Shown here: positions 1-64,000 of the stretch, piece by piece
How the letters are laid out: each line of letters opens with the position of its first letter
How positions within the stretch are numbered: position 1 is the stretch's first letter
From: Haloarcula laminariae
GTDB lineage: Archaea > Halobacteriota > Halobacteria > Halobacteriales > Haloarculaceae
Assembly (NCBI RefSeq): GCF_025457605.1
Contig: NZ_JAMZFY010000001.1
Location: 620,001-684,000 of the forward strand
Length of the DNA stretch: 64,000 nucleotides
Reading direction: 5' to 3'
Position numbers and translations under genes: made by a program
The notes under the pieces: model-generated
The model's input: the letters and a program-made list of their open reading frames with translations, nothing else
Told to the model about the DNA's origin: nothing
The model's database searches: none

Positions 1-891
1 GTCGCGGCGAAAGTCGCGATACTCGTCGGGTTCGGCGCCATGGGGCTGGTGTACGCGTTCAGCTACAGCCCCGAGCCGCTGTCGCTGGGCCTCGGTCGGC
101 TGACGACGCCCGGCCCCATCGTCGCCGCGGCCCTCTCCTTCGTCGCCTTTCAGGGGTGGCAGCTCCTCTTCTACGACCAGGAGCGCATCGAGAACCCGGT
201 CGAGACCATCCGGAAAGCGGTGTACATCTCGATTCCGGTCGCGGTCGGTATCTACGTGCTCGTCGGCGTGGTGACGGTAACCCTCGCTCCGGGGGCGCTG
301 GCGTCGCACCCACACGTCGCGCTGAAAGACGCCGCGCGGACGATGTTGACCCCCTACGGGCTCGGAACCCTGGGAGCGGTCCTGCTGTCGGTGTCGGCGC
401 TGTTCTCGACGGGCAGCGCCATCAACGCGACGCTGTTCTCGGCGGCGCACTTCGCGAAGGGGATGCTCACCGACGACCTCCTGCCCGACAAGATAGGCGA
501 CGCCGATGCCGAGGGGGCGCCCGACCGTACGATAGTCCTGGTCGGCGCCGTCACGGCCCTCTTCTCGGCGGTCGGCAGCCTCGGCGCCATCACCTCCTTC
601 GCGTCGCTCGCATTCATCGTCGTCTTCGGTGCGATGAGCTATCTCGCCTTCCGCCGGCGGTCGGGGGCGGTCAGCGGCGCGCTGCCGGCGCTGGGGGTCG
701 TCGGCGCCGCTACCTTCTTCCCGCTCATGCTGTGGAACCTCTACAACCGCGAGCCCAACACCTTCTTCACGGTGGTGGCGGTCGCCGCGGTCGTCGTCGC
801 CGTCGAACTGGCGTACTTCGAGCGGGAGTTCCTCGAAGAGGCGGTCGAACGCGTCGAGCCCGACCGGGTTCCGTTCCCGGGTAGCTCGTAG
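1..891 (+). CDS. APC-family amino acid permease, C-terminal part (5' end outside window)
   Basis: The frame is open from the first base, so the start lies upstream; 296 residues are visible. The product is a polytopic inner-membrane protein with about seven hydrophobic segments left and an acidic cytoplasmic tail. The stretch FVAFQGWQLLFYDQERIENP matches the cytoplasmic loop of the amino acid-polyamine-organocation superfamily (a helix, then a charged E-x-x-NP turn), and the later LFSTGSAINATLFSAA helix also fits APC permeases. Substrate cannot be told from this part. It ends 505 bases before the next gene, so it looks transcriptionally separate. Family assignment is fairly safe; specificity is unknown. 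Confidence 0.8.
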   Translation, partial: VAAKVAILVGFGAMGLVYAFSYSPEPLSLGLGRLTTPGPIVAAALSFVAFQGWQLLFYDQERIENPVETIRKAVYISIPVAVGIYVLVGVVTVTLAPGALASHPHVALKDAARTMLTPYGLGTLGAVLLSVSALFSTGSAINATLFSAAHFAKGMLTDDLLPDKIGDADAEGAPDRTIVLVGAVTALFSAVGSLGAITSFASLAFIVVFGAMSYLAFRRRSGAVSGALPALGVVGAATFFPLMLWNLYNREPNTFFTVVAVAAVVVAVELAYFEREFLEEAVERVEPDRVPFPGSS

Positions 892-1266
892 TGACCGACA
901 GACTCCCAGCGAGGCGGACCGAGCCGCCGGCTATGGGACGTGGCGAACCGCAAGAAGGGACAGACACGAGTGGGACTCGTGGTGCGGCGACAGCGTCGGG
1001 GTAGCCGACGACCGTGCCCACGGTACGTCGCCGCGAAACAGATGGCACCGACGTTCGGGGACCGTCGTCCGGTGTTTCGGGCCGTGCCGACTGGGGACGG
1101 CGGTGGCCGGACGTGCGACGACGGTCCCGCGGAGACAGTGTCACTCCCGTCGGTTCCCACCTCCCGTGGCGTCCGGTGTGACCGGCGTCCGGCGAGCAGG
1201 CTGACCTCGGGCCGTCTCGGACTCGGCGCACGACAGCGGGAACACCTGTTCGGCCGGCATACATTG

Positions 1267-1284
1267 TTTTAGGTGTACCTAAAA
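1267..1284. promoter_or_regulatory. 18-bp inverted repeat, DtxR/IdeR-like operator
   Basis: TTTTAGGT-GT-ACCTAAAA: two perfect 8-base arms around a 2-base spacer. TTAGGT..ACCTAA half-sites are typical of DtxR/IdeR/SirR-type metal-dependent repressors, which haloarchaea also have. Binding by such a regulator is inferred. Confidence 0.6.
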
Positions 1285-1300
1285 TACAAAAGAGTATCGA

Positions 1301-1318
1301 TTTTTGGCCAGCCTAAAG
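1301..1318. promoter_or_regulatory. Second, degenerate operator-like inverted repeat
   Basis: TTTTTGGC-CA-GCCTAAAG has the same 8-2-8 layout as the palindrome 34 bp upstream, with six of eight arm positions pairing. A centre-to-centre spacing of 34 bp is close to three helical turns, so two dimers could sit on the same face of the DNA. Confidence 0.4.
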
Positions 1319-1360
1319 AACGGGCGAGCTGGCGGATTTTCCATTCACCACCGCGCCAGA

Positions 1361-1370
1361 AATATTATAT
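1361..1370 (+). promoter_or_regulatory. TATA box for the downstream small membrane gene pair
   Basis: AATATTATAT stands out in this GC-rich DNA. Its centre is about 31 bases before the ATG of the next gene, the spacing expected for a leaderless haloarchaeal transcript. Confidence 0.6.
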
Positions 1371-1396
1371 ACTCGCCTTCTGAACGCCCATCCGGA

Positions 1397-1594
1397 ATGT
1401 CAACAGAAGCTACTGAAACCACGTCGGAGTTCGCCGGAGAGATGGCCGTGCTGATAATCGGGCTGTTGGTGTGTCTTCCGGTCGGCATCTACTACTACTT
1501 CGCCAACAAGGAGGAGCGGAAAATCTGTCCGGAGTGTCGCGAGACGGCCGACATGAGCGCCTCCACCTGTCCGAACTGCAACGCCGACCTCTGA
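1397..1594 (+). CDS. Small membrane-anchored zinc-ribbon protein (65 aa)
   Basis: The 65-residue product has one transmembrane helix (about residues 16-35, MAVLIIGLLVCLPVGIYYYF) followed by a C-terminal ribbon CPEC-x8-CPNC that should bind one zinc ion. The ATG was chosen because it lies about 31 bases after a clear TATA box; a longer in-frame reading would run through that promoter. The next gene starts five bases after the stop, so the two are probably co-transcribed. Both lie downstream of the DtxR-like inverted repeats. The molecular role is unknown. Confidence 0.75.
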   Translation: MSTEATETTSEFAGEMAVLIIGLLVCLPVGIYYYFANKEERKICPECRETADMSASTCPNCNADL

Positions 1595-1599
1595 CGGGG

Positions 1600-2157
1600 A
1601 TGGCCGACATCACCGGACGTATCGCCGGGGCGCTCGACGACATCGACCGGTTCGTCCTCGCCCACCATCCCAGCTGCGAGTACTACGCCCACCACACGTT
1701 CGAGCTGCGCGGCACCGAGCTGTGTATGGGCTGTTTCATCGTCTACCCGGTCGGGCTGGCGTCGCTGCTGGTTCTGTCGCTGCTTCATCTGGCTGTCCCG
1801 GCCATTGCGACGCTCGACGTGCTGGCGTTCTACGCCGTCGGCGTCGCCGCCATCGCCCCGATGGTGGGGTACAAACTGCTGTACCGGCGGGGGAGCCGGC
1901 TCCTGTACGAACTCATCTACCGGACGAGCGAGCACACGCTCCGGGTCGTCACCAAGGCCGTCCTCGCCGCGGGGCTGGCCTGTCTCGTGTACCCGGTCCT
2001 CTTCCGCCCGGCCGTCCGGCTCCCGGCGCTCGGTGTCTTTCTGGCCATGCTGGTCCCGTACGTCGCCTACAAGGGACTGACGGCGCTGGACGAGTGTGAG
2101 AACTGCCCGGAACAGCCCTCGTTCCCGAACTGCAGCGGGATGGACCTCAACGAGTAA
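1600..2157 (+). CDS. Cys-rich four-helix membrane protein, DUF2085-like
   Basis: The 185-residue protein has a Cys/His pattern before its first helix (C26, H31, H32, C42, C45 in the frame C-x4-HH-x9-C-x2-C). It then has about four transmembrane segments (near 46-68, 72-94, 117-138, 142-160) and a tail with C166, C169 and C178. The arrangement C-x-x-x-x-H...F...C-x-x-C followed by a membrane span resembles DUF2085 membrane proteins; this is pattern resemblance only. Two metal-binding clusters on one face of the membrane are plausible. It follows the 65-residue zinc-ribbon protein with a five-base gap, suggesting a two-gene operon. Function unknown. Confidence 0.65.
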   Translation: MADITGRIAGALDDIDRFVLAHHPSCEYYAHHTFELRGTELCMGCFIVYPVGLASLLVLSLLHLAVPAIATLDVLAFYAVGVAAIAPMVGYKLLYRRGSRLLYELIYRTSEHTLRVVTKAVLAAGLACLVYPVLFRPAVRLPALGVFLAMLVPYVAYKGLTALDECENCPEQPSFPNCSGMDLNE

Positions 2158-2161
2158 CCGG

Positions 2162-2935
2162 TCACCAGCGCAGTTCGACGCCGTCGCCCACCGTGACGCC
2201 GAAGGCGTCGTCACCCCGGCCCCGGTTGACGGCGAGTTCGACGTTGCCGTGGCTCCCGACGGTCGCGAGACGCTCGCCGGGGTCGAGTTCGGCGTAGGCC
2301 CGTCTGACGGGGACCGACTCGCCGTTGAGAGTCACGCTGTCCCCGAATCGGTCGGCCAACACGTCGCCCGGAACGTTGGTGATAGCGTTGCCGAAGCCGT
2401 CGACGACCAGCACCTCGCCGCGCGCGCCGTCGGCCCCGACCGCCGGCTCGGGAAAACGCAGGTCGACGTAGTCGTCGGTCGGCGTCGCACGCTCCAGCCC
2501 GTCGACGGCGTCGACGCCGGCCCCGTGGACGGTCGCCGCAGCCGGCGCGAACACGTCCCGGCCGTGGAACGTCGAGCTCTCGGGGTCGTCGTAGGCCCAC
2601 GTGAACGCCTCGACGGGCGGCTCCGCGTCGGCCGCGCTCGCCAGCGCCCGGGCGGCCGGGAGGAGCACGCCGTTGTCCGGGCCGACGAGCGCGTGGTCGC
2701 CGACGCGGACGACGAGCGCCGCCCGCTCGGTGCCGACGCCGGGGTCGACGACGACGCAGTGGACCGCCGGCGGGAAGTACGGCAGCGTCTGTGTGAGCCA
2801 GAACGCCGCCGCCCGCACGTCCTGTCGGGGGAGGTCGTGGGCGATGTCCTCGATTCGGGCGTCCGTTCGCCGGCAGATGACGCCTCTCATCGCCGCCGGA
2901 TACGGCGAGCCGAAGTCCGAGGCGAGCGTTATCAT
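2162..2935 (-). CDS. S-adenosyl-L-methionine hydroxide adenosyltransferase (DUF62 family)
   Basis: The 257-residue enzyme would split S-adenosylmethionine with hydroxide or water into adenosine and L-methionine; fluorinase and chlorinase belong to the same superfamily. Visible family signatures are ITLASDFG at the N terminus, VVVDPGVGTE, VGPDNGVL, FHGRDVFAP and the C-terminal VVDGFGNAITNV, which carry the conserved Asp, Arg and His. The length is normal. Its ATG overlaps the stop of the upstream NMN adenylyltransferase gene by four bases (ATGA), so translation is probably coupled. The gene converges with the Cys-rich membrane protein gene, with only a few bases between stops. Its cellular role (SAM homeostasis) is not settled for the family. 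Confidence 0.88.
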   Translation of the reverse strand: MITLASDFGSPYPAAMRGVICRRTDARIEDIAHDLPRQDVRAAAFWLTQTLPYFPPAVHCVVVDPGVGTERAALVVRVGDHALVGPDNGVLLPAARALASAADAEPPVEAFTWAYDDPESSTFHGRDVFAPAAATVHGAGVDAVDGLERATPTDDYVDLRFPEPAVGADGARGEVLVVDGFGNAITNVPGDVLADRFGDSVTLNGESVPVRRAYAELDPGERLATVGSHGNVELAVNRGRGDDAFGVTVGDGVELRW

Positions 2936-3492
2936 TCGCCGATGTCGGCCTCGTCGAGGGACTCGTTCTCGGCGGTGTACCGCTCCAGCGAGTCCGACGC
3001 GGAGATGTGCTGGAGCCGCTTGACCCCGTTTATCTCCTCGATAGTCTGGACGACGGGGTCCGGGACCCGGTCGCGCCACAACCGGTCCGCGATTATCCGC
3101 TCGCGTATCTCGCTGCCCTCCAGCCGGTCGCGGTCGAACATCGGCGACTGGCGCACCTCGATGCCGCTCTCCTCGAATAGGCGCACGACGAGGGGGTTGT
3201 TCGAGTACGCCACGTCGAACTCCGGACACATGCTCTCGACGTGGCTCACCCAGACGGCGTTGCGGTTGATGTCCTCCAGCGGGACCACGTAGGTCGGCAG
3301 GTCGAACTCCGAGACGGCCTTCGTTATCATCATGATGCGCTCGCCCGCGGTGAAGGGGTCGTGTGTCGTGTGTGAGTCGTCGGCGCTCCCGATGCCCAAC
3401 ACCAGCTCGTCGACCTCCTCGGCGATGCGCTCGACCATCGCGTGGTGGCCGTCGTGGTAGGGCTGGAACCGGCCGATGTAGAACCCGCGCAT
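2932..3492 (-). CDS. nadM: Nicotinamide-nucleotide adenylyltransferase (archaeal NadM type)
   Basis: The 186-residue enzyme joins NMN and ATP to give NAD+ and pyrophosphate. The N-terminal FYIGRFQPYHDGHHAMV holds the nucleotidyltransferase G-R-F-Q-P-x-H-x-G-H motif, and residues around EGSEIRERI correspond to the C-terminal ATP-binding (I)S-x-x-x-I-R element, here with an unusual E-G-S. The length matches archaeal NMNATs. The start is the ATG directly before RGFYIGRF; a longer in-frame reading would add a non-conserved, Arg-rich stretch. It is the first gene of a two-gene unit with the SAM hydroxide adenosyltransferase, divergent from lonB. Confidence 0.92.
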   Translation of the reverse strand: MRGFYIGRFQPYHDGHHAMVERIAEEVDELVLGIGSADDSHTTHDPFTAGERIMMITKAVSEFDLPTYVVPLEDINRNAVWVSHVESMCPEFDVAYSNNPLVVRLFEESGIEVRQSPMFDRDRLEGSEIRERIIADRLWRDRVPDPVVQTIEEINGVKRLQHISASDSLERYTAENESLDEADIGE

Positions 3493-3612
3493 ACAGGATG
3501 TGTGCTCGGTGGTCTGATAAACCCGCCGACGGCTCGCCGCCCCGTCGAGTCGTACCGACAATCACGCCGCTGTCCGGTGGTTTGGGTGGTATCGAAATCG
3601 TTACTGGGGGGA

Positions 3613-3622
3613 GAAAGTATAT
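3613..3622 (+). promoter_or_regulatory. Probable TATA box of lonB
   Basis: AAAGTATATC preceded by a purine-rich GGAGA (BRE-like) lies 45 bases before the lonB start codon, implying a leader of about 20 nt. No strong Shine-Dalgarno sequence is visible in that leader. Confidence 0.45.
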
Positions 3623-3662
3623 CAGTGGACAGGCCTTCCAAACCGATGTTAACAACGTTTGT

Positions 3663-5771
3663 ATGAGCGACAACACCGACACTGACGCGGCTCCCGACGC
3701 CGACCGGGAGGCGACCGACCCCGAGGAGGAAGAGACGCCCGCCGCCGGCCAGCACGTGGCCGACGACGAGGCGTCCGACTCCGAGGGCGAGGCGCCGCCC
3801 CCGGGCGACGGAGCAACGTCGGACACGACGCTCGGCAGCGATGTCGAGATTGAGGGTGGGTCCGAGTTCGAGGACGCCGAAGAGCAACTGCTGGGCGGCC
3901 TGGACATCGACTCGACCGAGGAAATCGAGGTGCCCGACCGCCTCGTCGACCAGGTCATCGGACAGGACCACGCACGGGACGTAATCAAGAAAGCGGCCAA
4001 ACAGCGCCGCCACGTGATGATGATCGGCTCGCCCGGGACGGGCAAGTCGATGCTCGCGAAGGCGATGAGCCAGCTGCTGCCCCGCGAGGAACTGCAGGAC
4101 GTGCTGGTCTATCACAACCCCGACGACGGCAACGAGCCGAAAGTTCGCACCGTCCCCGGCGGGAAGGGCGAACAGATCGTCGAGGCCCACAAGGAGGAGG
4201 CCCGCAAGCGCAACCAGATGCGGACCTTCCTGATGTGGATCATCATCGCCATCGTCATCGGCTACTCGCTGATTATCGCCCAGCAGATTCTGCTGGGGAT
4301 TCTCGCCGCCGGTGTCATCTATCTCGCCTTCCGCTACAGCTCCAGAGGCAGCGACTCGATGATTCCGAACCTGCTGGTCAACAACGCCAGCCAGAAGACC
4401 GCCCCCTTCGAGGACGCCACGGGCGCCCACGCGGGTGCACTGCTCGGTGACGTCCGCCACGACCCCTTCCAGTCCGGCGGGATGGAGACGCCCTCTCATG
4501 ACCGCGTCGAGCCCGGCGCCATCCACAAGGCCAACAAGGGCGTGCTGTTCGTCGACGAGATCAACACGCTCGACATCCGCTCCCAGCAGAAGCTGATGAC
4601 GGCCATCCAGGAGGGCGAGTTCGGCATCACGGGTCAGTCCGAGCGCTCCTCGGGCGCGATGGTCCAGACGGAGCCGGTCCCGACGGACTTCATCATGATC
4701 GCGGCGGGGAACCTCGACGCGATGGAGAACATGCACCCGGCCCTGCGTTCGCGTATCAAGGGGTACGGCTACGAGGTGTACATGGACGACACCATCGAGG
4801 ACAGCGCCGAGATGCGCCGGAAGTACACCCGATTCGTCGCCCAGGAGGTCGAGAACGACGGCCGCCTGCCCCACTTCACCGAGGAGGCAGTCGAGGAGCT
4901 CATCCTCGAAGCCCGCCGCCGTGCGGGCCGGAAGGGCCACCTCACGCTGAAGTTCCGCGACCTCGGCGGCCTGGTTCGGGTCGCGGGCGACATCGCCCGC
5001 GCCGAGGACAAGGACCGCACCACCCGCGACGACGTGTTGCAGGCCAAGCGCCGCTCCCGGTCCATCGAGCAACAGCTCGCGGACAACTACATCGAACGCC
5101 GCAAGGACTACGAGCTCACCGTCAACGACGGCGACGTGGTCGGCCGCGTCAACGGGCTGGCCGTCATGGGCGAGGACAGCGGTATCGTCCTCCCGGTGAT
5201 GGCCGAGGTCACGCCCTCCCAGGGCCCGGGCCAGGTCATCGCCACCGGCCAGCTCAAGGAGATGGCCGAAGAGGCCGTCCAGAACGTCTCGGCCATCATC
5301 AAGAAGTTCAGCGACGAGGACATCTCCGAGAAGGACGTCCACATCCAGTTCGTCCAGGCCGGCGAGGGCGGCGTCGACGGCGACTCCGCCTCGATTACGG
5401 TCGCGACGGCCGTCATCAGCGCCCTGGAGAACGTCCCCATTGAACAGCACATCGCCATGACCGGCTCGCTGTCGGTCCGCGGCGACGTGCTCCCGGTCGG
5501 CGGCGTCACCCACAAGATAGAGGCCGCCGCCAAAGCGGGGCTGGACACGGTCATCATCCCCGAGGCCAACACGCAGGACGTGATGATCGAAGAGGAGTAC
5601 GAGGAACAGATTGAGATCGTCCCGGTCTCACACATCTCCGAAGTGCTCGAGGTCGCACTCGCCGGCGAGCCCGAGAAGGACTCGCTGGTCGACCGCCTCA
5701 AGTCCATCACGGGCAAGGCCCTCGAACACGAGGTCGGGCGACAGGGCAGCGGCAGTCCCAGCCCGCAATAG
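3663..5771 (+). CDS. lonB: Archaeal membrane-bound ATP-dependent Lon protease (LonB)
   Basis: The 702-residue product is the archaeal LonB form, which lacks the bacterial Lon N-terminal domain. It starts with an approximately 80-residue acidic, disordered stretch. Then come Walker A GSPGTGKSMLA (about 121-131), two transmembrane helices inserted in the AAA+ module (about 183-226), Walker B GVLFVDEIN, and a C-terminal S16 protease domain. The catalytic dyad is S575 (in GDSAS) and K618 (in THKIEAA), with the usual spacing of 43. The chosen ATG lies downstream of a TATA box, and the preceding in-frame sequence is not protein-like. It degrades misfolded and regulatory proteins at the membrane; in Haloferax the enzyme is known to be essential and to control carotenoid and lipid metabolism. 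The next gene begins at the base after the stop codon. Confidence 0.95.
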   Translation: MSDNTDTDAAPDADREATDPEEEETPAAGQHVADDEASDSEGEAPPPGDGATSDTTLGSDVEIEGGSEFEDAEEQLLGGLDIDSTEEIEVPDRLVDQVIGQDHARDVIKKAAKQRRHVMMIGSPGTGKSMLAKAMSQLLPREELQDVLVYHNPDDGNEPKVRTVPGGKGEQIVEAHKEEARKRNQMRTFLMWIIIAIVIGYSLIIAQQILLGILAAGVIYLAFRYSSRGSDSMIPNLLVNNASQKTAPFEDATGAHAGALLGDVRHDPFQSGGMETPSHDRVEPGAIHKANKGVLFVDEINTLDIRSQQKLMTAIQEGEFGITGQSERSSGAMVQTEPVPTDFIMIAAGNLDAMENMHPALRSRIKGYGYEVYMDDTIEDSAEMRRKYTRFVAQEVENDGRLPHFTEEAVEELILEARRRAGRKGHLTLKFRDLGGLVRVAGDIARAEDKDRTTRDDVLQAKRRSRSIEQQLADNYIERRKDYELTVNDGDVVGRVNGLAVMGEDSGIVLPVMAEVTPSQGPGQVIATGQLKEMAEEAVQNVSAIIKKFSDEDISEKDVHIQFVQAGEGGVDGDSASITVATAVISALENVPIEQHIAMTGSLSVRGDVLPVGGVTHKIEAAAKAGLDTVIIPEANTQDVMIEEEYEEQIEIVPVSHISEVLEVALAGEPEKDSLVDRLKSITGKALEHEVGRQGSGSPSPQ

Positions 5772-6605
5772 ATGCCCCAGTGGGCCGCGTTCGTCGGCCT
5801 CCTGGGTTTCCTACTGACCGTTTTACTCGGCCTTTCGAAGCTCTCCCAGCGCTCGCTCTCCGGCGACCGCGCCGCCGTGACCGCCGGTACGGCCAGTCCC
5901 GAGCGGCTCCGGGCGGCGGGTCCGGCCGACGACACCTACCCGCGGTTCGAGACACAACGGACCGCCAGGCGGCGCCGACACGTCGAGGACCGCGCCGGTC
6001 ACCGGCTCTCGGCGGGCACCCTGCTTGCCAACGTCGCGCTCACACAGGGGCTGTTCGGGCTGCTCCTCGTCGGCGGCGCCGTCCTCTTCGAGATACCGGC
6101 GGCCGCGTTCGGTGTCACGGCCGACGCGCTCTCGACGGGATTGCCGGCCGTCGGTATCGGCGTGGCAGCCGGGGTCGGATTCTGGGTCGGCAACGAGTTC
6201 GCGGCGGCGGTCGCCGACGGCTTCGGTATCGGGGTCGACGAGTCGCTGCGCGAACTGCTCGCGCCCGACTCGGCCGGCGGGTGGGTCGTCCTCCTCGCGG
6301 TCGTCCTGCCGGTGATCGCCGTCGTCGAGGAGCTGCTCTTCCGGGCCGCCGCCATCGGCGTCACGGTCGCCGGCCTGGGCGCCCCCGCCTGGGGGATGGT
6401 CGCCGTCTCCTCGGTGGCGTTCGCGCTGGGCCACGGTGCACAGGGCCGGGTGGGAATCGTCGTCACCGGCGTTCTCGGGGCGGCCCTCGGGGCGGTCTTC
6501 GTCCTCACGAACAGCCTGCTGGCCGTCGTCGTCGCTCACTACCTCGTCAACGCGCTGGAACTGACGGTCCACGAGGGGCTGGGCGTCGCCCGGCCCAGCG
6601 TCTAG
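5772..6605 (+). CDS. CPBP-family (CAAX prenyl protease 2/ABI-like) intramembrane metalloprotease
   Basis: The 277-residue protein has an N-terminal helix, a basic cytoplasmic stretch, then about six hydrophobic segments. All CPBP motifs are present: E186-E187-x3-R191 (EELLFR), F-A-L-G-H221 and H256-Y-L-V-N260, the Glu/His set of the Rce1/ABI intramembrane protease fold. The start codon follows directly on the lonB stop (no gap), so it is almost certainly in the lonB operon. Two membrane proteases made together is notable, but the substrate is unknown; bacteriocin immunity and prenyl-CAAX cleavage are roles known for relatives. Its stop overlaps the stop of the convergent gene within a CTAG. 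Confidence 0.85.
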   Translation: MPQWAAFVGLLGFLLTVLLGLSKLSQRSLSGDRAAVTAGTASPERLRAAGPADDTYPRFETQRTARRRRHVEDRAGHRLSAGTLLANVALTQGLFGLLLVGGAVLFEIPAAAFGVTADALSTGLPAVGIGVAAGVGFWVGNEFAAAVADGFGIGVDESLRELLAPDSAGGWVVLLAVVLPVIAVVEELLFRAAAIGVTVAGLGAPAWGMVAVSSVAFALGHGAQGRVGIVVTGVLGAALGAVFVLTNSLLAVVVAHYLVNALELTVHEGLGVARPSV

Positions 6606-7072
6606 AGCCCTTCGACCGACCGGAGCTTCTGCTCCACCTCGGGGGGCGCGCCGCTGGGGCCGTCACGCACGCGGTGGTCGGGAATCAACAGCGGGACGGG
6701 GTTCGCGGCCAGGGCCTCGCGGACCTGTTTCCGGTCCTCCTGTTCGTCCGAGCCCAGCCCCTGTGTCATCATCACGACCTGCTCGACCGACCCCTCTTCA
6801 CCGTAGGGAATCTGGTCGACGGCTTCGAGCACGTTCCGCTGGTCGGTCGGGACCGTCAGCCCGACGGTCACGTCCTCGAAGTTGTCCTCGGCCCCGCCGA
6901 GATACGCCTCGATGCGGTCGAAAAGTGAGTGGTCGTCCGAGCTATCGGCGTCCGGCTGGGTCGGAAACGAGACGGAGATGATTCGGTCACCCGCTTCGCC
7001 GAACTGGACGAACCGGTCGAGATACGTCGACTCCCGGGCGTAGATACCGGCGTCTCCCGTTGGCGTCACCAT
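6602..7072 (-). CDS. MGMT-like (O6-alkylguanine methyltransferase fold) protein with catalytic Cys replaced by Asp
   Basis: The 156-residue protein has features of the methylguanine-DNA methyltransferase C-terminal domain: a wHTH-like stretch with IPYGE (about 88-92), a helix resembling the R-x-V-G-x-A-L region (QVREALAANPVPLLIP) and the active-site loop P131-D132-H133-R134-V135. In active MGMTs this loop is PCHRV; here codon GAC gives Asp, so alkyl transfer to Cys is not possible. Alkyltransferase-like (ATL) proteins, which bind damaged DNA and call in repair, usually carry Trp there. A lesion-sensing role is therefore an inference. The start is the ATG giving VTPTGDAGIYARES; the longer in-frame reading is Arg-rich and not credible. 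Convergent with the CPBP protease gene. Confidence 0.6.
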   Translation of the reverse strand: MVTPTGDAGIYARESTYLDRFVQFGEAGDRIISVSFPTQPDADSSDDHSLFDRIEAYLGGAEDNFEDVTVGLTVPTDQRNVLEAVDQIPYGEEGSVEQVVMMTQGLGSDEQEDRKQVREALAANPVPLLIPDHRVRDGPSGAPPEVEQKLRSVEGL

Positions 7073-7170
7073 GGCTGGGAATCGGCCCGGCGCGCCTTGA
7101 ATATACGGACTGCTGTACGGTCTCCCCGCCCCGGAGCGGGCGCACCGAACTACCGCCGTCCGTCTCGCGG

Positions 7171-7524
7171 CTACGGTGCGTTCCCCTCGGACGGCGCCGT
7201 CCGGCGCGAGCGGCTGTATCGGACCCCGGCGACCGCTCCCGCGAGGGCGAACGCCGCTGTCAGCCCGAGGACCAGCGGCGTCCCGTGGCCCAGCAACACC
7301 AGCCCGACCCCGAACAGCCCGAGGACGGCGCTCTGGAGGACGTAGTACCACGCCGCCACGTCGGCGACGACCTCGCTGGCCCCGACCGCCGCGACGGCCG
7401 CCGCGGTACAGAGGAAGGCGACCACCGGAAGGGGCTGGCCGTCGGCCACCGCCCAGCCGGTCAGCCCGGCGAGTCCCAGCGTGCCGGCCAGCATCGCCGT
7501 CCGTGGCGATAGATAGGGGGCCAT
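7171..7524 (-). CDS. Small four-helix membrane protein, unknown function
   Basis: The 117-residue, Ala/Val/Leu-rich protein has about four predicted transmembrane helices (near 9-27, 33-50, 58-80, 84-103) and a short basic-then-acidic C terminus (RYSRSRRT). I recognise no family or catalytic motif. Codon usage, with mostly G/C third positions, is like the neighbours, and the hydrophobic pattern is regular, so the frame is probably real. It is divergent from the trp operon, whose promoter lies between them. Confidence 0.6.
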
Positions 7525-7583
7525 TGTCCCTCCCGTCTCGCTCCGCGCGCAAAAAGCCCCGCTCCGGCCCGACGGACGGCAAC

Positions 7584-7592
7584 GCTTATGTA
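7584..7592 (+). promoter_or_regulatory. TATA box of the trpCBA operon
   Basis: GCTTATGTA is centred about 30 bases before the trpC ATG. The sequence between it and the start is unusually AT-rich and repetitive in short words (GTACACTTCTGTAC, then GTTAGTGTTC); the GTAC-x6-GTAC part is a possible operator overlapping the transcription start. That operator reading is only a suggestion. Confidence 0.5.
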
Positions 7593-7617
7593 CACTTCTG
7601 TACGTTAGTGTTCAGTA

Positions 7618-8408
7618 ATGGGAACCAACGGACGGATGGCACCGGAAGTGCAGTCGATACTCGCGGCGGCCCGCGAGCGCGGGGGTGGCGGCGAGCGCGT
7701 CGCGGTCGAGGCGCGCTCCCTGCCCGCCGCCTTCGAGCGGGCGGAGGCCGACGGGCGCGTACCGGTCATCGCGGAGGTCAAGCCGACGAGCCCGACCGCC
7801 GACGGCGAGCGCACCGACGACCCGGTCGAACTCGCGGAGGCGATGGTCGACGGCGGCGCGGCGGCGCTGTCGGTGCTGACCGAACCCGACCACTTCGGCG
7901 GCTCCGCCGAGACGCTCGAAGCGGTCCGCGAGGCCGTCGACGTGCCCGTCCTCCGGAAGGACTTCGTGCTCCACGAGGCCCAACTCGACGTGGTAGAGGC
8001 CGACGTGATTCTCCTCATCGTCCGGTTTCTGGACGAGGACGGCACCGACGACCTGGCCGACCTGCTTTCGGCGGCCCGCGACCGGGGGTTTCAGGTGCTC
8101 GTCGAGGCCCACACCGCCGACGAGGTCGAGCGCGCGGTCGCGGCCGGGGCGGACATCGTCGGCGTCAACAACCGCGACCTGGCGAAACTCGAAGTCGACC
8201 TCGGGACCTTCCCCGACGCGGCGACGGCGGCACCGGAAGCCGTCACGCTCATTGCGGAAAGCGGCATAGGCTCACCGGACGATGTCCGCCGGATGCGCGC
8301 GGCCGGCGCCGACGCGCTGCTGGTCGGCTCGGCCATCATGGACCACGGCGGCGCTTCGGACGTGACCGAGAACACCCGGCGGCTGACCACAGCGACGGAC
8401 ACAGACAC

Positions 8409-8412
<4 letters not shown>
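7618..8412 (+). CDS. trpC: Indole-3-glycerol phosphate synthase
   Basis: The 264-residue (beta/alpha)8 enzyme decarboxylates and closes CdRP to indole-3-glycerol phosphate. Signatures include [15 protein letters not shown] (canonical I-A-E-x-K-x-x-S-P), [12 protein letters not shown] with the catalytic Lys, VGVNNRDL and LIAESGI, and the phosphate-binding ALLVGSAIM at the end. The start ATG lies 30 bases from a TATA box; an internal Met at residue 7 is an alternative. It overlaps trpB by ATGA. The rest of the Trp pathway (trpDEFG) is not in the window. Confidence 0.95.
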
Positions 8413-9670
<1,258 letters not shown>

Positions 9671-9671
<1 letters not shown>

Positions 9672-10501
9672 TGGGGCTCGAAGCGGCCTTCGCGGACGAG
9701 CCCGCCTTCGTTCCGTATCTCGCCGCGGGCGACCCGAACTACGAGGACTCTATCGCGTACGTGGAAGCGCTCGCGGCGGGCGGGGCCGACGCCATCGAGC
9801 TCGGCCTGCCCTTCTCCGAGCCCATCGCCGAGGGGACGACCATCCAGAACGCCATCGTCCGCTCGCTGGAGGCCGGCATGACCCCCGAGCGGTTCTTCGA
9901 GTTCGTCGAAGACCTCGACGTGGACGTGCCGCTGGTCTGTATGACGTACTACAATCTCATCTACCAGTACGGCGACGAGGAAGGGCCGCGGCCCTTCGTC
10001 GAGAAAGCGGCCGAGGTAGGCCTCGGGGGCTTCGTCGTCCCCGACCTGCCGGCCGAGGAAGCCGGCCCGCTCCGGGACGCCTGCGACGAGTTCGGTCTCG
10101 ACCTGGTCTTCATCGTCGCGCCCACCACGACGCCGGAGCGGCTCGAACGGATGCGCGAACAGGTGTCGGGCTACGTCTACGTCCAGGCCCGCCTGGGCGT
10201 CACTGGCGCCCGTGACGACGTGGACGACGCCACCGAGGAGTCGCTGGCCCGCATCGCCGACTGGGACGTGCCCAAGGCCGTCGGCTTCGGCATCAAGACC
10301 GGCGACCACGCCGAACGCATCGTCGCCGCGGGCGCTGACGGGGTCATCGTCGGCTCCGCCCTGGTCGACATCGTCGCCGAGGGAACGGAGAACGGCGACC
10401 CGACCGACGAAGTGGCCGACCGACTCGAAGCGCTGGCCCGAGAGCTCAAGGAAGGGGCCCTCCGGGGCGCACAGGAACGGCCGCAACCGGAACGCACATA
10501 A
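9671..10501 (+). CDS. trpA: Tryptophan synthase alpha subunit
   Basis: The 276-residue TIM barrel cleaves indole-3-glycerol phosphate to indole, passed to TrpB, and glyceraldehyde 3-phosphate. The catalytic Glu is E43 in AIELGLPF. The usual PFSDPxADGP loop reads [11 protein letters not shown], so the position of the second catalytic residue (Asp60 in the Salmonella enzyme) is E50, a chemically mild change. Loop 6 is present as [10 protein letters not shown] and the phosphate-binding GFGIKTGD and VIVGSALVD follow. The gene closes the trpCBA unit; the ADTH synthase gene starts 26 bases on. Confidence 0.96.
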
Positions 10502-10527
10502 TCGTTCTTGCCACAGATTCCCATAAC

Positions 10528-11331
10528 ATGAACGCAGGGACACGCGCTCGACTCGACCGCATCGGGACAGACAGCCGATACGTCGTCGTTCCGATGGACC
10601 ACGGACTCACGCTCGGGGCCACACAGGGGCTGAAAGACCTCGAATCGACCGTCGACGCCATCACGCGCGGGGGCGCCGACGCGGTACTCACCCAGCGCGG
10701 CGTCGCCGACCGCGTCCATCCGAACCTGAACGGCGCGGGCTACATCGCCCACCTCAACGGCTCGACGACCATCGGCCCCGACGAGAACGACAAGCGCATG
10801 ACCGGCTCCGTCGAGGACGCCATCCGCGCCGGCGCCGACGCCGTCTCTATGCATATCAACGTCGGGAGCGTCCACGAACGCGAGCAGATAGAGCAACTCG
10901 CCGAGCTGACCAGCGACGCCGAGCGCTACGGTCTGCCGGTGCTGGCGATGGCCTACGCCCGCGGCCCTGACATCGACTCCGCGGCCGACGACTACAACCA
11001 GGCCGTGGGCCACGCGGTCAGGCTCGCCGAGGAACTGGGCGCCGACGTGGTGAAGACGGGGTACACCGGCGACGCCGAGAGCTTCCAGCACGTCGTCGAG
11101 TCCACCTCGCTGCCGGTGCTCATCGCCGGCGGCTCGAAGGGCACCGACGAGGAGACCCTCTCGATGGTCCGCGGGGCGATGGACGCCGGGGCCTCCGGTA
11201 TCTCGATGGGCCGGTCCATCTTCCAGCACGACGAGCCCGGGAAGATCGCGCGAGCGGTGGCGAGCGTCGTCCACGACGACAGCGAGGCCGAGGCCGCGCT
11301 GCGCGAGGCCGGGCTGGCCGTCGAGGCATAG
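10528..11331 (+). CDS. 2-amino-3,7-dideoxy-D-threo-hept-6-ulosonate (ADTH) synthase, archaeal shikimate pathway
   Basis: The 267-residue class I aldolase resembles archaeal fructose-bisphosphate aldolase and carries out the first step of the DAHP-independent route to dehydroquinate, joining an aspartate semialdehyde unit to a sugar-derived donor (MJ0400 type). Landmarks are VVVPMDHGLTLG, MAYARG (about residue 142) and the Schiff-base lysine K176 in VVKTGYTGD, then IAGGSKG and the phosphate-binding GISMGRSIF. The dehydroquinate synthase II gene downstream, its pathway partner, supports this over a glycolytic aldolase role. The 26-base gap from trpA contains AT-rich bases and may carry its own weak promoter. 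Confidence 0.92.
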   Translation: MNAGTRARLDRIGTDSRYVVVPMDHGLTLGATQGLKDLESTVDAITRGGADAVLTQRGVADRVHPNLNGAGYIAHLNGSTTIGPDENDKRMTGSVEDAIRAGADAVSMHINVGSVHEREQIEQLAELTSDAERYGLPVLAMAYARGPDIDSAADDYNQAVGHAVRLAEELGADVVKTGYTGDAESFQHVVESTSLPVLIAGGSKGTDEETLSMVRGAMDAGASGISMGRSIFQHDEPGKIARAVASVVHDDSEAEAALREAGLAVEA

Positions 11332-11560
11332 AACGACTCGGGAGACCGCCGTCGCGTCGCTTGCTTTTCGCGTTCTCGTGGCCCGTCGACGCTCATAACT
11401 CGGGACTGCCAGTCGTACACTGCGGCTGGGATAGGTTGACGGCCGGACATCGTCGGGACATCGACCGGCCACCACGCCGGTGTCCGGTACCGGAAAGAGC
11501 GCCGTCGGCCGCTACTGGGGTTCCGCCACGTTCAAGCCCCACCGTCGCAATCGTGGGCGT

Positions 11561-12727
11561 ATGACACGAACCGTCTGGCTCAAGGCCGACAGCGACGTCG
11601 GCGACTGGGAGACACGCAGGCGACGCATCACCGCCGGTCTGGAGGCCGGCGTCGACTGGGTCCTGGTCGACGAAGCGGACGTCGAGAAGGTCCGGGAACT
11701 CGGCGAGGTCAACATCGCGGCCTTCTCGAACGGCGACGTCCACGTCATGGAGGCCGAGGACGACGGCTCGGAGGCCGACGCCACCATCGTCGGCAAGGAC
11801 GGCGAGGGCGACGGCACCGTCGACCTCCCGAGCGACCTCTCGGGGTCGGCGGACCTCTCGGCGCTCCGGCGCGACGGGGCGGCGCCCGACGGCGGCTACG
11901 TCCGCATCTTCGACGAGGACTACGAGGCCTTCGCCGAGGCTGTCGCCGACGAAGCGGACTACACCATCGTCATCGGCGACGACTGGCAGATAATCCCCCT
12001 GGAGAACCTCATCGCCCGGGTCGGCGAGGAGACCGAACTCATCACGGGCGTCCAGACCGCCGAGGACGCCCGCACCGCCTACGAGACCCTGGAGCTCGGG
12101 GCCGACGGCGTCCTGCTCGACACCGACGACGTCGACGAGATTCGCAAGACGGTCGAGGTCCGGGACGAGGCAGGCCGCGAGCAGGTCGAACTGGAGTACG
12201 CCACCGTCACGGCGGTCGAGCAGACCGGGTCGGCCGACCGGGTCTGTATCGACACGGGCAACCTGATGGAGCACGACGAGGGGATGCTCGTCGGCTCGAT
12301 GGCCCGCGGGCTCTTCTTCGTCCACGCCGAGACGGCCGAATCGCCCTACGTCGCCTCGCGCCCGTTCCGGGTCAACGCCGGGGCGGTCCACGCCTACGTC
12401 CGCACGCCCGACGGCGGGACGAAGTACCTCTCGGAGCTACAGTCCGGCGACGAGGTCCAGATAGTCGACGAGACGGGCCACACCCGCGAGGCCATCGTCG
12501 GCCGCGCGAAGATAGAGAAGCGCCCGATGTTCAGGGTCCAGGCCGAGACCGACGAGGGCGACCGCATCGAGACGCTGCTGCAGAACGCCGAGACTATCAA
12601 AGTCCACACCCGGGACGGCCGCAAAGCGGTCACCGACCTGGAGGCCGGCGACGAGATTCTGGTCCACTACGAGGACACGGCGACGCACTTCGGCGAGCAG
12701 ATAGAGGAGAGCATCATCGAGAAGTAA
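11561..12727 (+). CDS. 3-dehydroquinate synthase II (archaeal AroB')
   Basis: The 388-residue enzyme oxidatively deaminates and cyclises ADTH to 3-dehydroquinate with NAD. It begins with the family-typical TRTVWLKAD and has ELITGVQTAEDARTAYETLE, GADGVLLDTDD, RVCIDTGNLM, GMLVGSMARGLFFVHAE and RPFRVNAGAVHAYV, all matching dehydroquinate synthase II rather than bacterial AroB. The ATG was chosen for this conserved start; the preceding in-frame codons are not conserved-looking. It lies 229 bases after the ADTH synthase gene, so a separate promoter is possible. Confidence 0.93.
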   Translation: MTRTVWLKADSDVGDWETRRRRITAGLEAGVDWVLVDEADVEKVRELGEVNIAAFSNGDVHVMEAEDDGSEADATIVGKDGEGDGTVDLPSDLSGSADLSALRRDGAAPDGGYVRIFDEDYEAFAEAVADEADYTIVIGDDWQIIPLENLIARVGEETELITGVQTAEDARTAYETLELGADGVLLDTDDVDEIRKTVEVRDEAGREQVELEYATVTAVEQTGSADRVCIDTGNLMEHDEGMLVGSMARGLFFVHAETAESPYVASRPFRVNAGAVHAYVRTPDGGTKYLSELQSGDEVQIVDETGHTREAIVGRAKIEKRPMFRVQAETDEGDRIETLLQNAETIKVHTRDGRKAVTDLEAGDEILVHYEDTATHFGEQIEESIIEK

Positions 12728-12746
12728 CCGGCCGGGCCGCCGGGGT

Positions 12747-13166
12747 TCACTCCTCGGGTTCGGCGGGCCGGTCCAGCCGCGTCGTACACCAGTGACAGAA
12801 GTCGAGGTCGTCTTCCAGTTCCTTCCCGCAGTGGGGGCATTTCGTCCCCTCGACGACTTCGGTCTCGACGTTGCCCCGCGTGGCCATGTAGAAGGCGTCG
12901 GCCATCGAGAAGGCCGTGATGACGAACAGCACCAGTGTCGCCTCCGTCGGTACGTTCTGGCTGACCGCCACGAGGGCATCGAGGGACAGCCCGTCGCTCA
13001 GCGGCGCCATCACGGCATCGTCGATGAGCAGCGTCGTCGTGCTGAACACGAGCCCGAACCACAGGACCGCTCGCAGCCACTCCCGGAGATAGACGTGTCC
13101 CAGGCCGGGATAGATAAACGCGAGGACGGCGGCGAGCCACGGCCGCTTGCGTCCGGTATCGGTCAT
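12747..13166 (-). CDS. Membrane protein with TM2-like helices and C-terminal zinc ribbon
   Basis: The 139-residue protein opens with RKRPWLAAVLAFIYPGLGHV, the P-G-L-G-H-x-Y-L-R-x-W pattern of a haloarchaeal TM2-like membrane domain. Two or three hydrophobic helices (about 10-25, 32-48, 72-92) follow, then a zinc ribbon CPHCGKEL-x6-CHWC near 112-128 and an acidic tail. I recall related haloarchaeal proteins being listed as DUF7575. It lies 57 bases after aroD on the same strand and could be read through from it. Function unknown. Confidence 0.7.
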   Translation of the reverse strand: MTDTGRKRPWLAAVLAFIYPGLGHVYLREWLRAVLWFGLVFSTTTLLIDDAVMAPLSDGLSLDALVAVSQNVPTEATLVLFVITAFSMADAFYMATRGNVETEVVEGTKCPHCGKELEDDLDFCHWCTTRLDRPAEPEE

Positions 13167-13223
13167 ACTCCCCGAATCTAGCGGGGACACCCCTATATCT
13201 TCCGAACCCGCGACATCGTCCGG

Positions 13224-13922
13224 TCACACCGGCGAGGGTGCGCTCTCCAGCTGTTCGACCAGCGACCGCAGCGTCGCCAGGTCGTACTGGCCCGGCGCGG
13301 TCGCCGCCTCGGGGTCGACCGGCGCGTAGCCGATACGCGAGCCGTACAGCGGAGCGACGGCACGGGAGTGACGGCCCGCCTCGCCCATGCACATCGTCGC
13401 GACGGTCTCGCCGGCCGCGGAGAGTTCTCGCGTCGCGCCCAGCATCGCCAGCACGTCGTCGGGCGACTGCGCCGTCGAGGCCATCTTCCCCACGTCGCCG
13501 TACTCGCAGGCCCGTTCGAGCCGGTCGACGATGGCCTCGCGCTCGGGCGTCGCTTCGAAGTCGTGGGTCGAGACGACGACTGACGCCCCGTGGTCGCGGG
13601 CGTGGTCGGCGATCCGACCGGCGTCGTGGTCGCCCTCGCCCGAAAGCACGGCGAGTTCGAGGTCGACGGCAGTGACGGCGTCGAACTCGACGGCGCGCTC
13701 CAGCGCGTCGAGCCGCGCGGCGGTGTCGTCGGCCTCGCCGCCCTCCCAGGCGACGCGGTTGGTCACCAGCACCGGCAGCTCCCCGTCGTAGGCGTCGAGT
13801 TGGGCGAGCGGGTCGGCGGCGAGGTCCATCCGTAGCTCGATACCGTCGGCGTCGGCCCGCGCGTGGGGCTCCATCGCGAGGTCGGCACCGGCCGCGAGCA
13901 GCCGGAACGAACTGAAATCCAT
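13224..13922 (-). CDS. aroD: 3-dehydroquinate dehydratase, type I
   Basis: The 232-residue class I enzyme dehydrates 3-dehydroquinate to 3-dehydroshikimate via a Schiff base. The reactive lysine is K146 (GDVGKMAS) and the general base is H120 (VVVSTHDFEATP); the substrate-binding C terminus has the MCMGEAGRHSR-like loop and PGQYDLATL. It is the third step of the same pathway as the two synthases just upstream but is on the opposite strand, two genes away. The length fits the family. Confidence 0.92.
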   Translation of the reverse strand: MDFSSFRLLAAGADLAMEPHARADADGIELRMDLAADPLAQLDAYDGELPVLVTNRVAWEGGEADDTAARLDALERAVEFDAVTAVDLELAVLSGEGDHDAGRIADHARDHGASVVVSTHDFEATPEREAIVDRLERACEYGDVGKMASTAQSPDDVLAMLGATRELSAAGETVATMCMGEAGRHSRAVAPLYGSRIGYAPVDPEAATAPGQYDLATLRSLVEQLESAPSPV

Positions 13923-14070
13923 ATCCGGGCTTGGCGGATGCGGGCCAAAGTCCCGTCGGTGTCTCCGCGCCGACCGTCCGTGTACGTACCACTGCGTCGC
14001 GGTCTGTGGTCAGTTCGCCGTCCCTATCGCTACCGTAAGGTCGACTGGACTCGACAACGGTCTGTCGGGT

Positions 14071-14080
14071 TTATTTATGC
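14071..14080 (+). promoter_or_regulatory. TATA box upstream of the leader ORF and surface protein gene
   Basis: TTATTTATGC is the only AT-rich block in the aroD-to-surface-gene interval. Its centre is about 25 bases before the ATG of a 26-codon ORF, which predicts transcription starting at or next to that ATG. Confidence 0.55.
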
Positions 14081-14099
14081 TGGTTTGGCACCCTCTCTC

Positions 14100-14180
14100 A
14101 TGAGCCATAACTACTGGTTCCGAGACCGGAGCGGAGCACCGTCACACTGGACGAGTCGACAGTGGCGGGCGGCCCCATGA
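14100..14180 (+). CDS. 26-codon Trp-rich leader ORF overlapping the surface protein start
   Basis: The encoded peptide, MSHNYWFRDRSGAPSHWTSR plus six more residues, carries three Trp, one Tyr and one Phe in 26 residues. Its ATG sits where a leaderless transcript from the TATA box should begin, and its TGA overlaps the ATG of the large surface protein gene (ATGA). That is the layout used for translational coupling elsewhere in this window. Whether the peptide is functional or only delivers ribosomes to the next start cannot be told from sequence. Confidence 0.4.
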   Translation: MSHNYWFRDRSGAPSHWTSRQWRAAP

Positions 14181-17100
14181 CACGGGCGCTGACGCTCGTC
14201 CTCGTCGCCCTGCTTCTCGGCAGCGTCGTCTCGGTGTCGGCCGCCCAGCTCGGCACCGGCCCCCAGCAGGTCGACGAGGGCGCCCAGAGTGGCGACGCCG
14301 TCGACTACGAGGCACTGAGCGAGCGGCTCGATGCGCTGGCATCGGTCAACGCGACGAGTAACGGCCAGCCATCGAACCTCTCCGAGGACGAGCGTGCCGC
14401 CGCGACCCGCGGCGCAGAGGCCGGTATCAACCTCACCCAGCAACAGGGCGTGAACGTCACGCAGGAACAGCGCCAGGCGGCCATCGACGCGGCCCGGTCG
14501 GCGGCGAGCCGGCAGCAGAACGCCTCCGGCGAGGAGATAGCGGCCGCCGCGACGGGCGCGACCCACGGCGCGTTGCTCCAGAGCCAGTCGGTGAACGTCA
14601 CGCAGCTCCAGGCCGGCATCTACGCGAGCACCGCCGGAGCGCTGTCGCAGTCACAGACCGCTGAGACGGCGCAGCTACAGTCCGCGGCGTACGGCGCGGC
14701 CCACGGGTCGGTCGCCCAGCACCAGCGGGTGAACGTCACACAGCTCCAGTACGCCGCCGTCGGGTCGGCCGCCGGCGCCGCTGGCGGCGCGGCCCAGCAG
14801 GTGACGGTGTCCCAGATACGGGAGGCCGCACAGGGGGCCGCCTACGGCTCGCTAACTGGGAACCAGTCCGTGTCGGTCACGCAGATTCAGGCAGCGGCGT
14901 TCGGCGCGGCCGGCGGCGGCGCCGAGGGGGGCGACGACCAGGACCCGAAGAAGGTCCAGGAGGCGTCGATGGGCGCCGCCTCGGGGGCGGTCGTTCAGAG
15001 CCAGTCGGTGTCGGTCACGCAGATTCAGGCCGCCACTCGCGGCGCCTGTCGCGGCGCGCTGACGGCCGGACAGGAGGCGTCGGTCACGCAGATTCAGGCC
15101 GCCGCCGCGGGGGCGAGCCAGGGGACCGTCGTCCAGATTCAGCAGGTGACCATCATCCAGATACAGACCGCGGCACAGAGCGCCGCGAGCGGGGCCATAT
15201 CGCAGTTCCAGCGCGCGACCGTCACGCAGATACAGTCGGCCGCGAAAGGCGCCGGTGAGGGCGCCCTCTCGCTGACCCAGCGACAGACGGTCACGGTCGA
15301 GCAGATACAGGTCCGGACCGCCGGCGCCGCTGCCGACGCCGCCGGAACGGCCGCGGAGATAAACATCTTCAACGAACAGACAATCGAGGTGTACGCCAGC
15401 GGCGGCGTCGAGTCCGACCGGGCTCCCGACGGCGGTACCGATACTGACGAGGACAGCCTCCGGAGCCTCTTCGCGTCGGCCGGCGACGGGGGCGTCTTCC
15501 TCGCGAACCCCAACGACGAGGCCGTGACCGTGACGCTGACGGGCGAGGACAACCCGCAGACGGTGACGCTCGCCGCGGGCGAGTCCACGACGGTGGACCT
15601 CGACGCCGGCACGTACACGCTGACCGCCGAGACCAGCGACGGTCGCACGGTCCAGATTGCCGGCCGGGACGAACTCACGCTGTCGGTCGGCTCCGCGCTC
15701 CAGAGCCTGAGCGCGTCCGTCGAGAACCAAACGGTGACCGTCGGCAATCCGAACGACGACCGCGTGCGAGTCACTGTCAGCGCCGACGGCGAGGCCGTAA
15801 CCGAGTTCGAGGTCCCGCGCAACTTCGAAGCGAGCCAGCGGCTCGACCCCGGCACGTACACGCTGACCGCCGAGACCACGAGCGGAGAGGGCGTCCCCAT
15901 CGACGGCTCGGACGAGGCCACCGTCAGTATCGAGGGCGACCAGCCGGAGGAGCCGGAGGAGCCGGTGAACCTCTCGGTCGCCGTCGACGGCCGGAACGTC
16001 TCCATCGAGAACCCCAGCGACACGTCGGTCAACGTGACCGCGGCGCCCGAGACCGGAGAGAACGTGAGCGTCGACGCAGCGGCCGGGGAGACCACGACGG
16101 CGACGCTCGCCCCGGGCAACTACACGCTGACGGGTGAGGCCGGGGACCGGACCGTCCTGCTGAACGGCTCCGAACAGCTCGCCGTCAGTGTCGAGGACGG
16201 GGGGCCCGCCGAGCCGGTGAATCTATCCGTCGCGGTCGACGGCCAGAACGTCTCCATCGAGAACCCCAGCGACACGTCGGTGAACGTGACCGCGGCGGCC
16301 GAGGGCGGTGACGACCGGACCGTCGACGTGGCCGCCAACGAGACAGTCACTGAGACGTTCGCGCCGGGCAACTACACCCTGACCGGCGCCGCCGAGAACC
16401 GGCCGGTCGACCTCAACGGCCAGCCGGAACTGTCCATCACCGTCGCATCCGACCAGCCCGACGAGCCGGTGAATCTCTCGGTCGCCGTCGACGGGCAGAA
16501 CGTCTCTATCGAGAACCCCAGCAACGCATCGGTGAACGTGACCGCGGTACCCGAGACCGGCGAGAACGCGAGCATTGACGCCGCGGCCGGGATGACGACG
16601 ACGGCGACGCTCGCCCCGGGCAACTACACGCTGACGGGTGAGGCCGGGAACCGGACCGTCCTGCTGAACGGCTCCGAACAGCTCGCCGTCAGTGTCGAGG
16701 CCGAGGGGCCCGCCGCGCCGGTGAATCTCTCGGTCGCCGTCGACGGGCAGAACGTCTCTATCGAGAACCCCAGCAACGCGTCGGTGAACGTGACCGCCGC
16801 GCCCGAGGAGGGCGCAAACCGGACTGTGGCCGTGCCGCCGGCGGACACGGTCACCGAGACGTTCGAGCCGGGTAACTACACACTGACTGGAGCGGCCGGG
16901 GACGGCCGCCCGGTGTCACTGAACGGCTCGGACGCGTTCAATATCAGCGTCAGCGCCGAGCCGCTCCAGCCGGCGAACCTGACCGTCGAGGTCGACGGAC
17001 AGAACGTCTCGGTGGACAACCCGAGCGAGACCAACGTGACCGTCACGGCCGCACCCGAAACGGGTGCGAACGTGACGCTGAACGCACCGGCTGAAGGAAC

Positions 17101-18064
17101 GACCACCGAGGCATTCGAGCCGGGTAACTACACGCTGACTGGGACGGCTGAGGACGGCCGCCCGGTGTCGCTGAACGGCTCGGACGCGTTCAATATCAGT
17201 ATCAGCGAGGAACCGCTCCCGCCGGCGAATCTGACCGTCGAAGTCGACGGGCAGAACGTCTCTATCGAGAACCCGAGCGAGACCAACGTCACTGTCACGG
17301 CCGCACCCGAGACGGGCGCGAACGTGACGCTGAGCGCACCGGCCGGTGAGACGACTACTGGAGCGTTCGAGCCGGGCAACTACACGCTGACCGGAGCGGC
17401 CGAGGACGGACGTGCGGTGTCGCTGAACGACTCGGACACGCTCGATATCAGCATCAGCGAACCGTCGCTCCCGCCGGCGAACCTGACCGTCGAGGTCGAC
17501 GGGCAGAACGTCTCCATCGAGAACCCCAGCGAAACCGACGTGGTCGTCACGGCCGCGCCCGAGGTGGGTGCGAACGTGACGCTGAGCGCACCGGCCGACG
17601 AGACGGTCACGGCGCCGCTGGAGCCGGGTACCTACACCTTGACCGGCACGGCGGAGGATGGCCGCTCGGTGTCGCTGAACGGTTCGGAACAGCTCGCTAT
17701 CACCGTGGAGTCGCCGCCGGCGACCGACGAACCGACGCCGACGGAGACCGAGACGCCGGAGTCGACGCCTGAACCCACGGCGGAACAGACCCCTGAACCG
17801 ACGGCCGAACCGACTCCGGAGTCTACCCCGGAGCCGACTGACACGCCCGAACCGACGGCAGAACCGACCCCTGAGCCGACCGACACGCCCGAACCGACTC
17901 CGGAGTCTACCCCGGAGCCGACCGATACGCCCGAACCGACGGCAGAACCAACGCCCGAACCGACTCCGGAATCCACCCCTGAGCCGACCGACACGCCCGA
18001 ATCGACGCCCGAGCCGACTGACGACGAGTCGCCCCTGGGGGCTCTCTCGGGACTCCTCCCGTAA
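14177..18064 (+). CDS. Giant secreted repeat protein (1295 aa): Gln-rich 23-residue repeats, 84-residue beta repeats, Pro/Thr-rich tail
   Basis: The N terminus (MTRALTLVLVALLLGSVVSV) is a Sec-type signal peptide, probably cut after A-A near residue 23. Residues about 84-378 are 23-residue repeats around a (N/S)VTQ(I/L)Q core with Ala/Gly-rich connectors. Residues about 430-595 hold two diverged beta repeats (DPGTYTLTAET type), residues 596-1183 seven regular 84-residue repeats, and the last ~110 residues are TPEPT/TAEPT low complexity ending SPLGALSGLLP. I counted about 44 N-glycosylation sequons in the seven repeats. There is no C-terminal transmembrane helix or PGF-CTERM motif, so it may be released or held non-covalently. 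An upstream GTG (14162) is a less likely start because it would put charged residues before the signal peptide. It is probably a surface adhesin, matrix or mucin-like protein; the function is inferred. Confidence 0.8.
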   Translation: MTRALTLVLVALLLGSVVSVSAAQLGTGPQQVDEGAQSGDAVDYEALSERLDALASVNATSNGQPSNLSEDERAAATRGAEAGINLTQQQGVNVTQEQRQAAIDAARSAASRQQNASGEEIAAAATGATHGALLQSQSVNVTQLQAGIYASTAGALSQSQTAETAQLQSAAYGAAHGSVAQHQRVNVTQLQYAAVGSAAGAAGGAAQQVTVSQIREAAQGAAYGSLTGNQSVSVTQIQAAAFGAAGGGAEGGDDQDPKKVQEASMGAASGAVVQSQSVSVTQIQAATRGACRGALTAGQEASVTQIQAAAAGASQGTVVQIQQVTIIQIQTAAQSAASGAISQFQRATVTQIQSAAKGAGEGALSLTQRQTVTVEQIQVRTAGAAADAAGTAAEINIFNEQTIEVYASGGVESDRAPDGGTDTDEDSLRSLFASAGDGGVFLANPNDEAVTVTLTGEDNPQTVTLAAGESTTVDLDAGTYTLTAETSDGRTVQIAGRDELTLSVGSALQSLSASVENQTVTVGNPNDDRVRVTVSADGEAVTEFEVPRNFEASQRLDPGTYTLTAETTSGEGVPIDGSDEATVSIEGDQPEEPEEPVNLSVAVDGRNVSIENPSDTSVNVTAAPETGENVSVDAAAGETTTATLAPGNYTLTGEAGDRTVLLNGSEQLAVSVEDGGPAEPVNLSVAVDGQNVSIENPSDTSVNVTAAAEGGDDRTVDVAANETVTETFAPGNYTLTGAAENRPVDLNGQPELSITVASDQPDEPVNLSVAVDGQNVSIENPSNASVNVTAVPETGENASIDAAAGMTTTATLAPGNYTLTGEAGNRTVLLNGSEQLAVSVEAEGPAAPVNLSVAVDGQNVSIENPSNASVNVTAAPEEGANRTVAVPPADTVTETFEPGNYTLTGAAGDGRPVSLNGSDAFNISVSAEPLQPANLTVEVDGQNVSVDNPSETNVTVTAAPETGANVTLNAPAEGTTTEAFEPGNYTLTGTAEDGRPVSLNGSDAFNISISEEPLPPANLTVEVDGQNVSIENPSETNVTVTAAPETGANVTLSAPAGETTTGAFEPGNYTLTGAAEDGRAVSLNDSDTLDISISEPSLPPANLTVEVDGQNVSIENPSETDVVVTAAPEVGANVTLSAPADETVTAPLEPGTYTLTGTAEDGRSVSLNGSEQLAITVESPPATDEPTPTETETPESTPEPTAEQTPEPTAEPTPESTPEPTDTPEPTAEPTPEPTDTPEPTPESTPEPTDTPEPTAEPTPEPTPESTPEPTDTPESTPEPTDDESPLGALSGLLP
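14426..15310 (+). repeat. Eleven or so 69-bp (23-codon) degenerate tandem repeats
   Basis: The core hexapeptide VTQ(I/L)Q recurs at about residues 93, 140, 163, 186, 210, 233, 279, 302, 325, 348 and 373 of the surface protein. That is multiples of 23 with slips of one or two. The unit reads roughly V-x-V-T-Q-I-Q-x-A-A-x-G-A-A-x-G-A-L-x-Q-x-Q. Two expected units, near 116 and 257, have decayed. Confidence 0.7.
15962..17725 (+). repeat. Seven perfect-length 252-bp tandem repeats
   Basis: Units start at 15962, 16214, 16466, 16718, 16970, 17222 and 17474, with no length variation. Each encodes 84 residues of the form P-(V/A)-NL(S/T)V-x-VDGQNVSIENPS ... APGNYTLTG ... LNGS ..., a beta-sandwich-like module. 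Units 1 and 3 resemble each other, as do 2 and 4, which points to duplication of a two-unit block. Confidence 0.9.
17726..18030 (+). repeat. Low-complexity Thr-Pro-Glu coding repeat
   Basis: Short direct repeats such as GAACCGAC and ACACGCCCGAACCGAC encode TPEPT/TAEPT/TDTPEPT runs. Such extended, probably O-glycosylated stalks often lie at the wall-proximal end of archaeal surface proteins. The tract is likely to vary in length between strains. Confidence 0.8.
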
Positions 18065-19093
18065 TCACTCGACGGGCGTGTGGGTGACGCGGTACCCTTC
18101 GTCGGTGCGTGCCACCGCGTCGACGGCGTGGAAGCGGATGCGCCGTTCCTGTTTCGTGTTGACGGCGAAGTCGTAATACTCGGCCTCGTAGCCCGGCTCC
18201 TTGCCGTCGGCGCGGCGCTTGGCCACCCACTCCCGGTGGGCGTCCAGACGCTCTTGGGCGATTCGTTGGGAGCGCTCGCCGACGCGGTCGACGCGGTCGT
18301 CGAGGGCCGCCAACAGGTCGGCGTCGCGCTCGATACCGACGGAGTCGCGGCCGGCCACCATCGCCGCCAGCGTCGTCGTGCCCGTCCCGAGGAACGGGTC
18401 CAGGACGGTGTCGCCCCGGACCGAGAACATCGAGACGAGGCGGTGGGGAATCGCCAGCGGGAACGCGCCGGAGCGGTCCCGCAGCCCGTCGTCGATGTCC
18501 TGGGTCTCGCCGGGGAGGTCCCAGAGGTCCGAGAACCACTCGTTGCGCTCCTCCCAGAAGTACGCGCTCTCGTAGCGGCGGTCGGCCCCCGGCTCCAGCG
18601 TGCGGCGCTCGCCGTTGCGGAAGACGAGGATGTGTTCGTGTTCCAGCGTCGGATAGGCGTTGGGCGGGACCATCCCAGAGCCCATGAACTTCGCGCCGCT
18701 GTTCGTCGGCTTGCGCCAGAGGATGTCGGGCAGCGCCCGCAGACCATGGTCTGTCAGCCGGGTCGTTATCTCGGCGTGGTTGGGGTACTGACGGAAACCG
18801 TCGGAGAGCGAGCGGGTGGCGTCGCCGACGTTGATGCAGGCGATGCCGCCGGGGGCGAGCACGCGCGCCAGTTCGGCCCAGACGGTATCGAGCACGTCGT
18901 GCATCAGCGAGAAGGCGCGGTCGCCGTCGCCGGCCCCGAGCGCGTCGGCGATGTCGGGCTCCAGGGCCCCGAAGATGTCGTCCCACATCTCTATCATCGG
19001 ATACGGCGGGGACGTGACGACCAGTTCGACGCTGTCGTCGTCGAGCGGCAGGTCGCGGGCGTCGCCGGTTATGGCCCGGTGGCGCGTCTCCAT
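18065..19093 (-). CDS. zim: Orphan DNA methyltransferase, beta class, probably the haloarchaeal CTAG methylase
   Basis: The 342-residue SAM-dependent methylase has the catalytic motif TSPPY at residues 27-31 ahead of the SAM-binding DPFLGTG motif at 232-238. This circular order defines the beta class. S-P-P-Y is typical of N4-cytosine enzymes, whereas N6-adenine enzymes usually have D-P-P-Y. The opening (ITGDARDLPLDDDSVELVV, then YPMIEMWDD) resembles the conserved solitary haloarchaeal CTAG methylase, from which I take the symbol. No restriction endonuclease gene is nearby. CTAG is visibly rare in the window, which agrees with that target. The gene ends exactly at the stop of the convergent surface protein gene. 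Confidence 0.8.
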   Translation of the reverse strand: METRHRAITGDARDLPLDDDSVELVVTSPPYPMIEMWDDIFGALEPDIADALGAGDGDRAFSLMHDVLDTVWAELARVLAPGGIACINVGDATRSLSDGFRQYPNHAEITTRLTDHGLRALPDILWRKPTNSGAKFMGSGMVPPNAYPTLEHEHILVFRNGERRTLEPGADRRYESAYFWEERNEWFSDLWDLPGETQDIDDGLRDRSGAFPLAIPHRLVSMFSVRGDTVLDPFLGTGTTTLAAMVAGRDSVGIERDADLLAALDDRVDRVGERSQRIAQERLDAHREWVAKRRADGKEPGYEAEYYDFAVNTKQERRIRFHAVDAVARTDEGYRVTHTPVE

Positions 19094-19123
19094 ACGGGTC
19101 GATGCGGGGGCCCCGACTTGGGC

Positions 19124-20005
19124 TTACCGTTCGTCGATAAGCGTCTTTATCTCGTTTATCTTCGCGGTCTGTTGCTCGTTGGCCGCGGCTATCTCCTCAA
19201 TCTCCTCGGCGACCTCCTCGGCGTTCTCGGCGGTCATGTCGACCATGCTCGCGACCTCCTCGGTGGAGGCGGCCTGTTCGTCGGTGGCGGAGGCGACCTC
19301 CTCGGCGCCGCGGGCGGCCTCCTTGACGGAGTCGTCGATGTCGCGCAGGATTTCGACGGTCTCCGTGACCTGTTCGATACCGGACTCGACCTGTTCGTTG
19401 GCCTCGTCGATGCTCTCGACTGTGTCCTCGGTGTCCGCCTTGATGTTCGAGACGAGCTGTTCGATTTCGGTGGCGTTCTGCTGGGACTCCTCGGCGAGGG
19501 ACTTGACCTCGTCGGCGACGACGGCAAAGCCCTCGCCGGCCTCGCCGGCGCGGGCGGCCTCGATGGAGGCGTTCAGCGCCAGCATGTTCGTCTGGTCGGC
19601 GATGTCGTTGATGACATCGACTATCTCGTCTATCTCGTCGATGCGTCCACGGAGCTGTTTGACGTCCTCCGAGACCATCTCGTTGGCCTCGTCGACGGCC
19701 TCCATGGCGTCGATGGCGTCGTCCGCGACGTCGCGGCCCTCGTCCGCCAGCTCCCTGGCGCGCTCGCTGACCTGCTGGACCTGGTTCGCGCTGGAGGCGA
19801 CCTCCTCGACGGTCGCCGAGAGGTTCGAGACTTCCCCCGCGACCTCCCGCATGTTGTCGGACTGCTGGTTGGCGAGGTCGCTTATCTCCTGTGAACTCCC
19901 AGAGACGTTCTCGGACGTGCGCAACAGTTCGTCGATGGCACTCCCGAGCTCCTGTTCCGTCTCGTCGGCCATCCCCTGACCACCACTACCGAAGTCCGTA
20001 GCCAT
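19124..20005 (-). CDS. Soluble methyl-accepting chemotaxis-type signalling protein
   Basis: The 293-residue protein is almost only an MCP signalling domain. It is a long acidic coiled coil with the hairpin tip DQTNMLALNASIEAARAGE (about residues 140-160) that contacts CheA and CheW, followed by GFAVVADEVKSLAEES. There is no transmembrane helix and no recognisable sensor (PAS, globin, GAF) domain; the N-terminal 40 residues are too short for one. Such cytoplasmic transducers would need to sense through the coiled coil or a partner. It is monocistronic by spacing, 162 bases from tfb, with no che genes in the window. Confidence 0.9.
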   Translation of the reverse strand: MATDFGSGGQGMADETEQELGSAIDELLRTSENVSGSSQEISDLANQQSDNMREVAGEVSNLSATVEEVASSANQVQQVSERARELADEGRDVADDAIDAMEAVDEANEMVSEDVKQLRGRIDEIDEIVDVINDIADQTNMLALNASIEAARAGEAGEGFAVVADEVKSLAEESQQNATEIEQLVSNIKADTEDTVESIDEANEQVESGIEQVTETVEILRDIDDSVKEAARGAEEVASATDEQAASTEEVASMVDMTAENAEEVAEEIEEIAAANEQQTAKINEIKTLIDER

Positions 20006-20167
20006 GTACTGAACGCGTCTGGCCAGCGAATTAAACGTACCTCCGCGGTTATCAGCCCTGATTCTCCGCGGGCGAAAAAGTGCCGGTCAGCCCGTACTGC
20101 CGGTGGTACCAAACTGACGGAACCGCCCCCGGCGGCGGATATATCTCCGAACGGACAGCCGGCGATG

Positions 20168-21130
20168 TCAGGCGACGGGGAGGTCCTGCTCGGCTTCCAG
20201 CAGCTCGTGGTAGCGGTTGCGAATCGTGACCTCGGAGATGTCGGCGACCTCGCTGACGGCGGCCTGCGTGGTCTTCTCGTTGGTGAGCAGGGCAGCGGCG
20301 TACACCGCGGCGGCGGCCAGTCCGACCGGCGATTTCCCGGAGTGGACGCCCTGCTCCTTGGCGTTCTGGAGGAGCTGGCGGGCGCGGTGTTCGGCTTCGT
20401 CGGAGAGCTCAAGCGAGGAGGCAAAGCGGGGGACGTAGCTCTCGGGGTCGGCCGGCTTCACTTCGAGACCCAGCTCGCGGACGACGTAGCGGTAGGTGCG
20501 AGCGATTTCGCTTTTCTCGACGCGGGACACTTCAGTGATCTCGTCGAGGCTCCGCGGGACGCCGGCCTGTCGAGCGGCGGCGTAGACCGAGGCCGTCGAG
20601 ACGCCCTCGATGGAGCGGCCCGGCAGGAGGTCCTCGTCGAGGGCCCGCCGGTAGATGACGCTCGCGGTCTCGCGGACGTTCTCGGGGAGACCCAGGGCCG
20701 ACGCCATTCGGTCTATCTCGCCCAGCGCCTGCTTGAGATTGCGTTCCTTGGAGTCACGGGTGCGGAAGCGCTCGTTCCACTTGCGCAGGCGCTGCATCTT
20801 CTGGCGCTGCTTGCCCGACAGGGAGTTGCCGTAGGCGTCCTTGTCGCGCCAGTCGATGTTGGTCGACAGCCCCTTGTCGTGCATCATGTTCGTCGTCGGG
20901 GCGCCGACGCGGGACTTCTGGTCCTTCTCGCTGGAGTCGAAGGCGCGCCACTCGGGGCCGCGGTCTATCTCGTCCGACTCGACGACCAGTCCGCAGTCCT
21001 CACACACCGTCTCGCCGTGTTCGTCGTCGATGACGAGCGAGCCGCTACACTCCGGGCAGGCCGTCGATTCCGACTCGGTCGATTCCGCTTCTGTCTCCTC
21101 TGTGTGCTGTCGCGTTCGTGTTTCGTTCAT
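20168..21130 (-). CDS. tfb: Transcription initiation factor IIB (TFB)
   Basis: The 320-residue general transcription factor bridges TBP on the promoter and RNA polymerase. An acidic N-terminal leader precedes the zinc ribbon (CPECSG...CEDCG, residues about 24-45). The B-finger/linker region with GPEWRAFD and the conserved RVGAPTTNMMHDKGLST follows, then two cyclin-like repeats, ending in a helix-turn-helix DISEVTIRNRYHEL that reads the BRE. The ATG was chosen by family length; a longer in-frame reading runs into the promoter leader. Haloarchaea carry several TFB paralogues, so which one this is cannot be told. Confidence 0.95.
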   Translation of the reverse strand: MNETRTRQHTEETEAESTESESTACPECSGSLVIDDEHGETVCEDCGLVVESDEIDRGPEWRAFDSSEKDQKSRVGAPTTNMMHDKGLSTNIDWRDKDAYGNSLSGKQRQKMQRLRKWNERFRTRDSKERNLKQALGEIDRMASALGLPENVRETASVIYRRALDEDLLPGRSIEGVSTASVYAAARQAGVPRSLDEITEVSRVEKSEIARTYRYVVRELGLEVKPADPESYVPRFASSLELSDEAEHRARQLLQNAKEQGVHSGKSPVGLAAAAVYAAALLTNEKTTQAAVSEVADISEVTIRNRYHELLEAEQDLPVA

Positions 21131-21214
21131 TGGTTGCGATGGCGGGGGCTCACCGGGCACAGACACTGCTGAGGAACCCGGAGGCAATCGGTAAAACTGA
21201 ATCCGTTCGAAAGA

Positions 21215-21226
21215 CATTTAAAAATT
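21215..21226 (-). promoter_or_regulatory. TATA box of tfb
   Basis: Read on the minus strand, AATTTTTAAATG lies about 90 bases upstream of the tfb ATG, which would give a leader of roughly 65 nt. That is long for this organism and leaves room for post-transcriptional control. Confidence 0.45.
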
Positions 21227-21338
21227 GTGGTATCGGGTGGTTGCCGACAGTCTCACGCCACCTACGACCGGTTTCCATACGGTAGCGGACGCCATTCAAA
21301 TAACAACCATCATGAATCATCCGGTAGTTACCCCGGCC

Positions 21339-21845
21339 ATGGACATCGCTATCGGGAGCGAGAACCCGGTGAAAGTGAGCGCGGTCGAGCGTGTCTGTCC
21401 CGACGCCGAAACGACTGCCCTCGCGGTCGATTCCGGCGTCCCGGAACAGCCCTGGGGCCGCGAGGAGACGGTCCGGGGCGCCGACAACCGCGCGGCCGCC
21501 GCCCGGTCGGCGACTGGCGCCGACTACGGCGTCGGTATCGAGGGCGGCGTCGCCGAGCGCGACTCGCCGCCGGGGCTGTGGCTCATCATGTGGGCCGCCG
21601 TCACCGACGGCACGACGACCCACTTCGGCGCCGGCCCGTCGATTCGCCTCCCAGACGCCGTGGCCGACCGACTCCGGGACGGCGAGGAACTCGGCCCCGT
21701 TCTCGACGACGAACTCGGCCGCGAGGCGCTCGGGAAACAGGAGGGCGCTATCGGCGTCTACACCGGCGGGCGCGTCGGCCGGACGGACGCCCTTGCCGAC
21801 GCCGTCGCCGGGGCCGTCGGCCCGTTCGAAAGCGACGCCTACTGA
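21339..21845 (+). CDS. Inosine/xanthosine triphosphatase-type nucleotide pyrophosphatase (DUF84)
   Basis: The 168-residue house-cleaning enzyme resembles YjjX and archaeal DUF84 proteins, which hydrolyse non-canonical purine triphosphates. It begins MDIAIGSENPVKVSAVE, the standard G-S-x-N-P-x-K opening, and has SGVPEQPWG, GADNRA, YGVGIEGGV, LIMWAAV and LGKQEGAIGVYTGG, all family signatures. An ATG nine codons earlier is possible, but the AT-rich block before it fits a leaderless start at the chosen codon. The last seven bases overlap the convergent DUF892 gene. Confidence 0.88.
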   Translation: MDIAIGSENPVKVSAVERVCPDAETTALAVDSGVPEQPWGREETVRGADNRAAAARSATGADYGVGIEGGVAERDSPPGLWLIMWAAVTDGTTTHFGAGPSIRLPDAVADRLRDGEELGPVLDDELGREALGKQEGAIGVYTGGRVGRTDALADAVAGAVGPFESDAY

Positions 21846-22363
21846 CGGCCCAGTATCTCGTTCAGGCGCGTCTCGACGCTCCCGTGGCCCGCGAGCCCCC
21901 GCAGTTTCCGGAGCGTCTTCTCCTCCTGGCCGAGGTTGGCCTCCAGCGGCGCGACCACGTCGTCGCCGACCTCGGCCGTCCTCGCCGTCCGCAATAGCCC
22001 CTCGTAGCTGGTTATCTCGATGCGTTCCGTCGCCGTCGCGACGTCGAGATAGTAGTCGTCACGGACGGCGTCGGTCGCCGCCCGTTCGTCGAACGCCGCG
22101 CGGTCGGCCAGCAGGCCGTCGACGAGCGGGCTCTCGCGCCGCTCCGGCTCCGCACCCAGCGCCTCGAAGGCGGCTTCGACGCGCCGGACCTGCGTCTCCG
22201 TCTCTTTGCGATGAATCGCGAACCCCTTGCTGAGGTTCTCGTCCGTCGCCGCCGCAGACAGCGATTCGAGTTCGTCGACTAGCTGTCGTTCCATCTCGTA
22301 GACGGCGGCCAGTTTGTCCCGGAACAGTTCCTCGAACGTCTCGATATCCTGTGGCGTGCTCAC
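21839..22363 (-). CDS. DUF892 (YciE-like) ferritin-fold protein
   Basis: The 174-residue all-helical protein of the YciE/DUF892 ferritin-like family shows the family opening FEELFRDKLAAVYEMERQLV. Further helices carry regularly spaced Glu/His (AIHRKETETQVRRVEAAFEAL, split here around residue 60) and the last helix EEKTLRKLRGLAGHG. Members are stress-induced and may bind a di-metal centre. I chose GTG (V-S-T-P-Q-D-I) as start because it begins right before the conserved region; an upstream GTG would add a non-conserved basic segment overlapping the next gene. Confidence 0.78.
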   Translation of the reverse strand: MSTPQDIETFEELFRDKLAAVYEMERQLVDELESLSAAATDENLSKGFAIHRKETETQVRRVEAAFEALGAEPERRESPLVDGLLADRAAFDERAATDAVRDDYYLDVATATERIEITSYEGLLRTARTAEVGDDVVAPLEANLGQEEKTLRKLRGLAGHGSVETRLNEILGRQ

Positions 22364-22416
22364 TGTGTCTCCCGTGGTGTCGTTGACGCGGCCGTCGGAA
22401 AACAGTTGTCTAGCTG

Positions 22417-23301
22417 TCAGTTCACGTCGTGGTTTCGCGAGAACCACCACTGGAGGACTCGCTTTCCGGGACAGCTACCGGCGACTTCGACGCCCGCCCG
22501 CATCACCGGTGTCCGCATCGATTCGGGGAGGAGCGCCGCGATAGCGACGCCGGCTTTCGCGGACGACCCGACGCTGTATCGCCGCCGCGGGTCGTCGCTG
22601 TCGGCCGCGATGCGTATCGTCTCCGCGACCGCCTCGGGCGTCGTGATGCCCGGTCCGCCGGACTTGACCGTGTGGAGCAGCTCCAGAATCTCGTAGAGGT
22701 CGGTGTAGGCCGCCCCGTGGTCGACGTCGACGAGTTCCTCGCGGACCCGGTCGTAGAACTCGGTCGCGACCACCGTCGGCTCGACGATGACGACGTCGAT
22801 GCCCTTGCCGCGGACCTCCTGACGGAGGGCCTGGCTGGCGCTCGTCAGCGCCGACTTCGACCCGCTGTAGCTCCCTGTCCCGGCCATCGGGAACCGGTCT
22901 GTGAGGCTCGTCACGTTGATAATCGTCCCCGACCCCTGTGCGCGCATCTGTGGCAACGCGGCCCGTATCGTCCGATGCGGGCCGAAGACGTTCACGTCGT
23001 ACTGGGCCGTGACCTTCTCCAGCGGCACGTCCTCGACCGGCCCCATCTGGCCGAAGCCGGCGTTGTTGACGAGACAGTCGAGTTGCCCCTGCTCGTCGAC
23101 GACCCGTTCGACCACCCGCTCGACGTCGTCCTCGGATGTGACGTCCAGCCGCGCCGTGTGGGCGCCCCGCTCGTCGAGCGCGGTCAGTTCGTCCCGGTCG
23201 CGAGCCGTCGCGTACACCGTCCAGCCGTCGTCGAGGAATTTCCTGGCGGCGACGCGCCCGGTACCCGACGAGCAGCCGGTGATGAGAACCGTATCACGCA
23301 T
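22417..23301 (-). CDS. Short-chain dehydrogenase/reductase
   Basis: The 294-residue classical SDR has an N-terminal Rossmann fold with TVLITGCSSGTGR (T-G-x3-G-x-G), LDVTSEDDVERVV, the NNAG motif (LVNNAGFGQ), catalytic Ser in NVTSL and the Y-x3-K pair in GSYSGSKSAL, then the long substrate-binding part VEPTVVATEFYDR. The SG(T)G and A-T-A-R-D cofactor region suggests NADP(H). The substrate is unknown. It lies 53 bases upstream of the DUF892 gene on the same strand and could be co-transcribed with it. Confidence 0.88.
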   Translation of the reverse strand: MRDTVLITGCSSGTGRVAARKFLDDGWTVYATARDRDELTALDERGAHTARLDVTSEDDVERVVERVVDEQGQLDCLVNNAGFGQMGPVEDVPLEKVTAQYDVNVFGPHRTIRAALPQMRAQGSGTIINVTSLTDRFPMAGTGSYSGSKSALTSASQALRQEVRGKGIDVVIVEPTVVATEFYDRVREELVDVDHGAAYTDLYEILELLHTVKSGGPGITTPEAVAETIRIAADSDDPRRRYSVGSSAKAGVAIAALLPESMRTPVMRAGVEVAGSCPGKRVLQWWFSRNHDVN

Positions 23302-23518
23302 CGCGTCGACGTAGGTGCTGTACCGTGAAATGTCCTTGAGCGCAGGTCCTCGGCGTTCTCTCGCCGACTACGTACCGGAAGCGTACCGAGAGAGACGTCC
23401 TGTGGCACGTGGGTTCGGCCGAAGAAATCGGTCGTACCCGTTGGGTCAGTCGTGAGCCGGCACCGTAATCTGCCGGACCCGACTGGGAACTCACCGGCCA
23501 ATCGTTACAACCGACCGT

Positions 23519-25339
23519 TCAGTCGTCGACGGTGGCGGCCTCGACGTCGCCGACCTCGCGGCTCTCCTCGACGGCGGTGGTCAGCGAGACGTTGAGCCAG
23601 GCCATCGAGGCGACGCCGCCGAGGATGGTGACGGCGTTCTTGACGGCGTGGTCGACGATGGCGATGCTGAGTGCGGCGGTGACGCCGACCGGGGTCAGCG
23701 GCGCGACGATGATGGTGAACGCGCCCTCGTAGAGCCCGACGCCGCCCGGGGTCAGCGGGAGCACCTTCGCCAGGTTCCCGACGCTGACCGCGAAGAAGCC
23801 GACGGCGACCAGCGACGGGGTCAGCGAGTACCCGAACGCCGCGAAGACCGCGAGCGCGGTCAGCACGTCCAGCGACCAGATGGCCAGGCTCCCGATACCG
23901 ACGCGGGCGAAGGCCGGCCCGTCGGCGGTCACCGTCTGGATGTCGGCGACGAACCCCTCGACGACGCCGGCCACGTAGTCGGCGTAGGAGTCCTCGCTCA
24001 GGCGGCCGATGGTCGCCCGGACGAAGTTGGCGTCCGTACGGGCGCTGGCGACGATGGCGACGACCGCCCCGATGGCGGCGAGCCCCACGGCCGCGGCGAC
24101 GTAGACGGCGGTCTGACCGCTCTGTGCGGTGTCGCCGCCGACCGCGTTGCCGGTGATGGCGGCCAGCAGGTCACCGGCCGAGCCGGTCGCGGCCAGCCCG
24201 ACCATCACGACGCCGGCCAGGACGGTGATGGTCAGCAGATCGAAGACGCGCTCGACGGCCAGCGACGCGAAGCCGGAGGGATAGGGGATGGAACGGCGGG
24301 CCTTGACGACGTAGGCGCGGACCCCGTCGCCGAGCCTGGCCGGGAAGACGAGGTTGCCGGTCTGGCTGATGAACACCGCGCCGGTGAGAAAGCCCCACTT
24401 CTCGTGAAAGCCCATCGAGTCCAGTATGTCGCGGTAGCGCAGGCCCCGAATCGGCCACGAGACGGCGTAGATGAGCGCGCTGACGGCAACGAGGGCGGGC
24501 GAGGCGCCGGCCATCTCCGCCAACACCGTCCCCGGGTCGAGATACTGCGTCATCAACAGCAAGGCGACGACGACCAGCAGCGTTCCGGCGCCCATCGACA
24601 CCCGGCGGGTGATGCGCGGGCTGACCGACAGCTCCCAGAAGGTGCGGAGAATCTGGCTCCCCATGCCGAAGACGTCCCGGACGATGTCGACCTTCGAGTC
24701 GCCCTTTGGCTCCCAGTCGACGGGGAACTCCTTGACGCGATACCCCTCGCGCTGGGCTTTCACCAGCAGTTCCGTGTCCCAGAACCAGTGTTCGTCCTCG
24801 ACCTTGGGCCCGAGGGAGTCGAAGGCCGTCCGGGAGACGGCCTTGAACCCGCACTGGTGGTCCTGCAGGTCAGAGCGGAGGACGGTCCGCACGAGCGTGT
24901 TGAAGCCGATACTCGGGATTCCCCGCTTGGCCGGCCGGTCGGCGCGGTTCTCGGGCATCCACCGGGAGCCGGTGGCGACGTCGTACTCGCCCGAGCGGAC
25001 GCTTTCGACCAGCTCTTCGAGGTGGCGCATGTCCGTGGCGAGGTCGGTGTCGAAGTACACCAGCGTGTCGCCGTGGGCGCGCTCGAAGGCGTACTCCAGG
25101 GCCCCGCCTCGGCCGAGCCGCTCGTCGCTGTGGATATGCCGGATTCGGTCGTCCTCCCCGGCCATCCGCGTCGCGATGTCGGGCGTCCGGTCGTCGCAGC
25201 CGTCCTCCGCGACGATGACCTCGAAGGTGTCCGCCGGCAGAAAGGTCCCGAGGGTATCGAGCGTGACCGTCACCGTCCGCTCGATGGTGTCCTCCTCGTT
25301 GTACGCCGGGAGGACGACACTCACCTCGATATCGTTCAT
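23519..25339 (-). CDS. Fused family-2 glycosyltransferase and flippase-like membrane domain (UPF0104)
   Basis: The 606-residue protein has two modules. Residues about 4-240 are a GT2 (GT-A fold) domain of the dolichyl-phosphate sugar synthase type, with VSVVLPAYNEEDTI, VAEDGCDD, the DxD in VYFDTDLATD and HQCGFKAV. After about residue 255 come eight or so transmembrane helices of the lysylphosphatidylglycerol synthase TM/UPF0104 family (GNLVFPARLGDGVRAYVVK, LPLTPGGVGLYEGAF). Such a fusion could make a lipid-linked sugar and move it or its product across the membrane for protein N-glycosylation or envelope polymers; that is inferred. The ATG was preferred to a GTG two codons earlier. Confidence 0.88.
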   Translation of the reverse strand: MNDIEVSVVLPAYNEEDTIERTVTVTLDTLGTFLPADTFEVIVAEDGCDDRTPDIATRMAGEDDRIRHIHSDERLGRGGALEYAFERAHGDTLVYFDTDLATDMRHLEELVESVRSGEYDVATGSRWMPENRADRPAKRGIPSIGFNTLVRTVLRSDLQDHQCGFKAVSRTAFDSLGPKVEDEHWFWDTELLVKAQREGYRVKEFPVDWEPKGDSKVDIVRDVFGMGSQILRTFWELSVSPRITRRVSMGAGTLLVVVALLLMTQYLDPGTVLAEMAGASPALVAVSALIYAVSWPIRGLRYRDILDSMGFHEKWGFLTGAVFISQTGNLVFPARLGDGVRAYVVKARRSIPYPSGFASLAVERVFDLLTITVLAGVVMVGLAATGSAGDLLAAITGNAVGGDTAQSGQTAVYVAAAVGLAAIGAVVAIVASARTDANFVRATIGRLSEDSYADYVAGVVEGFVADIQTVTADGPAFARVGIGSLAIWSLDVLTALAVFAAFGYSLTPSLVAVGFFAVSVGNLAKVLPLTPGGVGLYEGAFTIIVAPLTPVGVTAALSIAIVDHAVKNAVTILGGVASMAWLNVSLTTAVEESREVGDVEAATVDD

Positions 25340-25503
25340 TGACACTCTTTGCGCTGTCGAGACAAAAGTAGCTTCCGTTCGCTTCTGTGGGCGTTATACT
25401 ATGCTTACCACACCTATCGTGGGAGGGACCGAGCGCTCGACAGCGGACTGTCTCCGGGGGTGTCGTGGTCGGCCCGGCGGAGCGCGCTGTACCGGCGCGC
25501 GGG

Positions 25504-27219
25504 TTAGTCCGCTTGCTCGGGCGACCGGGCGGTAATGAACTGCCTGAGGTCGGCACCGACCTCGCTTTCGGTCTCGTAGGGGCGCCCGACAACGATGTCG
25601 CCGGCCCGACTCCTGCCCACGCCCGGGACCGTCGCCAGCTCCGCCATCGAGGCGCTGTTGATGTCGAGCGGGTAGGGGACGCCGGTCACGGACCGGTAGC
25701 CGTGGTCGGTGATGGCGACGTCGATGGTCCGACCCAGCTCCCGCTCGCCCGGCAGCCCGACGAGCAGCGGATAGGTGCCGAGCTGGCGGCCGAACGTCTT
25801 GCCGTCTTGGTGGTACTCCAGGTGCACGTCGGGGAGTATCGTCCCCGGCGGGGCGACCCGCTGGAGCATCGGGTTGTCGATGGTCTCACGCACTTCCTGT
25901 TTGTACTGCTTGAACAGCTGCTTGTGGTCCTTCGCGATGTCGGCGCCGGTCTCGGCCATGTCGGTCCCCTCGAAGGCCATCACCTGCCGGATGTTCACGC
26001 GCCGGAGCATCAGCCCCTCGTCGTAGACGCGCTGGAGGAACCGCTTGTTGTGTTCGAACGTCTCCCGACGCTCGCCTTTCAGCCCGTGGACGAGGTTGAT
26101 ACCGGGAAGGAGCTTCGGCAATCGCCGGGCCGCGTCGTCGCCGAAGTTGGGCGCCGAGTCGCGGTCGCCGCCGGGGCGGAAGCCGGCCACCTCGTTCACT
26201 ATCTTCACCGCCTCGAAACACTCGTCGGCGGTGACGTTGAGGTTGTTGTCGCTCATCACCTCGGGGTCGGCCGATTCGAGTCCGAACGCGGCCGTGTCGC
26301 CGGGCGTGTTGTGTTCGGCGATGATGCGAATCCCCTCGCGGGCCTTGTCTGGCCACTTCACGACGGTGATGGGGTTCATGTTGTCAAGGTGGAGCGTCTC
26401 CAGGTCCGGTGCCACCTCGCGAATTCCCCCGTAGAGCCGGCGGAGGGCGTCGGGATTGGGCGCTTCGCCGTCGCCGCCGTAGGCGAGGATGTCGGCCTGT
26501 CGGCCCAGCCGGAAGTGCGCGACGCCCCTGTCCGAGAGGGCGTCCACCTCGTCGACGACGCTCTCGGGCGGGCGGAAGTCGGGGTTGCCGTACATCGGCT
26601 CCGTACAGAACGAACACCGGTACGGACAGCCCCGCGAGGTCTCCATCTCGCAGATGAGGTAGTCCGGGTGGTTGGGGTGTTGCTCGACGACGAACGCGCC
26701 CGCGCGGGCCCAGCGGGTCTCCTCCTCGATGTCGCGGTAGCGGTCGTTGAACCCTTCGAGGCCGGACTCGACGAGGTCGTAGACGGCCGCCTCCACGTCG
26801 GCCATCGCCAGAAAGTCGAAGTCGAGGTCGTCGCGGGCCGTCTCGCTGGCCCCCTCGTTCGCCTCGCCGACGCCGAAGCGGACCGGGCCGCCGATGATCG
26901 AGGTGCCGTCGGCGGTCCAGGCGAGTTTCCGGACCTCGTCCGGTTCGGCCGGCGTGCCGCCGACGTACTTGCCGGGGACGGTCATCCCGCCGACGTACAC
27001 CATGAGGTCGGCGTCCTCGACGTCACGCCACAGGTGCGTGTCCTCGCGCAGCTCGTCTATCGTGTGGTAGGTGATGCTGGACTCGGGGACGCCGGCGTCG
27101 ACCAGCGCGCCGGCGGCGTAGCGCGGATACGTCGAGATGTAGGGCGGGACCCCGAAGTGGGCGGGTTCGTCGACGTAGCCGTCGACGATGGTCACGTCGA
27201 GTTCAGCGGGGTCAGTCAT
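25504..27219 (-). CDS. Radical SAM protein with C-terminal helix-hairpin-helix
   Basis: The 571-residue protein has an N-terminal region (residues 8-150) resembling a B12-binding-like Rossmann domain (VTIVDGYVDEPAHFGVPPYI, VYVGGMTVPG). The radical SAM core has a CX3CX2C cluster, C198, C202 and C205 in SRGCPYRCSFC, then GLES and NLVHGLKGE. At the end is a helix-hairpin-helix of the comEA type, INSASMAELATVPGVGRSRA. The HhH suggests contact with DNA or RNA, so a nucleic-acid modification is possible, but the substrate is not known. The family is widespread in Euryarchaeota. Monocistronic by spacing, with DUF389 44 bases upstream on the same strand. Confidence 0.88.
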   Translation of the reverse strand: MTDPAELDVTIVDGYVDEPAHFGVPPYISTYPRYAAGALVDAGVPESSITYHTIDELREDTHLWRDVEDADLMVYVGGMTVPGKYVGGTPAEPDEVRKLAWTADGTSIIGGPVRFGVGEANEGASETARDDLDFDFLAMADVEAAVYDLVESGLEGFNDRYRDIEEETRWARAGAFVVEQHPNHPDYLICEMETSRGCPYRCSFCTEPMYGNPDFRPPESVVDEVDALSDRGVAHFRLGRQADILAYGGDGEAPNPDALRRLYGGIREVAPDLETLHLDNMNPITVVKWPDKAREGIRIIAEHNTPGDTAAFGLESADPEVMSDNNLNVTADECFEAVKIVNEVAGFRPGGDRDSAPNFGDDAARRLPKLLPGINLVHGLKGERRETFEHNKRFLQRVYDEGLMLRRVNIRQVMAFEGTDMAETGADIAKDHKQLFKQYKQEVRETIDNPMLQRVAPPGTILPDVHLEYHQDGKTFGRQLGTYPLLVGLPGERELGRTIDVAITDHGYRSVTGVPYPLDINSASMAELATVPGVGRSRAGDIVVGRPYETESEVGADLRQFITARSPEQAD

Positions 27220-27264
27220 ACCCCCGAGTTACGGCTCGACGCCTAAAACGGTGTTCGGTTGTCC

Positions 27265-28593
27265 TCAGGACGGCCGCGGGGTCGGCGTCGTCCCGCTCGC
27301 CGCGCTCGGGACGGTCGACCGCTCGTAATCCCGGAACCGGACCTGCACCATCACACGCTCGTCCGTCCGTTCGTCGATGGCCTGAGCGAGTTCGTCCGGT
27401 AGCTCCTCGTAGGGGCGGTCGCTGGTCCGCGAGAGCGTCACGGTCACCGTCGAGGGGTCGAACAGCGGCCCCGTGCCGACGTATTCGGCGGTGACGGAGA
27501 CGACGCCGAGGTCGTCGTAGGTGGCGCGCTGTAACACCTCCGTCGTCGCCTCGTTGACCGACCGCTCGAAGGTCACCTGCTGGTAGGTGCCCACGCCGAC
27601 GGCGCCGACCACCGCGACGACGAGGACGACCGTGGCGGCCAGCGCGGCGGTCCGGCGAAGCCCGTCCGTGGCGAAGACCCCCCGGTCGACCTCGTCCGGT
27701 CCGTACCCCATGTACTCGAAGGTCAGATACGCGCCGAGATTGACGGCGATGATAGTCAGCGTCAGTAACACCACGGCCCCGACGCCGACGCCGGGTTGGC
27801 CCCAGGCGAAGCCGATGCCGGCGGCGGCCGCCGTCGGGATGAGCGCCGCGGCGACCATCACGCCGACGATGGCGACCTGGCCCTTCGTCGCGAGGCTGAA
27901 CGAGCCGGCCGCCCCCGCCGCCAGGCCGACGATGACCGCGAGGATAGACGGGGAAAACCGGATGGCTATCAGCTCGATGTTCCCGACGGCAAGCTCGGCC
28001 GGGACGGCGAGGACAGCCTTCAGGAGCCAGCTGAAGGCCGTCGCCCCGACGACGGCGACACCCAGCCCGACCCCCTGCATCCGGACGCTGTCGAATACCA
28101 TCCGCTGGTCGTCCCGGACGAGCCCGATGCTCGCAGTCAGCATCGGGCTGACGATGGGCGCGAGCACCATCGACCCCACCACCACGGCCGGCGAACCGAT
28201 GAGCAGCCCCGCCGTCGCGATTATCGTCGAGAGCGTCATCATCCACAGGTACGCCCGGGTGTTGAGCCGCATGTCCTTGGCCTTCGACCGCAGCGTCCGG
28301 GGCGCGACCCTGTTGGGCGTCTTCGCCCAGCGGTTCTGTACCTCGTCGACGCCCTCGAAGGAGGCGAACTCCGTTTCCAGGGAGGCGATGTACCACTCCT
28401 CTTCCAGCCCGACCTCGTGGAGTTCGTCGAGTACGTGCTCGACGGCATCGGCGGGGACGACAAACGAGACGAGGGTCCGGTCGTCCTCGCCGCTGGTCTC
28501 CTTCGTGGTCGAGACGCCCAGCTCGTGCTCTCTGAGTTTCGAGACGATATCCCCCCGCTTTTCGTCCGGAACGACGACCTGTACCAGGCGCAT
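27265..28593 (-). CDS. DUF389 membrane protein (TIGR00341-like)
   Basis: The 442-residue protein has an N-terminal cytosolic ferredoxin-like domain (RLVQVVVPDEKRGDIVSKL... through about residue 90) and a basic linker. About seven transmembrane helices follow, including the family hallmark LLIGSPAVVVGSMVLAPIVS and IVGLAAGAAGSFSLATKGQ. A final periplasmic-facing domain (about 350-430) carries the extended VTVTLSRTSDRPYEELP. DUF389 proteins are uncharacterised or proposed small-molecule transporters. The C-terminal soluble domain is longer than in many bacterial members. Confidence 0.88.
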   Translation of the reverse strand: MRLVQVVVPDEKRGDIVSKLREHELGVSTTKETSGEDDRTLVSFVVPADAVEHVLDELHEVGLEEEWYIASLETEFASFEGVDEVQNRWAKTPNRVAPRTLRSKAKDMRLNTRAYLWMMTLSTIIATAGLLIGSPAVVVGSMVLAPIVSPMLTASIGLVRDDQRMVFDSVRMQGVGLGVAVVGATAFSWLLKAVLAVPAELAVGNIELIAIRFSPSILAVIVGLAAGAAGSFSLATKGQVAIVGVMVAAALIPTAAAAGIGFAWGQPGVGVGAVVLLTLTIIAVNLGAYLTFEYMGYGPDEVDRGVFATDGLRRTAALAATVVLVVAVVGAVGVGTYQQVTFERSVNEATTEVLQRATYDDLGVVSVTAEYVGTGPLFDPSTVTVTLSRTSDRPYEELPDELAQAIDERTDERVMVQVRFRDYERSTVPSAASGTTPTPRPS

Positions 28594-28788
28594 GCGCTGG
28601 GCGGTGGGTCGGCACCGCGAAAAGTACCCGTCGGGTATCGACCGGAGTCGCTGGCCCGCCGGCGGACCGCTCGCCGTGTCTCGCCGGCGGGAGACGCTCT
28701 GGGCGGTAAGCTCTGTGTACTCGTCCGACCGGGCGTCCGTCCGGAGCGATATCCGCGGTCGCGAATCCTCTTAGTCGGGTCGGCAGTG

Positions 28789-30687
28789 TCAGTCGTCGGC
28801 GCTGACCGGCTGCTCGTCGGCCTGGGCCGCCCAGAGGTCGGCGTACTCGCCGCCGCCCGCCAACAGCTCGTCGTGGCTGCCCCGTTCAACGATTTCGCCG
28901 TCGTCCATCACGACGATGGTGTCGGCGTCCTGAATCGTCGAGAGTCGGTGGGCGATGACGAACGCGGTGCGGTTCTCGACCAGCCGCTCGATGCTCGCCT
29001 GTATCTCCCGTTCGGTCTCCGTGTCCACGTCGCTTGTCGCCTCGTCGAAGATGATGATTTCGGGGTCGTTCAGCAGCGCCCGCGCGATGGCGACCCGCTG
29101 GCGCTGGCCGCCCGAGAGCTTGATGCCGCGCTCGCCGATTTCGGTGTCGTACCCCTCGGGCAGCTCCCGGATGAACTCGTGGGCCTGCGCCGACTGGGCG
29201 GCCCCGCGGACCCGCTCGCGCGCGGTCGCCTCACCGTCGGTCTCGCCGTCCAGTACGTCGCGGTCGCCGTAAGCGATGTTCTCGGCGACGGTGCCGGAGA
29301 ACAGGTAGGGGTTCTGCTCGACGACGGCGATGTCCGCACGCAGCGCCCGGAGGGCGTACTCGCGGACGTCGACGCCGTCGACGTTGACGGCGCCCGAGTT
29401 CACGTCGTGAAAGCGCGGGATGAGCTTCAGCAGCGTCGACTTGCCGGCGCCGGTCGCGCCGGCCAGCCCGACCGTCGCACCGGCGGGCACGTCGAGCGAG
29501 ACGTTCCGCAACACGGGCTCTCCGTCGCCGTAGCCGAAGGTCACGTCATCGAACCCCACCGCCCCGTCGATGCCGTCGGGCGTGTAGGGGTCCGCGGGGT
29601 CGGTGATGGTCGGCTCCTGTCCCAGCAGTCCGAAGACCCGCTCGGCGCTGGATTTGGCGAGCTGGTACTTGTTCGCCGACTTGCCGACGCGGCGCATCGG
29701 GGAGTAGAGCCGCCGGAGATAGAGGAAGAAGGCGGCGAACCCGCCGGCACTGAGGATGGCCTCGTTCTCGGGGCTCGTGATGAAGTCCATCCCGGCGATG
29801 TAGAGGATGGCCACGAAGACGACGCCGGTCAGCAGGCGGAGGCCGGCGAAGAAGGCCCGACGGATTCGCAGCGCGGCGACCTTTTCGTCGTGGTACTGCT
29901 GGCTCTGCTCGACGACCCGTTCGCGCTCGAACCCGTACCGGTCGAAGGCCTTGATGACCGGCGCCCCGCTCAGGTTGTTCTCCAGTCGGGTGTTCAGTCG
30001 GCTGACGGTCTGGCGGATAGAGCGGTAGCGCGGTTCGATGTAGGAGAGAAAGAGGTAGCTCGCCAGACCGACAATCGGGACCGGGGCCAGCGCGACGAGC
30101 GCCAGCAGCGGCGAGTAGGTGTAGAGAACGATGGCGATGCCCCCGACCGTCGCGACCACGCGGATTATCTGGCGGAACTCCGTGTTGAGGAACGACTCCA
30201 GCCGGTTGATGTCGCTGTTGAGGATGGACATCATCCCGCCGGTCTGGTGGTCGGCGAAGAATTCCATCGAGAGGCGCTGGAGGTGGTCGTACGTGTCGTT
30301 TCGCAGGTCCCGCTGTATCTTCTGGGCCGAGGACTGCAGCAGGTATCTGGACGCAAAGCGCGTCGCCGACCTGATGAGATACGCTATCGCGGCGATGACG
30401 ACCAGCCGCTGTAGGAAGGAGACGCGGGCCGCCTCGGTCGCTATTTCCCCGGCCGGGAGCAGGCCAGCCTTCGTGAGGAGACCCGGCTCCCCGCTCCGGA
30501 GGACGATGCGGTCGATAGCCGCCGCGACGATTATCGGCGGCACCAGTCGGGCAAAGCGCGTGATAAACGCAGTGAGAATCCCGACGGCGAGTCGGAGTCG
30601 GTAGGGGCCGGCGTAGCCGACGAGCTTCAGTATCGGGTTCCCGTCGACGTTCTCACGAACCCCCTCGAAGCCGCCGTCGTCGCTCAT
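28789..30687 (-). CDS. ABC exporter half-transporter (fused membrane and ATPase domains)
   Basis: The 632-residue type IV (exporter-fold) ABC protein has a six-helix membrane domain (about 20-345) and a nucleotide-binding domain. The latter has Walker [13 protein letters not shown] (about 415), the Q-loop in VVEQNPYLF, signature [16 protein letters not shown], Walker [10 protein letters not shown] and the H-loop VIAHRLSTI. All catalytic residues are present, so it should work as a homodimer or with a partner encoded elsewhere. It is alone on its strand with gaps on both sides. The substrate (lipid, drug or peptide) cannot be assigned. Confidence 0.92.
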
Positions 30688-30740
30688 ACACTGTCTTCGG
30701 CTACGAACTCAAATACCCCCGGCTTCTGGTCGACTGTCCC

Positions 30741-31535
30741 CTACACGTAGATACAGCCTTCCTCGCGCGTGCCGGCCGTCGTCGGCCGGCCCCCGCCGTC
30801 GACGCGGGCCGCACTGACGGCCGCGGCCAGCGAGTCCAGCGCGTCGTGGGTGTCCAGATAGGTCCCGCGGTGGTCCCCGACGGCCACGCTACAGTCCTCG
30901 ACGGCCGCGAGGTTGTACTCCCGGCGCGCTCTGGCGCCGTCGGTGTTCTTGTACCCCTCGCGGTAGCAGCCCAGCCAGCCGAAGGTGGCGGCCGGGTACA
31001 CCTCACAGACGACGGTCTCGGCGTCGTCCTGCATCGGGACGACCGCGGTGTCCGCCCGATCGGCCAGCCGGCCGAGCACGTCCCGGGCGCCGTGGTAGGT
31101 CATGCTCCGGACGCGGTTGGTGTAGGGGCAGAGCGCCCCGCGGCGGGCGTCGGTCTCCCGGCGCAGGTCGCGCTTGTCGACGCTCGCCTCGGCGGTATCG
31201 CGACAGACCGCAGAGAAGGCCGCCGGGTCCGCCGGGCCGTCAGCGCTCCCGACCCACTCCAGAAAGCCGCGCCACGTCCCGCCACAACGGGCGTCGAGCA
31301 GCGGCTGTGGGAGGCTGAACGGGAAATCGAGGCCCGCCGTGTCGACGTCCCCGGCTGTGATTCGCTCGACCAGCCCCGCGTGGGCGCTCTCGCGGTCCCG
31401 TCCCCACCGTTCGGTCGCCCGATAGCAGTCGTCGACGTGCAAGCCGACCTCGGTCTGTGTGGCCTCTGTCACCCAGAGCGCGTCGCCGGCCGCGCTCGCC
31501 CCGCTGAAATCCACACCGATGACACCGGAACCCAT
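30741..31535 (-). CDS. DUF429 family protein
   Basis: The 264-residue protein opens with GVIGVDFSGASAAGDALWV, the RNase H-like Asp-centred start of DUF429, and has LDFPFSLPQPLLD, RDLRRETDARRGALCPYTNR, VCEVYPAATFGWLG and the terminal THDALDSLAAAVSA(AR). The conserved acidic residues fit an RNase H-like or ATPase fold, but no activity is established. The ATG was chosen at this conserved opening; the longer in-frame reading has no conserved sequence. It is divergent from the small zinc-finger gene. Confidence 0.8.
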   Translation of the reverse strand: MGSGVIGVDFSGASAAGDALWVTEATQTEVGLHVDDCYRATERWGRDRESAHAGLVERITAGDVDTAGLDFPFSLPQPLLDARCGGTWRGFLEWVGSADGPADPAAFSAVCRDTAEASVDKRDLRRETDARRGALCPYTNRVRSMTYHGARDVLGRLADRADTAVVPMQDDAETVVCEVYPAATFGWLGCYREGYKNTDGARARREYNLAAVEDCSVAVGDHRGTYLDTHDALDSLAAAVSAARVDGGGRPTTAGTREEGCIYV

Positions 31536-31718
31536 GCACGTCCCGTCCGGGCCGACTGTATTCAATGTTCTGACACCCCGAGGCGCCTCTTGGCGACCGC
31601 TGGATAGTCCAGACTGGCGCCGGCCGGGGTGTTCCGCTCGGACTCGCTCCCCGCCGACGGGACGGTCCCGCTGCTGGATGCCGAAAGCGGTTTGTCGCTG
31701 ACGGACCAACGGAATACC

Positions 31719-31877
31719 ATGCCAGAGACACTGGAGGTCGTCTGTACCGACGACGACTGTACGCTCGATATGTTCGAGCTCCACTACACCTACGACATGC
31801 CCGACGGGACGGGCGTGGCGGAGTTTGCCTGCCCGTACTGTGGGGGCGAAGACTGCCTCGAGGCGATCGAGTTATGA
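31719..31877 (+). CDS. 52-residue zinc-finger (CPxCG-related) protein
   Basis: The short acidic protein has C-x4-C (VCTDDDC) near the start and CPYCGGEDC near the end; together they can form one zinc site. This matches the very small CPxCG-type proteins that are numerous in haloarchaea; I recall this type as DUF7559 without having checked. Its TGA overlaps the start of the Hsp20 gene (ATGA), so the two are co-translated. The role is probably a protein- or RNA-binding adaptor, which is inference. Confidence 0.72.
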   Translation: MPETLEVVCTDDDCTLDMFELHYTYDMPDGTGVAEFACPYCGGEDCLEAIEL

Positions 31878-32335
31878 TGGGCATCGCCGAGTCCATCGGC
31901 TCGGCCATCTTCGAGAACCTGGGCCGGGCCGCGGGACGGGTCCAGGAGAACAAGCCGCTGCCGGCGGACCTGCTCGAATCCGACGACGCCTACCTCGTCG
32001 TCTTCGACGCGCCCGGCGCGACCGCCAGCGACCTGCAGGTGCGCTACGTCGACGACCGCGTCGAGGTCCGGCTGGACCGGTTCCGGGAGTTCTACGACGA
32101 CTACGAGATGACCTACCCCGGCCGCGGGCTCGCGCTGGACGGCGCCGTCACGCTGCCAGACGACGCTGTCGTCGACGCCGCGGCCGCGACGGCGACACTA
32201 CGGGACGACGGGACGCTGCACGTCGAACTCCCGAAGGCCGACGCCCACGACGCGGAGCCGGTCGAAGAGCAGACGGCCCACGACGCCTCCGAGGACGCCG
32301 ACACGGCCGCCGACGCCGAGGACGACGAGGCGTAA
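31874..32335 (+). CDS. Hsp20/alpha-crystallin-like small heat-shock protein
   Basis: The 153-residue protein has a short helical N terminus and a central alpha-crystallin-like beta domain. This domain contains YLVVFDAPGATASDLQVRYV, DRVEVRLDRF and the G-x-L edge TLRDDGTLHVELPK. An acidic tail (DASEDADTAADAEDDEA) lacks the I-x-I/V motif that links sHsp oligomers. The ATGATG at the start gives two possible first codons; the first overlaps the upstream stop. It is probably an ATP-independent holdase, perhaps regulated with the zinc-finger protein. Confidence 0.75.
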   Translation: MMGIAESIGSAIFENLGRAAGRVQENKPLPADLLESDDAYLVVFDAPGATASDLQVRYVDDRVEVRLDRFREFYDDYEMTYPGRGLALDGAVTLPDDAVVDAAAATATLRDDGTLHVELPKADAHDAEPVEEQTAHDASEDADTAADAEDDEA

Positions 32336-32364
32336 CGCCCGCCGGAAGACGGTTTTCGCCGCGC

Positions 32365-33462
32365 TCACCAGTCCGCCGTCGGGTCGCCCAGCGGGTGGAA
32401 CTGTTCGTCCCCGTCGAAGCGGGTCGGGTCGAACCGGTCGGCGAGCGACGCGTCGAGTTCCGGGGCGTCGCCGCGGACGCGGTCGGCGAGGTACTCGCCG
32501 ATGGCCGGCGCCCGCATCAGCCCGTGGCCCTGCCAGCCGGTCGCCACCCAGCAGCCGTCGGCGACCCGACCCACGAGCGGGTCCCGGTCGGGCGTCGCCG
32601 TACAGGGGCCGGCCCACGCTCGCTCGACGGCGGGGTCCAGCGTCGTCGCGGCCCGGAACCGGTCGCGTATCGACGCGACGAACTCCGGGTCGGCCTCGGG
32701 GTCGCAGTCGTCCGGGTCGACCGCGTGGGCGCCGTCGCCGACCAGCACGCCGCCGTTGCGGGGCCGCCAGTAGAACTCCCGGCTGGCGTCGTACAACGAC
32801 GGGAGCGACGCGTCGACGGCCTCGGTGACGGCCACCTGTGCCCGGTACGTTTCGAGCGCGAGCGGGATGTCCAGGCCGGCAAGCAGCGGCTCGGTCGCCG
32901 GCCCGGCGGCCACCACCACGGCGTCGAACCCGCGTTCGCCGTCGGCCGTCGCGACGGTCTTCGGGCCTGAGAGCGACACCGGCGTTCCCGTTCGGACGGT
33001 CGCGCCAGCCCTTTGGGCCCGCTGGGCGAGATGGTCGACCACCTGCCTCGGCGCGACCGTTCCGGCGTCGTTCGCGACGGCGCAGGCGGTTAGGCCGGCC
33101 GTCTCGACGGCCGGATACCGCTCCCCGAGCGTCTCGGGTGTGAGTTCCTCGACGTCGAGCCCGAGCGCCCGCATCGCCTCGACCTGGTCGCGGACCGCCC
33201 TCGCGTCGCCCGCTTCGCGGGCCACCCAGACGTACGGACGCGGCGAGAGCAGGCCCCACTCGCGGTACCGGTCCAGGGCGCGCGTGGCGACGGCGGCGTC
33301 GGTCTGGTCCGCGAAGGCGTCGTAGCAGATGCCCGCCGCCCGGCCGCTCGCGCCGCCGCCGAGGTCGGCACGCTCGTAGAGCGTCACCGTATCGCCGCGC
33401 TCGGCGAGGTCTCCGGCCGCGGTGAGCCCCACCGCGCCGCCGCCGACAACGGCCACCCGCAT
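32365..33462 (-). CDS. FAD-dependent oxidoreductase (D-amino acid oxidase/glycine oxidase family)
   Basis: The 365-residue flavoprotein has the dinucleotide motif VAVVGGGAVGLTAAGDLAER at the N terminus and Y-E-R for ribose binding. A DAO-fold middle follows, with GTVAPRQVVDHLAQRA and AVVVAAGPAT, and the C-terminal FAD-binding VATGWQGHGLMRAPAIGEYL. It probably oxidises an amino acid or related amine, passing electrons to oxygen or an acceptor. The substrate is not predictable. It is monocistronic, facing the Hsp20 gene tail to tail. Confidence 0.87.
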   Translation of the reverse strand: MRVAVVGGGAVGLTAAGDLAERGDTVTLYERADLGGGASGRAAGICYDAFADQTDAAVATRALDRYREWGLLSPRPYVWVAREAGDARAVRDQVEAMRALGLDVEELTPETLGERYPAVETAGLTACAVANDAGTVAPRQVVDHLAQRAQRAGATVRTGTPVSLSGPKTVATADGERGFDAVVVAAGPATEPLLAGLDIPLALETYRAQVAVTEAVDASLPSLYDASREFYWRPRNGGVLVGDGAHAVDPDDCDPEADPEFVASIRDRFRAATTLDPAVERAWAGPCTATPDRDPLVGRVADGCWVATGWQGHGLMRAPAIGEYLADRVRGDAPELDASLADRFDPTRFDGDEQFHPLGDPTADW

Positions 33463-33506
33463 CTATCGCTCCGCGGAAGCCGGACTCGGTAATCTCTCCC
33501 GTTCCA

Positions 33507-34127
33507 TCACTGCACCTCGTCGCGGACCCGCTCCGGCAGGTCGTCGTCCGGGTCGGCGTAGCGGTCCGGCTCCGTGGGCATCTCCCAGTCGGTCGCCAGT
33601 TCGAGCAGTTGGACCAGCATCTGTGCCGTCGCCCCCCAGACGGTGTAGCCGTCGACGTAGAAGAAGTGCAACCGCACCTCGCCGTAGTAGGGGTGGTCGC
33701 GGTGCTCGGATTCGTAGTTCTCGAGGTCCGTCAGCGACGCGACCGGGAGCGTCACTATCTCGGCGACCTCGGCGTCGTTGGGGTGGTACTCCCGGTCGGG
33801 GACGCGGCCGACGAAGGGCCGGACCGAGTAGCTGGTGACGGTGCGGATGTCGTCGAGCCGGCCGACGACGTGGACCGCCTTCGGGTCCAGGCCGATCTCC
33901 TCGTTGGCCTCACGCAACGCCGTCGCCAGCAGGTCCTCGTCCTCGGGTTCGCGGCCGCCGCCCGGAAACGCCATCTGCCCGGGGTGGTCGGTTAGGTGGT
34001 CGGCCCGCTTCGTGAACAGGATTCCCTCGCCGTCCCCGCGGCTGACGACCGGGACGACGATAGCCGCCTCCCGCTCCTCGCCCGTGACCGTCACGGGGTC
34101 GTGGGCACCCACCCGGTCGAAGTCCAT
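33507..34127 (-). CDS. Nudix hydrolase, CoA pyrophosphatase-like
   Basis: The 206-residue protein has a complete Nudix box at residues 58-80 (GREPEDED...REANEEIGL), with G58, E64, R72-E73, E76-E77 and G79 in place. Just before it HPGQMAFPGGG matches the extra motif of CoA diphosphatases (NudL/PCD1), so it probably splits CoA or oxidised CoA to 3',5'-ADP and phosphopantetheine. The ATG at MDFDRVGAHDP was chosen; upstream in-frame codons are poorly conserved-looking and run into the next gene. It is likely co-transcribed with the DUF7109-like gene 25 bases upstream. Confidence 0.87.
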   Translation of the reverse strand: MDFDRVGAHDPVTVTGEEREAAIVVPVVSRGDGEGILFTKRADHLTDHPGQMAFPGGGREPEDEDLLATALREANEEIGLDPKAVHVVGRLDDIRTVTSYSVRPFVGRVPDREYHPNDAEVAEIVTLPVASLTDLENYESEHRDHPYYGEVRLHFFYVDGYTVWGATAQMLVQLLELATDWEMPTEPDRYADPDDDLPERVRDEVQ

Positions 34128-34152
34128 ATCGGGACTGAGGGGGCCGACGCTC

Positions 34153-34635
34153 TTAATTCGCGTGGGTGGCCTCGTCGAGGTGGCCACGCGCCGTCGCTAG
34201 CTCGACCGGTCCCCACGCTTCGAGGTCGTAGCTCACGTCGAGCAGGGCCTGGATGCGCTCGTCGTCACCCGCCCGGACCGCTTCGGCGGCGTCCTCGCGG
34301 AACCGCTGTTCGGCCGCCGCGGCCGCCACGTCCTCGGGGACGTCGCGGTCGGGCACGTCGAGGATGTGCGGGAGGTCCTCGGCGCCGTCGACCAGCGCCG
34401 GGAACGCCGCCGGCCCGACCACCACCAGCGACGCGTCGACCGCGGCGCCGTGGTCCTCGACAGCCACGAGGTGATACGTCGACAGCGCCGCCTCGATACC
34501 GGCCTCGAAGCTCCCGCTGTCCACGTCCGCGCCCCGCTTGAACGCCAGTTCGCCGCAGGCCTGGACGAGTTCCTCGCGCGTCACCGGCCCGACGACGTCG
34601 ACGACCCCGGCGAGTTCGTCCGGTGTCAGCTCCAT
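34153..34635 (-). CDS. Conserved haloarchaeal protein of unknown function (DUF7109-like)
   Basis: The 160-residue acidic, mostly helical protein opens with LTPDELAGVVDVVGPVTREE, which resembles a winged-helix regulator N terminus, followed by a hydrophobic core VVGPAAFPALVDGAEDLPHI. No metal or catalytic motif is visible. I recall this family in haloarchaea as DUF7109 but could not verify it. It precedes the Nudix gene on the same strand with a short gap. An RNA/DNA-binding or adaptor role is possible but unsupported. Confidence 0.6.
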   Translation of the reverse strand: MELTPDELAGVVDVVGPVTREELVQACGELAFKRGADVDSGSFEAGIEAALSTYHLVAVEDHGAAVDASLVVVGPAAFPALVDGAEDLPHILDVPDRDVPEDVAAAAAEQRFREDAAEAVRAGDDERIQALLDVSYDLEAWGPVELATARGHLDEATHAN

Positions 34636-34687
34636 ACGCTACCCCGTGTGGCCAGTGGCTTCAGCGTTTCCGACCACTTTTTACTTC

Positions 34688-34729
34688 GAGGGGTTTCCTC
34701 GCTCGCTTCGCTCACTGCGGGAACCCCTC
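34688..34729. repeat. Inverted repeat, 11-base arms
   Basis: GAGGGGTTTCC and GGGAACCCCTC pair in 10 of 11 positions around a 20-base loop. The loop itself contains GCTCGCTTCGCTC. It could act as a terminator-like hairpin or be the edge of an inserted segment. Confidence 0.5.
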
Positions 34730-34753
34730 TCGCAAAAACGTGGGGAAAAACTG

Positions 34754-34788
34754 CCGGACGCTCGGTCACGTCGCTCCCTCGCGTCCGG
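34754..34788. repeat. Inverted repeat, perfect 8-base arms
   Basis: CCGGACGC and GCGTCCGG are separated by 19 bases, 25 bases downstream of the first hairpin. Confidence 0.5.
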
Positions 34789-34926
34789 TGTCCTGCGGAA
34801 ACAACGCGACCGCAGGGCGTGTTAGAACAAGCTCCGAAAGTGGGTCCCCTCGGTCAGTGCGGTCACTCGACGCTAATATGTACAAGACACAAAACATATA
34901 CCAGACCTGATTTCAGTAAAAATACC

Positions 34927-36156
34927 TTGCAAAAACAGGACTCAACGGTTTCTCTCTTCCAAGCGCGCTTGGCACTCGGATTCGGTATCTCTCTCGGTGT
35001 TGCATATCTACTCTATCGGCTCGCTATCGCTCCCGCCCAATTTGGGATTGATTTTGAGATATATCGAGCTGCCGCCGCGGACCTACAGTCGGGTCAGACG
35101 ATTTACGGTCGTTCCCCAGTCGGTATCTCGAACCTCACCTATCGATATCCAGTCATACTATTGGCTCCGTTTTCGCTATATCTCCTGGTTTCTCCTGTGA
35201 CAGGCTTTGCAATCCATGTTGCCGGGACACTCCTTGTCAGCGTCTTACTCGGTCTCGCCGTTGCAAGGACGACCGAATCATACGGGCTACAACTGTCAAA
35301 GTATGACTACATTCTGATCTGTGGGTTCATCATAATTAGCCCAATCGGTGCACCATCACTGGTAAACGGTAATATCAATCACCACATCGCATTCGCACTG
35401 GGACTCGGGCTGATCTGGACAGAACAGGGTCGAGAACGACGTGGTGGTATCGCTCTTGGATTAGCAGCGCTTCCGAAAGTGTTCCCCGCTGCTATCGGTA
35501 TCTGGCTAGTGTGGAAACGTAAGTGGTGTGCGACCTTCGCTGCTGTATTCACCGGTATCGGAGCAGTTACTGCTGGTGCTGTACTCTTTGGCTTGAATCG
35601 AACACGGAGATTCTTCGTTGAGGAGCTTCTCCCACGGGGGACTGCAAATTCTGTTTCAGGGGGCCTTTCACCGTCAAGTCTCTACGTCACACTTCAGCGA
35701 CCTCTCTCGGCCATTTTCACCGGTGCGAGCGGAACGGTTCTGACAGTACTCTCCCTGGCGATAGTCACACCAGTAGTCGCCTATGTCTATCTACAGAGCA
35801 AAGGCACCATCCAGCGACTCATTGCACTCCTCTCGACGTTGTGCGGGATTTTGCTGGTAATTCCTTCCTACACTATGTACTTCGTCCTGATTTTTTACCC
35901 ACTGATTCCACTATTATATCTCCTGCAAGGGTGGCCCGGGAGGGTTTTTACTGGCGGTGTGGTACTCATGCAATTCACATTAAAACTCCATGATGCGGCG
36001 ATGCTGGTTCGTCTCCTCGGATTACCGAAGTGGGGCACTGAAACGGTCGTTGCTAGCCTTCGGGCCTTCTACACGCTTAGCACACCGGTCCTCTGGGGCA
36101 CCGTCGCTGTTCTCATAGCGGGCGTCTGGCAGATTCACACACACCCGTCTGGATAG
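34927..36156 (+). CDS. GT87-type (DUF2029) polytopic glycosyltransferase, AT-rich and probably acquired
   Basis: The product is about 409 residues if the TTG (L-Q-K-Q-D-S-T) is the start. No ATG or GTG occurs in frame near the N terminus, so the start is uncertain. About ten hydrophobic helices are present. DFEIYRAAAADLQSGQTIYG after the first helix is the GT87 hallmark (a D with a downstream L-x-x-G-x-x-x-Y), and NGNINHHIAFALGLGL matches the G-Q/N-x-N loop. Such enzymes transfer sugars from polyprenyl-phosphate donors on the outer face of the membrane. Third codon positions are much richer in A/T than in every flanking gene, with ATA, TTG and AGA-type codons, which indicates horizontal transfer. 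It is not part of a visible sugar cluster. Confidence 0.8.
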   Translation: MQKQDSTVSLFQARLALGFGISLGVAYLLYRLAIAPAQFGIDFEIYRAAAADLQSGQTIYGRSPVGISNLTYRYPVILLAPFSLYLLVSPVTGFAIHVAGTLLVSVLLGLAVARTTESYGLQLSKYDYILICGFIIISPIGAPSLVNGNINHHIAFALGLGLIWTEQGRERRGGIALGLAALPKVFPAAIGIWLVWKRKWCATFAAVFTGIGAVTAGAVLFGLNRTRRFFVEELLPRGTANSVSGGLSPSSLYVTLQRPLSAIFTGASGTVLTVLSLAIVTPVVAYVYLQSKGTIQRLIALLSTLCGILLVIPSYTMYFVLIFYPLIPLLYLLQGWPGRVFTGGVVLMQFTLKLHDAAMLVRLLGLPKWGTETVVASLRAFYTLSTPVLWGTVAVLIAGVWQIHTHPSG

Positions 36157-36223
36157 TACTATCGGCTACAGTGGGGAGGATGAACCCTCGTGTAAACTCC
36201 CAGACGGCCGCATATCGCCGTCG

Positions 36224-37396
36224 TCAGGCCCGCGCCGTCTCGGGGAGGCGTCCGTCGGCGTGCAGGACGAGCAGGACGGCAAGCAGGGCGACGAGTCCGC
36301 CGCCCATCCACTGGAAGATGGTGGCGAAGGGGACGCCGGCGTCCCGAAGCAGGCCGACGACGAGGCTTCCGGGGGCCTGGAGGAGCATCATCCCGGCACC
36401 GTAGGCCGAGTACGCGCTGGCGCGGTGGTGGTCCGGCAGCGAGCCCAGCAGGTAGGTGTCGACGGCGGGGAAGATGCTGTGGATGACATAGCCCGTGACA
36501 CCGCTGAGCGCGGCCAGGGGCCAGAACCCGCTCACCGCCGGCAGGAAGAGGATACAGCCGGTAAACGCCGCGAGGATGGCGAGCATGTACGGGACCGCGG
36601 GGAGCCGGTCGGCGAGCCGGCCGCTGAGGTAAAAGGCCGGGACGCCGGCGGCGAACATCACCTGCAGCAGGGTCCGACCGGCTCGCGCCGCGATGTCGAC
36701 GGTGCCGAGATACGTCACGTAGAAGTTAAACAGCCCGTTCCAGACCATCGTCGTCAGTCCCAGCGTGGCGACGGCCGTCAGGACGATGGGCCACTGTGTG
36801 CGGACCGCGGCGAGGAAATCCGTGTCGCGCTGTCCGGCGTCGGGCACGTCGGTCCGGCGGGCAACCAGCGTAAAGAGGGCGGTCATCAGCGCCGCGGCGA
36901 CGGCCAGCGAGACGAGCGTCGTCCGCCAGTCGCCGACGGCCAGCGCGGCGGTGACGATTCCGGGCGCGGCCACCGCGGCCAGCTGGCTGGCGACGCCGTG
37001 TTGCCCGAGCGCCCGGCCGGGCGACTCGGGGAACAGCTCGCTGATGAGCGGGTTGGCCGCGGTGAAGTAGACGCCGCTCGCGGTGCCCATGACGAACGCG
37101 CCGACCAGCAGGGGCGTCGGGGAGGTCGTCAGAGCGGTAAACGCCGTCCCCAGGGTGAGCACCACGCCCGAGGCGAAAATCGCCCGCACTCTGCTGACTC
37201 GGGTCAGCAGGAGGCCGGTCGGGAGCCGCGGCACCGCGCTGCCGGCCCACACAAGCGTCGCCAGCAGCCCGAGCGTGGCGTCGCTCGCCCCAGTGGCCGC
37301 TCTGATGGGTTCGATGAGCGGCGCGAAGACGACGCGTGCGAGGTTGATCAGAAATATCAGTCCGAGCAACGAGCCGAAGACGGACTGTCGGGACAC
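36224..37396 (-). CDS. Major facilitator superfamily transporter
   Basis: The 390-residue protein has twelve predicted transmembrane helices. The loop between helices 2 and 3 has R-L-P-T-G-L-L-L-T-R-V-S-R-V-R, a variant of the MFS G-x-L-x-D-R-x-G-R-R motif, and the pseudo-repeat recurs as LSGRLADRLPAVP in the second half. The start is GTG (S-R-Q-S-V-F-G). The closest general type is the drug or metabolite efflux/uptake group, but the substrate cannot be inferred. It is divergent from the small zinc-finger gene, 79 bases apart. Confidence 0.88.
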   Translation of the reverse strand: MSRQSVFGSLLGLIFLINLARVVFAPLIEPIRAATGASDATLGLLATLVWAGSAVPRLPTGLLLTRVSRVRAIFASGVVLTLGTAFTALTTSPTPLLVGAFVMGTASGVYFTAANPLISELFPESPGRALGQHGVASQLAAVAAPGIVTAALAVGDWRTTLVSLAVAAALMTALFTLVARRTDVPDAGQRDTDFLAAVRTQWPIVLTAVATLGLTTMVWNGLFNFYVTYLGTVDIAARAGRTLLQVMFAAGVPAFYLSGRLADRLPAVPYMLAILAAFTGCILFLPAVSGFWPLAALSGVTGYVIHSIFPAVDTYLLGSLPDHHRASAYSAYGAGMMLLQAPGSLVVGLLRDAGVPFATIFQWMGGGLVALLAVLLVLHADGRLPETARA

Positions 37397-37475
37397 AGCT
37401 ACACGTCATTCGATTGCCCAAAGGGGCTTCCGGAACGCCGCGGCCTTTTTACCTCCGGCTGTCACACGTTCGCAT

Positions 37476-37646
37476 ATGGACTCGGTCAGAAAGGCCCTCC
37501 GGAGCGGGGACGTCGAGAAAGACAGCTACGGGCGACTCTCGTGTAGCAACTGCGGGGAGGAGCTGGGGACGGACAACGACCCCGGGGAGATCGGCAAACA
37601 GCGGGTCTGTCCGGAGTGTGGACGCAGCTGGACGGAGCTCAGCTGA
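37476..37646 (+). CDS. 56-residue zinc-finger protein (HVO_0758-like)
   Basis: MDSVRKALRSGDVEKDSYGR is followed by C-S-N-C-G and C-P-E-C-G, 22 residues apart: a complete treble-clef or zinc-ribbon pair. The N-terminal S-V-R-K-A-L-R-x-G-D-x-E-K-D pattern resembles the haloarchaeal HVO_0758 zinc-finger family as I remember it. It is well placed 79 bases from the divergent MFS gene. A regulatory or adaptor role is likely but undefined. Confidence 0.75.
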   Translation: MDSVRKALRSGDVEKDSYGRLSCSNCGEELGTDNDPGEIGKQRVCPECGRSWTELS

Positions 37647-37690
37647 CGGCGTCGGCGCCTGACCGTCCTGGACCGGAGATTTCCCCGCTC

Positions 37691-38776
37691 TCACTCGAAG
37701 ACGGCGTCGAAGGCATCGGCGCCGAGGGGGTCGTATCGCCCCGCGTCGACGTTTTCCCTGGCGTGTTCGACCGAGCCAGTGCCGACCAGCGAGCAGGTCA
37801 CCCCCGGCGCGCTGCGCGCGAAGTTGATGGCCCGCTGGGCGCGTGTCTCCCCCGACAGTTTCGCATCGACGCTGTCCGGTATCTCCGTCGCGAGGCGCCC
37901 CTGCATCAGCGACGCGCTCGTGAACACGTCCAGGCCGGCCTCGTGGGCGAACCACAGCGCCGACTGCGGGCCGTCGGCCCCCTCGTGTGACCGGACGGTG
38001 AACGCGTCGGCCATGAACACGTTGAACGGCAACTGTACCGCCCGGAAATGCGTCGCCGTGTTCCCCGCCGCGTCGGCCGCCGCGCGGGCCCGTTCGATGA
38101 CTTCGGGGAGCGAGAGGTATTTCTCGTGGTCGGCGGGCACGCGGAAGGCGTCCCACGACGCCACGCCGTAGTGGTCGATATCGCCCGCGTCGGCGCGGCG
38201 TTCGAGCCGCTCGAAGGTCGCTTCGAGCTGGTCGTACACGCCCTCGCGGTCCGTCTCGGCCAGCTGTGTCTCCGGGTTGTGGACGTAGTACAGGTCGATG
38301 GTGTCGAGGTCGAGATTGTCGAGCGACCGGTCGAGCTGGTCGTCGATGAAGGCCGGCGCGAGACAGTGCTGGCCGCCCACGAGGTCGTCGCGGTCGACGA
38401 TACCGGTGTCGACGTACTCGCGCTTGACGAACGCCCCTGGGTCGTCGGGCCGCTCGCCGTCGAAGGGAACGAACCCGCCCTTCGTCGCGACCACCGCCGC
38501 ATCGCGGTCGATGTCGGCGTCGGAAAGCGCCTCCCCGACCACCCGCTCGGAGCGCTGGTGGCGGTAGTTGATGGCCGTGTCGACGACGTTGACACCCGAT
38601 TCGAGCGCCGTCCGGATGGCCTCGTAGTACGCGTCGTCGCGCTCGTCCGTCGGGTCACCCAGATACGTCCCGACGCCGATGCTGGACGCGACGCCGTCAC
38701 CGAAGCGCCGGAAGAACGTCCGTGCGAAGTCGTCGTGGGCGTCCCGGTACGTCCACGTCCCCTCACGTGTTGCCAT
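37691..38776 (-). CDS. Aldo/keto reductase
   Basis: The 361-residue NADP(H)-dependent (beta/alpha)8 oxidoreductase shows the AKR tetrad: D in NVVDTAINY, Y in the same motif (NYRHQRSER), K in VVATKGGF and H in LYYVHNPE. The Q-L-P-F-N-V strand and the C-terminal G-T-G-S-V-E-H-A-R-E-N cofactor loop are also present. It is slightly longer than average because of an insertion between residues 110 and 150. The substrate is unknown. Confidence 0.9.
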   Translation of the reverse strand: MATREGTWTYRDAHDDFARTFFRRFGDGVASSIGVGTYLGDPTDERDDAYYEAIRTALESGVNVVDTAINYRHQRSERVVGEALSDADIDRDAAVVATKGGFVPFDGERPDDPGAFVKREYVDTGIVDRDDLVGGQHCLAPAFIDDQLDRSLDNLDLDTIDLYYVHNPETQLAETDREGVYDQLEATFERLERRADAGDIDHYGVASWDAFRVPADHEKYLSLPEVIERARAAADAAGNTATHFRAVQLPFNVFMADAFTVRSHEGADGPQSALWFAHEAGLDVFTSASLMQGRLATEIPDSVDAKLSGETRAQRAINFARSAPGVTCSLVGTGSVEHARENVDAGRYDPLGADAFDAVFE

Positions 38777-38867
38777 ATCCGACGTTGCGGTCGTGCGGAT
38801 AAAAGGGGCGAGGTCTGCTGGGCGGGGCCGCTCCGGCGCTCAGTGGCCGCCGGGGTTGGACTATCCG

Positions 38868-40067
38868 CTAGCGCTCGCCGGCCATCGCCTCGAACAGCTG
38901 CTCCCGCAAGTCCGCCTTCGAGACGCCCTCGCTCGGACCGAGCCCGTCCATGTGGTCTATCGACACTTTCCCGCCGCCCATGCGGGCGTGGCCGCCGCCC
39001 TCGGCCATCGGAATGTCCCCGACGACGGCCTCGATGGCCCGACCGATGTGGACCCGGTCGTCCCGCGAGCGGCCGGCGATGCGGATGGTCCCCTCCTTCT
39101 CGCCGATGACGACGACCGCCGAGACGCCTTCGAGTGTCTCCAGCTCGTCGGCCGCCTGCGGAATCGCGTCCGTGTTCGACACCTCGCCGACGTCGGCGAA
39201 GCCGTAGGGGGACCGCACTTCGCGCTCACTGATGGCCCGCGATTTCACGTCCAGCACTTCCGCGTCGACCTGCGGGTTGGCGATGCGGTTCAACAGGTCG
39301 CTGTCGATGCCCCGGTAGAGGTACGCCGCCGCGGCGAAATCCGCCGCGGAACAGCCGTTGGTCAGCGAGCGGGTGTCGGACTGGATGCCGTAGATGAGCC
39401 CCGTCGCGACGTGGCTCGGCATCGCCTCCTCGGGCACGTCGCCCGTGTCGACGCCGCCGTCGGTCAGCGCGACGTCGACCTCGAAGAAGTCCCACTCCAG
39501 TTCCTCGAAGTACTCTGCGAAAATCGTCGCACACGCGCCCATGTCGGTCCGTACGTCGGTGAAAGCGGCGCCGGTGCCGCCGCCGGGGTGATGGTCGATG
39601 ACGGCGACCGGCTCTATCTTCTCGGCGCCCGGGAACCCCCGGGGCTCGTTGTGGTCGACGAGGACGACCGCCTCCGTGTTTATCTCCCCGGCGCTCTCGA
39701 CGCGGTCGAAATCCAGGTCCAGAACCGTCTCGAACGCCCGGTTTTCCGGCCGACGGATCTCGCCCGAGTAACACAGCCTCGCGTCGGTCCCCCCGGCGGC
39801 CGCGAGCTGGTCGACAGCGAGGGCCGAGGACATCGCGTCCGGGTCGGGGTTGGGGTGCATCAACACCGTCACGGCGTCGTAGTCTGCGAGGACCGACCGG
39901 AGGCGGCTGACCGGCGACCGGGTCAGATAGCGATAGAGGGCGGTCCCGCCGCCGGCCAGTACGACTAGCCCGACGACGACACCGGCGACCAGCACCGGAT
40001 TCTCGCTGGCGTAGCCCGGGACCCGCTCGGCCAGGCTGACGAGGTCCCCCTGAGCCAGCAGATTCAT
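38868..40067 (-). CDS. Membrane-tethered DHH-family phosphoesterase
   Basis: The 399-residue protein starts with an N-terminal transmembrane helix (about 24-44, PVLVAGVVVGLVVLAGGGTA) and a short basic linker. A DHH domain follows with LMHPNPDPDAMSSALA (metal-binding D-x-D), LVDHNEP and AVIDHHPGG, and then the DHHA1 domain with GGGHARMGGG near the C terminus. All metal ligands are visible, so it should be an active manganese-dependent nuclease or cyclic/linear oligonucleotide phosphodiesterase (RecJ/NrnA/GdpP superfamily). The membrane anchor recalls GdpP, but the PAS and GGDEF domains of GdpP are absent. Turnover of nanoRNA or cyclic di-AMP products is an inference. Confidence 0.85.
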   Translation of the reverse strand: MNLLAQGDLVSLAERVPGYASENPVLVAGVVVGLVVLAGGGTALYRYLTRSPVSRLRSVLADYDAVTVLMHPNPDPDAMSSALAVDQLAAAGGTDARLCYSGEIRRPENRAFETVLDLDFDRVESAGEINTEAVVLVDHNEPRGFPGAEKIEPVAVIDHHPGGGTGAAFTDVRTDMGACATIFAEYFEELEWDFFEVDVALTDGGVDTGDVPEEAMPSHVATGLIYGIQSDTRSLTNGCSAADFAAAAYLYRGIDSDLLNRIANPQVDAEVLDVKSRAISEREVRSPYGFADVGEVSNTDAIPQAADELETLEGVSAVVVIGEKEGTIRIAGRSRDDRVHIGRAIEAVVGDIPMAEGGGHARMGGGKVSIDHMDGLGPSEGVSKADLREQLFEAMAGER

Positions 40068-40109
40068 ATTTCGTATCTGCTCCGGGAAACAATAAGAAGG
40101 TTCCCCCGA

Positions 40110-40997
40110 TCAGTCGGCGACGTAGGCGTCGACCGCCGCGCGGTACCCCTCCCTGAACGTCGGATAGACGAACTCGTACCCCAGATTTCGCAGCCTGTCG
40201 TTCGAGCAGCGCTTGCTCGTCTCGATGCGGCGCTTGGCCGTCTCGGACAGCTCCGGGTCAGCCAGGCGCTCCTCGGTCGTCTGTTTCGGCGGGAACTCGA
40301 CCCCGCAGGCCTCGGCCAGCCAGTCCGCAAAGCCCCACTTCTCGACCGGCTCGTCGTCGACCACGAGGACGACCTCGTCGCGGTGGTCCCCCTCCAGCAG
40401 GAACCGGACGGCACCTGCCGCGTCGTCCCGGTGGACCATGTTCAGATAGCCCGCGGTCACGGGGCCCTCCAGATAGCGCTCCAGCCGATAGCGCTCCGGC
40501 CCGTAGAGGCCGGCAAAGCGCGCGACGGTCCCGTGGCCGCCGTAGTCGGTCGGGCGCTCGCGGGCGACCCGCTCGGCCTCGGCCAGCACCTCGGTCTTCT
40601 CCGTCCGCGGGTCCAGCGGCGTCTCCTCGTCGACCCACGCGCCGTCGTGGTCGCCGTAGACGCCCGTACTGGACGTGTACACCAGCCGCTCGGGGGTCTC
40701 CGCCCGCGTCCAGAAGTGGTCGATAGCGGTCTCCAGCCCCTCGACGTACACCTCGCGGGCCGCGTCGGCGCCCCGACCCCCCGAACTCGCCGCGAAGACG
40801 ACCCAGTCGGCGTCGGGCACGGCCGACAGCGACTCGTCGTCGGTCACGTCGGCCTGGACTGCGTCGAACCCCGCGTCTTCGATAGCCCGGAGCCCGCTCT
40901 CGGACCGGCGGACGCCGACGACTTCGTGGTCGCCGGCGAGCTGTCGGCCAAGCTCCAGCCCGACGTAGCCACAGCCCAGGATGGCGACCCGACTCAT
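40110..40997 (-). CDS. NAD-dependent epimerase/dehydratase-like SDR protein
   Basis: The 295-residue extended or atypical SDR has VAILGCGYVGLELGRQLA (G-x-G-x-x-G NAD-binding), DADWVVFAASSGGRG, the Y-T-S-S-T-G-V-Y-G-D segment and GTVARFAGLYGPERY. The catalytic Y-x3-K pair is not clear in its usual place, as in YeeZ-like members that act on or only bind sugars. Its start overlaps the stop of the 142-residue gene upstream (ATGA), so the two are co-translated. Confidence 0.82.
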   Translation of the reverse strand: MSRVAILGCGYVGLELGRQLAGDHEVVGVRRSESGLRAIEDAGFDAVQADVTDDESLSAVPDADWVVFAASSGGRGADAAREVYVEGLETAIDHFWTRAETPERLVYTSSTGVYGDHDGAWVDEETPLDPRTEKTEVLAEAERVARERPTDYGGHGTVARFAGLYGPERYRLERYLEGPVTAGYLNMVHRDDAAGAVRFLLEGDHRDEVVLVVDDEPVEKWGFADWLAEACGVEFPPKQTTEERLADPELSETAKRRIETSKRCSNDRLRNLGYEFVYPTFREGYRAAVDAYVAD

Positions 40998-41422
40998 CGG
41001 CGCTGACTCTCGATGTAGCTGTGCAGGAGCGCGTACTCCTCCAGCGTCATCGGATACCGACCCTCTATCTTCTGTTGGATCTCCTTGGGTTCGAGCTGAC
41101 TGTCGATGCCCGAAGCCAGCGACTCGACGTCCATCACAGCCGTCGTCATCCCCATCAGGAGGATGTCCTGGGCCTCGGCCTGCAGGGCGTCGGCGTCGGG
41201 CCGGTCCGGGTCCGCCGCGAGGACAGCCATCGCGTCTTCGAGCGAGAGTGACGCGACATCGCCGTCGGCGGCGGCGTCGACGGCCTCACGGTCTAGGTCT
41301 GTCGCGTCGACGACGGCGCCGGTGCCGACCGATTCGACCGTCTCGGCGAGTACGGACCCGTAGGCCGCGAGCAGTTCGTCGGGCGACCGCTCGCCTGCAT
41401 CCGGAAACTCGGTTCTGAGCAT
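40994..41422 (-). CDS. Conserved haloarchaeal protein (DUF5791-like)
   Basis: The 142-residue acidic helical protein contains EDAMAVLAADPDRPDADALQ, LLMGMTTAVMDVESLASGI and the C-terminal KIEGRYPMTLEEYALLHSYI, which I associate with haloarchaeal DUF5791 without having verified it. No metal sites or membrane segments are visible. It is the first gene of a two-gene unit with the SDR epimerase. Function unknown. Confidence 0.65.
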   Translation of the reverse strand: MLRTEFPDAGERSPDELLAAYGSVLAETVESVGTGAVVDATDLDREAVDAAADGDVASLSLEDAMAVLAADPDRPDADALQAEAQDILLMGMTTAVMDVESLASGIDSQLEPKEIQQKIEGRYPMTLEEYALLHSYIESQRR

Positions 41423-41515
41423 GGTCGGAGCTACGGGAGGGTGGCGTTTTATTGATTTGCTTCGGTGTCAGTCCTGCCGAAGGGGGAGCCGACCACTGCG
41501 GGACCACCCCCGCCG

Positions 41516-44515
41516 CTACCCGGGGTCGGGCCACCCTGCCGACGTTTCCACGCTGTTGCCGTCCTTGTCGCCCACGCCGCGCGGTTTCGGCGGGACGACG
41601 ATGGCGACCCCGGTGTCGGCCCGGAAGGTGATGCGCCTGTTGTGTCCCAGAAGCTCGCCGCTCCCGTCCTCGTCGGCGTCGAGATGGACCGCACGCCGCT
41701 CCCGGACGTATCGAACTGTCTCGCCGGGCGTTCCCGGGGCGCCGTGGCTCGCCGTCACGCTGAAACGGGCGTACGTCCCCTCGACCGTCACCCACCAGAT
41801 GTTCACCGTCGCGTACCACGGGAGAAACGGCGGTGCGAGCGGTAAGCCGGCGGGTAGCGCCCGCGTTCCCAGCTTGCGCTTTGCGACCCGCTCGACCTCC
41901 GCCCCGGCGCGGTTCGCGAGTAGGCTCTGGACCCGGCTACGCGCGGTTTCGCGGACGGTGTTTGCGGTCCGGTTCACCAGGCCTTCCGGCGGTCGCGCCC
42001 CGGCGGTCGACAGCGTCGTGGTCGCGGTCCGCAGGAGCCGGACTCGGAGCCAGTCCTGTTCCACCGTGGAGAGCCCCCGACGGTCGGCGGCCACCTCTGC
42101 GATGCGGTGTGCCGCCGAGTCGTTCGCGATGGCCATCCCGCGCGCCGCCGTCGTTCCCCACTGGTCCATCGCGTCGTCGACGATTCGCTCGCTTTCCGAC
42201 GGCCCGGCGTCCGTCTCGGCGCGAACCCGTTCGGCGAACGCGGCGGTGACGACGCCGTTGGCTCGCCCGACTTCGGTTCGCAACTGCTGTCGGCGCTCGT
42301 CGAGGCTCGTGTTCGACCCTACCTCGGTCTCCCGGGCCGCCGCCAGCGTCTTGGCCGCCGCCCCGAGTCCGACCCGGTTTCGGCCGCCAGTGGCGCCGTT
42401 TAGCACCGTGGTCGCGGCGTTGCCGTAGGGGACGCTGAACACGTTGACGTTGCGGGCAACGAGCGGATGTTCGGTGCCGTCGACGGCCGGGAACTCGGAC
42501 TCGCCGACCGACGCCAGCGTCAGGTACTGCGGCTGGGCCTGGACCCGTGTCCGGACCGGACCGGCCGGTCCTGTCGGGGTCGCCCGCGCTCGCGGCACTC
42601 GCGTCTCGCGGGCGGTCAGCGCCCGCCTGAGCTCGGCCAGCGAACCGCCCGAGAGCGACCCGAGACGGTCGTCGATGCCCGACGCCACGGTCGAGTGGTT
42701 CTCGGCGTGTCCGCCCAGCCGCCGGTCGACGGCGTCGAGAAACGCCACTCGGGCCGCGACCCGGGCCCTGTCGGCGGCACTGTCGTACGTCCGTGGGGCG
42801 TCGACCAACTGCGAGCGCCGGTCCCGGAGCGTCCGCCTGAGTTGCCGGCTCGGGTTCGACTGGAACGTCCCTACTTCGCCCCGGTCGACCGAGACGGCGA
42901 TGTCCCTGACCCGCTCGCGGAGTCGCCGCAGGTCCCGGGCGATCCAGGTGTGTATCGAATCGGGCCGCGCCCCGGTGACAGCGACCGTATCCTGTTCGAA
43001 CTCCTCTAGGGCCACGTCCTTCGCGGCGCGGTCTCGTCCCCCGTCCAGTAGCTCGTCGGCGGCTTTCCCTTGCACGTCGGCGAGGTTCTCGCCCCCGAGG
43101 GGACTCCCACCTGACTCGTGGGCCCTCTCGATGCCCCGGACCGGCGCGAGGGAGCCGTTCCGATGCCTGCCGACGAGTGCGAGGCTGACGTGGACACGCT
43201 CGGTGCGCTGTGCCCTGGTGTGTCTGACGTTGTTCCCCTTCTTCCAGATTACTCTGCGCGTGTGAGTGAGCTCGACGGTCCGGCCCCACCGTTCGAGCGC
43301 GTGCCAGCGGCTCGGGACGCTCACGCCGCTGTCGACCGAGTCGACGATGCTGGCGTCCGAGCCTTCGATTTCCCTCACGAAACGCCAATCGGGACCCGGC
43401 GGATCGGGCCGGTCAGGTCGACCACCGTAGAGGCGTTCGCGCTCGGTGACGACGCTCGCTCTGACGGTGTAGGCGTCTCTGGCGGTCGCGTTGAGCGCGT
43501 CCGGCACCCCGACTTGCCGGTAGGCGGCGTCGGCGGTCCCGTTGACACCCACACGCAGCGGCTCATCGGGCTGTCGGGCGCCGGTAGTGATGTTCTGGCT
43601 CGCCGGCCGGTAGTTAACCTGGTCCAGTATCTCGCTTGCGAGCCGGCTGTTGCTGCCGGCGGCGATGTCGTTGACGCCGACGGCGGCCGTCGCCTCGGTC
43701 AGCGCCTGTCGGCCCTCGGGGTCGCTCCGACCGAAGACCGACCGCTGGACCCCGAGCAAGGCGCCGTTGGTCGCCAGGCTCACGTGTCTGTTCGCGATGA
43801 CGTTCTCTATCGGGGCGCCGCCGAACTGCGCGTAGCCACGCGCCCACGCGATGGGATAGATTCTCGCCGTCATCCGCTGGCTCACTCCCGGTTTGGTGAG
43901 CCCGTTCTGTACCCGCTGTTCGTAGGTCGTCATCTGGTCGTGGACGTGTAACACCGGCGTCGGGACGACGACGGTCCGGTCGACTACCCGGTGCGTGACG
44001 ACCTCGCCACCGCGTCGGGCGGTCAGCGTGATGTTCTCGACGGTGACGCGGAGCGCGGTGTCGTTGTCGCCGGCTCGCTCGACTGTCACACGGTCTATTG
44101 CCCGCTCGTACTCGGCCGTCGAATTCGCCGCCGGAAGCGACGCCGTCGCGTTGACCCCGTCGCTGTGGGCCGAGAGCCGCTCCAGGTTCGACCGGACGTG
44201 TCGATACACCCGAAGCCGCAGGCTGTCACGGAACGCGTGGTCGTCACGCAGCGCGCGGCCGGCGGGCGTGTCGGCCGGTTCGACGACGGGCGCCGCGGCG
44301 GCCCGCCGACTGGCCGTCGCGACGCCGTCACGGACGGCTGTCGTGCTGACTGCACTCACCTCGTTCAGTGTGCGCTCGACTGCCGTCCCGTTCGGGGCCG
44401 GTTCGGTCGACAGCGTCGGCGCGAGTGTGAGACTGCTCACCAGCAACAGGACGCCGACCACGGCGAAGGGTACCCGACCCCGCCTGTCCGCGGCCAGCGA
44501 CACCCGGCATCTCAT
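41516..44515 (-). CDS. Giant subunit of the pilus/secretion operon (DUF7286-like, 999 aa)
   Basis: The 999-residue protein starts MRCRVSLAADRRGRVPFAVV. A basic leader ends in R-R-G before a hydrophobic stretch (about 17-36), the shape of a class III (type IV pilin-like) signal or a simple membrane anchor. The large outer part has many N-x-S/T sites, helical Arg/Glu-rich stretches and Ser/Thr-Pro segments, and no catalytic motif. The chosen ATG overlaps the upstream stop (ATGA); reading further upstream in frame would cover the neighbouring gene in the wrong frame. I recall such proteins as DUF7286 in haloarchaeal pilus-like loci. A tip or scaffold role is inferred. Confidence 0.75.
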   Translation of the reverse strand: MRCRVSLAADRRGRVPFAVVGVLLLVSSLTLAPTLSTEPAPNGTAVERTLNEVSAVSTTAVRDGVATASRRAAAAPVVEPADTPAGRALRDDHAFRDSLRLRVYRHVRSNLERLSAHSDGVNATASLPAANSTAEYERAIDRVTVERAGDNDTALRVTVENITLTARRGGEVVTHRVVDRTVVVPTPVLHVHDQMTTYEQRVQNGLTKPGVSQRMTARIYPIAWARGYAQFGGAPIENVIANRHVSLATNGALLGVQRSVFGRSDPEGRQALTEATAAVGVNDIAAGSNSRLASEILDQVNYRPASQNITTGARQPDEPLRVGVNGTADAAYRQVGVPDALNATARDAYTVRASVVTERERLYGGRPDRPDPPGPDWRFVREIEGSDASIVDSVDSGVSVPSRWHALERWGRTVELTHTRRVIWKKGNNVRHTRAQRTERVHVSLALVGRHRNGSLAPVRGIERAHESGGSPLGGENLADVQGKAADELLDGGRDRAAKDVALEEFEQDTVAVTGARPDSIHTWIARDLRRLRERVRDIAVSVDRGEVGTFQSNPSRQLRRTLRDRRSQLVDAPRTYDSAADRARVAARVAFLDAVDRRLGGHAENHSTVASGIDDRLGSLSGGSLAELRRALTARETRVPRARATPTGPAGPVRTRVQAQPQYLTLASVGESEFPAVDGTEHPLVARNVNVFSVPYGNAATTVLNGATGGRNRVGLGAAAKTLAAARETEVGSNTSLDERRQQLRTEVGRANGVVTAAFAERVRAETDAGPSESERIVDDAMDQWGTTAARGMAIANDSAAHRIAEVAADRRGLSTVEQDWLRVRLLRTATTTLSTAGARPPEGLVNRTANTVRETARSRVQSLLANRAGAEVERVAKRKLGTRALPAGLPLAPPFLPWYATVNIWWVTVEGTYARFSVTASHGAPGTPGETVRYVRERRAVHLDADEDGSGELLGHNRRITFRADTGVAIVVPPKPRGVGDKDGNSVETSAGWPDPG

Positions 44516-45384
44516 GGTTTCCACGTCCTGACCGTGACGGTGACAGTCCCAGTGTCGACGGCTCGGGCGGCGGCCTCGGGCGAGTCGAACCGGCGCCGCA
44601 TGTCGGTCTCGAAACGGTCGGCCAGCGTCTCCGTTAGCTGCGCGTTCAGCTCGGTTGTCGGCGCCGATTCGACCGACAGCTGCCCGGCGCGGGTGAGCGC
44701 GCCCATCCGCCGGTAGCGATACGTCATCAGCCGGTCGGCGGGGTAGTCCCCGTCGAGGGCCAACTGGGCCTGCTGGGGCGGGAACAGCCCCGCGATAGCG
44801 GCGTCGGCGACCACTGCGGCGACTGCGCCGTATCCCCCTTGCGACGCTGCCCGCTCCGCACGCTCGCTGACGGCCGGCGACGGGCTCGGGACGGTCACCG
44901 TCGCCGCATCCACTTCGGCGGCTGGCGGCGGCCGCTCCCCGACCCGCATCGTGGCGTTGAGCGGCGCGCCGCGGTAGGGCTCCCAACGGGCCCGGACGGC
45001 GGTTCGCCGGCCCCGCTCGTGGAGACGGTTTCGCGTCGTCGCTGCCACGGCTTGCTCGAACCCGACGCCGGCCCGCGAGAGCCGGTGTTCCTCGAAGGCC
45101 ACGCGGCTCATCGCGGCCTCGGCCAGCAGCTCCGCGAGCGTGCCGTGGGCGGTGCGCTGGTGTGTCGCCGTCGCATTGGTCGTCCACGGCGGCGGATCGC
45201 CCGGCGGGGCCAGCGCGTACTCGATACTGGCCGTGCTCGTCGCGAGCAGCTCCGTTCGCTCGGCAGCGGGGTTCTCCGCCGTCGTCCCCTCGACCGCACC
45301 GCCGTTGACGACGACGGCGATGGCGGCGCCGACGAGCAGGAGGAAGGCGGTCACGTCGACGACGGTACTGGTCGCTCGGCTCAT
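44512..45384 (-). CDS. Single-span exported protein of the pilus operon (DUF7284/7285-like, 290 aa)
   Basis: After MSRATSTVVD there is a hydrophobic helix (about 11-27, VTAFLLLVGAAIAVVVNGG) and then about 260 residues of extracellular, Ala- and Arg-rich sequence with several N-x-T sites, ending VTVTVRTWKP. It is linked by four-base ATGA overlaps to both neighbours, so its amount should be matched to theirs. The N terminus resembles minor pilin or pseudopilin subunits in having a short positive leader and a single helix, but no clear G/A cleavage site is visible. Exact DUF number not verified. Confidence 0.7.
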   Translation of the reverse strand: MSRATSTVVDVTAFLLLVGAAIAVVVNGGAVEGTTAENPAAERTELLATSTASIEYALAPPGDPPPWTTNATATHQRTAHGTLAELLAEAAMSRVAFEEHRLSRAGVGFEQAVAATTRNRLHERGRRTAVRARWEPYRGAPLNATMRVGERPPPAAEVDAATVTVPSPSPAVSERAERAASQGGYGAVAAVVADAAIAGLFPPQQAQLALDGDYPADRLMTYRYRRMGALTRAGQLSVESAPTTELNAQLTETLADRFETDMRRRFDSPEAAARAVDTGTVTVTVRTWKP

Positions 45385-45770
45385 CGCCAGACCGCCACCC
45401 TGAGACGGCCCCGTCGAACCGTCGCCGGCCCGAGCGCGACGCTGACCGTGCGGTTGTCGGTGTCGGCGCTCGACGGGGGCGTCGGTCCGACGGCCCACCG
45501 CCGCTCGGCCCGCAACGTGACGTTGGCCTCGTATCCCGACGGGACAGCCGAAAGCGAGTCCGGGACCCGTGCCGGGTCGACGACGCCGCCGGTAGTTATC
45601 CGACGCTCGACCGCGTCGGCGGTGGGCGTGGCCAGGTCTCGATTGTCGCCGACTCCGGCCAGCGTGTCGTCCAGCGTTCCGGCGTACAGCGCGAGCCCCG
45701 TGGAGACGGCGAAGACAGCGACGAGCGCAGCCAGCGGCTCCGTCGCCCCCCTAGCCGACGAGCGTGACAT
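45381..45770 (-). CDS. Pseudopilin-like small protein of the pilus operon (129 aa)
   Basis: The N terminus MSRSSARGATEPLAALVAVF combines a short basic leader, a Gly at position 8, a Pro four residues later and a hydrophobic helix. This closely follows the class III signal of archaeal pilins (for example K/R-G|V-S-P-V-I-G-V), cleaved by the PibD-type prepilin peptidase. The remaining 95 residues are a small beta-rich domain with NVTLRAERR and VSVALGPATV. It overlaps the next gene by four bases and the previous one by 20. It is a candidate minor pilin; DUF7284 or DUF7285 type, not verified. Confidence 0.68.
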   Translation of the reverse strand: MSRSSARGATEPLAALVAVFAVSTGLALYAGTLDDTLAGVGDNRDLATPTADAVERRITTGGVVDPARVPDSLSAVPSGYEANVTLRAERRWAVGPTPPSSADTDNRTVSVALGPATVRRGRLRVAVWR

Positions 45771-46212
45771 CGACCCCTCCCCAGGCGACGTGTCTCGCGG
45801 TCAGACGGTCCGGTGCCGACCGCCACCGCTCACGGCCGGTCGCTGCGCGCTCGGTCGCCCGCTCGAACGCGTCTGGCGAGTCGAACACTGCCGACGGCTT
45901 CCGCCCGTCGAGTACCGTTTCGAGGTTGTCGCTCACAGCAGGGACGACCGGCCGCAACAGCGTCTCGTGGACGGTCCCCGACTCCGAGCGAAGCCCGAGT
46001 TGGCGCCCCGTCAGCGACCACTCGCTCGCGTGTAGCTCACGGGTGGCGACCGACCCCGGCGGACCAGTCGCGACTTCGTCTATCGTCGTCGCGGCGGCCC
46101 CACCGTCGGGCGGCGCCGACGTGGGTAGCTGCGTGACGACGCCGAGGACGGCCACGCTCACCGCCCCGACGGCCACCCAGACGTACGCCGTGTCGACGCT
46201 AGTTTCGAACAT
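45751..46212 (-). CDS. Single-span protein of the pilus operon (DUF7283-like, 153 aa)
   Basis: MFETSVDTAYVWVAVGAVSV starts a transmembrane helix (about 9-28) without a basic leader, followed by a 120-residue extracellular domain containing one G-R-x-L-G-L-R segment and DNLETVLDGRKPSAVFDSPD. It lies directly after the TadC-like gene (34 bases) and overlaps the next gene by 20 bases. In related haloarchaeal loci this position is occupied by a DUF7283 protein, as I recall. It could be an assembly-platform partner rather than a processed pilin. Confidence 0.68.
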   Translation of the reverse strand: MFETSVDTAYVWVAVGAVSVAVLGVVTQLPTSAPPDGGAAATTIDEVATGPPGSVATRELHASEWSLTGRQLGLRSESGTVHETLLRPVVPAVSDNLETVLDGRKPSAVFDSPDAFERATERAATGRERWRSAPDRLTARHVAWGGVDVTLVG

Positions 46213-46246
46213 GGGCCGGGGTGGTCCCGGCTTCGGATATAAAAGC

Positions 46247-47950
46247 TCACACGAGGAATCCGGTCGCCACGGCCGAGACACAGTAGACCGTCGTCGCCAG
46301 ACATAGCGTCAGTCCGGCCCGGTAGCCCGAAAGCGCGCGGTCGAGTCCGCGGTCGAGCCCGGTCGAGAGCGCCGTCAGCACGACCGCGAGCACGAGACAG
46401 TACCAGCCGATAACGGGTCCAAGCGACGCCGTCGACACCGACCTGATGGGGCCCCCGCTCCGCATGGCCGCCGACATAGCGACGGTCGCACCGCCGACGA
46501 GCGGGCCGAAGAACGCGGCGGTGTTCGATAGCGTCCCGGTGACCTGCGAGAGCTGCCGTCTGGTCTCCCGTTCCACCTCGGCCAGCTCGTCCAGGTGGTC
46601 GCCCATCGTTGCGATGGTCCCGCCGGCCGGCGGGCCGATGTCGGCGGCCGCACCGAGTAGGACCGCGGCGCGACGGAGCCGTGGACTCGGCAACGTCGAC
46701 AGCGTTCCGTGTTCACCCCGGAAGGCCGTCTCGATGTCGACGCCCAGCCGACGCTGGCGCTCGACGGTCTCTGTCAGCACGCCGGCGAGCGGTTCCGACG
46801 TGGCCTCGACCGCGGCGTCGAACGCCGCTTCGACGGACTCGCCGCGCTCGACCCGTCGCCCGATCGCCGAGAGTGCGGCCGGCAACCCCGCTTCGACGGC
46901 CTCGATGTGGGTCCGGACCTCGGCGACTGGCCGATAGTAGACGACGAGCGCAGCCCCGGTTCCCAGCCCCAGGGCCGCGACCGGCGGTGCCCACGCCGGG
47001 AGGAGGGCGCGCCCGGCAAGCCACGCGCCGAACGCGATGGCCGTCCCGATTCCGACCGCTTCGGGGGCCCCGGTCGAGATATCCGGGTGGTCCCGCGGCA
47101 CGGCCGCCGGCGGGAAGGCGATGGGGCGACCCGCGAGTAGCCAGGCGCTCGCGACGACGAGCCCGGCCGGGAGGACGATTCCGTAGGCCGCGGCGAGCAG
47201 CGGGAGCGAGACGGGTACGCCGGCCGCACCGACCGCGGGAAGCAGCGCGACCATCGCGAGGGGCAACAGCACGCCGAAGGCGTACAGCGCCGTCGCCGGC
47301 GCCCGCAGCTCGGCGGCGAACGACGCCATCTCGTCACGGGTCCCGTGGAGGATTCCGCGGCGGGCGCCGTCGAGAAGTTCCGTTCGCTCTTCGGCCGTCA
47401 CGACCGCTGCCCGCTCGATTCGCGTCAGCGACCGCTCCAGCGCGGGGAACTCGCCGCCCCACTCGCGGCCGAAGCTGTCCAGGCCGCTCCGCGGAGTCCG
47501 ACTCGCTCGCCGCCGGTGACTGTCGAGGCTCTCCCCGAGCAGTCCGTCGCTCGCGCTCGCGGCGAAGGCCGCCGCTCGCTCGGCGCTGGGCCACAGGTGC
47601 ATCCCCAGCACGAGCGTCGCCACGACCGACGGCGCGGCGCCAAGCGCACGGATTCGACGGCCCTGTGCCGCCAGGCCGACGCCGTAGCGACCGCCCAGCG
47701 CGACGCCGATAGCGGCGACGGCGCTGCCGGTCCCGACGACGACCGCGACCGGCCCCGAACCGACAGCGAGGGCGGTGATACCAGCCAGCCAGACGACGAC
47801 GGCCAGCGTGTAGCTCCCCGCGAGGACCGCCTCTGGGGGCACTGACAGCCCGAGCAGCCGACAGGCTCGCCCGTATCCCTCGGGCACTGTGACGAGTTGC
47901 CTGAGTCGCCCCCCGGCTCCAGTCCCGTCGTTCCCGTCTACCCCGCTCAT
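46247..47950 (-). CDS. Type II/IV secretion F-family platform protein (TadC/PilC-like)
   Basis: The 567-residue integral membrane protein has two GspF-like units, each a cytoplasmic helical domain (about 120-205 and 355-470) followed by paired transmembrane helices (near 215-265 and 485-550), plus two helices at the N terminus (about 42-85). FAAELRAPATALYAFGVLLPL and TGTLSNTAAFFGPLVGGA are the conserved helix ends. This is the inner-membrane platform that converts ATPase movement into subunit extraction or polymerisation. It overlaps the ATPase gene by ATGA, as archaeal pilus platform and ATPase genes usually do. Confidence 0.87.
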   Translation of the reverse strand: MSGVDGNDGTGAGGRLRQLVTVPEGYGRACRLLGLSVPPEAVLAGSYTLAVVVWLAGITALAVGSGPVAVVVGTGSAVAAIGVALGGRYGVGLAAQGRRIRALGAAPSVVATLVLGMHLWPSAERAAAFAASASDGLLGESLDSHRRRASRTPRSGLDSFGREWGGEFPALERSLTRIERAAVVTAEERTELLDGARRGILHGTRDEMASFAAELRAPATALYAFGVLLPLAMVALLPAVGAAGVPVSLPLLAAAYGIVLPAGLVVASAWLLAGRPIAFPPAAVPRDHPDISTGAPEAVGIGTAIAFGAWLAGRALLPAWAPPVAALGLGTGAALVVYYRPVAEVRTHIEAVEAGLPAALSAIGRRVERGESVEAAFDAAVEATSEPLAGVLTETVERQRRLGVDIETAFRGEHGTLSTLPSPRLRRAAVLLGAAADIGPPAGGTIATMGDHLDELAEVERETRRQLSQVTGTLSNTAAFFGPLVGGATVAMSAAMRSGGPIRSVSTASLGPVIGWYCLVLAVVLTALSTGLDRGLDRALSGYRAGLTLCLATTVYCVSAVATGFLV

Positions 47951-49779
47951 GAGTTGGCGCTCTCTATCCCCAGGTCCGGCTGCCCGAACGCCTCGGTTCT
48001 GTTGCGGATGGCCTCGCGGATGCCGGCATAGGACTCGCCGGCGTGTGACAGCGACTCGACGAGGTGGCTGGCCCCGCGGTCGATGCGTCCGGTCGCCGTC
48101 GCCCGCGCCCCGTCGCGCTCGAACAGCGGTTCGAAGCCGACGCCGTCCTCGTAGCTCCGGACCTCCTCGACTGCCGCGATGCCGCGCCCGCCGTCCGCCG
48201 TCGGCGGGTCGAGCGTCACGACGAGGTCCGTCGCGGCGAACGCGCTCTCGGGCACCCCGAGGTCGGAGACGAGTCGCTCCCGAACACTCTCGCCGCCGGT
48301 ACCGTGGATAGTGCCCAGCACCGCGCTGTCGCCCCCGCCGACGCGCATCGCCTCGTAGAGGACGCCGGCCTCCTGGCCCCGTACTTCTCCGACGACCAGG
48401 GCGCCGTCACCGAGGCGGAGTGCAGTCCGAAGTGCCGCCGTCGCGTCCACCGAGGGGCCGTCACCGCTTGCGGTCCGAAGCGGCTGTACGTCCCGACCGG
48501 CCGACTGCAGGGCCGAGACCGGCAGTTCGGCGGTGTCCTCGATGACGACCGTGCGGACGGTCGGTGGCAACTCCCAGAGCAGGGCCCCGAGCGTCGTCGT
48601 CTTCCCGGCGCCGCGCGGCCCGGCGACGAGACAGGCCGCCCCGCGCTCGACGGCCACGGAGAGGAGGCCGGCGACCCGCGGGGGGACACTCCCGTTCTCG
48701 ACGAGGTCACCGAGCCGAAAGGTCTCCTCGTCGTGGCCCCGGAACGCGAAGCCGATACCGTCGCTAACTGGCTCGGTGACACCGGCCACCCGAACCCGGC
48801 GGCCGGCGACCGTCGTCGTCGCGTCCAGCGTCGGACTCGCCCGGGAGAACGCCCGGCCGCTCGCTCGGCGGAAGGTGGAAGCCAGGCTGCGGGCGCCCCG
48901 CTCGGTGAGCCGGACGTTCGTCCGGAGCGTCTCGCCGTCGGCGCGAACCCGAAGCCGGGTCTCCTCGACCGGAGCCGTCGCGAAGACGTCGGAGACGCGC
49001 GGGTCGGCGAAGACGTCTTCGAGGATACCGAGTCCCTCGGTGTGCTTCCGGAGCACGCCGGCCACTCGGGTCGCCGTGTGGCCGTCGTCGACGACGGCCT
49101 GGGCGGCTGTCTCCGGCGTCAGCGTCTCCTCGCCGGTCGTCGCCAGCCGCGCGGCGGCGTCGGAAAGCGCCGCCGTCGTCGCCGCGTCGAACTCGTGCTC
49201 CTGCGGGCGGACGTGGTAGCTGTCCGGCCCGTCCGCCGGCGTCTCGTACCGTCGGACGGTCGCACCGGTTTCGACGGTCCGTCGGTCTCTGAGCGTCGCC
49301 GTCGGCGGCGGGCTGGCGGCGATGCGGGCGTCGCTGACCGCCGGACCGACGTACGGGTCGAGCACTCGCTCGGCTGTGACCCCCTCCGCGGCGACCGCGA
49401 ACCCGGTCCCGGCCGCCAGGTCCGCGACGTGGCCCGCCCGGCCGGTCGCCTCGGTCGCGGCGGCCAGTGGCTCCCGTCGAGCGCGCTCGGCCAGGCGCTC
49501 GTCGGTGGCCGCCACTCGCGTCGCGAACCGTCCGGCCGCGACCAGCAGCGCCGCGTCGGCGTCGAGATAGGCCCGCTCGACGCCGTTTGCTGCCGTGACG
49601 ACGCTGTCGATGTCCCCTCCGCCCAGCGCCGAGACGACGGTCGCCCGGCAGTCGGGGGACTCGCCCAGCCGCCCGTCACCGGGACAGTCGTCGGCGTCGA
49701 CGGTCAGTGTCCCCCGGTCGAACGCCGTCTCACAGCGGCAGTCCGGTTCGGGGTCGCTGTCGGCGAACCACTCACGCAT
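47947..49779 (-). CDS. Type II/IV secretion system ATPase (GspE/VirB11/PilB-like)
   Basis: The 610-residue secretion ATPase powers the pilus-like machine. The C-terminal motor has Walker A GPRGAGKTTTLGALL, the Asp box around VVIEDTAELP, Walker B-like GALVVGEVRGQEA and the His box LGTIHGTGGESVRERL. The N-terminal half begins with four cysteines (C14, C16, C32, C44 counted from the ATG) in D-C-R-C ... D-C-P ... D-C-R, a possible zinc site seen in one haloarchaeal subgroup. A GTG three codons upstream is an alternative start. The gene overlaps both neighbours. Confidence 0.9.
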   Translation of the reverse strand: MREWFADSDPEPDCRCETAFDRGTLTVDADDCPGDGRLGESPDCRATVVSALGGGDIDSVVTAANGVERAYLDADAALLVAAGRFATRVAATDERLAERARREPLAAATEATGRAGHVADLAAGTGFAVAAEGVTAERVLDPYVGPAVSDARIAASPPPTATLRDRRTVETGATVRRYETPADGPDSYHVRPQEHEFDAATTAALSDAAARLATTGEETLTPETAAQAVVDDGHTATRVAGVLRKHTEGLGILEDVFADPRVSDVFATAPVEETRLRVRADGETLRTNVRLTERGARSLASTFRRASGRAFSRASPTLDATTTVAGRRVRVAGVTEPVSDGIGFAFRGHDEETFRLGDLVENGSVPPRVAGLLSVAVERGAACLVAGPRGAGKTTTLGALLWELPPTVRTVVIEDTAELPVSALQSAGRDVQPLRTASGDGPSVDATAALRTALRLGDGALVVGEVRGQEAGVLYEAMRVGGGDSAVLGTIHGTGGESVRERLVSDLGVPESAFAATDLVVTLDPPTADGGRGIAAVEEVRSYEDGVGFEPLFERDGARATATGRIDRGASHLVESLSHAGESYAGIREAIRNRTEAFGQPDLGIESANS

Positions 49780-50236
49780 CGTACTCACCGCCCAGCCGAG
49801 CTACCTGCAAGACCGTCTCTCCGGCACGCGACCGCAGTTCGAACACGAGCCGGTGGGTACCCGGTTCGCGGATGGTCAGTGCCCCGCCGCCGGCCGCGCG
49901 GACGGGCACACCGGCGAGGCGAGCGTGGCTCGTCGCCCCGTCGCCGACTCGCCACGAGGCCACTGCGACCCCGTCGCGGCTGCTAAACCGGAGCCGCGTG
50001 ACGGCGGCGCTGGTCAGTGACCGCTCGGGCAGCCGCAGTTCGGACACGTGCCGGGCGCCAGGGCCCGTCGTCGGGTCGTCCGTCTCGACCATCGCCCCGA
50101 GTTCGTCCGCCAGCGCCCCGAGCTGGCGGTCCATGGCGCTGTCGGCCCTGTCGGCGCCGGCGTCGGCTATCGCCGGCGTGACGGCGGCAAGCAGTGCAGT
50201 GGTCAGGGCCACCGCCAGGACGACGCGGAGTATCAC
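49772..50236 (-). CDS. Exported protein at the head of the pilus operon (DUF7311-like, 154 aa)
   Basis: Starting from GTG (M-I-L-R-V-V-L), the protein has a signal-peptide-like helix (about 4-24, with A-I-A-D as a possible cleavage point) and a beta-rich extracellular domain (RLRFSSRDGVAVASWRVGDG, HRLVFELRSRAGETVLQVAR). The GTG overlaps the stop of the coiled-coil gene (GTGA) and the 3' end overlaps the ATPase gene, so the unit is tightly coupled. I recall haloarchaeal DUF7311 at this place in the locus, unverified. It is probably secreted or anchored and supports the machine. Confidence 0.68.
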   Translation of the reverse strand: MILRVVLAVALTTALLAAVTPAIADAGADRADSAMDRQLGALADELGAMVETDDPTTGPGARHVSELRLPERSLTSAAVTRLRFSSRDGVAVASWRVGDGATSHARLAGVPVRAAGGGALTIREPGTHRLVFELRSRAGETVLQVARLGGEYDA

Positions 50237-50751
50237 AGCAGGGACCGTATCTGTTCGAGCACGCCGCCGTCTCCCCCGCCGGTTCCCGGCGTCCCCGACT
50301 CTCCGCTCTTTTCGCCGCCGTCCCGCGTTTCGAGTCCGTCCAGGCGCCGTTCCCCGGTTTTGACGCCGCCGCTGTGATGGTCCTCTTGTGCGTGCTCGCT
50401 CGGGTCCCGGGTAGTACTCGACCCGACGGGTTCGCCGTCCCCCGGCCGCCACTCCTCGGTGGTCGCGTCGAGGCGGCGCTCAAGCCGTTCGGTGGCCGCA
50501 AGCGCCGCGTCGGCTCGCCCCTCGACCCGCTCGTTGACCGAACGGACGTTGCCGACGTACCCCCTGAGCGCCTGTGTGGCGGCGTCGAGTTCATCCGCGC
50601 GGTCGTTCAGTTCGTCGACCCGGTCCTCGAGGGCGTCGACGCGTTCGGTCAGCTCCGCGAGGTCGTCCACGGCCGGGAATCCGTGGTCGCCGTCGGTGAC
50701 GGCCCGTTCGACCGTGCTGACCCGCTCTTCGAGTGTCTCCACGTCGGTCAT
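50233..50751 (-). CDS. Coiled-coil protein, first gene of the pilus operon (DUF7310-like, 172 aa)
   Basis: Residues 1-75 form a strong heptad coiled coil (METLEERVSTVERAV-type start, then LAELTERVDALEDRVDELND). A charged, Gly/Ser-rich disordered region follows, and the short C-terminal helix GVLEQIRSLL may be a docking peptide. There is no signal peptide, so it is cytoplasmic. Being first in an eight-gene operon next to the ATPase suggests a regulator or chaperone of that ATPase; this is inferred. I recall the family as DUF7310, unverified. Confidence 0.7.
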   Translation of the reverse strand: MTDVETLEERVSTVERAVTDGDHGFPAVDDLAELTERVDALEDRVDELNDRADELDAATQALRGYVGNVRSVNERVEGRADAALAATERLERRLDATTEEWRPGDGEPVGSSTTRDPSEHAQEDHHSGGVKTGERRLDGLETRDGGEKSGESGTPGTGGGDGGVLEQIRSLL

Positions 50752-50826
50752 ATCCGGGGCTGGTCCCGCTACTGTACTTCAACCCTTGGCCGAAGGTTCT
50801 TGTGAGATGCCGGGCCCATCGCCTCT

Positions 50827-51153
50827 GTGACCGGAAGCGAACGGGCGAAGGCGGCGCTGGCAGCGCTGGCCGACGGTGAGACGCGCAGCGCGGCCCCAGC
50901 AGTTGGAGACGCCGAAACGGACGACGAACACCGAGCACCGGCCGACTACCGGTCGGTCATCGAGCGGGCGACGGCAGCCACCGAGGACGTCGACGCGGCC
51001 GCCGCGTTCGTCGAATCAGTGGGGCTGGAGCGGCTGGAACGGGCAGTCGAACGGGCCGAACGCGGGGTCAGCGGGCTGGCCGACGACGGCCGCGAGGCGC
51101 TCGCGGCCTTCGAGCGCTTTCGGGTCGCGGCCGCGGGACCGGTAGCGGAGTGA
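50827..51153 (+). CDS. Small acidic helical protein upstream of mre11
   Basis: The product is 108 residues from a GTG start (T-G-S-E-R-A-K-A-A-L-A-A-L). It is Ala/Glu/Arg-rich, probably helical, with VIERATAATEDVDAAAAFVE and LERLERAVERAERGVSGLAD forming amphipathic helices and no Cys or catalytic motif. It lies 62 bases before mre11 on the same strand, and a weak TATA-like element sits between them, so it may or may not be in the same operon. No recognised family. A DNA-repair accessory role is only a guess from position. Confidence 0.55.
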   Translation: MTGSERAKAALAALADGETRSAAPAVGDAETDDEHRAPADYRSVIERATAATEDVDAAAAFVESVGLERLERAVERAERGVSGLADDGREALAAFERFRVAAAGPVAE

Positions 51154-51214
51154 CTCGCCACTTTCACCGCGGTGGCGACACGGCTTTAGGAGCGGCTGGC
51201 ATACGCCCGCACAG

Positions 51215-52495
51215 ATGACACGGGTGATACACACCGGCGATACCCACATCGGGTACCAGCAGTACCACGTGCCCGAGCGCCGGCAGGACTTCCTCGCGGC
51301 GTTTCGGGCCGTCGTCCGGGACGCCATCGACGACGACGTGGCCGCGGTGGTTCACGCCGGGGACCTGTTTCACGACCGTCGGCCGACGCTGTCGGACATC
51401 ATGGGAACGCTCGATGTCCTGGAAGAGCTCGCTGCGGCGGACATACCGTTTCTGGCCGTCGTGGGCAACCACGAGGCCAAACGCGACGCCCAGTGGCTCG
51501 ACCTCTACGCCTCGCTTGGGCTGGCGACCCGCCTTGGCGACGAGCCGACCGTCGTGGGCGATACGGCCTTCTACGGGCTCGACTTCGTTCCCCGGTCGAA
51601 GCGCGACGACCTGGACTACGACTTCGCCCCCCACGAGGCCGACCACGCGGCGCTCGTGACCCACGGCCTCTTCCAGCCCTTCGATTACGGCGACTGGGAG
51701 GCGAGCGAGGTGCTGGGCGAGTCCTCCGTCGACTTCGACGCCCTGCTGCTGGGGGACAACCACAAGCCCGGCAAGCAGGCGGTCGAAGACGCGTGGGTCA
51801 CCTACTGCGGGTCCACCGAACGGGCAAGCGCCAGCGAGCGCGAGGACCGCGGCTACAACATCGTCACCTTCGACGACGACGTACAGATCACGCGCCGGGG
51901 CCTCGACACCCGCGAGTTCGTCTTCGTCGACGTGGAGCTGGGCCCCGAGGAGGGCCTCGACCGCGTCCGCAGTCAGGTCGGTCAGTACGACCTGGACGAC
52001 GCCGTCGTCATCGTCGGTATCGACGGCGACGGCGAGCCCGTCACCCCGGCCAGCATCGAGGAGTTCGCCCTCGACCGGGGAGCGCTCGTCGCTCGGGTCA
52101 CCGACCACCGGGAGCTCGCGGCCGACGAGCGGGAGACGAGCGTGAGTTTCGCCGACCCCGACGACGCCGTCGCTGAGCGGGTTCGGGAACTCGGGCTGAG
52201 CGGGGCCGCCCGCGACATCGACGAGACGGTGCGGGCCTCGAAAGTCGCCGACGCGAACGTCGCCGAGACGGTTGAAGACCGGGTCAGAGCGCTGGTCGAG
52301 GACGACCCCGACGCGCTGGACGGTCCCGGGTCGGACGACGGCGACGCTGCGATGGACGACGAAACGACCGCGGCCGAAGGGTCCACCGCCGAGACCGACG
52401 GCGGCGACACCAGCGACGCATCGTCAGACACCGATTCGACCGCCGAGGGCGCCGGGGCCGACGGCGAGGACCAGTCCCTGGAGGAGTTCCTGTGA
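51215..52495 (+). CDS. mre11: DNA double-strand break repair nuclease Mre11
   Basis: The 426-residue manganese-dependent exo/endonuclease works with Rad50 on DNA ends. Phosphoesterase motifs are all present: GDTHIG (D9, H11), HAGDLFH (D50), GNHE (84-87), VTHGLF and LGDNHKPG. The capping domain follows, and the last ~75 residues are an acidic, low-complexity tail (ETDGGDTSDASSDTDS) ending QSLEEFL, typical of haloarchaeal forms. A TTTAGG element about 29 bases upstream may be its promoter. The rad50 start is ten bases downstream. Confidence 0.95.
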   Translation: MTRVIHTGDTHIGYQQYHVPERRQDFLAAFRAVVRDAIDDDVAAVVHAGDLFHDRRPTLSDIMGTLDVLEELAAADIPFLAVVGNHEAKRDAQWLDLYASLGLATRLGDEPTVVGDTAFYGLDFVPRSKRDDLDYDFAPHEADHAALVTHGLFQPFDYGDWEASEVLGESSVDFDALLLGDNHKPGKQAVEDAWVTYCGSTERASASEREDRGYNIVTFDDDVQITRRGLDTREFVFVDVELGPEEGLDRVRSQVGQYDLDDAVVIVGIDGDGEPVTPASIEEFALDRGALVARVTDHRELAADERETSVSFADPDDAVAERVRELGLSGAARDIDETVRASKVADANVAETVEDRVRALVEDDPDALDGPGSDDGDAAMDDETTAAEGSTAETDGGDTSDASSDTDSTAEGAGADGEDQSLEEFL

Positions 52496-52505
52496 GGTGT
52501 CTCTG

Positions 52506-55187
52506 ATGCGGTTCCAGCGAATCTCGATGGAGTCGTTCAAGTGTTACGACGACGCCGACCTCCCCCTCGACCCGGGCGTCACCGTCATCCACGGGCTCAA
52601 CGGCAGCGGGAAGTCCTCGCTGCTCGAAGCCTGTTTCTTCGCACTCTACGGCTCGACGGCCATCGACGGGACCCTGGAAGACGTGGTCACCATCGGCGCC
52701 GACGACTGTACGGTCGAGCTGTGGTTCGCCCACGCGGGCGGGGAGTACCACCTGACGAGGCGGGTGCGAAACACCGGGGAGCGCGCGACGACCGCCAAGT
52801 GCGTCCTCGAGACGCCGGAGGGCACCTTCGAGGGGGCGCGGGCGGTCCGACGCCGGGTCACCGAGCTGCTGCGGATGGACAGCGAGGCGTTCCTCAACTG
52901 CGCGTACGTCCGACAGGGCGAGGTGAACAAGCTCATCAACGCCTCGGCCAGCGAGCGCCAGGACATGCTGGACGACCTCCTGCAACTGGGCAAGCTAGAG
53001 GAGTACCGCGAGCGAGCGAGCGACGCCCGCGTGGGGGTCAAGCGCGTGCGCGAGGACAAGCGAAGCCGCCTCGACCAGCTCGACGACCAGATTACGGCGA
53101 AAGAGGAGAAAGACCTCCACGAGCGGCTGAACGCGCTGGAGACGACGCTCTCCGAGACGACTGCCGAAATCGAGCGCATCGAGGACCAGCGCGAGACCGC
53201 CGCCGAGACGCTGGAGCGGGCCCAGTCGACACTCGAGGAGTACGAGGAGCGCCGCGAGCAGCTCGCGGAGCTGACCGACGATATCGAGACGCTGGCGGAC
53301 CAGATTACGGAGACAGAACGGGAGCGCGAGGAGCTGAAAGAACGCATCTCGGCGCTGAAGAGCGACCGGGAAGAACTGGCGACGGAACTGGAAGAGACCG
53401 TCGCCGAGACCGACCTCGACGACGCCGACCCGGGCCGGGTCGACGCCCGCCTCGGCGACCTGGAGGACCGCTCTGAGGAGCTCCGCTCGCGCATCGAGAG
53501 CCAGAAGGTCGAGGCACAGAAACACAGCAGCGAGGCCGACTCGCTCCGGTCGGAGGCCGAGGACCTCGACGCCCGCGCGGAAGCGAAGCGGGAGGAAGCG
53601 GCCGAACTCGAATCGGAGCTGGAAACCGCCAGGGAGACGGTCGCCGAGCGCCGCGAGAAGCTCGCCGAGATAGACGAGCAGGTCGAGGCGCTCGAAGCGC
53701 GGTTCGCGGGCGCCGATACCGACCGTGAGGCCGCTCCGGACCACCGCGACTCGGTCGCCGAGGACCTCGATACGGCCCGCCAGCGGGTGACGGAACTGGA
53801 GACCAAACTGGCAAGCGAGCGCGAGTCGCTTTCAGAGGCGGAGGCGCTGCTGGAAGCGGGCAAATGTCCCGAGTGCGGCCAGGACGTGGCCGAGTCGCCC
53901 CACGTCGAATCCATCGAGGACGACCGCGAACACGTCACAGAGCTGGAGAGCGACCTGGACGCGGCCCGCGAGCGAGTCGAGAGCCTGGAGAGCGACCTGG
54001 AGCGGGCCGAGTCGCTGGCCGAGGCCGCCGACCGGCTCGACTCGCTGGAATCGAACCGCGCGAACGTCGTCCAGCTCATCGAGGAGAAGGAGTCCGGTCT
54101 GGCGGCCGACGAGGCCCGAATCGAGACGCTGCGGGAGGACGCCGATGCGCTCGACGCGGAGGCCGAGACGAAACGCGAAGCCGCGAGCGAGGCCGAGGAG
54201 CTGGCGGCCCAGGCCCGCTCGACCATCGGCGAGTGCAACCAGGAGCACCAGCGGGTCAAGCAGTCCATCCAGCGGCTCGAACGGGTCGCGGAGCTGCTCG
54301 ACGCTATCGACGACCGCGACAGCGACATCGAGCAGCTACGCGAGAAGCGGGCCCAGCAGGCCGAGATGAACGACCAGCGCCGCGAGCGGCTGGCGGAGAA
54401 ACGCGACCGAAAGGGGGACCTCGCCGAGCAGGTCGACGAGGACCGCATCGAGGCGGCACGCGACGACAAATCACGGGCCGCCGATTACATCGAGCAGGCC
54501 GACGCGAAGCTCGACGAACTCCGCGCCGAGCGCGACGAGACGCAGTCGGCCATCGGCGGGGTGAGGACCGAAATAGAGACCTTAGAGGAGCTGCGGACAC
54601 AGCGCGACCAGCTCGCCGAGACCGTCTCGAAACTCGACGCGCTGTACGAGGAGAGCGAACAGCTCCAGGAGATGTACGGGAGCCTGCGCGCCGAGCTCCG
54701 CCAGCGCAACGTCGAGACGCTCGAACGGATGTTGAACGAGACGTTCTCGCTGGTGTACCAGAACGACTCCTACTCCCACATCGAACTCGACGGGGAGTAC
54801 CAGCTGACGGTGTACCAGAAGGACGGCGACCCGTTGGAGCCCGACCAGCTCTCGGGCGGTGAACGCGCACTGTTCAATCTCAGCCTCCGCTGTGCCATCT
54901 ACCGGCTGCTGGCGGAGGGCATCGAGGGGGCGGCCCCGATGCCGCCGCTCATCCTCGACGAGCCGACGGTGTTCCTCGATTCGGGCCACGTCACGCAGCT
55001 GCTCGACCTCATCGCCTACATGCGCGACGAGGTGGGCGTCGCCCAGATTCTCGTCGTCAGCCACGACGAGGAGCTCGTCGGCGCGGCCGACGACCTCGTC
55101 CGGGTTGAGAAGTCGGCGACCTCGAACCGCTCGCACGTCTCGCGGGTCGAGCGCATCGAGGAGACGGTCGCCGAACTCGCGGATTGA
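52506..55187 (+). CDS. rad50: DNA double-strand break repair ATPase Rad50
   Basis: The 893-residue SMC-like ATPase begins MRFQRISMESFKCYDDADLP with Walker A HGLNGSGKSSLLEA (about 34-47) and Q-loop VRQGEV. Two long antiparallel coiled-coil arms flank a zinc hook C454-P-E-C457 at the centre, and the C-terminal half closes with signature LSGGERALFNLSL, Walker B PLILDEPTVFLD and the H-loop VVSHDEE. The hook dimerises Rad50 across two DNA ends. The gene is complete and follows mre11 in an operon. The long in-frame reading upstream of the ATG overlaps mre11 and is not real. Confidence 0.96.
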   Translation: MRFQRISMESFKCYDDADLPLDPGVTVIHGLNGSGKSSLLEACFFALYGSTAIDGTLEDVVTIGADDCTVELWFAHAGGEYHLTRRVRNTGERATTAKCVLETPEGTFEGARAVRRRVTELLRMDSEAFLNCAYVRQGEVNKLINASASERQDMLDDLLQLGKLEEYRERASDARVGVKRVREDKRSRLDQLDDQITAKEEKDLHERLNALETTLSETTAEIERIEDQRETAAETLERAQSTLEEYEERREQLAELTDDIETLADQITETEREREELKERISALKSDREELATELEETVAETDLDDADPGRVDARLGDLEDRSEELRSRIESQKVEAQKHSSEADSLRSEAEDLDARAEAKREEAAELESELETARETVAERREKLAEIDEQVEALEARFAGADTDREAAPDHRDSVAEDLDTARQRVTELETKLASERESLSEAEALLEAGKCPECGQDVAESPHVESIEDDREHVTELESDLDAARERVESLESDLERAESLAEAADRLDSLESNRANVVQLIEEKESGLAADEARIETLREDADALDAEAETKREAASEAEELAAQARSTIGECNQEHQRVKQSIQRLERVAELLDAIDDRDSDIEQLREKRAQQAEMNDQRRERLAEKRDRKGDLAEQVDEDRIEAARDDKSRAADYIEQADAKLDELRAERDETQSAIGGVRTEIETLEELRTQRDQLAETVSKLDALYEESEQLQEMYGSLRAELRQRNVETLERMLNETFSLVYQNDSYSHIELDGEYQLTVYQKDGDPLEPDQLSGGERALFNLSLRCAIYRLLAEGIEGAAPMPPLILDEPTVFLDSGHVTQLLDLIAYMRDEVGVAQILVVSHDEELVGAADDLVRVEKSATSNRSHVSRVERIEETVAELAD

Positions 55188-55507
55188 TTCGGGCCCTCGT
55201 GGAACCCTTAACGAATCGTTTTCGCGCTATCAGGGCGAATAAACTGGTCTAGGTATCTGCGAATTGACCGCCGAGCTCACCCCCAGTTTCCGATGCTGTT
55301 CGGAGCACTCTGCGAGATACAGGGCGCGGGCCTGTCACCGCTTGGCTACCCGTATCATCCGCATTCAATAAACCGCCGTCCGTCAGCAACGATTGCGTTC
55401 GGTGGGTGCGATTTCACTCGGCAGTTTCCACGTCGCAAGTGAGGGCGGTACCTGACCAACACTTCGGTCTGAAAATACGATTCCGACGAACCGGGCGTTT
55501 CAGCGGT
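55188..55507. other. 320-base gene-free region
   Basis: I see no gene, tRNA or clear repeat. Base composition is more AT-rich than the coding DNA on the left, and the sequence contains several stop codons in every frame. It separates rad50 from an AT-richer lipoprotein gene and may be the left edge of an inserted segment. No direct repeats marking an insertion could be found by eye. Confidence 0.5.
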
Positions 55508-56098
55508 TCATTGGCTCCCTTCGCTCTCGGTATCCAACTCGAATTCGAGCTGTCCCTCGAGGATGTGTGTTCGGTCGGGCAGCCCCGGCTGAACGAGCTC
55601 GACGGTGCTTTCGACGACGAGCCGTCGGGCCGACTCCGGCCATTGAACGACCGGAAAATCGATAAATACCGTCTCGTCGGCGAGCTCACCGAATCGGTGG
55701 ACTTCGACGACTGCGGCTCTCCCGTCCCGGAGTAGTGACACGGACGGGTGGGGTTTCTCGTCTCCCATGAACGGGCCTTGGAGCGAAAGCTGTGGCGGAG
55801 TGCCGTCACCGTCCAGTGCCACGAACCGCTGTGTGAGCGATTTCAGTTCGGTGCCCTCAGCGTGTGAAATCCACGTGTGGAAATGTTCCGGTAAGGGGGC
55901 AAGCTTGGGGTCGACACCCACGACGGCGAGTTCGTTGCTGTCGTGCTGGAATTCGAGATACTTTTCGTCGTCTCGAGGGTTGTCGCTGGTATTTACAGCC
56001 GGGTCCCCGTGTTCGGTTCGCGGTTCAACGATACTACAGCCCGCAGTGACGGTGGTGGCAGCGGTCAGGGCGGACGCAAGGAGGGCGCGCCGACGCAT
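55508..56098 (-). CDS. Tat-type lipoprotein of unknown function
   Basis: The 196-residue protein starts M-R-R-R-A-L-L-A-S-A-L-T-A-A-T-T-V-T-A-G-C: a twin-arginine signal ending in lipobox T-A-G-C21, so it should be lipid-anchored outside the cell, as most haloarchaeal lipoproteins are. The mature part has EKYLEFQHDSNELAVVGVDP, WISHAEGTELKSLTQRFVAL and VQPGLPDRTHILEGQLEFEL; no family recognised. Codons are richer in A/T third positions than the flanking genes. A TATA-like TATTAATACTAT lies about 24 bases upstream of the ATG on the minus strand, so it has its own leaderless promoter. Confidence 0.75.
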   Translation of the reverse strand: MRRRALLASALTAATTVTAGCSIVEPRTEHGDPAVNTSDNPRDDEKYLEFQHDSNELAVVGVDPKLAPLPEHFHTWISHAEGTELKSLTQRFVALDGDGTPPQLSLQGPFMGDEKPHPSVSLLRDGRAAVVEVHRFGELADETVFIDFPVVQWPESARRLVVESTVELVQPGLPDRTHILEGQLEFELDTESEGSQ

Positions 56099-56114
56099 AC
56101 GTACTGGCTCCTCT

Positions 56115-56126
56115 GATAGTATTAAT
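56115..56126 (-). promoter_or_regulatory. TATA box of the lipoprotein gene
   Basis: The plus strand reads ATAGTATTAATA; the centre is about 22-24 bases before the lipoprotein ATG at 56098. The remaining ~200 bases up to the next gene show no feature. Confidence 0.5.
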
Positions 56127-56334
56127 AATGTTTTGAAACTATCTCTGTCTCGGACCTGCCCCTTCTTTTTGAGGAGTGAACGACTGATTGTGCACTGAAC
56201 GGGCGCCTATCTCTTGTGCGGGAGTCTTAACGGCTGTTCGACACTTCTCCGTCTCTCGTGGTACATCACTCAGCTGTACTGCTCGATTCACCCGCCGAGC
56301 AGGGGAACGCGAACGTTTCTACGACGACCTCGGC

Positions 56335-56757
56335 TTAGTCCGTGAGAAACTCGACGGCGTCGCCGGCCGCCGCCGTGGTGTCGTAGCCGCGCTGGCCGAA
56401 CACGTCCGCTTCGTCGACGAGCCCGGCGGCACGGAACTCCCCCAGCAGGCCGTGGAGGTCGCTCTCACAGAGGTCGTAGCTGTCGAGGAGGTCGTGTACC
56501 GACAGCGGGCCCCGCCGGTCGAGTTCGACCAGCAGGCCCAGCGCCCGGTCGTCGTGGGCGGCCGTGAGGACCGTCCGAACGGCCTCTGGAACGGCGCTCG
56601 CGGCGGTTCCGAGCGGCGACTCGCCGTCGACCGGCGCCAGGTCGTCGTTGGCGACGTGTTTCTCCGCACCGGTCTCGGGGTCACGGACCAGGCTCGACTC
56701 GCTCGACTGTTTGAGAAGTACGTAGCGGGTCCCCGATTCGTCGCGAACGGTGCGCAT
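56335..56757 (-). CDS. Winged-helix-type regulator-like protein (DUF7346-like)
   Basis: The 140-residue protein has an N-terminal small beta region (TRYVLLKQSSESSLVRDPETG) and a winged-helix-like C-terminal half: LLVELDRRGPLSVHDLLDSY is the recognition-helix segment and DLHGLLGEFRAAGLVDEADV the following helix and wing. I recall haloarchaeal relatives as DUF7346, unverified. It lies 24 bases downstream of the two-helix membrane protein gene on the same strand and may belong to the same transcript. Confidence 0.65.
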   Translation of the reverse strand: MRTVRDESGTRYVLLKQSSESSLVRDPETGAEKHVANDDLAPVDGESPLGTAASAVPEAVRTVLTAAHDDRALGLLVELDRRGPLSVHDLLDSYDLCESDLHGLLGEFRAAGLVDEADVFGQRGYDTTAAAGDAVEFLTD

Positions 56758-56781
56758 ACCCGCCGTTACCGGCGGGCGCGG

Positions 56782-57147
56782 TTAGCCGTTGTGGTCGGGT
56801 TCGTCGCCTTCGGCGGCCGATTCGTCGTCGTCCCGTTCGCGCACGAACTGCCTGTACCGGAAGTAGCCGTAGGCAAAGAGGATGGCGCCGGCGGCCGTCA
56901 ACTGGAGCCCGAAGTCGACGTTCCCCCGGAAGTAGGCGAACATCGGCCCCAGGGCAAGCGCCAGGAGGGCGACGTTGAACACGACGACGAGCTTCCAGAA
57001 CAGCGAGGTCACCTCGCTGTTGCCCGAGCCGGCGGGCGACTCCGGAACGTCGGGGCCGAGGCTCGACGGATCGAACTCGTCCGGCTCGTGGGGGCTCTTC
57101 TCCGAGAGCACACCGCCGTCGTCCCGCTCGTCTGGTCCGTCGAGCAC
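56782..57147 (-). CDS. Small membrane protein with acidic N terminus (DUF7322-like)
   Basis: From GTG the product is 121 residues. Residues 1-45 are acidic and disordered, two transmembrane helices follow (about 48-70 and 77-95, FWKLVVVFNVALLALALGPM and LQLTAAGAILFAYGYFRYRQ) and the tail is highly acidic. The GTG (L-D-G-P-D-E-R-D-D) was chosen because an ATG nearby is in another frame and no other start fits. Unknown function; the DUF number is from memory. Confidence 0.6.
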   Translation of the reverse strand: MLDGPDERDDGGVLSEKSPHEPDEFDPSSLGPDVPESPAGSGNSEVTSLFWKLVVVFNVALLALALGPMFAYFRGNVDFGLQLTAAGAILFAYGYFRYRQFVRERDDDESAAEGDEPDHNG

Positions 57148-57179
57148 GCATCGGACTCCGAGCGGGACAGGTATAAGTC

Positions 57180-57371
57180 TCAGGCCCTGTCGTCGAGCGC
57201 CACCGTGGTATCGGTCTGCATCCAGGCGAGCGGATTCTGGGCGTCGTAGAACACCGTTCCCTCCTCTGTCTCGTAGGTCTCGGTGGTCTGCACTGCGTCG
57301 GGGAGCGCGGGGTCCGACCGGAGCTCGTTCGCCCTGTCCGACTCGCCGTCGGGAGATGCACCGTGCGACAT
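57180..57371 (-). CDS. 63-residue haloarchaeal protein (DUF7331-like)
   Basis: MSHGASPDGESDRANELRSD is followed by a conserved-looking module TETYETEEGTVFYDAQNPLA plus W-M-Q-T-D-T-T-V-A-L. Acidic, without membrane segments or Cys. Family name (DUF7331) from memory only. It lies 32 bases upstream of the two-helix membrane protein gene and divergent from polB. Confidence 0.55.
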   Translation of the reverse strand: MSHGASPDGESDRANELRSDPALPDAVQTTETYETEEGTVFYDAQNPLAWMQTDTTVALDDRA

Positions 57372-57465
57372 ATGGGTCACCTGTGGGTATGCCAGTCTTT
57401 ACCATATACTTTCCGCCCGTGACAAACATTTACCAGCGCCGCTCGGAGAGCGCCGACCGCCGACG

Positions 57466-57475
57466 TTTTTATGTA
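57466..57475 (+). promoter_or_regulatory. TATA box of polB
   Basis: TTTTTATGTA is centred 25 bases before the chosen polB ATG. An in-frame ATG lies inside this box and so cannot be the start, which decides the start site. Confidence 0.6.
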
Positions 57476-57494
57476 CGCTCTCGAAGGGCGGACA

Positions 57495-60299
57495 ATGAGT
57501 GAGGAGAGTCAGAGCGCCCTCGGCGACTTCGGTCGGGACGAGGGCGACGACGGCCGGCCGACGGCGGAGGCCGCGGCCATCGCGGGCAACGACGACGGGG
57601 ACGCGAGTGTCGTCGACATCGACGAGCGCCAGTTCCCGCCGGTCGAGGAGACGGTCGAGTTCGTGGTCACGCAGATCGACTACACCGTCGAGGGCCGGGG
57701 CGACGAGGAGTTCCCCGTCGTCCACGTCTTCGGCCGGACCGAGGACAACGACCCCGTCCACGCGCGGGTGTACGAGTTCAGGCCCTACTTCTACGCGCCG
57801 ACCGGTAGCGTCTCCGAGGACCGCCTCCGCCAGTACGACAGCATCACCGGCTGGGAGGACGTCGACGCCGAGGGCGAGCCCTACGAATCGATTCGGGGCG
57901 AGCGCCTGACCAAGATATTCGGCCGGACGCCCCGCGACGTCGGGCAGATGCGCGATGATTTCGACCACTACGAGGCGGACATCCTCTTTCCCAACCGCCT
58001 GCTCATCGACAAGGACATCACGTCCGGGGTACGGGTGCCGGCCCGCGAACTCGACGACGGCAGCCTGAAAGTCCACCACGAGGAGATAACCCCGGTCGAG
58101 GCCAGTGCCGACCCGCGGGTCAACACCTTCGACATCGAGGTCGACGACCGCCACGGCTTCCCGGAGGACGGCGAACAGACTATCGTCTGTCTCACCTCTC
58201 ACGACTCCTACACCGACGAGTACGTCGTCTGGCTCTACGAGTCCCCCGACGGCATCGAGGGGCCGGAGGCGCTGGCCGCCTACGACCCCATCCGGGAGGA
58301 CGCCGACTTCGAGGCCGACGTGCGCATCTTCGAGGAGGAGGCGGCGATGCTCGACGCCTTCATCTCCTACATCGAGGACACCGACCCCGACGTGCTGACC
58401 GGGTGGAACTTCGACGACTTCGACGCGCCCTATTTCCTGGACCGCGTCGAGGAACTCCAGAGCTACGACCACGACTACGACCTGGACATCGACCGCCTCT
58501 CCCGTGTGGACGAGGTGTGGCGCAGCGACTGGCAGGGCCCCGACATCAAGGGCCGCGTCGTCTTCGACCTGCTGTACGCCTACAAGCGCACGCAGTTCAC
58601 CGAACTGGAGTCCTACCGGCTGGACGCCGTCGGCGAGCAGGAACTGGGCGTCGGCAAGGAGCGCTACACCGGCGACATCGGCGACCTCTGGGAGCAAGAG
58701 CCCGAGCGCCTGCTGGAGTACAACCTCCGGGACGTCGAACTCTGTGTCGAACTGGACCGCGAGCAGGACATCATCGACTTCTGGGACGAGGTCCGCACGT
58801 TCGTCGGGTGTAAACTGGAGGACGCCACCACGCCCGGCGACGCCGTCGACATGTACGTCCTGCACAAGCTCTACGGCGAGTACGCCCTCCCCTCGAAGGG
58901 CCAACAGGAGAGCGAGGACTACGAGGGCGGGGCCGTCTTCGACCCCATCACCGGGGTCCGAGAGAACGTCACCGTGCTGGACCTGAAGTCGCTGTACCCG
59001 ATGTGCATGGTGACGACCAACGCCTCCCCGGAGACGAAGGTCGACCCCGAGCGCTACGACGGCGAGACCTACCGCGCGCCCAACGGGACCCACTTCCGGA
59101 AGGAGCCCGACGGCGTCATCCGGGCGATGGTCGACGAACTCCTGACCGAGCGCGAGGAGAAGAAGGAACTGCGCAACAGCCACGACCCGGCGGACCCGGA
59201 GTACGAGCGTTTCGACCGCCAGCAGGCGGCGGTGAAGGTCATCATGAACTCGCTGTACGGCGTGCTCGGGTGGGACCGCTTTCGCCTCTACGACAAGGAG
59301 ATGGGCGCGGCCGTCACCGCCACGGGCCGGGAGGTCATCGACTACACCGACGAAGTAGTCGAAGACGAGGGATACAGCGTCGTGTACGGCGACACCGACT
59401 CCGTCATGCTCCAGCTGGGCGACATCGGGGCCGAGGACCTGGCGGGCGATATCGAGGTCACCGACGAGATGCGCGAGAAACACCCCGAGATGGGCGCGGA
59501 CGAGCTCGAACTCGTCGCGGCGACCATCCAGAAGGGGTTCGAACTGGAGGACACCATCAACGCCTCCTACGACGAGTTCGCCAGCGAGCGGCTGAACGCG
59601 ACCGACCACCGCTTCGAAATCGAGTTCGAGAAGCTCTACCGGCGGTTCTTCCAGGCGGGCAAGAAGAAGCGATACGCCGGCCACATCGTCTGGAAGGAGG
59701 GCAAACACGTCGACGACATCGACATCACCGGCTTCGAGTACCAGCGCTCGGACATCGCGCCCATCACCAAACGCGTCCAGAAGGAGGTCATCGACCGCAT
59801 CGTCCACGGGGAGGACGCGGACTCCATCAAGACGTACGTCGGCGAGGTCATCGAGGACTACCAGGCGGGCAACGTCGACTACGACGACGTGGGCATTCCC
59901 GGCGGTATCGGCAAGAAGCTGGACAACTACGACACCGACACCGCGCAGGTGCGGGGCGCGAAGTACGCGAACCTCCTGCTTGGCACCAACTTCCAGAGCG
60001 GGTCGAAACCGAAGCGGCTCTATCTCGACCGCGTCCACGCGGACTTCTGGGACCGGGTCGAGGCCGAACACGGCCTGGACGCCTCCACCGACCCGCTGTA
60101 CGGCGAGTTCCGCCGGGACCCCGACGTCATCTGCTTCGAGTACGCCGACCAGATTCCCGAGGAGTTCGAGGTCGACTGGGACAAGATGCTCGACAAGACG
60201 CTCAAGGGGCCTATCGCACGGATTCTGGAGGCGCTGGACATCTCCTGGGACGAGGTCAAATCGGGCCAGGAACAGACCGGGCTCGGCAGCTTCATGTGA
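57495..60299 (+). CDS. polB: DNA polymerase family B (PolB1-type replicative or repair polymerase)
   Basis: The 934-residue polymerase has a 3'-5' exonuclease domain with Exo I FDIEVD (212-217), Exo II NFDDFDAPYF (about 305) and Exo III YNLRDVELC. The palm motifs are A, VLDLKSLYPMCM (catalytic D496), B, KVIMNSLYGVLG, and C, YGDTDS (631-636). The acidic N-terminal 55 residues are haloarchaeal decoration. No intein interrupts any of the three motifs where many haloarchaeal polB genes carry them. All catalytic carboxylates are present, so it should be active with proofreading. Confidence 0.97.
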   Translation: MSEESQSALGDFGRDEGDDGRPTAEAAAIAGNDDGDASVVDIDERQFPPVEETVEFVVTQIDYTVEGRGDEEFPVVHVFGRTEDNDPVHARVYEFRPYFYAPTGSVSEDRLRQYDSITGWEDVDAEGEPYESIRGERLTKIFGRTPRDVGQMRDDFDHYEADILFPNRLLIDKDITSGVRVPARELDDGSLKVHHEEITPVEASADPRVNTFDIEVDDRHGFPEDGEQTIVCLTSHDSYTDEYVVWLYESPDGIEGPEALAAYDPIREDADFEADVRIFEEEAAMLDAFISYIEDTDPDVLTGWNFDDFDAPYFLDRVEELQSYDHDYDLDIDRLSRVDEVWRSDWQGPDIKGRVVFDLLYAYKRTQFTELESYRLDAVGEQELGVGKERYTGDIGDLWEQEPERLLEYNLRDVELCVELDREQDIIDFWDEVRTFVGCKLEDATTPGDAVDMYVLHKLYGEYALPSKGQQESEDYEGGAVFDPITGVRENVTVLDLKSLYPMCMVTTNASPETKVDPERYDGETYRAPNGTHFRKEPDGVIRAMVDELLTEREEKKELRNSHDPADPEYERFDRQQAAVKVIMNSLYGVLGWDRFRLYDKEMGAAVTATGREVIDYTDEVVEDEGYSVVYGDTDSVMLQLGDIGAEDLAGDIEVTDEMREKHPEMGADELELVAATIQKGFELEDTINASYDEFASERLNATDHRFEIEFEKLYRRFFQAGKKKRYAGHIVWKEGKHVDDIDITGFEYQRSDIAPITKRVQKEVIDRIVHGEDADSIKTYVGEVIEDYQAGNVDYDDVGIPGGIGKKLDNYDTDTAQVRGAKYANLLLGTNFQSGSKPKRLYLDRVHADFWDRVEAEHGLDASTDPLYGEFRRDPDVICFEYADQIPEEFEVDWDKMLDKTLKGPIARILEALDISWDEVKSGQEQTGLGSFM

Positions 60300-60422
60300 C
60301 GCCGCGGCGTCGCCGGGTTTTCCGCCTGAGAAATATTGTTTCCGTATACCAAAATCGAGTTCGTCCCAATGCGAAAGCTTGATGGGTGAAACGGACCTTC
60401 TTTCGGTTGACCTAAGACTACT

Positions 60423-61349
60423 ATGGCAGTACTCGAAATCAACAATCTACAGGCGGAAGTCGCAGAAGAGGGCGGTGAGACAATCCTTCGCGGTGTGGAC
60501 CTCGAAGTCGAGTCCGGCGAGATTCACGCGCTGATGGGTCCCAACGGCTCCGGCAAGTCCACGACGGCGAAGGTCATCGCCGGCCACCCGGCCTACGAGG
60601 TCACCGGTGGCGAGGTCCTCATCCACCTCGAGGACGACGAGTTCGGCGAGGACTTCGAGATTCCCGAGGACCTCCGCACGTGGAACCTGCTCGACCTTGA
60701 ACCCAACGAGCGCGCCGCCCTGGGCGTGTTCCTCGGGTTCCAGTACCCCGCCGAAATCGAGGGCGTGACCATGGTCAACTTCCTCCGGACGGCGCTCAAC
60801 GCCAAGCTCGAGGAGCGCGAGGAGCTGTTCGAGGACGACGAGGAAGAAGAGGCCGAGAGCGAGGACACCAACGAGGACGCCGCCGGCTACGACACCTCCC
60901 CGATGGAGGGTGATGTCGAAGAGGGCGAAGTCGGCGTCGCCGAGTTCCAGGAGATACTCCAGGAGAAGATGGAGCAACTGGACATGGACGAGAAGTTCGC
61001 CTCCCGCTATCTCAACGCCGGTTTCTCCGGCGGCGAGAAGAAGCAAAACGAGGTCCTCCAGGCCGCCATCCTCGAGCCTTCTATCGCCGTGCTCGACGAG
61101 ATCGACTCCGGGCTGGACATCGACCGACTGCAGGACGTCTCCGAGGGCATCAACGCGCTGCGCGACGAGCAGGGCGCCGGTATCCTCCAGATTACCCACT
61201 ACCAGCGAATCCTCGACTACGTCGAACCCGACCACGTCCACGTGATGCTCGACGGCCAGATCGCCCAGAGCGGCGGTCCGGAACTCGCAGAGAAGCTCGA
61301 AGACGAGGGGTACGACTGGGTCCGCGAGGAAGCCTACGAGGCCGCATAA
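60423..61349 (+). CDS. sufC: Fe-S cluster assembly ATPase SufC
   Basis: The 308-residue ABC-type ATPase has Walker A LMGPNGSGKSTT, the Q-loop GFQYPAEI, signature FSGGEKKQNEVLQA, Walker B IAVLDEIDSGLDID and the H-loop ITHYQRIL. An acidic insertion of about 45 residues (EDDEEEEAESEDTNEDAAG and onward, about 135-175) sits in the helical subdomain, longer than in bacterial SufC and typical of salt-adapted forms. It drives shape changes of the SufBD scaffold. First of three suf genes; sufB starts 35 bases on. A short AT-rich stretch (CGAAAGCTTGA) about 45 bases upstream may be the promoter. Confidence 0.95.
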   Translation: MAVLEINNLQAEVAEEGGETILRGVDLEVESGEIHALMGPNGSGKSTTAKVIAGHPAYEVTGGEVLIHLEDDEFGEDFEIPEDLRTWNLLDLEPNERAALGVFLGFQYPAEIEGVTMVNFLRTALNAKLEEREELFEDDEEEEAESEDTNEDAAGYDTSPMEGDVEEGEVGVAEFQEILQEKMEQLDMDEKFASRYLNAGFSGGEKKQNEVLQAAILEPSIAVLDEIDSGLDIDRLQDVSEGINALRDEQGAGILQITHYQRILDYVEPDHVHVMLDGQIAQSGGPELAEKLEDEGYDWVREEAYEAA

Positions 61350-61384
61350 CACCCATACGTCCGCGCCACTAACCCATACATATC

Positions 61385-62815
61385 ATGAGTTCAGACCAAG
61401 ACCACCTACAAGAGACCGACACCGAAGCCCGCTTCGAGTTCAAGAAGGAGGAGAACTCCGCCTTCGAGACCGAAAAAGGCCTCACCGAGGAGACAGTGCG
61501 AGTCATCTCGGAAGACAAGGACGAACCCGAATGGATGCTCCAGCGCCGCCTGCGCGCGTTGGAACAGTTCCAGGAGATGCCGATGCCGACGGGCTGGCCC
61601 GCAGCGCCGGACCTCTCGGAGGTCGACATCGCCGACATCGTCCCCTACATCCGCCCCGACATCGAGACACGCGGCGGCGCGGAGAACTGGGAAGACCTCC
61701 CCGACGAGATTCAGGACACCTTCGACAAACTGGGCATCCCGGAAGCCGAGAAGAACGCCCTCTCGGGCGTGGGCGCCCAGTACGAGTCGGAGATTGTCTA
61801 CCAGAACATGCAGGAGCAGTGGGAGGAGAAAGGCGTCATCTTCTGTGACATGGACAAGGCCGTCCAGGAGCACGAAGAGCTCGTCAAAGAGCACTTCATG
61901 ACGAAGTGTGTCCCCCCGAGCGACAACAAGTTCGCCGCCCTCCACGGGGCCGTCTGGTCCGGTGGCTCCTTCGTCTACATCCCGGAGGACACCACGGTCA
62001 ACATGCCCGTGCAGGCGTACTTCCGCATGAACAGCGAGGGGATGGGCCAGTTCGAGCACACGCTCATCATCGCCGAGGACAACTCCGAAGTCCACTACAT
62101 CGAGGGCTGTTCCGCCCCGAAGTACTCCGCGTTCAACCTCCACAGCGGCGGCGTGGAAGTGTTCGTCGGCGAGAACGCCCACGTTCAGTACTCGACGGTA
62201 CAGAACTGGTCGAAGAACACCTACAACCTCAACACCAAGCGCGCCATCTGCGAGGCAGAGGGGACGATGGAGTGGGTCTCGGGCTCGATGGGCTCGAAGG
62301 CCACGATGCTGTACCCGTCGACGGTCCTCAAGGGGCCGGGCGCGACGGACAACCACATCACCATCGCCATGGCCGGCGAGGGGCAGGACATCGACACCGG
62401 CGCGAAGGTCTACCACAACGCGCCCGACACGAAGTCCACCATCGAATCCAAGTCCATCAGCAAGGACGGCGGCCGCACGAACTACCGCGGGCTCGTCCAC
62501 ATCGCCGACGGCGCCGAGGACTCCTCGACCGCAGTCGAGTGTGACGCGCTGATGTTCGACAACGAGTCGACCTCCGACACGATGCCGTACATGGAGATTC
62601 AGGAGTCGAAAGTCGACGTTGCCCACGAGGCCACCGTCGGCAAGATCGGCGACGAGGACGTCTTCTATCTGCAGTCCCGCGGACTGGACGACGACGACGC
62701 GAAGCAGATGATCGTCGCCGGCTTCATCGAGCCGATCACGGAGGAGCTGCCCATCGAGTACGCCGTCGAACTGAACCGCCTCATCGAACTGGAGATGGAG
62801 GGGTCGCTCGGATAA
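61385..62815 (+). CDS. sufB: Fe-S cluster scaffold protein SufB
   Basis: The 476-residue beta-helix scaffold subunit builds clusters with SufC and SufD. Family segments include EWMLQRRLRALEQFQ near the N terminus, YESEIVYQNMQEQWEEKGVI, KCVPPSDNKFAALHGAVWSG and EGCSAPKYSAFNLHSGGVEV. The Cys in EGCSAP, the ligand region in ECDALMFDNES and the C-terminal H-E-A-T-V-G-K-I-G-D are also present. The length is normal. The sufD gene starts two bases after the stop. Confidence 0.95.
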   Translation: MSSDQDHLQETDTEARFEFKKEENSAFETEKGLTEETVRVISEDKDEPEWMLQRRLRALEQFQEMPMPTGWPAAPDLSEVDIADIVPYIRPDIETRGGAENWEDLPDEIQDTFDKLGIPEAEKNALSGVGAQYESEIVYQNMQEQWEEKGVIFCDMDKAVQEHEELVKEHFMTKCVPPSDNKFAALHGAVWSGGSFVYIPEDTTVNMPVQAYFRMNSEGMGQFEHTLIIAEDNSEVHYIEGCSAPKYSAFNLHSGGVEVFVGENAHVQYSTVQNWSKNTYNLNTKRAICEAEGTMEWVSGSMGSKATMLYPSTVLKGPGATDNHITIAMAGEGQDIDTGAKVYHNAPDTKSTIESKSISKDGGRTNYRGLVHIADGAEDSSTAVECDALMFDNESTSDTMPYMEIQESKVDVAHEATVGKIGDEDVFYLQSRGLDDDDAKQMIVAGFIEPITEELPIEYAVELNRLIELEMEGSLG

Positions 62816-62817
62816 CC

Positions 62818-64000
62818 ATGAGCACGCAGGTACACGCAACACTCAGCGAAGACGCAGTCGAACAGATATCCGAGGACCTCGGCGAGCCCGAGTGGCTGCT
62901 GGAGACCCGGAGGGAGGCCCTCGCGGCCCTCGACGGGCTGGAGATGCCGGACGTCATCCAGACGCCGGGCCGCAAGTGGACGAACCTCGACGCGCTCGAC
63001 TACGAGTCCCTCGTCGACCCCCTGGAGTACGCCCAGGACAAGGACCGCATCGACGCCGAGGGCGTCGACGTGCTCTCCTGGAGCGACGCGCTCGACGAGC
63101 ACGGCGACCTCATCGAGGACCACTTCGGCTCCGTCGTCGACCCACAGCGGGACTACCTCACCGCGCTGTCGACCGCGCTGTTCTCGGCCGGCACAGTGGT
63201 GTACGTCCCCGAGGGCGTCGACGCCGAGGACGTGAAGATTCGGACCACGATGAACAGCCGGTCGCTGTTCAACTACACGCTCGTCATCGCCGAGGACTCG
63301 GCATCCGTCACTATCCTGGAGCGCCAGACGACCGGGACGGACGTCGACGGCGACCAGTACTACTCCGGCGTCGTCGAGGCCGTCGCGGGCGAGAACGCCT
63401 ACGTCCAGTACGGGACGCTCCAGAACCTCTCCGACGAGTCGTACAACTACCAGGTCAAGCGGGGCCACGCCGACACCTACGGCACCGTTGACTGGATAGA
63501 GGGCAACATGGGCTCGCGCCTGACGAAGTCGAGCGTCGAGACCCGACTGCTGGGGGACTCCTCGGAGTCGAAAATCGTCGGGGCCTTCTTCGGCCACGAC
63601 GACCAGCACGTCGACATCGCGGCCCGCGTGTGGCACGAGGCCGAGCACACCGTCGCCGACCTCGTCACCCGGGGCGTGCTCGACGACGAGGCCCGCTCGG
63701 TGTACGAGGGCGTCCAGGACGTCGGCCGAGAGGCGTGGGACACCAGCTCCTACCAGCGCGAGAACACGCTGATGCTCTCGGACGACTCCGAGGCCGACGC
63801 CTCCCCGAAGCTCATCATCAACAACCACGACACCGAGGCCTCCCACTCCGCGACGGTGGGTCAGGTCGACGCCGAGGAGATGTTCTACATGACCTCCCGC
63901 GGTGTCGACCCCGAGAAGGCCAAGAACATGCTCGTCGAGGGCTTCTTCGTCCCCGTCATGGAGGAAGTCGCCGTCGACGAGCTCCGCGAGGACCTCGACC
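62818..64000 (+). CDS. sufD: Fe-S cluster assembly protein SufD, 5' part (3' end outside window)
   Basis: About 394 codons are visible with no stop before the window ends. The N terminus STQVHATLSEDAVEQISEDL is followed by PEWLLETRREAL, LFSAGTVVYVPEGVDAEDV, MNSRSLFNYTLVIAEDSASV, FGHDDQHVDIAARVWHEAEH and HDTEASHSATVGQVDAEEMF. The Cys of the SufB E-G-C-S motif is absent, as expected for SufD. It is the third gene of the operon, and only a few dozen codons should be missing. Confidence 0.93.
   Translation, partial: MSTQVHATLSEDAVEQISEDLGEPEWLLETRREALAALDGLEMPDVIQTPGRKWTNLDALDYESLVDPLEYAQDKDRIDAEGVDVLSWSDALDEHGDLIEDHFGSVVDPQRDYLTALSTALFSAGTVVYVPEGVDAEDVKIRTTMNSRSLFNYTLVIAEDSASVTILERQTTGTDVDGDQYYSGVVEAVAGENAYVQYGTLQNLSDESYNYQVKRGHADTYGTVDWIEGNMGSRLTKSSVETRLLGDSSESKIVGAFFGHDDQHVDIAARVWHEAEHTVADLVTRGVLDDEARSVYEGVQDVGREAWDTSSYQRENTLMLSDDSEADASPKLIINNHDTEASHSATVGQVDAEEMFYMTSRGVDPEKAKNMLVEGFFVPVMEEVAVDELREDLD

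Follow-up and report, generated by a model that had tools for sequence, protein, structure and literature searches.

The window analysed here, a stretch of 64,000 nucleotides from Haloarcula laminariae, carries an eight-gene operon that we are inclined to read as encoding an assembly machine like that of type IV pili, of the '4F' kind of euryarchaea, with a giant protein of the DUF7286 family as its anchored tip. The gene content and conserved order of this operon, its two promoter-headed modules, the obligatory pairing of its ATPase with the giant and its prepilin-like sites are all directly seen. The putative machine occurs in roughly three quarters of the Halobacteria genomes sampled, and its subunits are annotated as DUFs only. 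Its division into an engine and a subunit module, its prepilin-like termini and the obligatory pairing of ATPase and giant provide testable roles for six DUF families. A literature search for the DUF names returned nothing, and neither experimental work nor filament or phenotype data on the locus were found.

Gene layout and transcriptional modules

The operon comprises eight minus-strand ORFs running from 50751 to 41516, the coordinates of which were confirmed on the window sequence. They fall into an engine module (DUF7310, DUF7311, ATPase and TadC) and a subunit module (DUF7283, DUF7285, DUF7284 and DUF7286):

g1, 50233..50751, minus strand: DUF7310 coiled-coil protein, 172 aa, cytoplasmic, no TM-like segment, engine module (PF23991, 3.8e-31)
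g2, 49772..50236, minus strand: DUF7311, 154 aa, GTG start, engine module (PF23993, 9.1e-35)
g3, 47947..49779, minus strand: PilB/TadA-type secretion ATPase, 610 aa, engine module (PF00437, 3.1e-19)
g4, 46247..47950, minus strand: TadC/PilC-like membrane platform, 567 aa, engine module (PF00482, 7.4e-4, below cut-off)
g5, 45751..46212, minus strand: DUF7283, single-span protein, 153 aa, subunit module (PF23954, 5.4e-45)
g6, 45381..45770, minus strand: DUF7285, pilin-like, 129 aa, subunit module (PF23956, 1.3e-35)
g7, 44512..45384, minus strand: DUF7284, pilin-like, 290 aa, subunit module (PF23955, 5.7e-87)
g8, 41516..44515, minus strand: DUF7286 anchored giant, 999 aa, subunit module (PF23957, 1076 bits)

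A first-pass annotation had described an eight-gene translationally coupled operon, and this description holds, with the same order kept in 80 further haloarchaeal loci. The comparison of operon content across haloarchaea that it had proposed finds a nearly fixed gene order in these 80 named loci, which are the closest matches to the giant and a non-random sample. As Pfam families match all eight genes (the T2SSF match of TadC lying under its cut-off, at 19.9 against 25.2 bits) and the order is conserved in the 80 loci, the layout is not due to chance. The subunits had also been called unfamiliar, which is apt in that they have no assigned function, but the six other than the ATPase and the platform already bear Pfam names (DUF7310, DUF7311, DUF7283, DUF7285, DUF7284 and DUF7286).

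Neighbouring genes overlap at six of the seven junctions, by GTGA at g1/g2 in the window sequence, by the 8 nt of ATGCGTGA at g2/g3, by ATGA at g3/g4, g6/g7 and g7/g8, and by 20 nt at g5/g6; the remaining junction, between the TadC gene g4 and g5, is a 34-nt gap with TTTATAT inside it. This gap is a conserved predicted promoter and the operon therefore consists of two transcriptional modules, a single promoterless operon being ruled out by the conserved TATA box within the gap. The two predicted promoters are:

46222..46243, minus strand: subunit-module promoter, TTTATAT and CGGGACCA, 30 nt 5' of the g5 ATG, in about 80 loci
50761..50782, minus strand: engine-module promoter, TTGAAGTA and CGGGACCA, 30 nt 5' of the g1 ATG, with a conserved upstream profile

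Upstream of g5 the TATA box occupies -31 to -25 and CGGGACCA -17 to -10, both conserved in about 80 loci, and the same layout of TATA and CGGGACCA is found upstream of g1; the distance of about 30 nt between TATA box and start codon suggests that the transcripts are leaderless. In several haloarchaea and methanogens the engine genes lie at a locus separate from that of the giant and its small partners. Two further candidates were rejected: CGGGACCA is not an operator specific to this system, as it also occurs 5' of unrelated genes in the genome, and a conserved promoter hairpin was discarded as inverted repeats are only slightly in excess there, to an extent similar to that in the upstream regions of other genes.

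In about 72-74 of the 80 loci the operon is followed by genes for DUF5791 and an NAD-epimerase (window 40110-41422); these were considered as parts nine and ten of the system and ruled out, as both outlive the loss of the operon. On the other side and on the opposite strand are a small ORF and Mre11-like and Rad50-like genes (window 50827-55187), a divergent adjacency found mainly in Haloarcula loci, with Mre11 at the far side in several Halorubrum loci.

The engine

The g3 ATPase has an N-terminal CxC..C..C motif, present in nearly all of its haloarchaeal homologs, with the methanogen homologs also rich in Cys, and a Walker A motif (GPRGAGKT) that is intact in all homologs. The solved structures closest to it are 2oap (1.3e-26), CpaF and FlaI, all T4P or archaellum ATPases, and beyond Pfam the NCBIfam models add just a general TadA/FlaI similarity. 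The genome of the window has seven T2SSE matches, g3 among them, and in a tree built without the reference sequences of the Makarova et al. 2016 tree the ATPases that accompany the giant cluster together at 100/100, haloarchaeal and methanogen members alike, to the exclusion of the remaining T4P ATPases of these genomes. In-frame TGA codons were flagged in ATPase homologs, and in the single case traced by coordinates, that of G022, the codon is the natural stop. The platform g4 has several TM-like segments and its homologs adjoin the ATPase in nearly all loci, methanogens included, whilst g2 has a TM-like segment at its N-terminus (residues 1-26) followed by a small exported domain.

Pilin-like subunits

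Prepilin-type sites were counted among homologs by a strict and a loose criterion, the strict one being a FlaFind-like prepilin pattern. The loose criterion, G/A at -1 and a charge at -2, follows the archaeal prepilin rule of G/A/S at -1, a charge at -2 and then an H-domain, and the PibD of Haloferax is of low stringency at +1 and +3 (PMC4371748). DUF7285 has R-G/A then Q/A-x-E, an H-domain and a small head (RGQxEP... among homologs), with a loose site in 140/144 homologs and a strict one in 128/144. DUF7284 has R-A/G then V/I/T-S (RAxST... among homologs), with loose and strict sites in 116/146 and 86/146 homologs respectively, and an Asp at about +6 (D10) that is invariant across the haloarchaeal and methanogen set. 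Both therefore fit pilin-like subunits with predicted processing sites. No prepilin-type site was found in DUF7283, in which 0/140 homologs have the strict motif, and homologs of DUF7311 mostly have none.

The predicted model of DUF7284 (pLDDT 90.7) has a head with an alpha-helical insert ahead of the last strand, and once this insert is removed DUF7284 matches the DUF7285 profile (probability 67-79%, E 2e-5 to 5e-5); as the model served as the guide for this cut, the match is support for, and not proof of, a relationship between the two. The comparison of DUF7283 with the DUF7285 profile gave no match, and a Foldseek search of the PDB with the DUF7284 model gave nothing at E<1e-3, neither a pilin nor a GspK fold.

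The operon had been thought to hold no major pilin, archaellin or prepilin peptidase. For the archaellin and the peptidase this stands, the single Peptidase_A24 (prepilin peptidase) match in the genome being outside the operon, whereas pilin-like subunits are present in DUF7285 and DUF7284 with their prepilin-type sites. Ten Pilin_N pilins score above cut-off in the genome and all lie outside the operon; none of them adjoins it, and their upstream regions are without the promoter element that both modules have.

The giant

The N-terminus of g8 is prepilin-like as well (DRRGRVPFA in the window, RARVPFA... among homologs), with a loose site in 143/152 homologs and, because of the Arg at +1, a strict one in 0/152. 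None of the 143 has an acidic residue in the H-domain from +1 to +20, Pro16 is invariant, and the N-terminal anchor is kept as far as the Methanosarcina relatives. The predicted model (pLDDT 85.9, pTM 0.75) shows a large folded head, and 13 N-glycosylation sequons were counted. In classical pilins alpha-1 is continuous, whereas the models of both DUF7284 and DUF7286 have a low-confidence linker that separates the N-terminal helix from the head. Foldseek comparisons of the DUF7286 model with the PDB found nothing at E<1e-3, and no pilin or GspK fold; viral Foldseek matches were disregarded as well, none being below E 0.001.

Display of the giant on a short pseudopilus and its secretion had been offered as equal options. 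They are not equal, as the N-terminus of DUF7286 is a conserved prepilin-like anchor, and this favours display; the most likely role of DUF7286 is that of a pilin-like tip, anchored in the membrane and pushed out by the machine to contact surfaces or other cells, as against a product that is secreted freely. GspK, the large minor pseudopilin at the tip in type II secretion, has no acidic H-domain residue and carries a helical insert, and by analogy with it an H-domain without an acidic residue would suit DUF7286 to a tip position.

Distribution, pairing and loss

The distribution was surveyed in 292 Halobacteria genomes and in controls, as raw counts that ignore kinship. DUF7286 is present in 224 of the 292, and in the controls Haloferax volcanii and Methanosarcina acetivorans; outside Halobacteria, Methanosarcina-like families and a few others have it. 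DUF7284 was found in 218 of the Halobacteria genomes, 217 of them shared with DUF7286, and likewise in Haloferax volcanii. The operon ATPase, detected by its own profile at E<1e-60, is present in 215, all 215 of which carry DUF7286, and 68 genomes have neither. This leaves nine genomes with DUF7286 and no operon ATPase, of which around four hold probable C-terminal remnants (checked in G012, G125 and G235, with G067 scoring similarly), and two, G045 and G251, have a full-length or near full-length giant. The pairing of ATPase and giant extends to methanogens, where engine and giant are at different loci.

In two genomes the eight genes have been lost together as a unit. A single frame in G012 (L116:9839-10777) joins the 5' end of g1 to the 3' end of g8, in G125 (L117) only scraps of g1, g2 and g8 remain, and behind the operon scar both genomes retain intact genes for DUF5791 and the epimerase. 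The co-occurrence and the loss as a unit support the view that the ATPase, the platform, the three single-span proteins and the anchored giant are one functional unit. A different alteration is seen in G220 (L118, G220:C19:43107-62107), where the giant is split with approximately 7.5 kb between its parts, a possible insertion.

Cassettes in methanogens

In G488 (L127:12300-19536) a sarcinarray gene (TIGR04209), sarcinarray proteins being archaeosortase-type, lies after a full giant, and farther along come two copies of the 3' end of the giant only, each with its own sarcinarray gene. In G452, which belongs to another family (L132:1-4384, L133), cassettes recur every 1.41-1.43 kb as direct repeats that are near-identical up to ...MEPDYL and divergent over the last ~120 residues; here too a sarcinarray gene comes after each copy. 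At least two C-terminal matches were found in 8 of 43 giant-bearing Methanosarcinaceae, and up to seven, some of these being short fragments or contig ends. The cassette copies have no N-terminal anchor, no recombinase was noticed, and a DUF7286 profile search found no such cassettes in the genome of the window.

The simplest reading is that the cassettes are silent donors that would vary the exposed end of the giant, and a variable C-terminal domain is suggestive of surface recognition. More tentatively, and as a possibility that we hold to be rather doubtful, DUF7286 may be a pilus-tip recognition protein with a C-terminal domain that is switched by recombination, with the silent sarcinarray-paired 3' copies as donors and the haloarchaeal operon as the cassette-free form. 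If confirmed, the cassette arrays would constitute a new system of pilus-tip variation in archaea.

Proposed mechanism and alternatives

We infer that the subunits are processed, that a filament is assembled with the giant at its tip and that the role of the machine is adhesive. In such a scheme the ATPase g3, with the coiled-coil protein g1 and the membrane partner g2, would drive the TadC-like platform g4, and DUF7285, DUF7284 and DUF7286 would be inserted by Sec, trimmed by the single PibD of the genome and lifted from the membrane as a short pilus or pseudopilus. Alternatively, these subunits may form the tip and priming complex of a longer pilus, the bulk pilin of which would be DUF7285 or a PilA-family pilin from elsewhere. 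The giant would take the tip position that GspK occupies in the pseudopili of type II secretion, exposing ~950 residues, with a conserved beta-rich domain at the end, for adhesion or recognition.

A less likely explanation is an ordinary adhesion pilus, for which the engine would polymerise PilA-family pilins encoded elsewhere, the four proteins of the subunit module being minor pilins and the giant having no special role at the tip. The ten Pilin_N pilins would provide the material, pilins in trans are usable by PilB/C, and subclade 4F has been tied to the stand-alone PilA-family pilin arCOG02981 by Makarova, Koonin and Albers (2016), in the passages of PMC4858521 that describe it; however, 0/10 of the pilins are tied to this system by adjacency or a common promoter element. 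It would seem improbable that the machine is instead akin to type II secretion, with a short pseudopilus of DUF7285 and DUF7284 pushing exported proteins, or a released giant, through the S-layer. The small subunits are pseudopilin-like, the operon is without a certain major pilin and the helical insert of DUF7284 recalls the design of GspK, but the giant has a conserved N-terminal anchor with its invariant Pro16 and not a cleavable Sec-type signal, there is no conserved gene for a secreted protein inside the operon, and archaea, to our knowledge, are without an outer membrane that a product would have to cross. We find it hardly probable that the giant belongs to a static, bindosome-like envelope complex with no filament, the ATPase doing no more than inserting or orienting it in the S-layer; the 13 sequons and large folded head would suit such a complex, yet a dedicated platform and two small pilin-like subunits are conserved with the giant across two archaeal groups.

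Comparison with known systems

Several features of the type IV pilus superfamily are found here, namely an ATPase with Walker A, a TadC platform, predicted class III signals, which DUF7285 and DUF7284 fit and DUF7286 satisfies by the loose rule only, and a genomic prepilin peptidase, whilst no archaellin or arl accessory gene is among the eight operon families. On sequence features, namely the Cys-rich N-terminus of the ATPase, the coiled-coil partner and the methanogen relatives, the engine fits subclade 4F, which in the passages of PMC4858521 that describe it is found in halobacteria and methanogens and has a Cys-rich ATPase N-terminus, TadC and the cytoplasmic coiled-coil protein arCOG07564. 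DUF7310 is likened to arCOG07564 by description, and the operon has its own pilin set; the DUF7286 giant is unnamed in those passages (PMC4858521), where an 'S-layer like protein' is possibly, though not certainly, its equivalent. Haloferax volcanii has six pilBC pairs (PMC7921747). The adhesion pili of PilB1-C1 (4C) and PilB3-C3 (clade 2) in Haloferax (PMC6491452) likewise combine a PilB/PilC engine with PibD-type substrates, but their ATPases are of other clades, and in the present operon a dedicated pilin-like set and a giant are encoded alongside the engine.

The giant differs from GspK in its length of 999 aa, and no homology of DUF7286 or DUF7284 to GspK was found by sequence or Foldseek at E<1e-3, with weak ribosomal-protein matches only. 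PilV of R64 is a shufflon tip adhesin with exchangeable C-terminal ends, and the methanogen relatives of the giant may work alike, although their repeats are direct and not inverted and the genome of the window has no cassettes. Beyond the 4F description, the modular split, the promoters, the strict pairing of ATPase and giant and the methanogen cassettes are new here.
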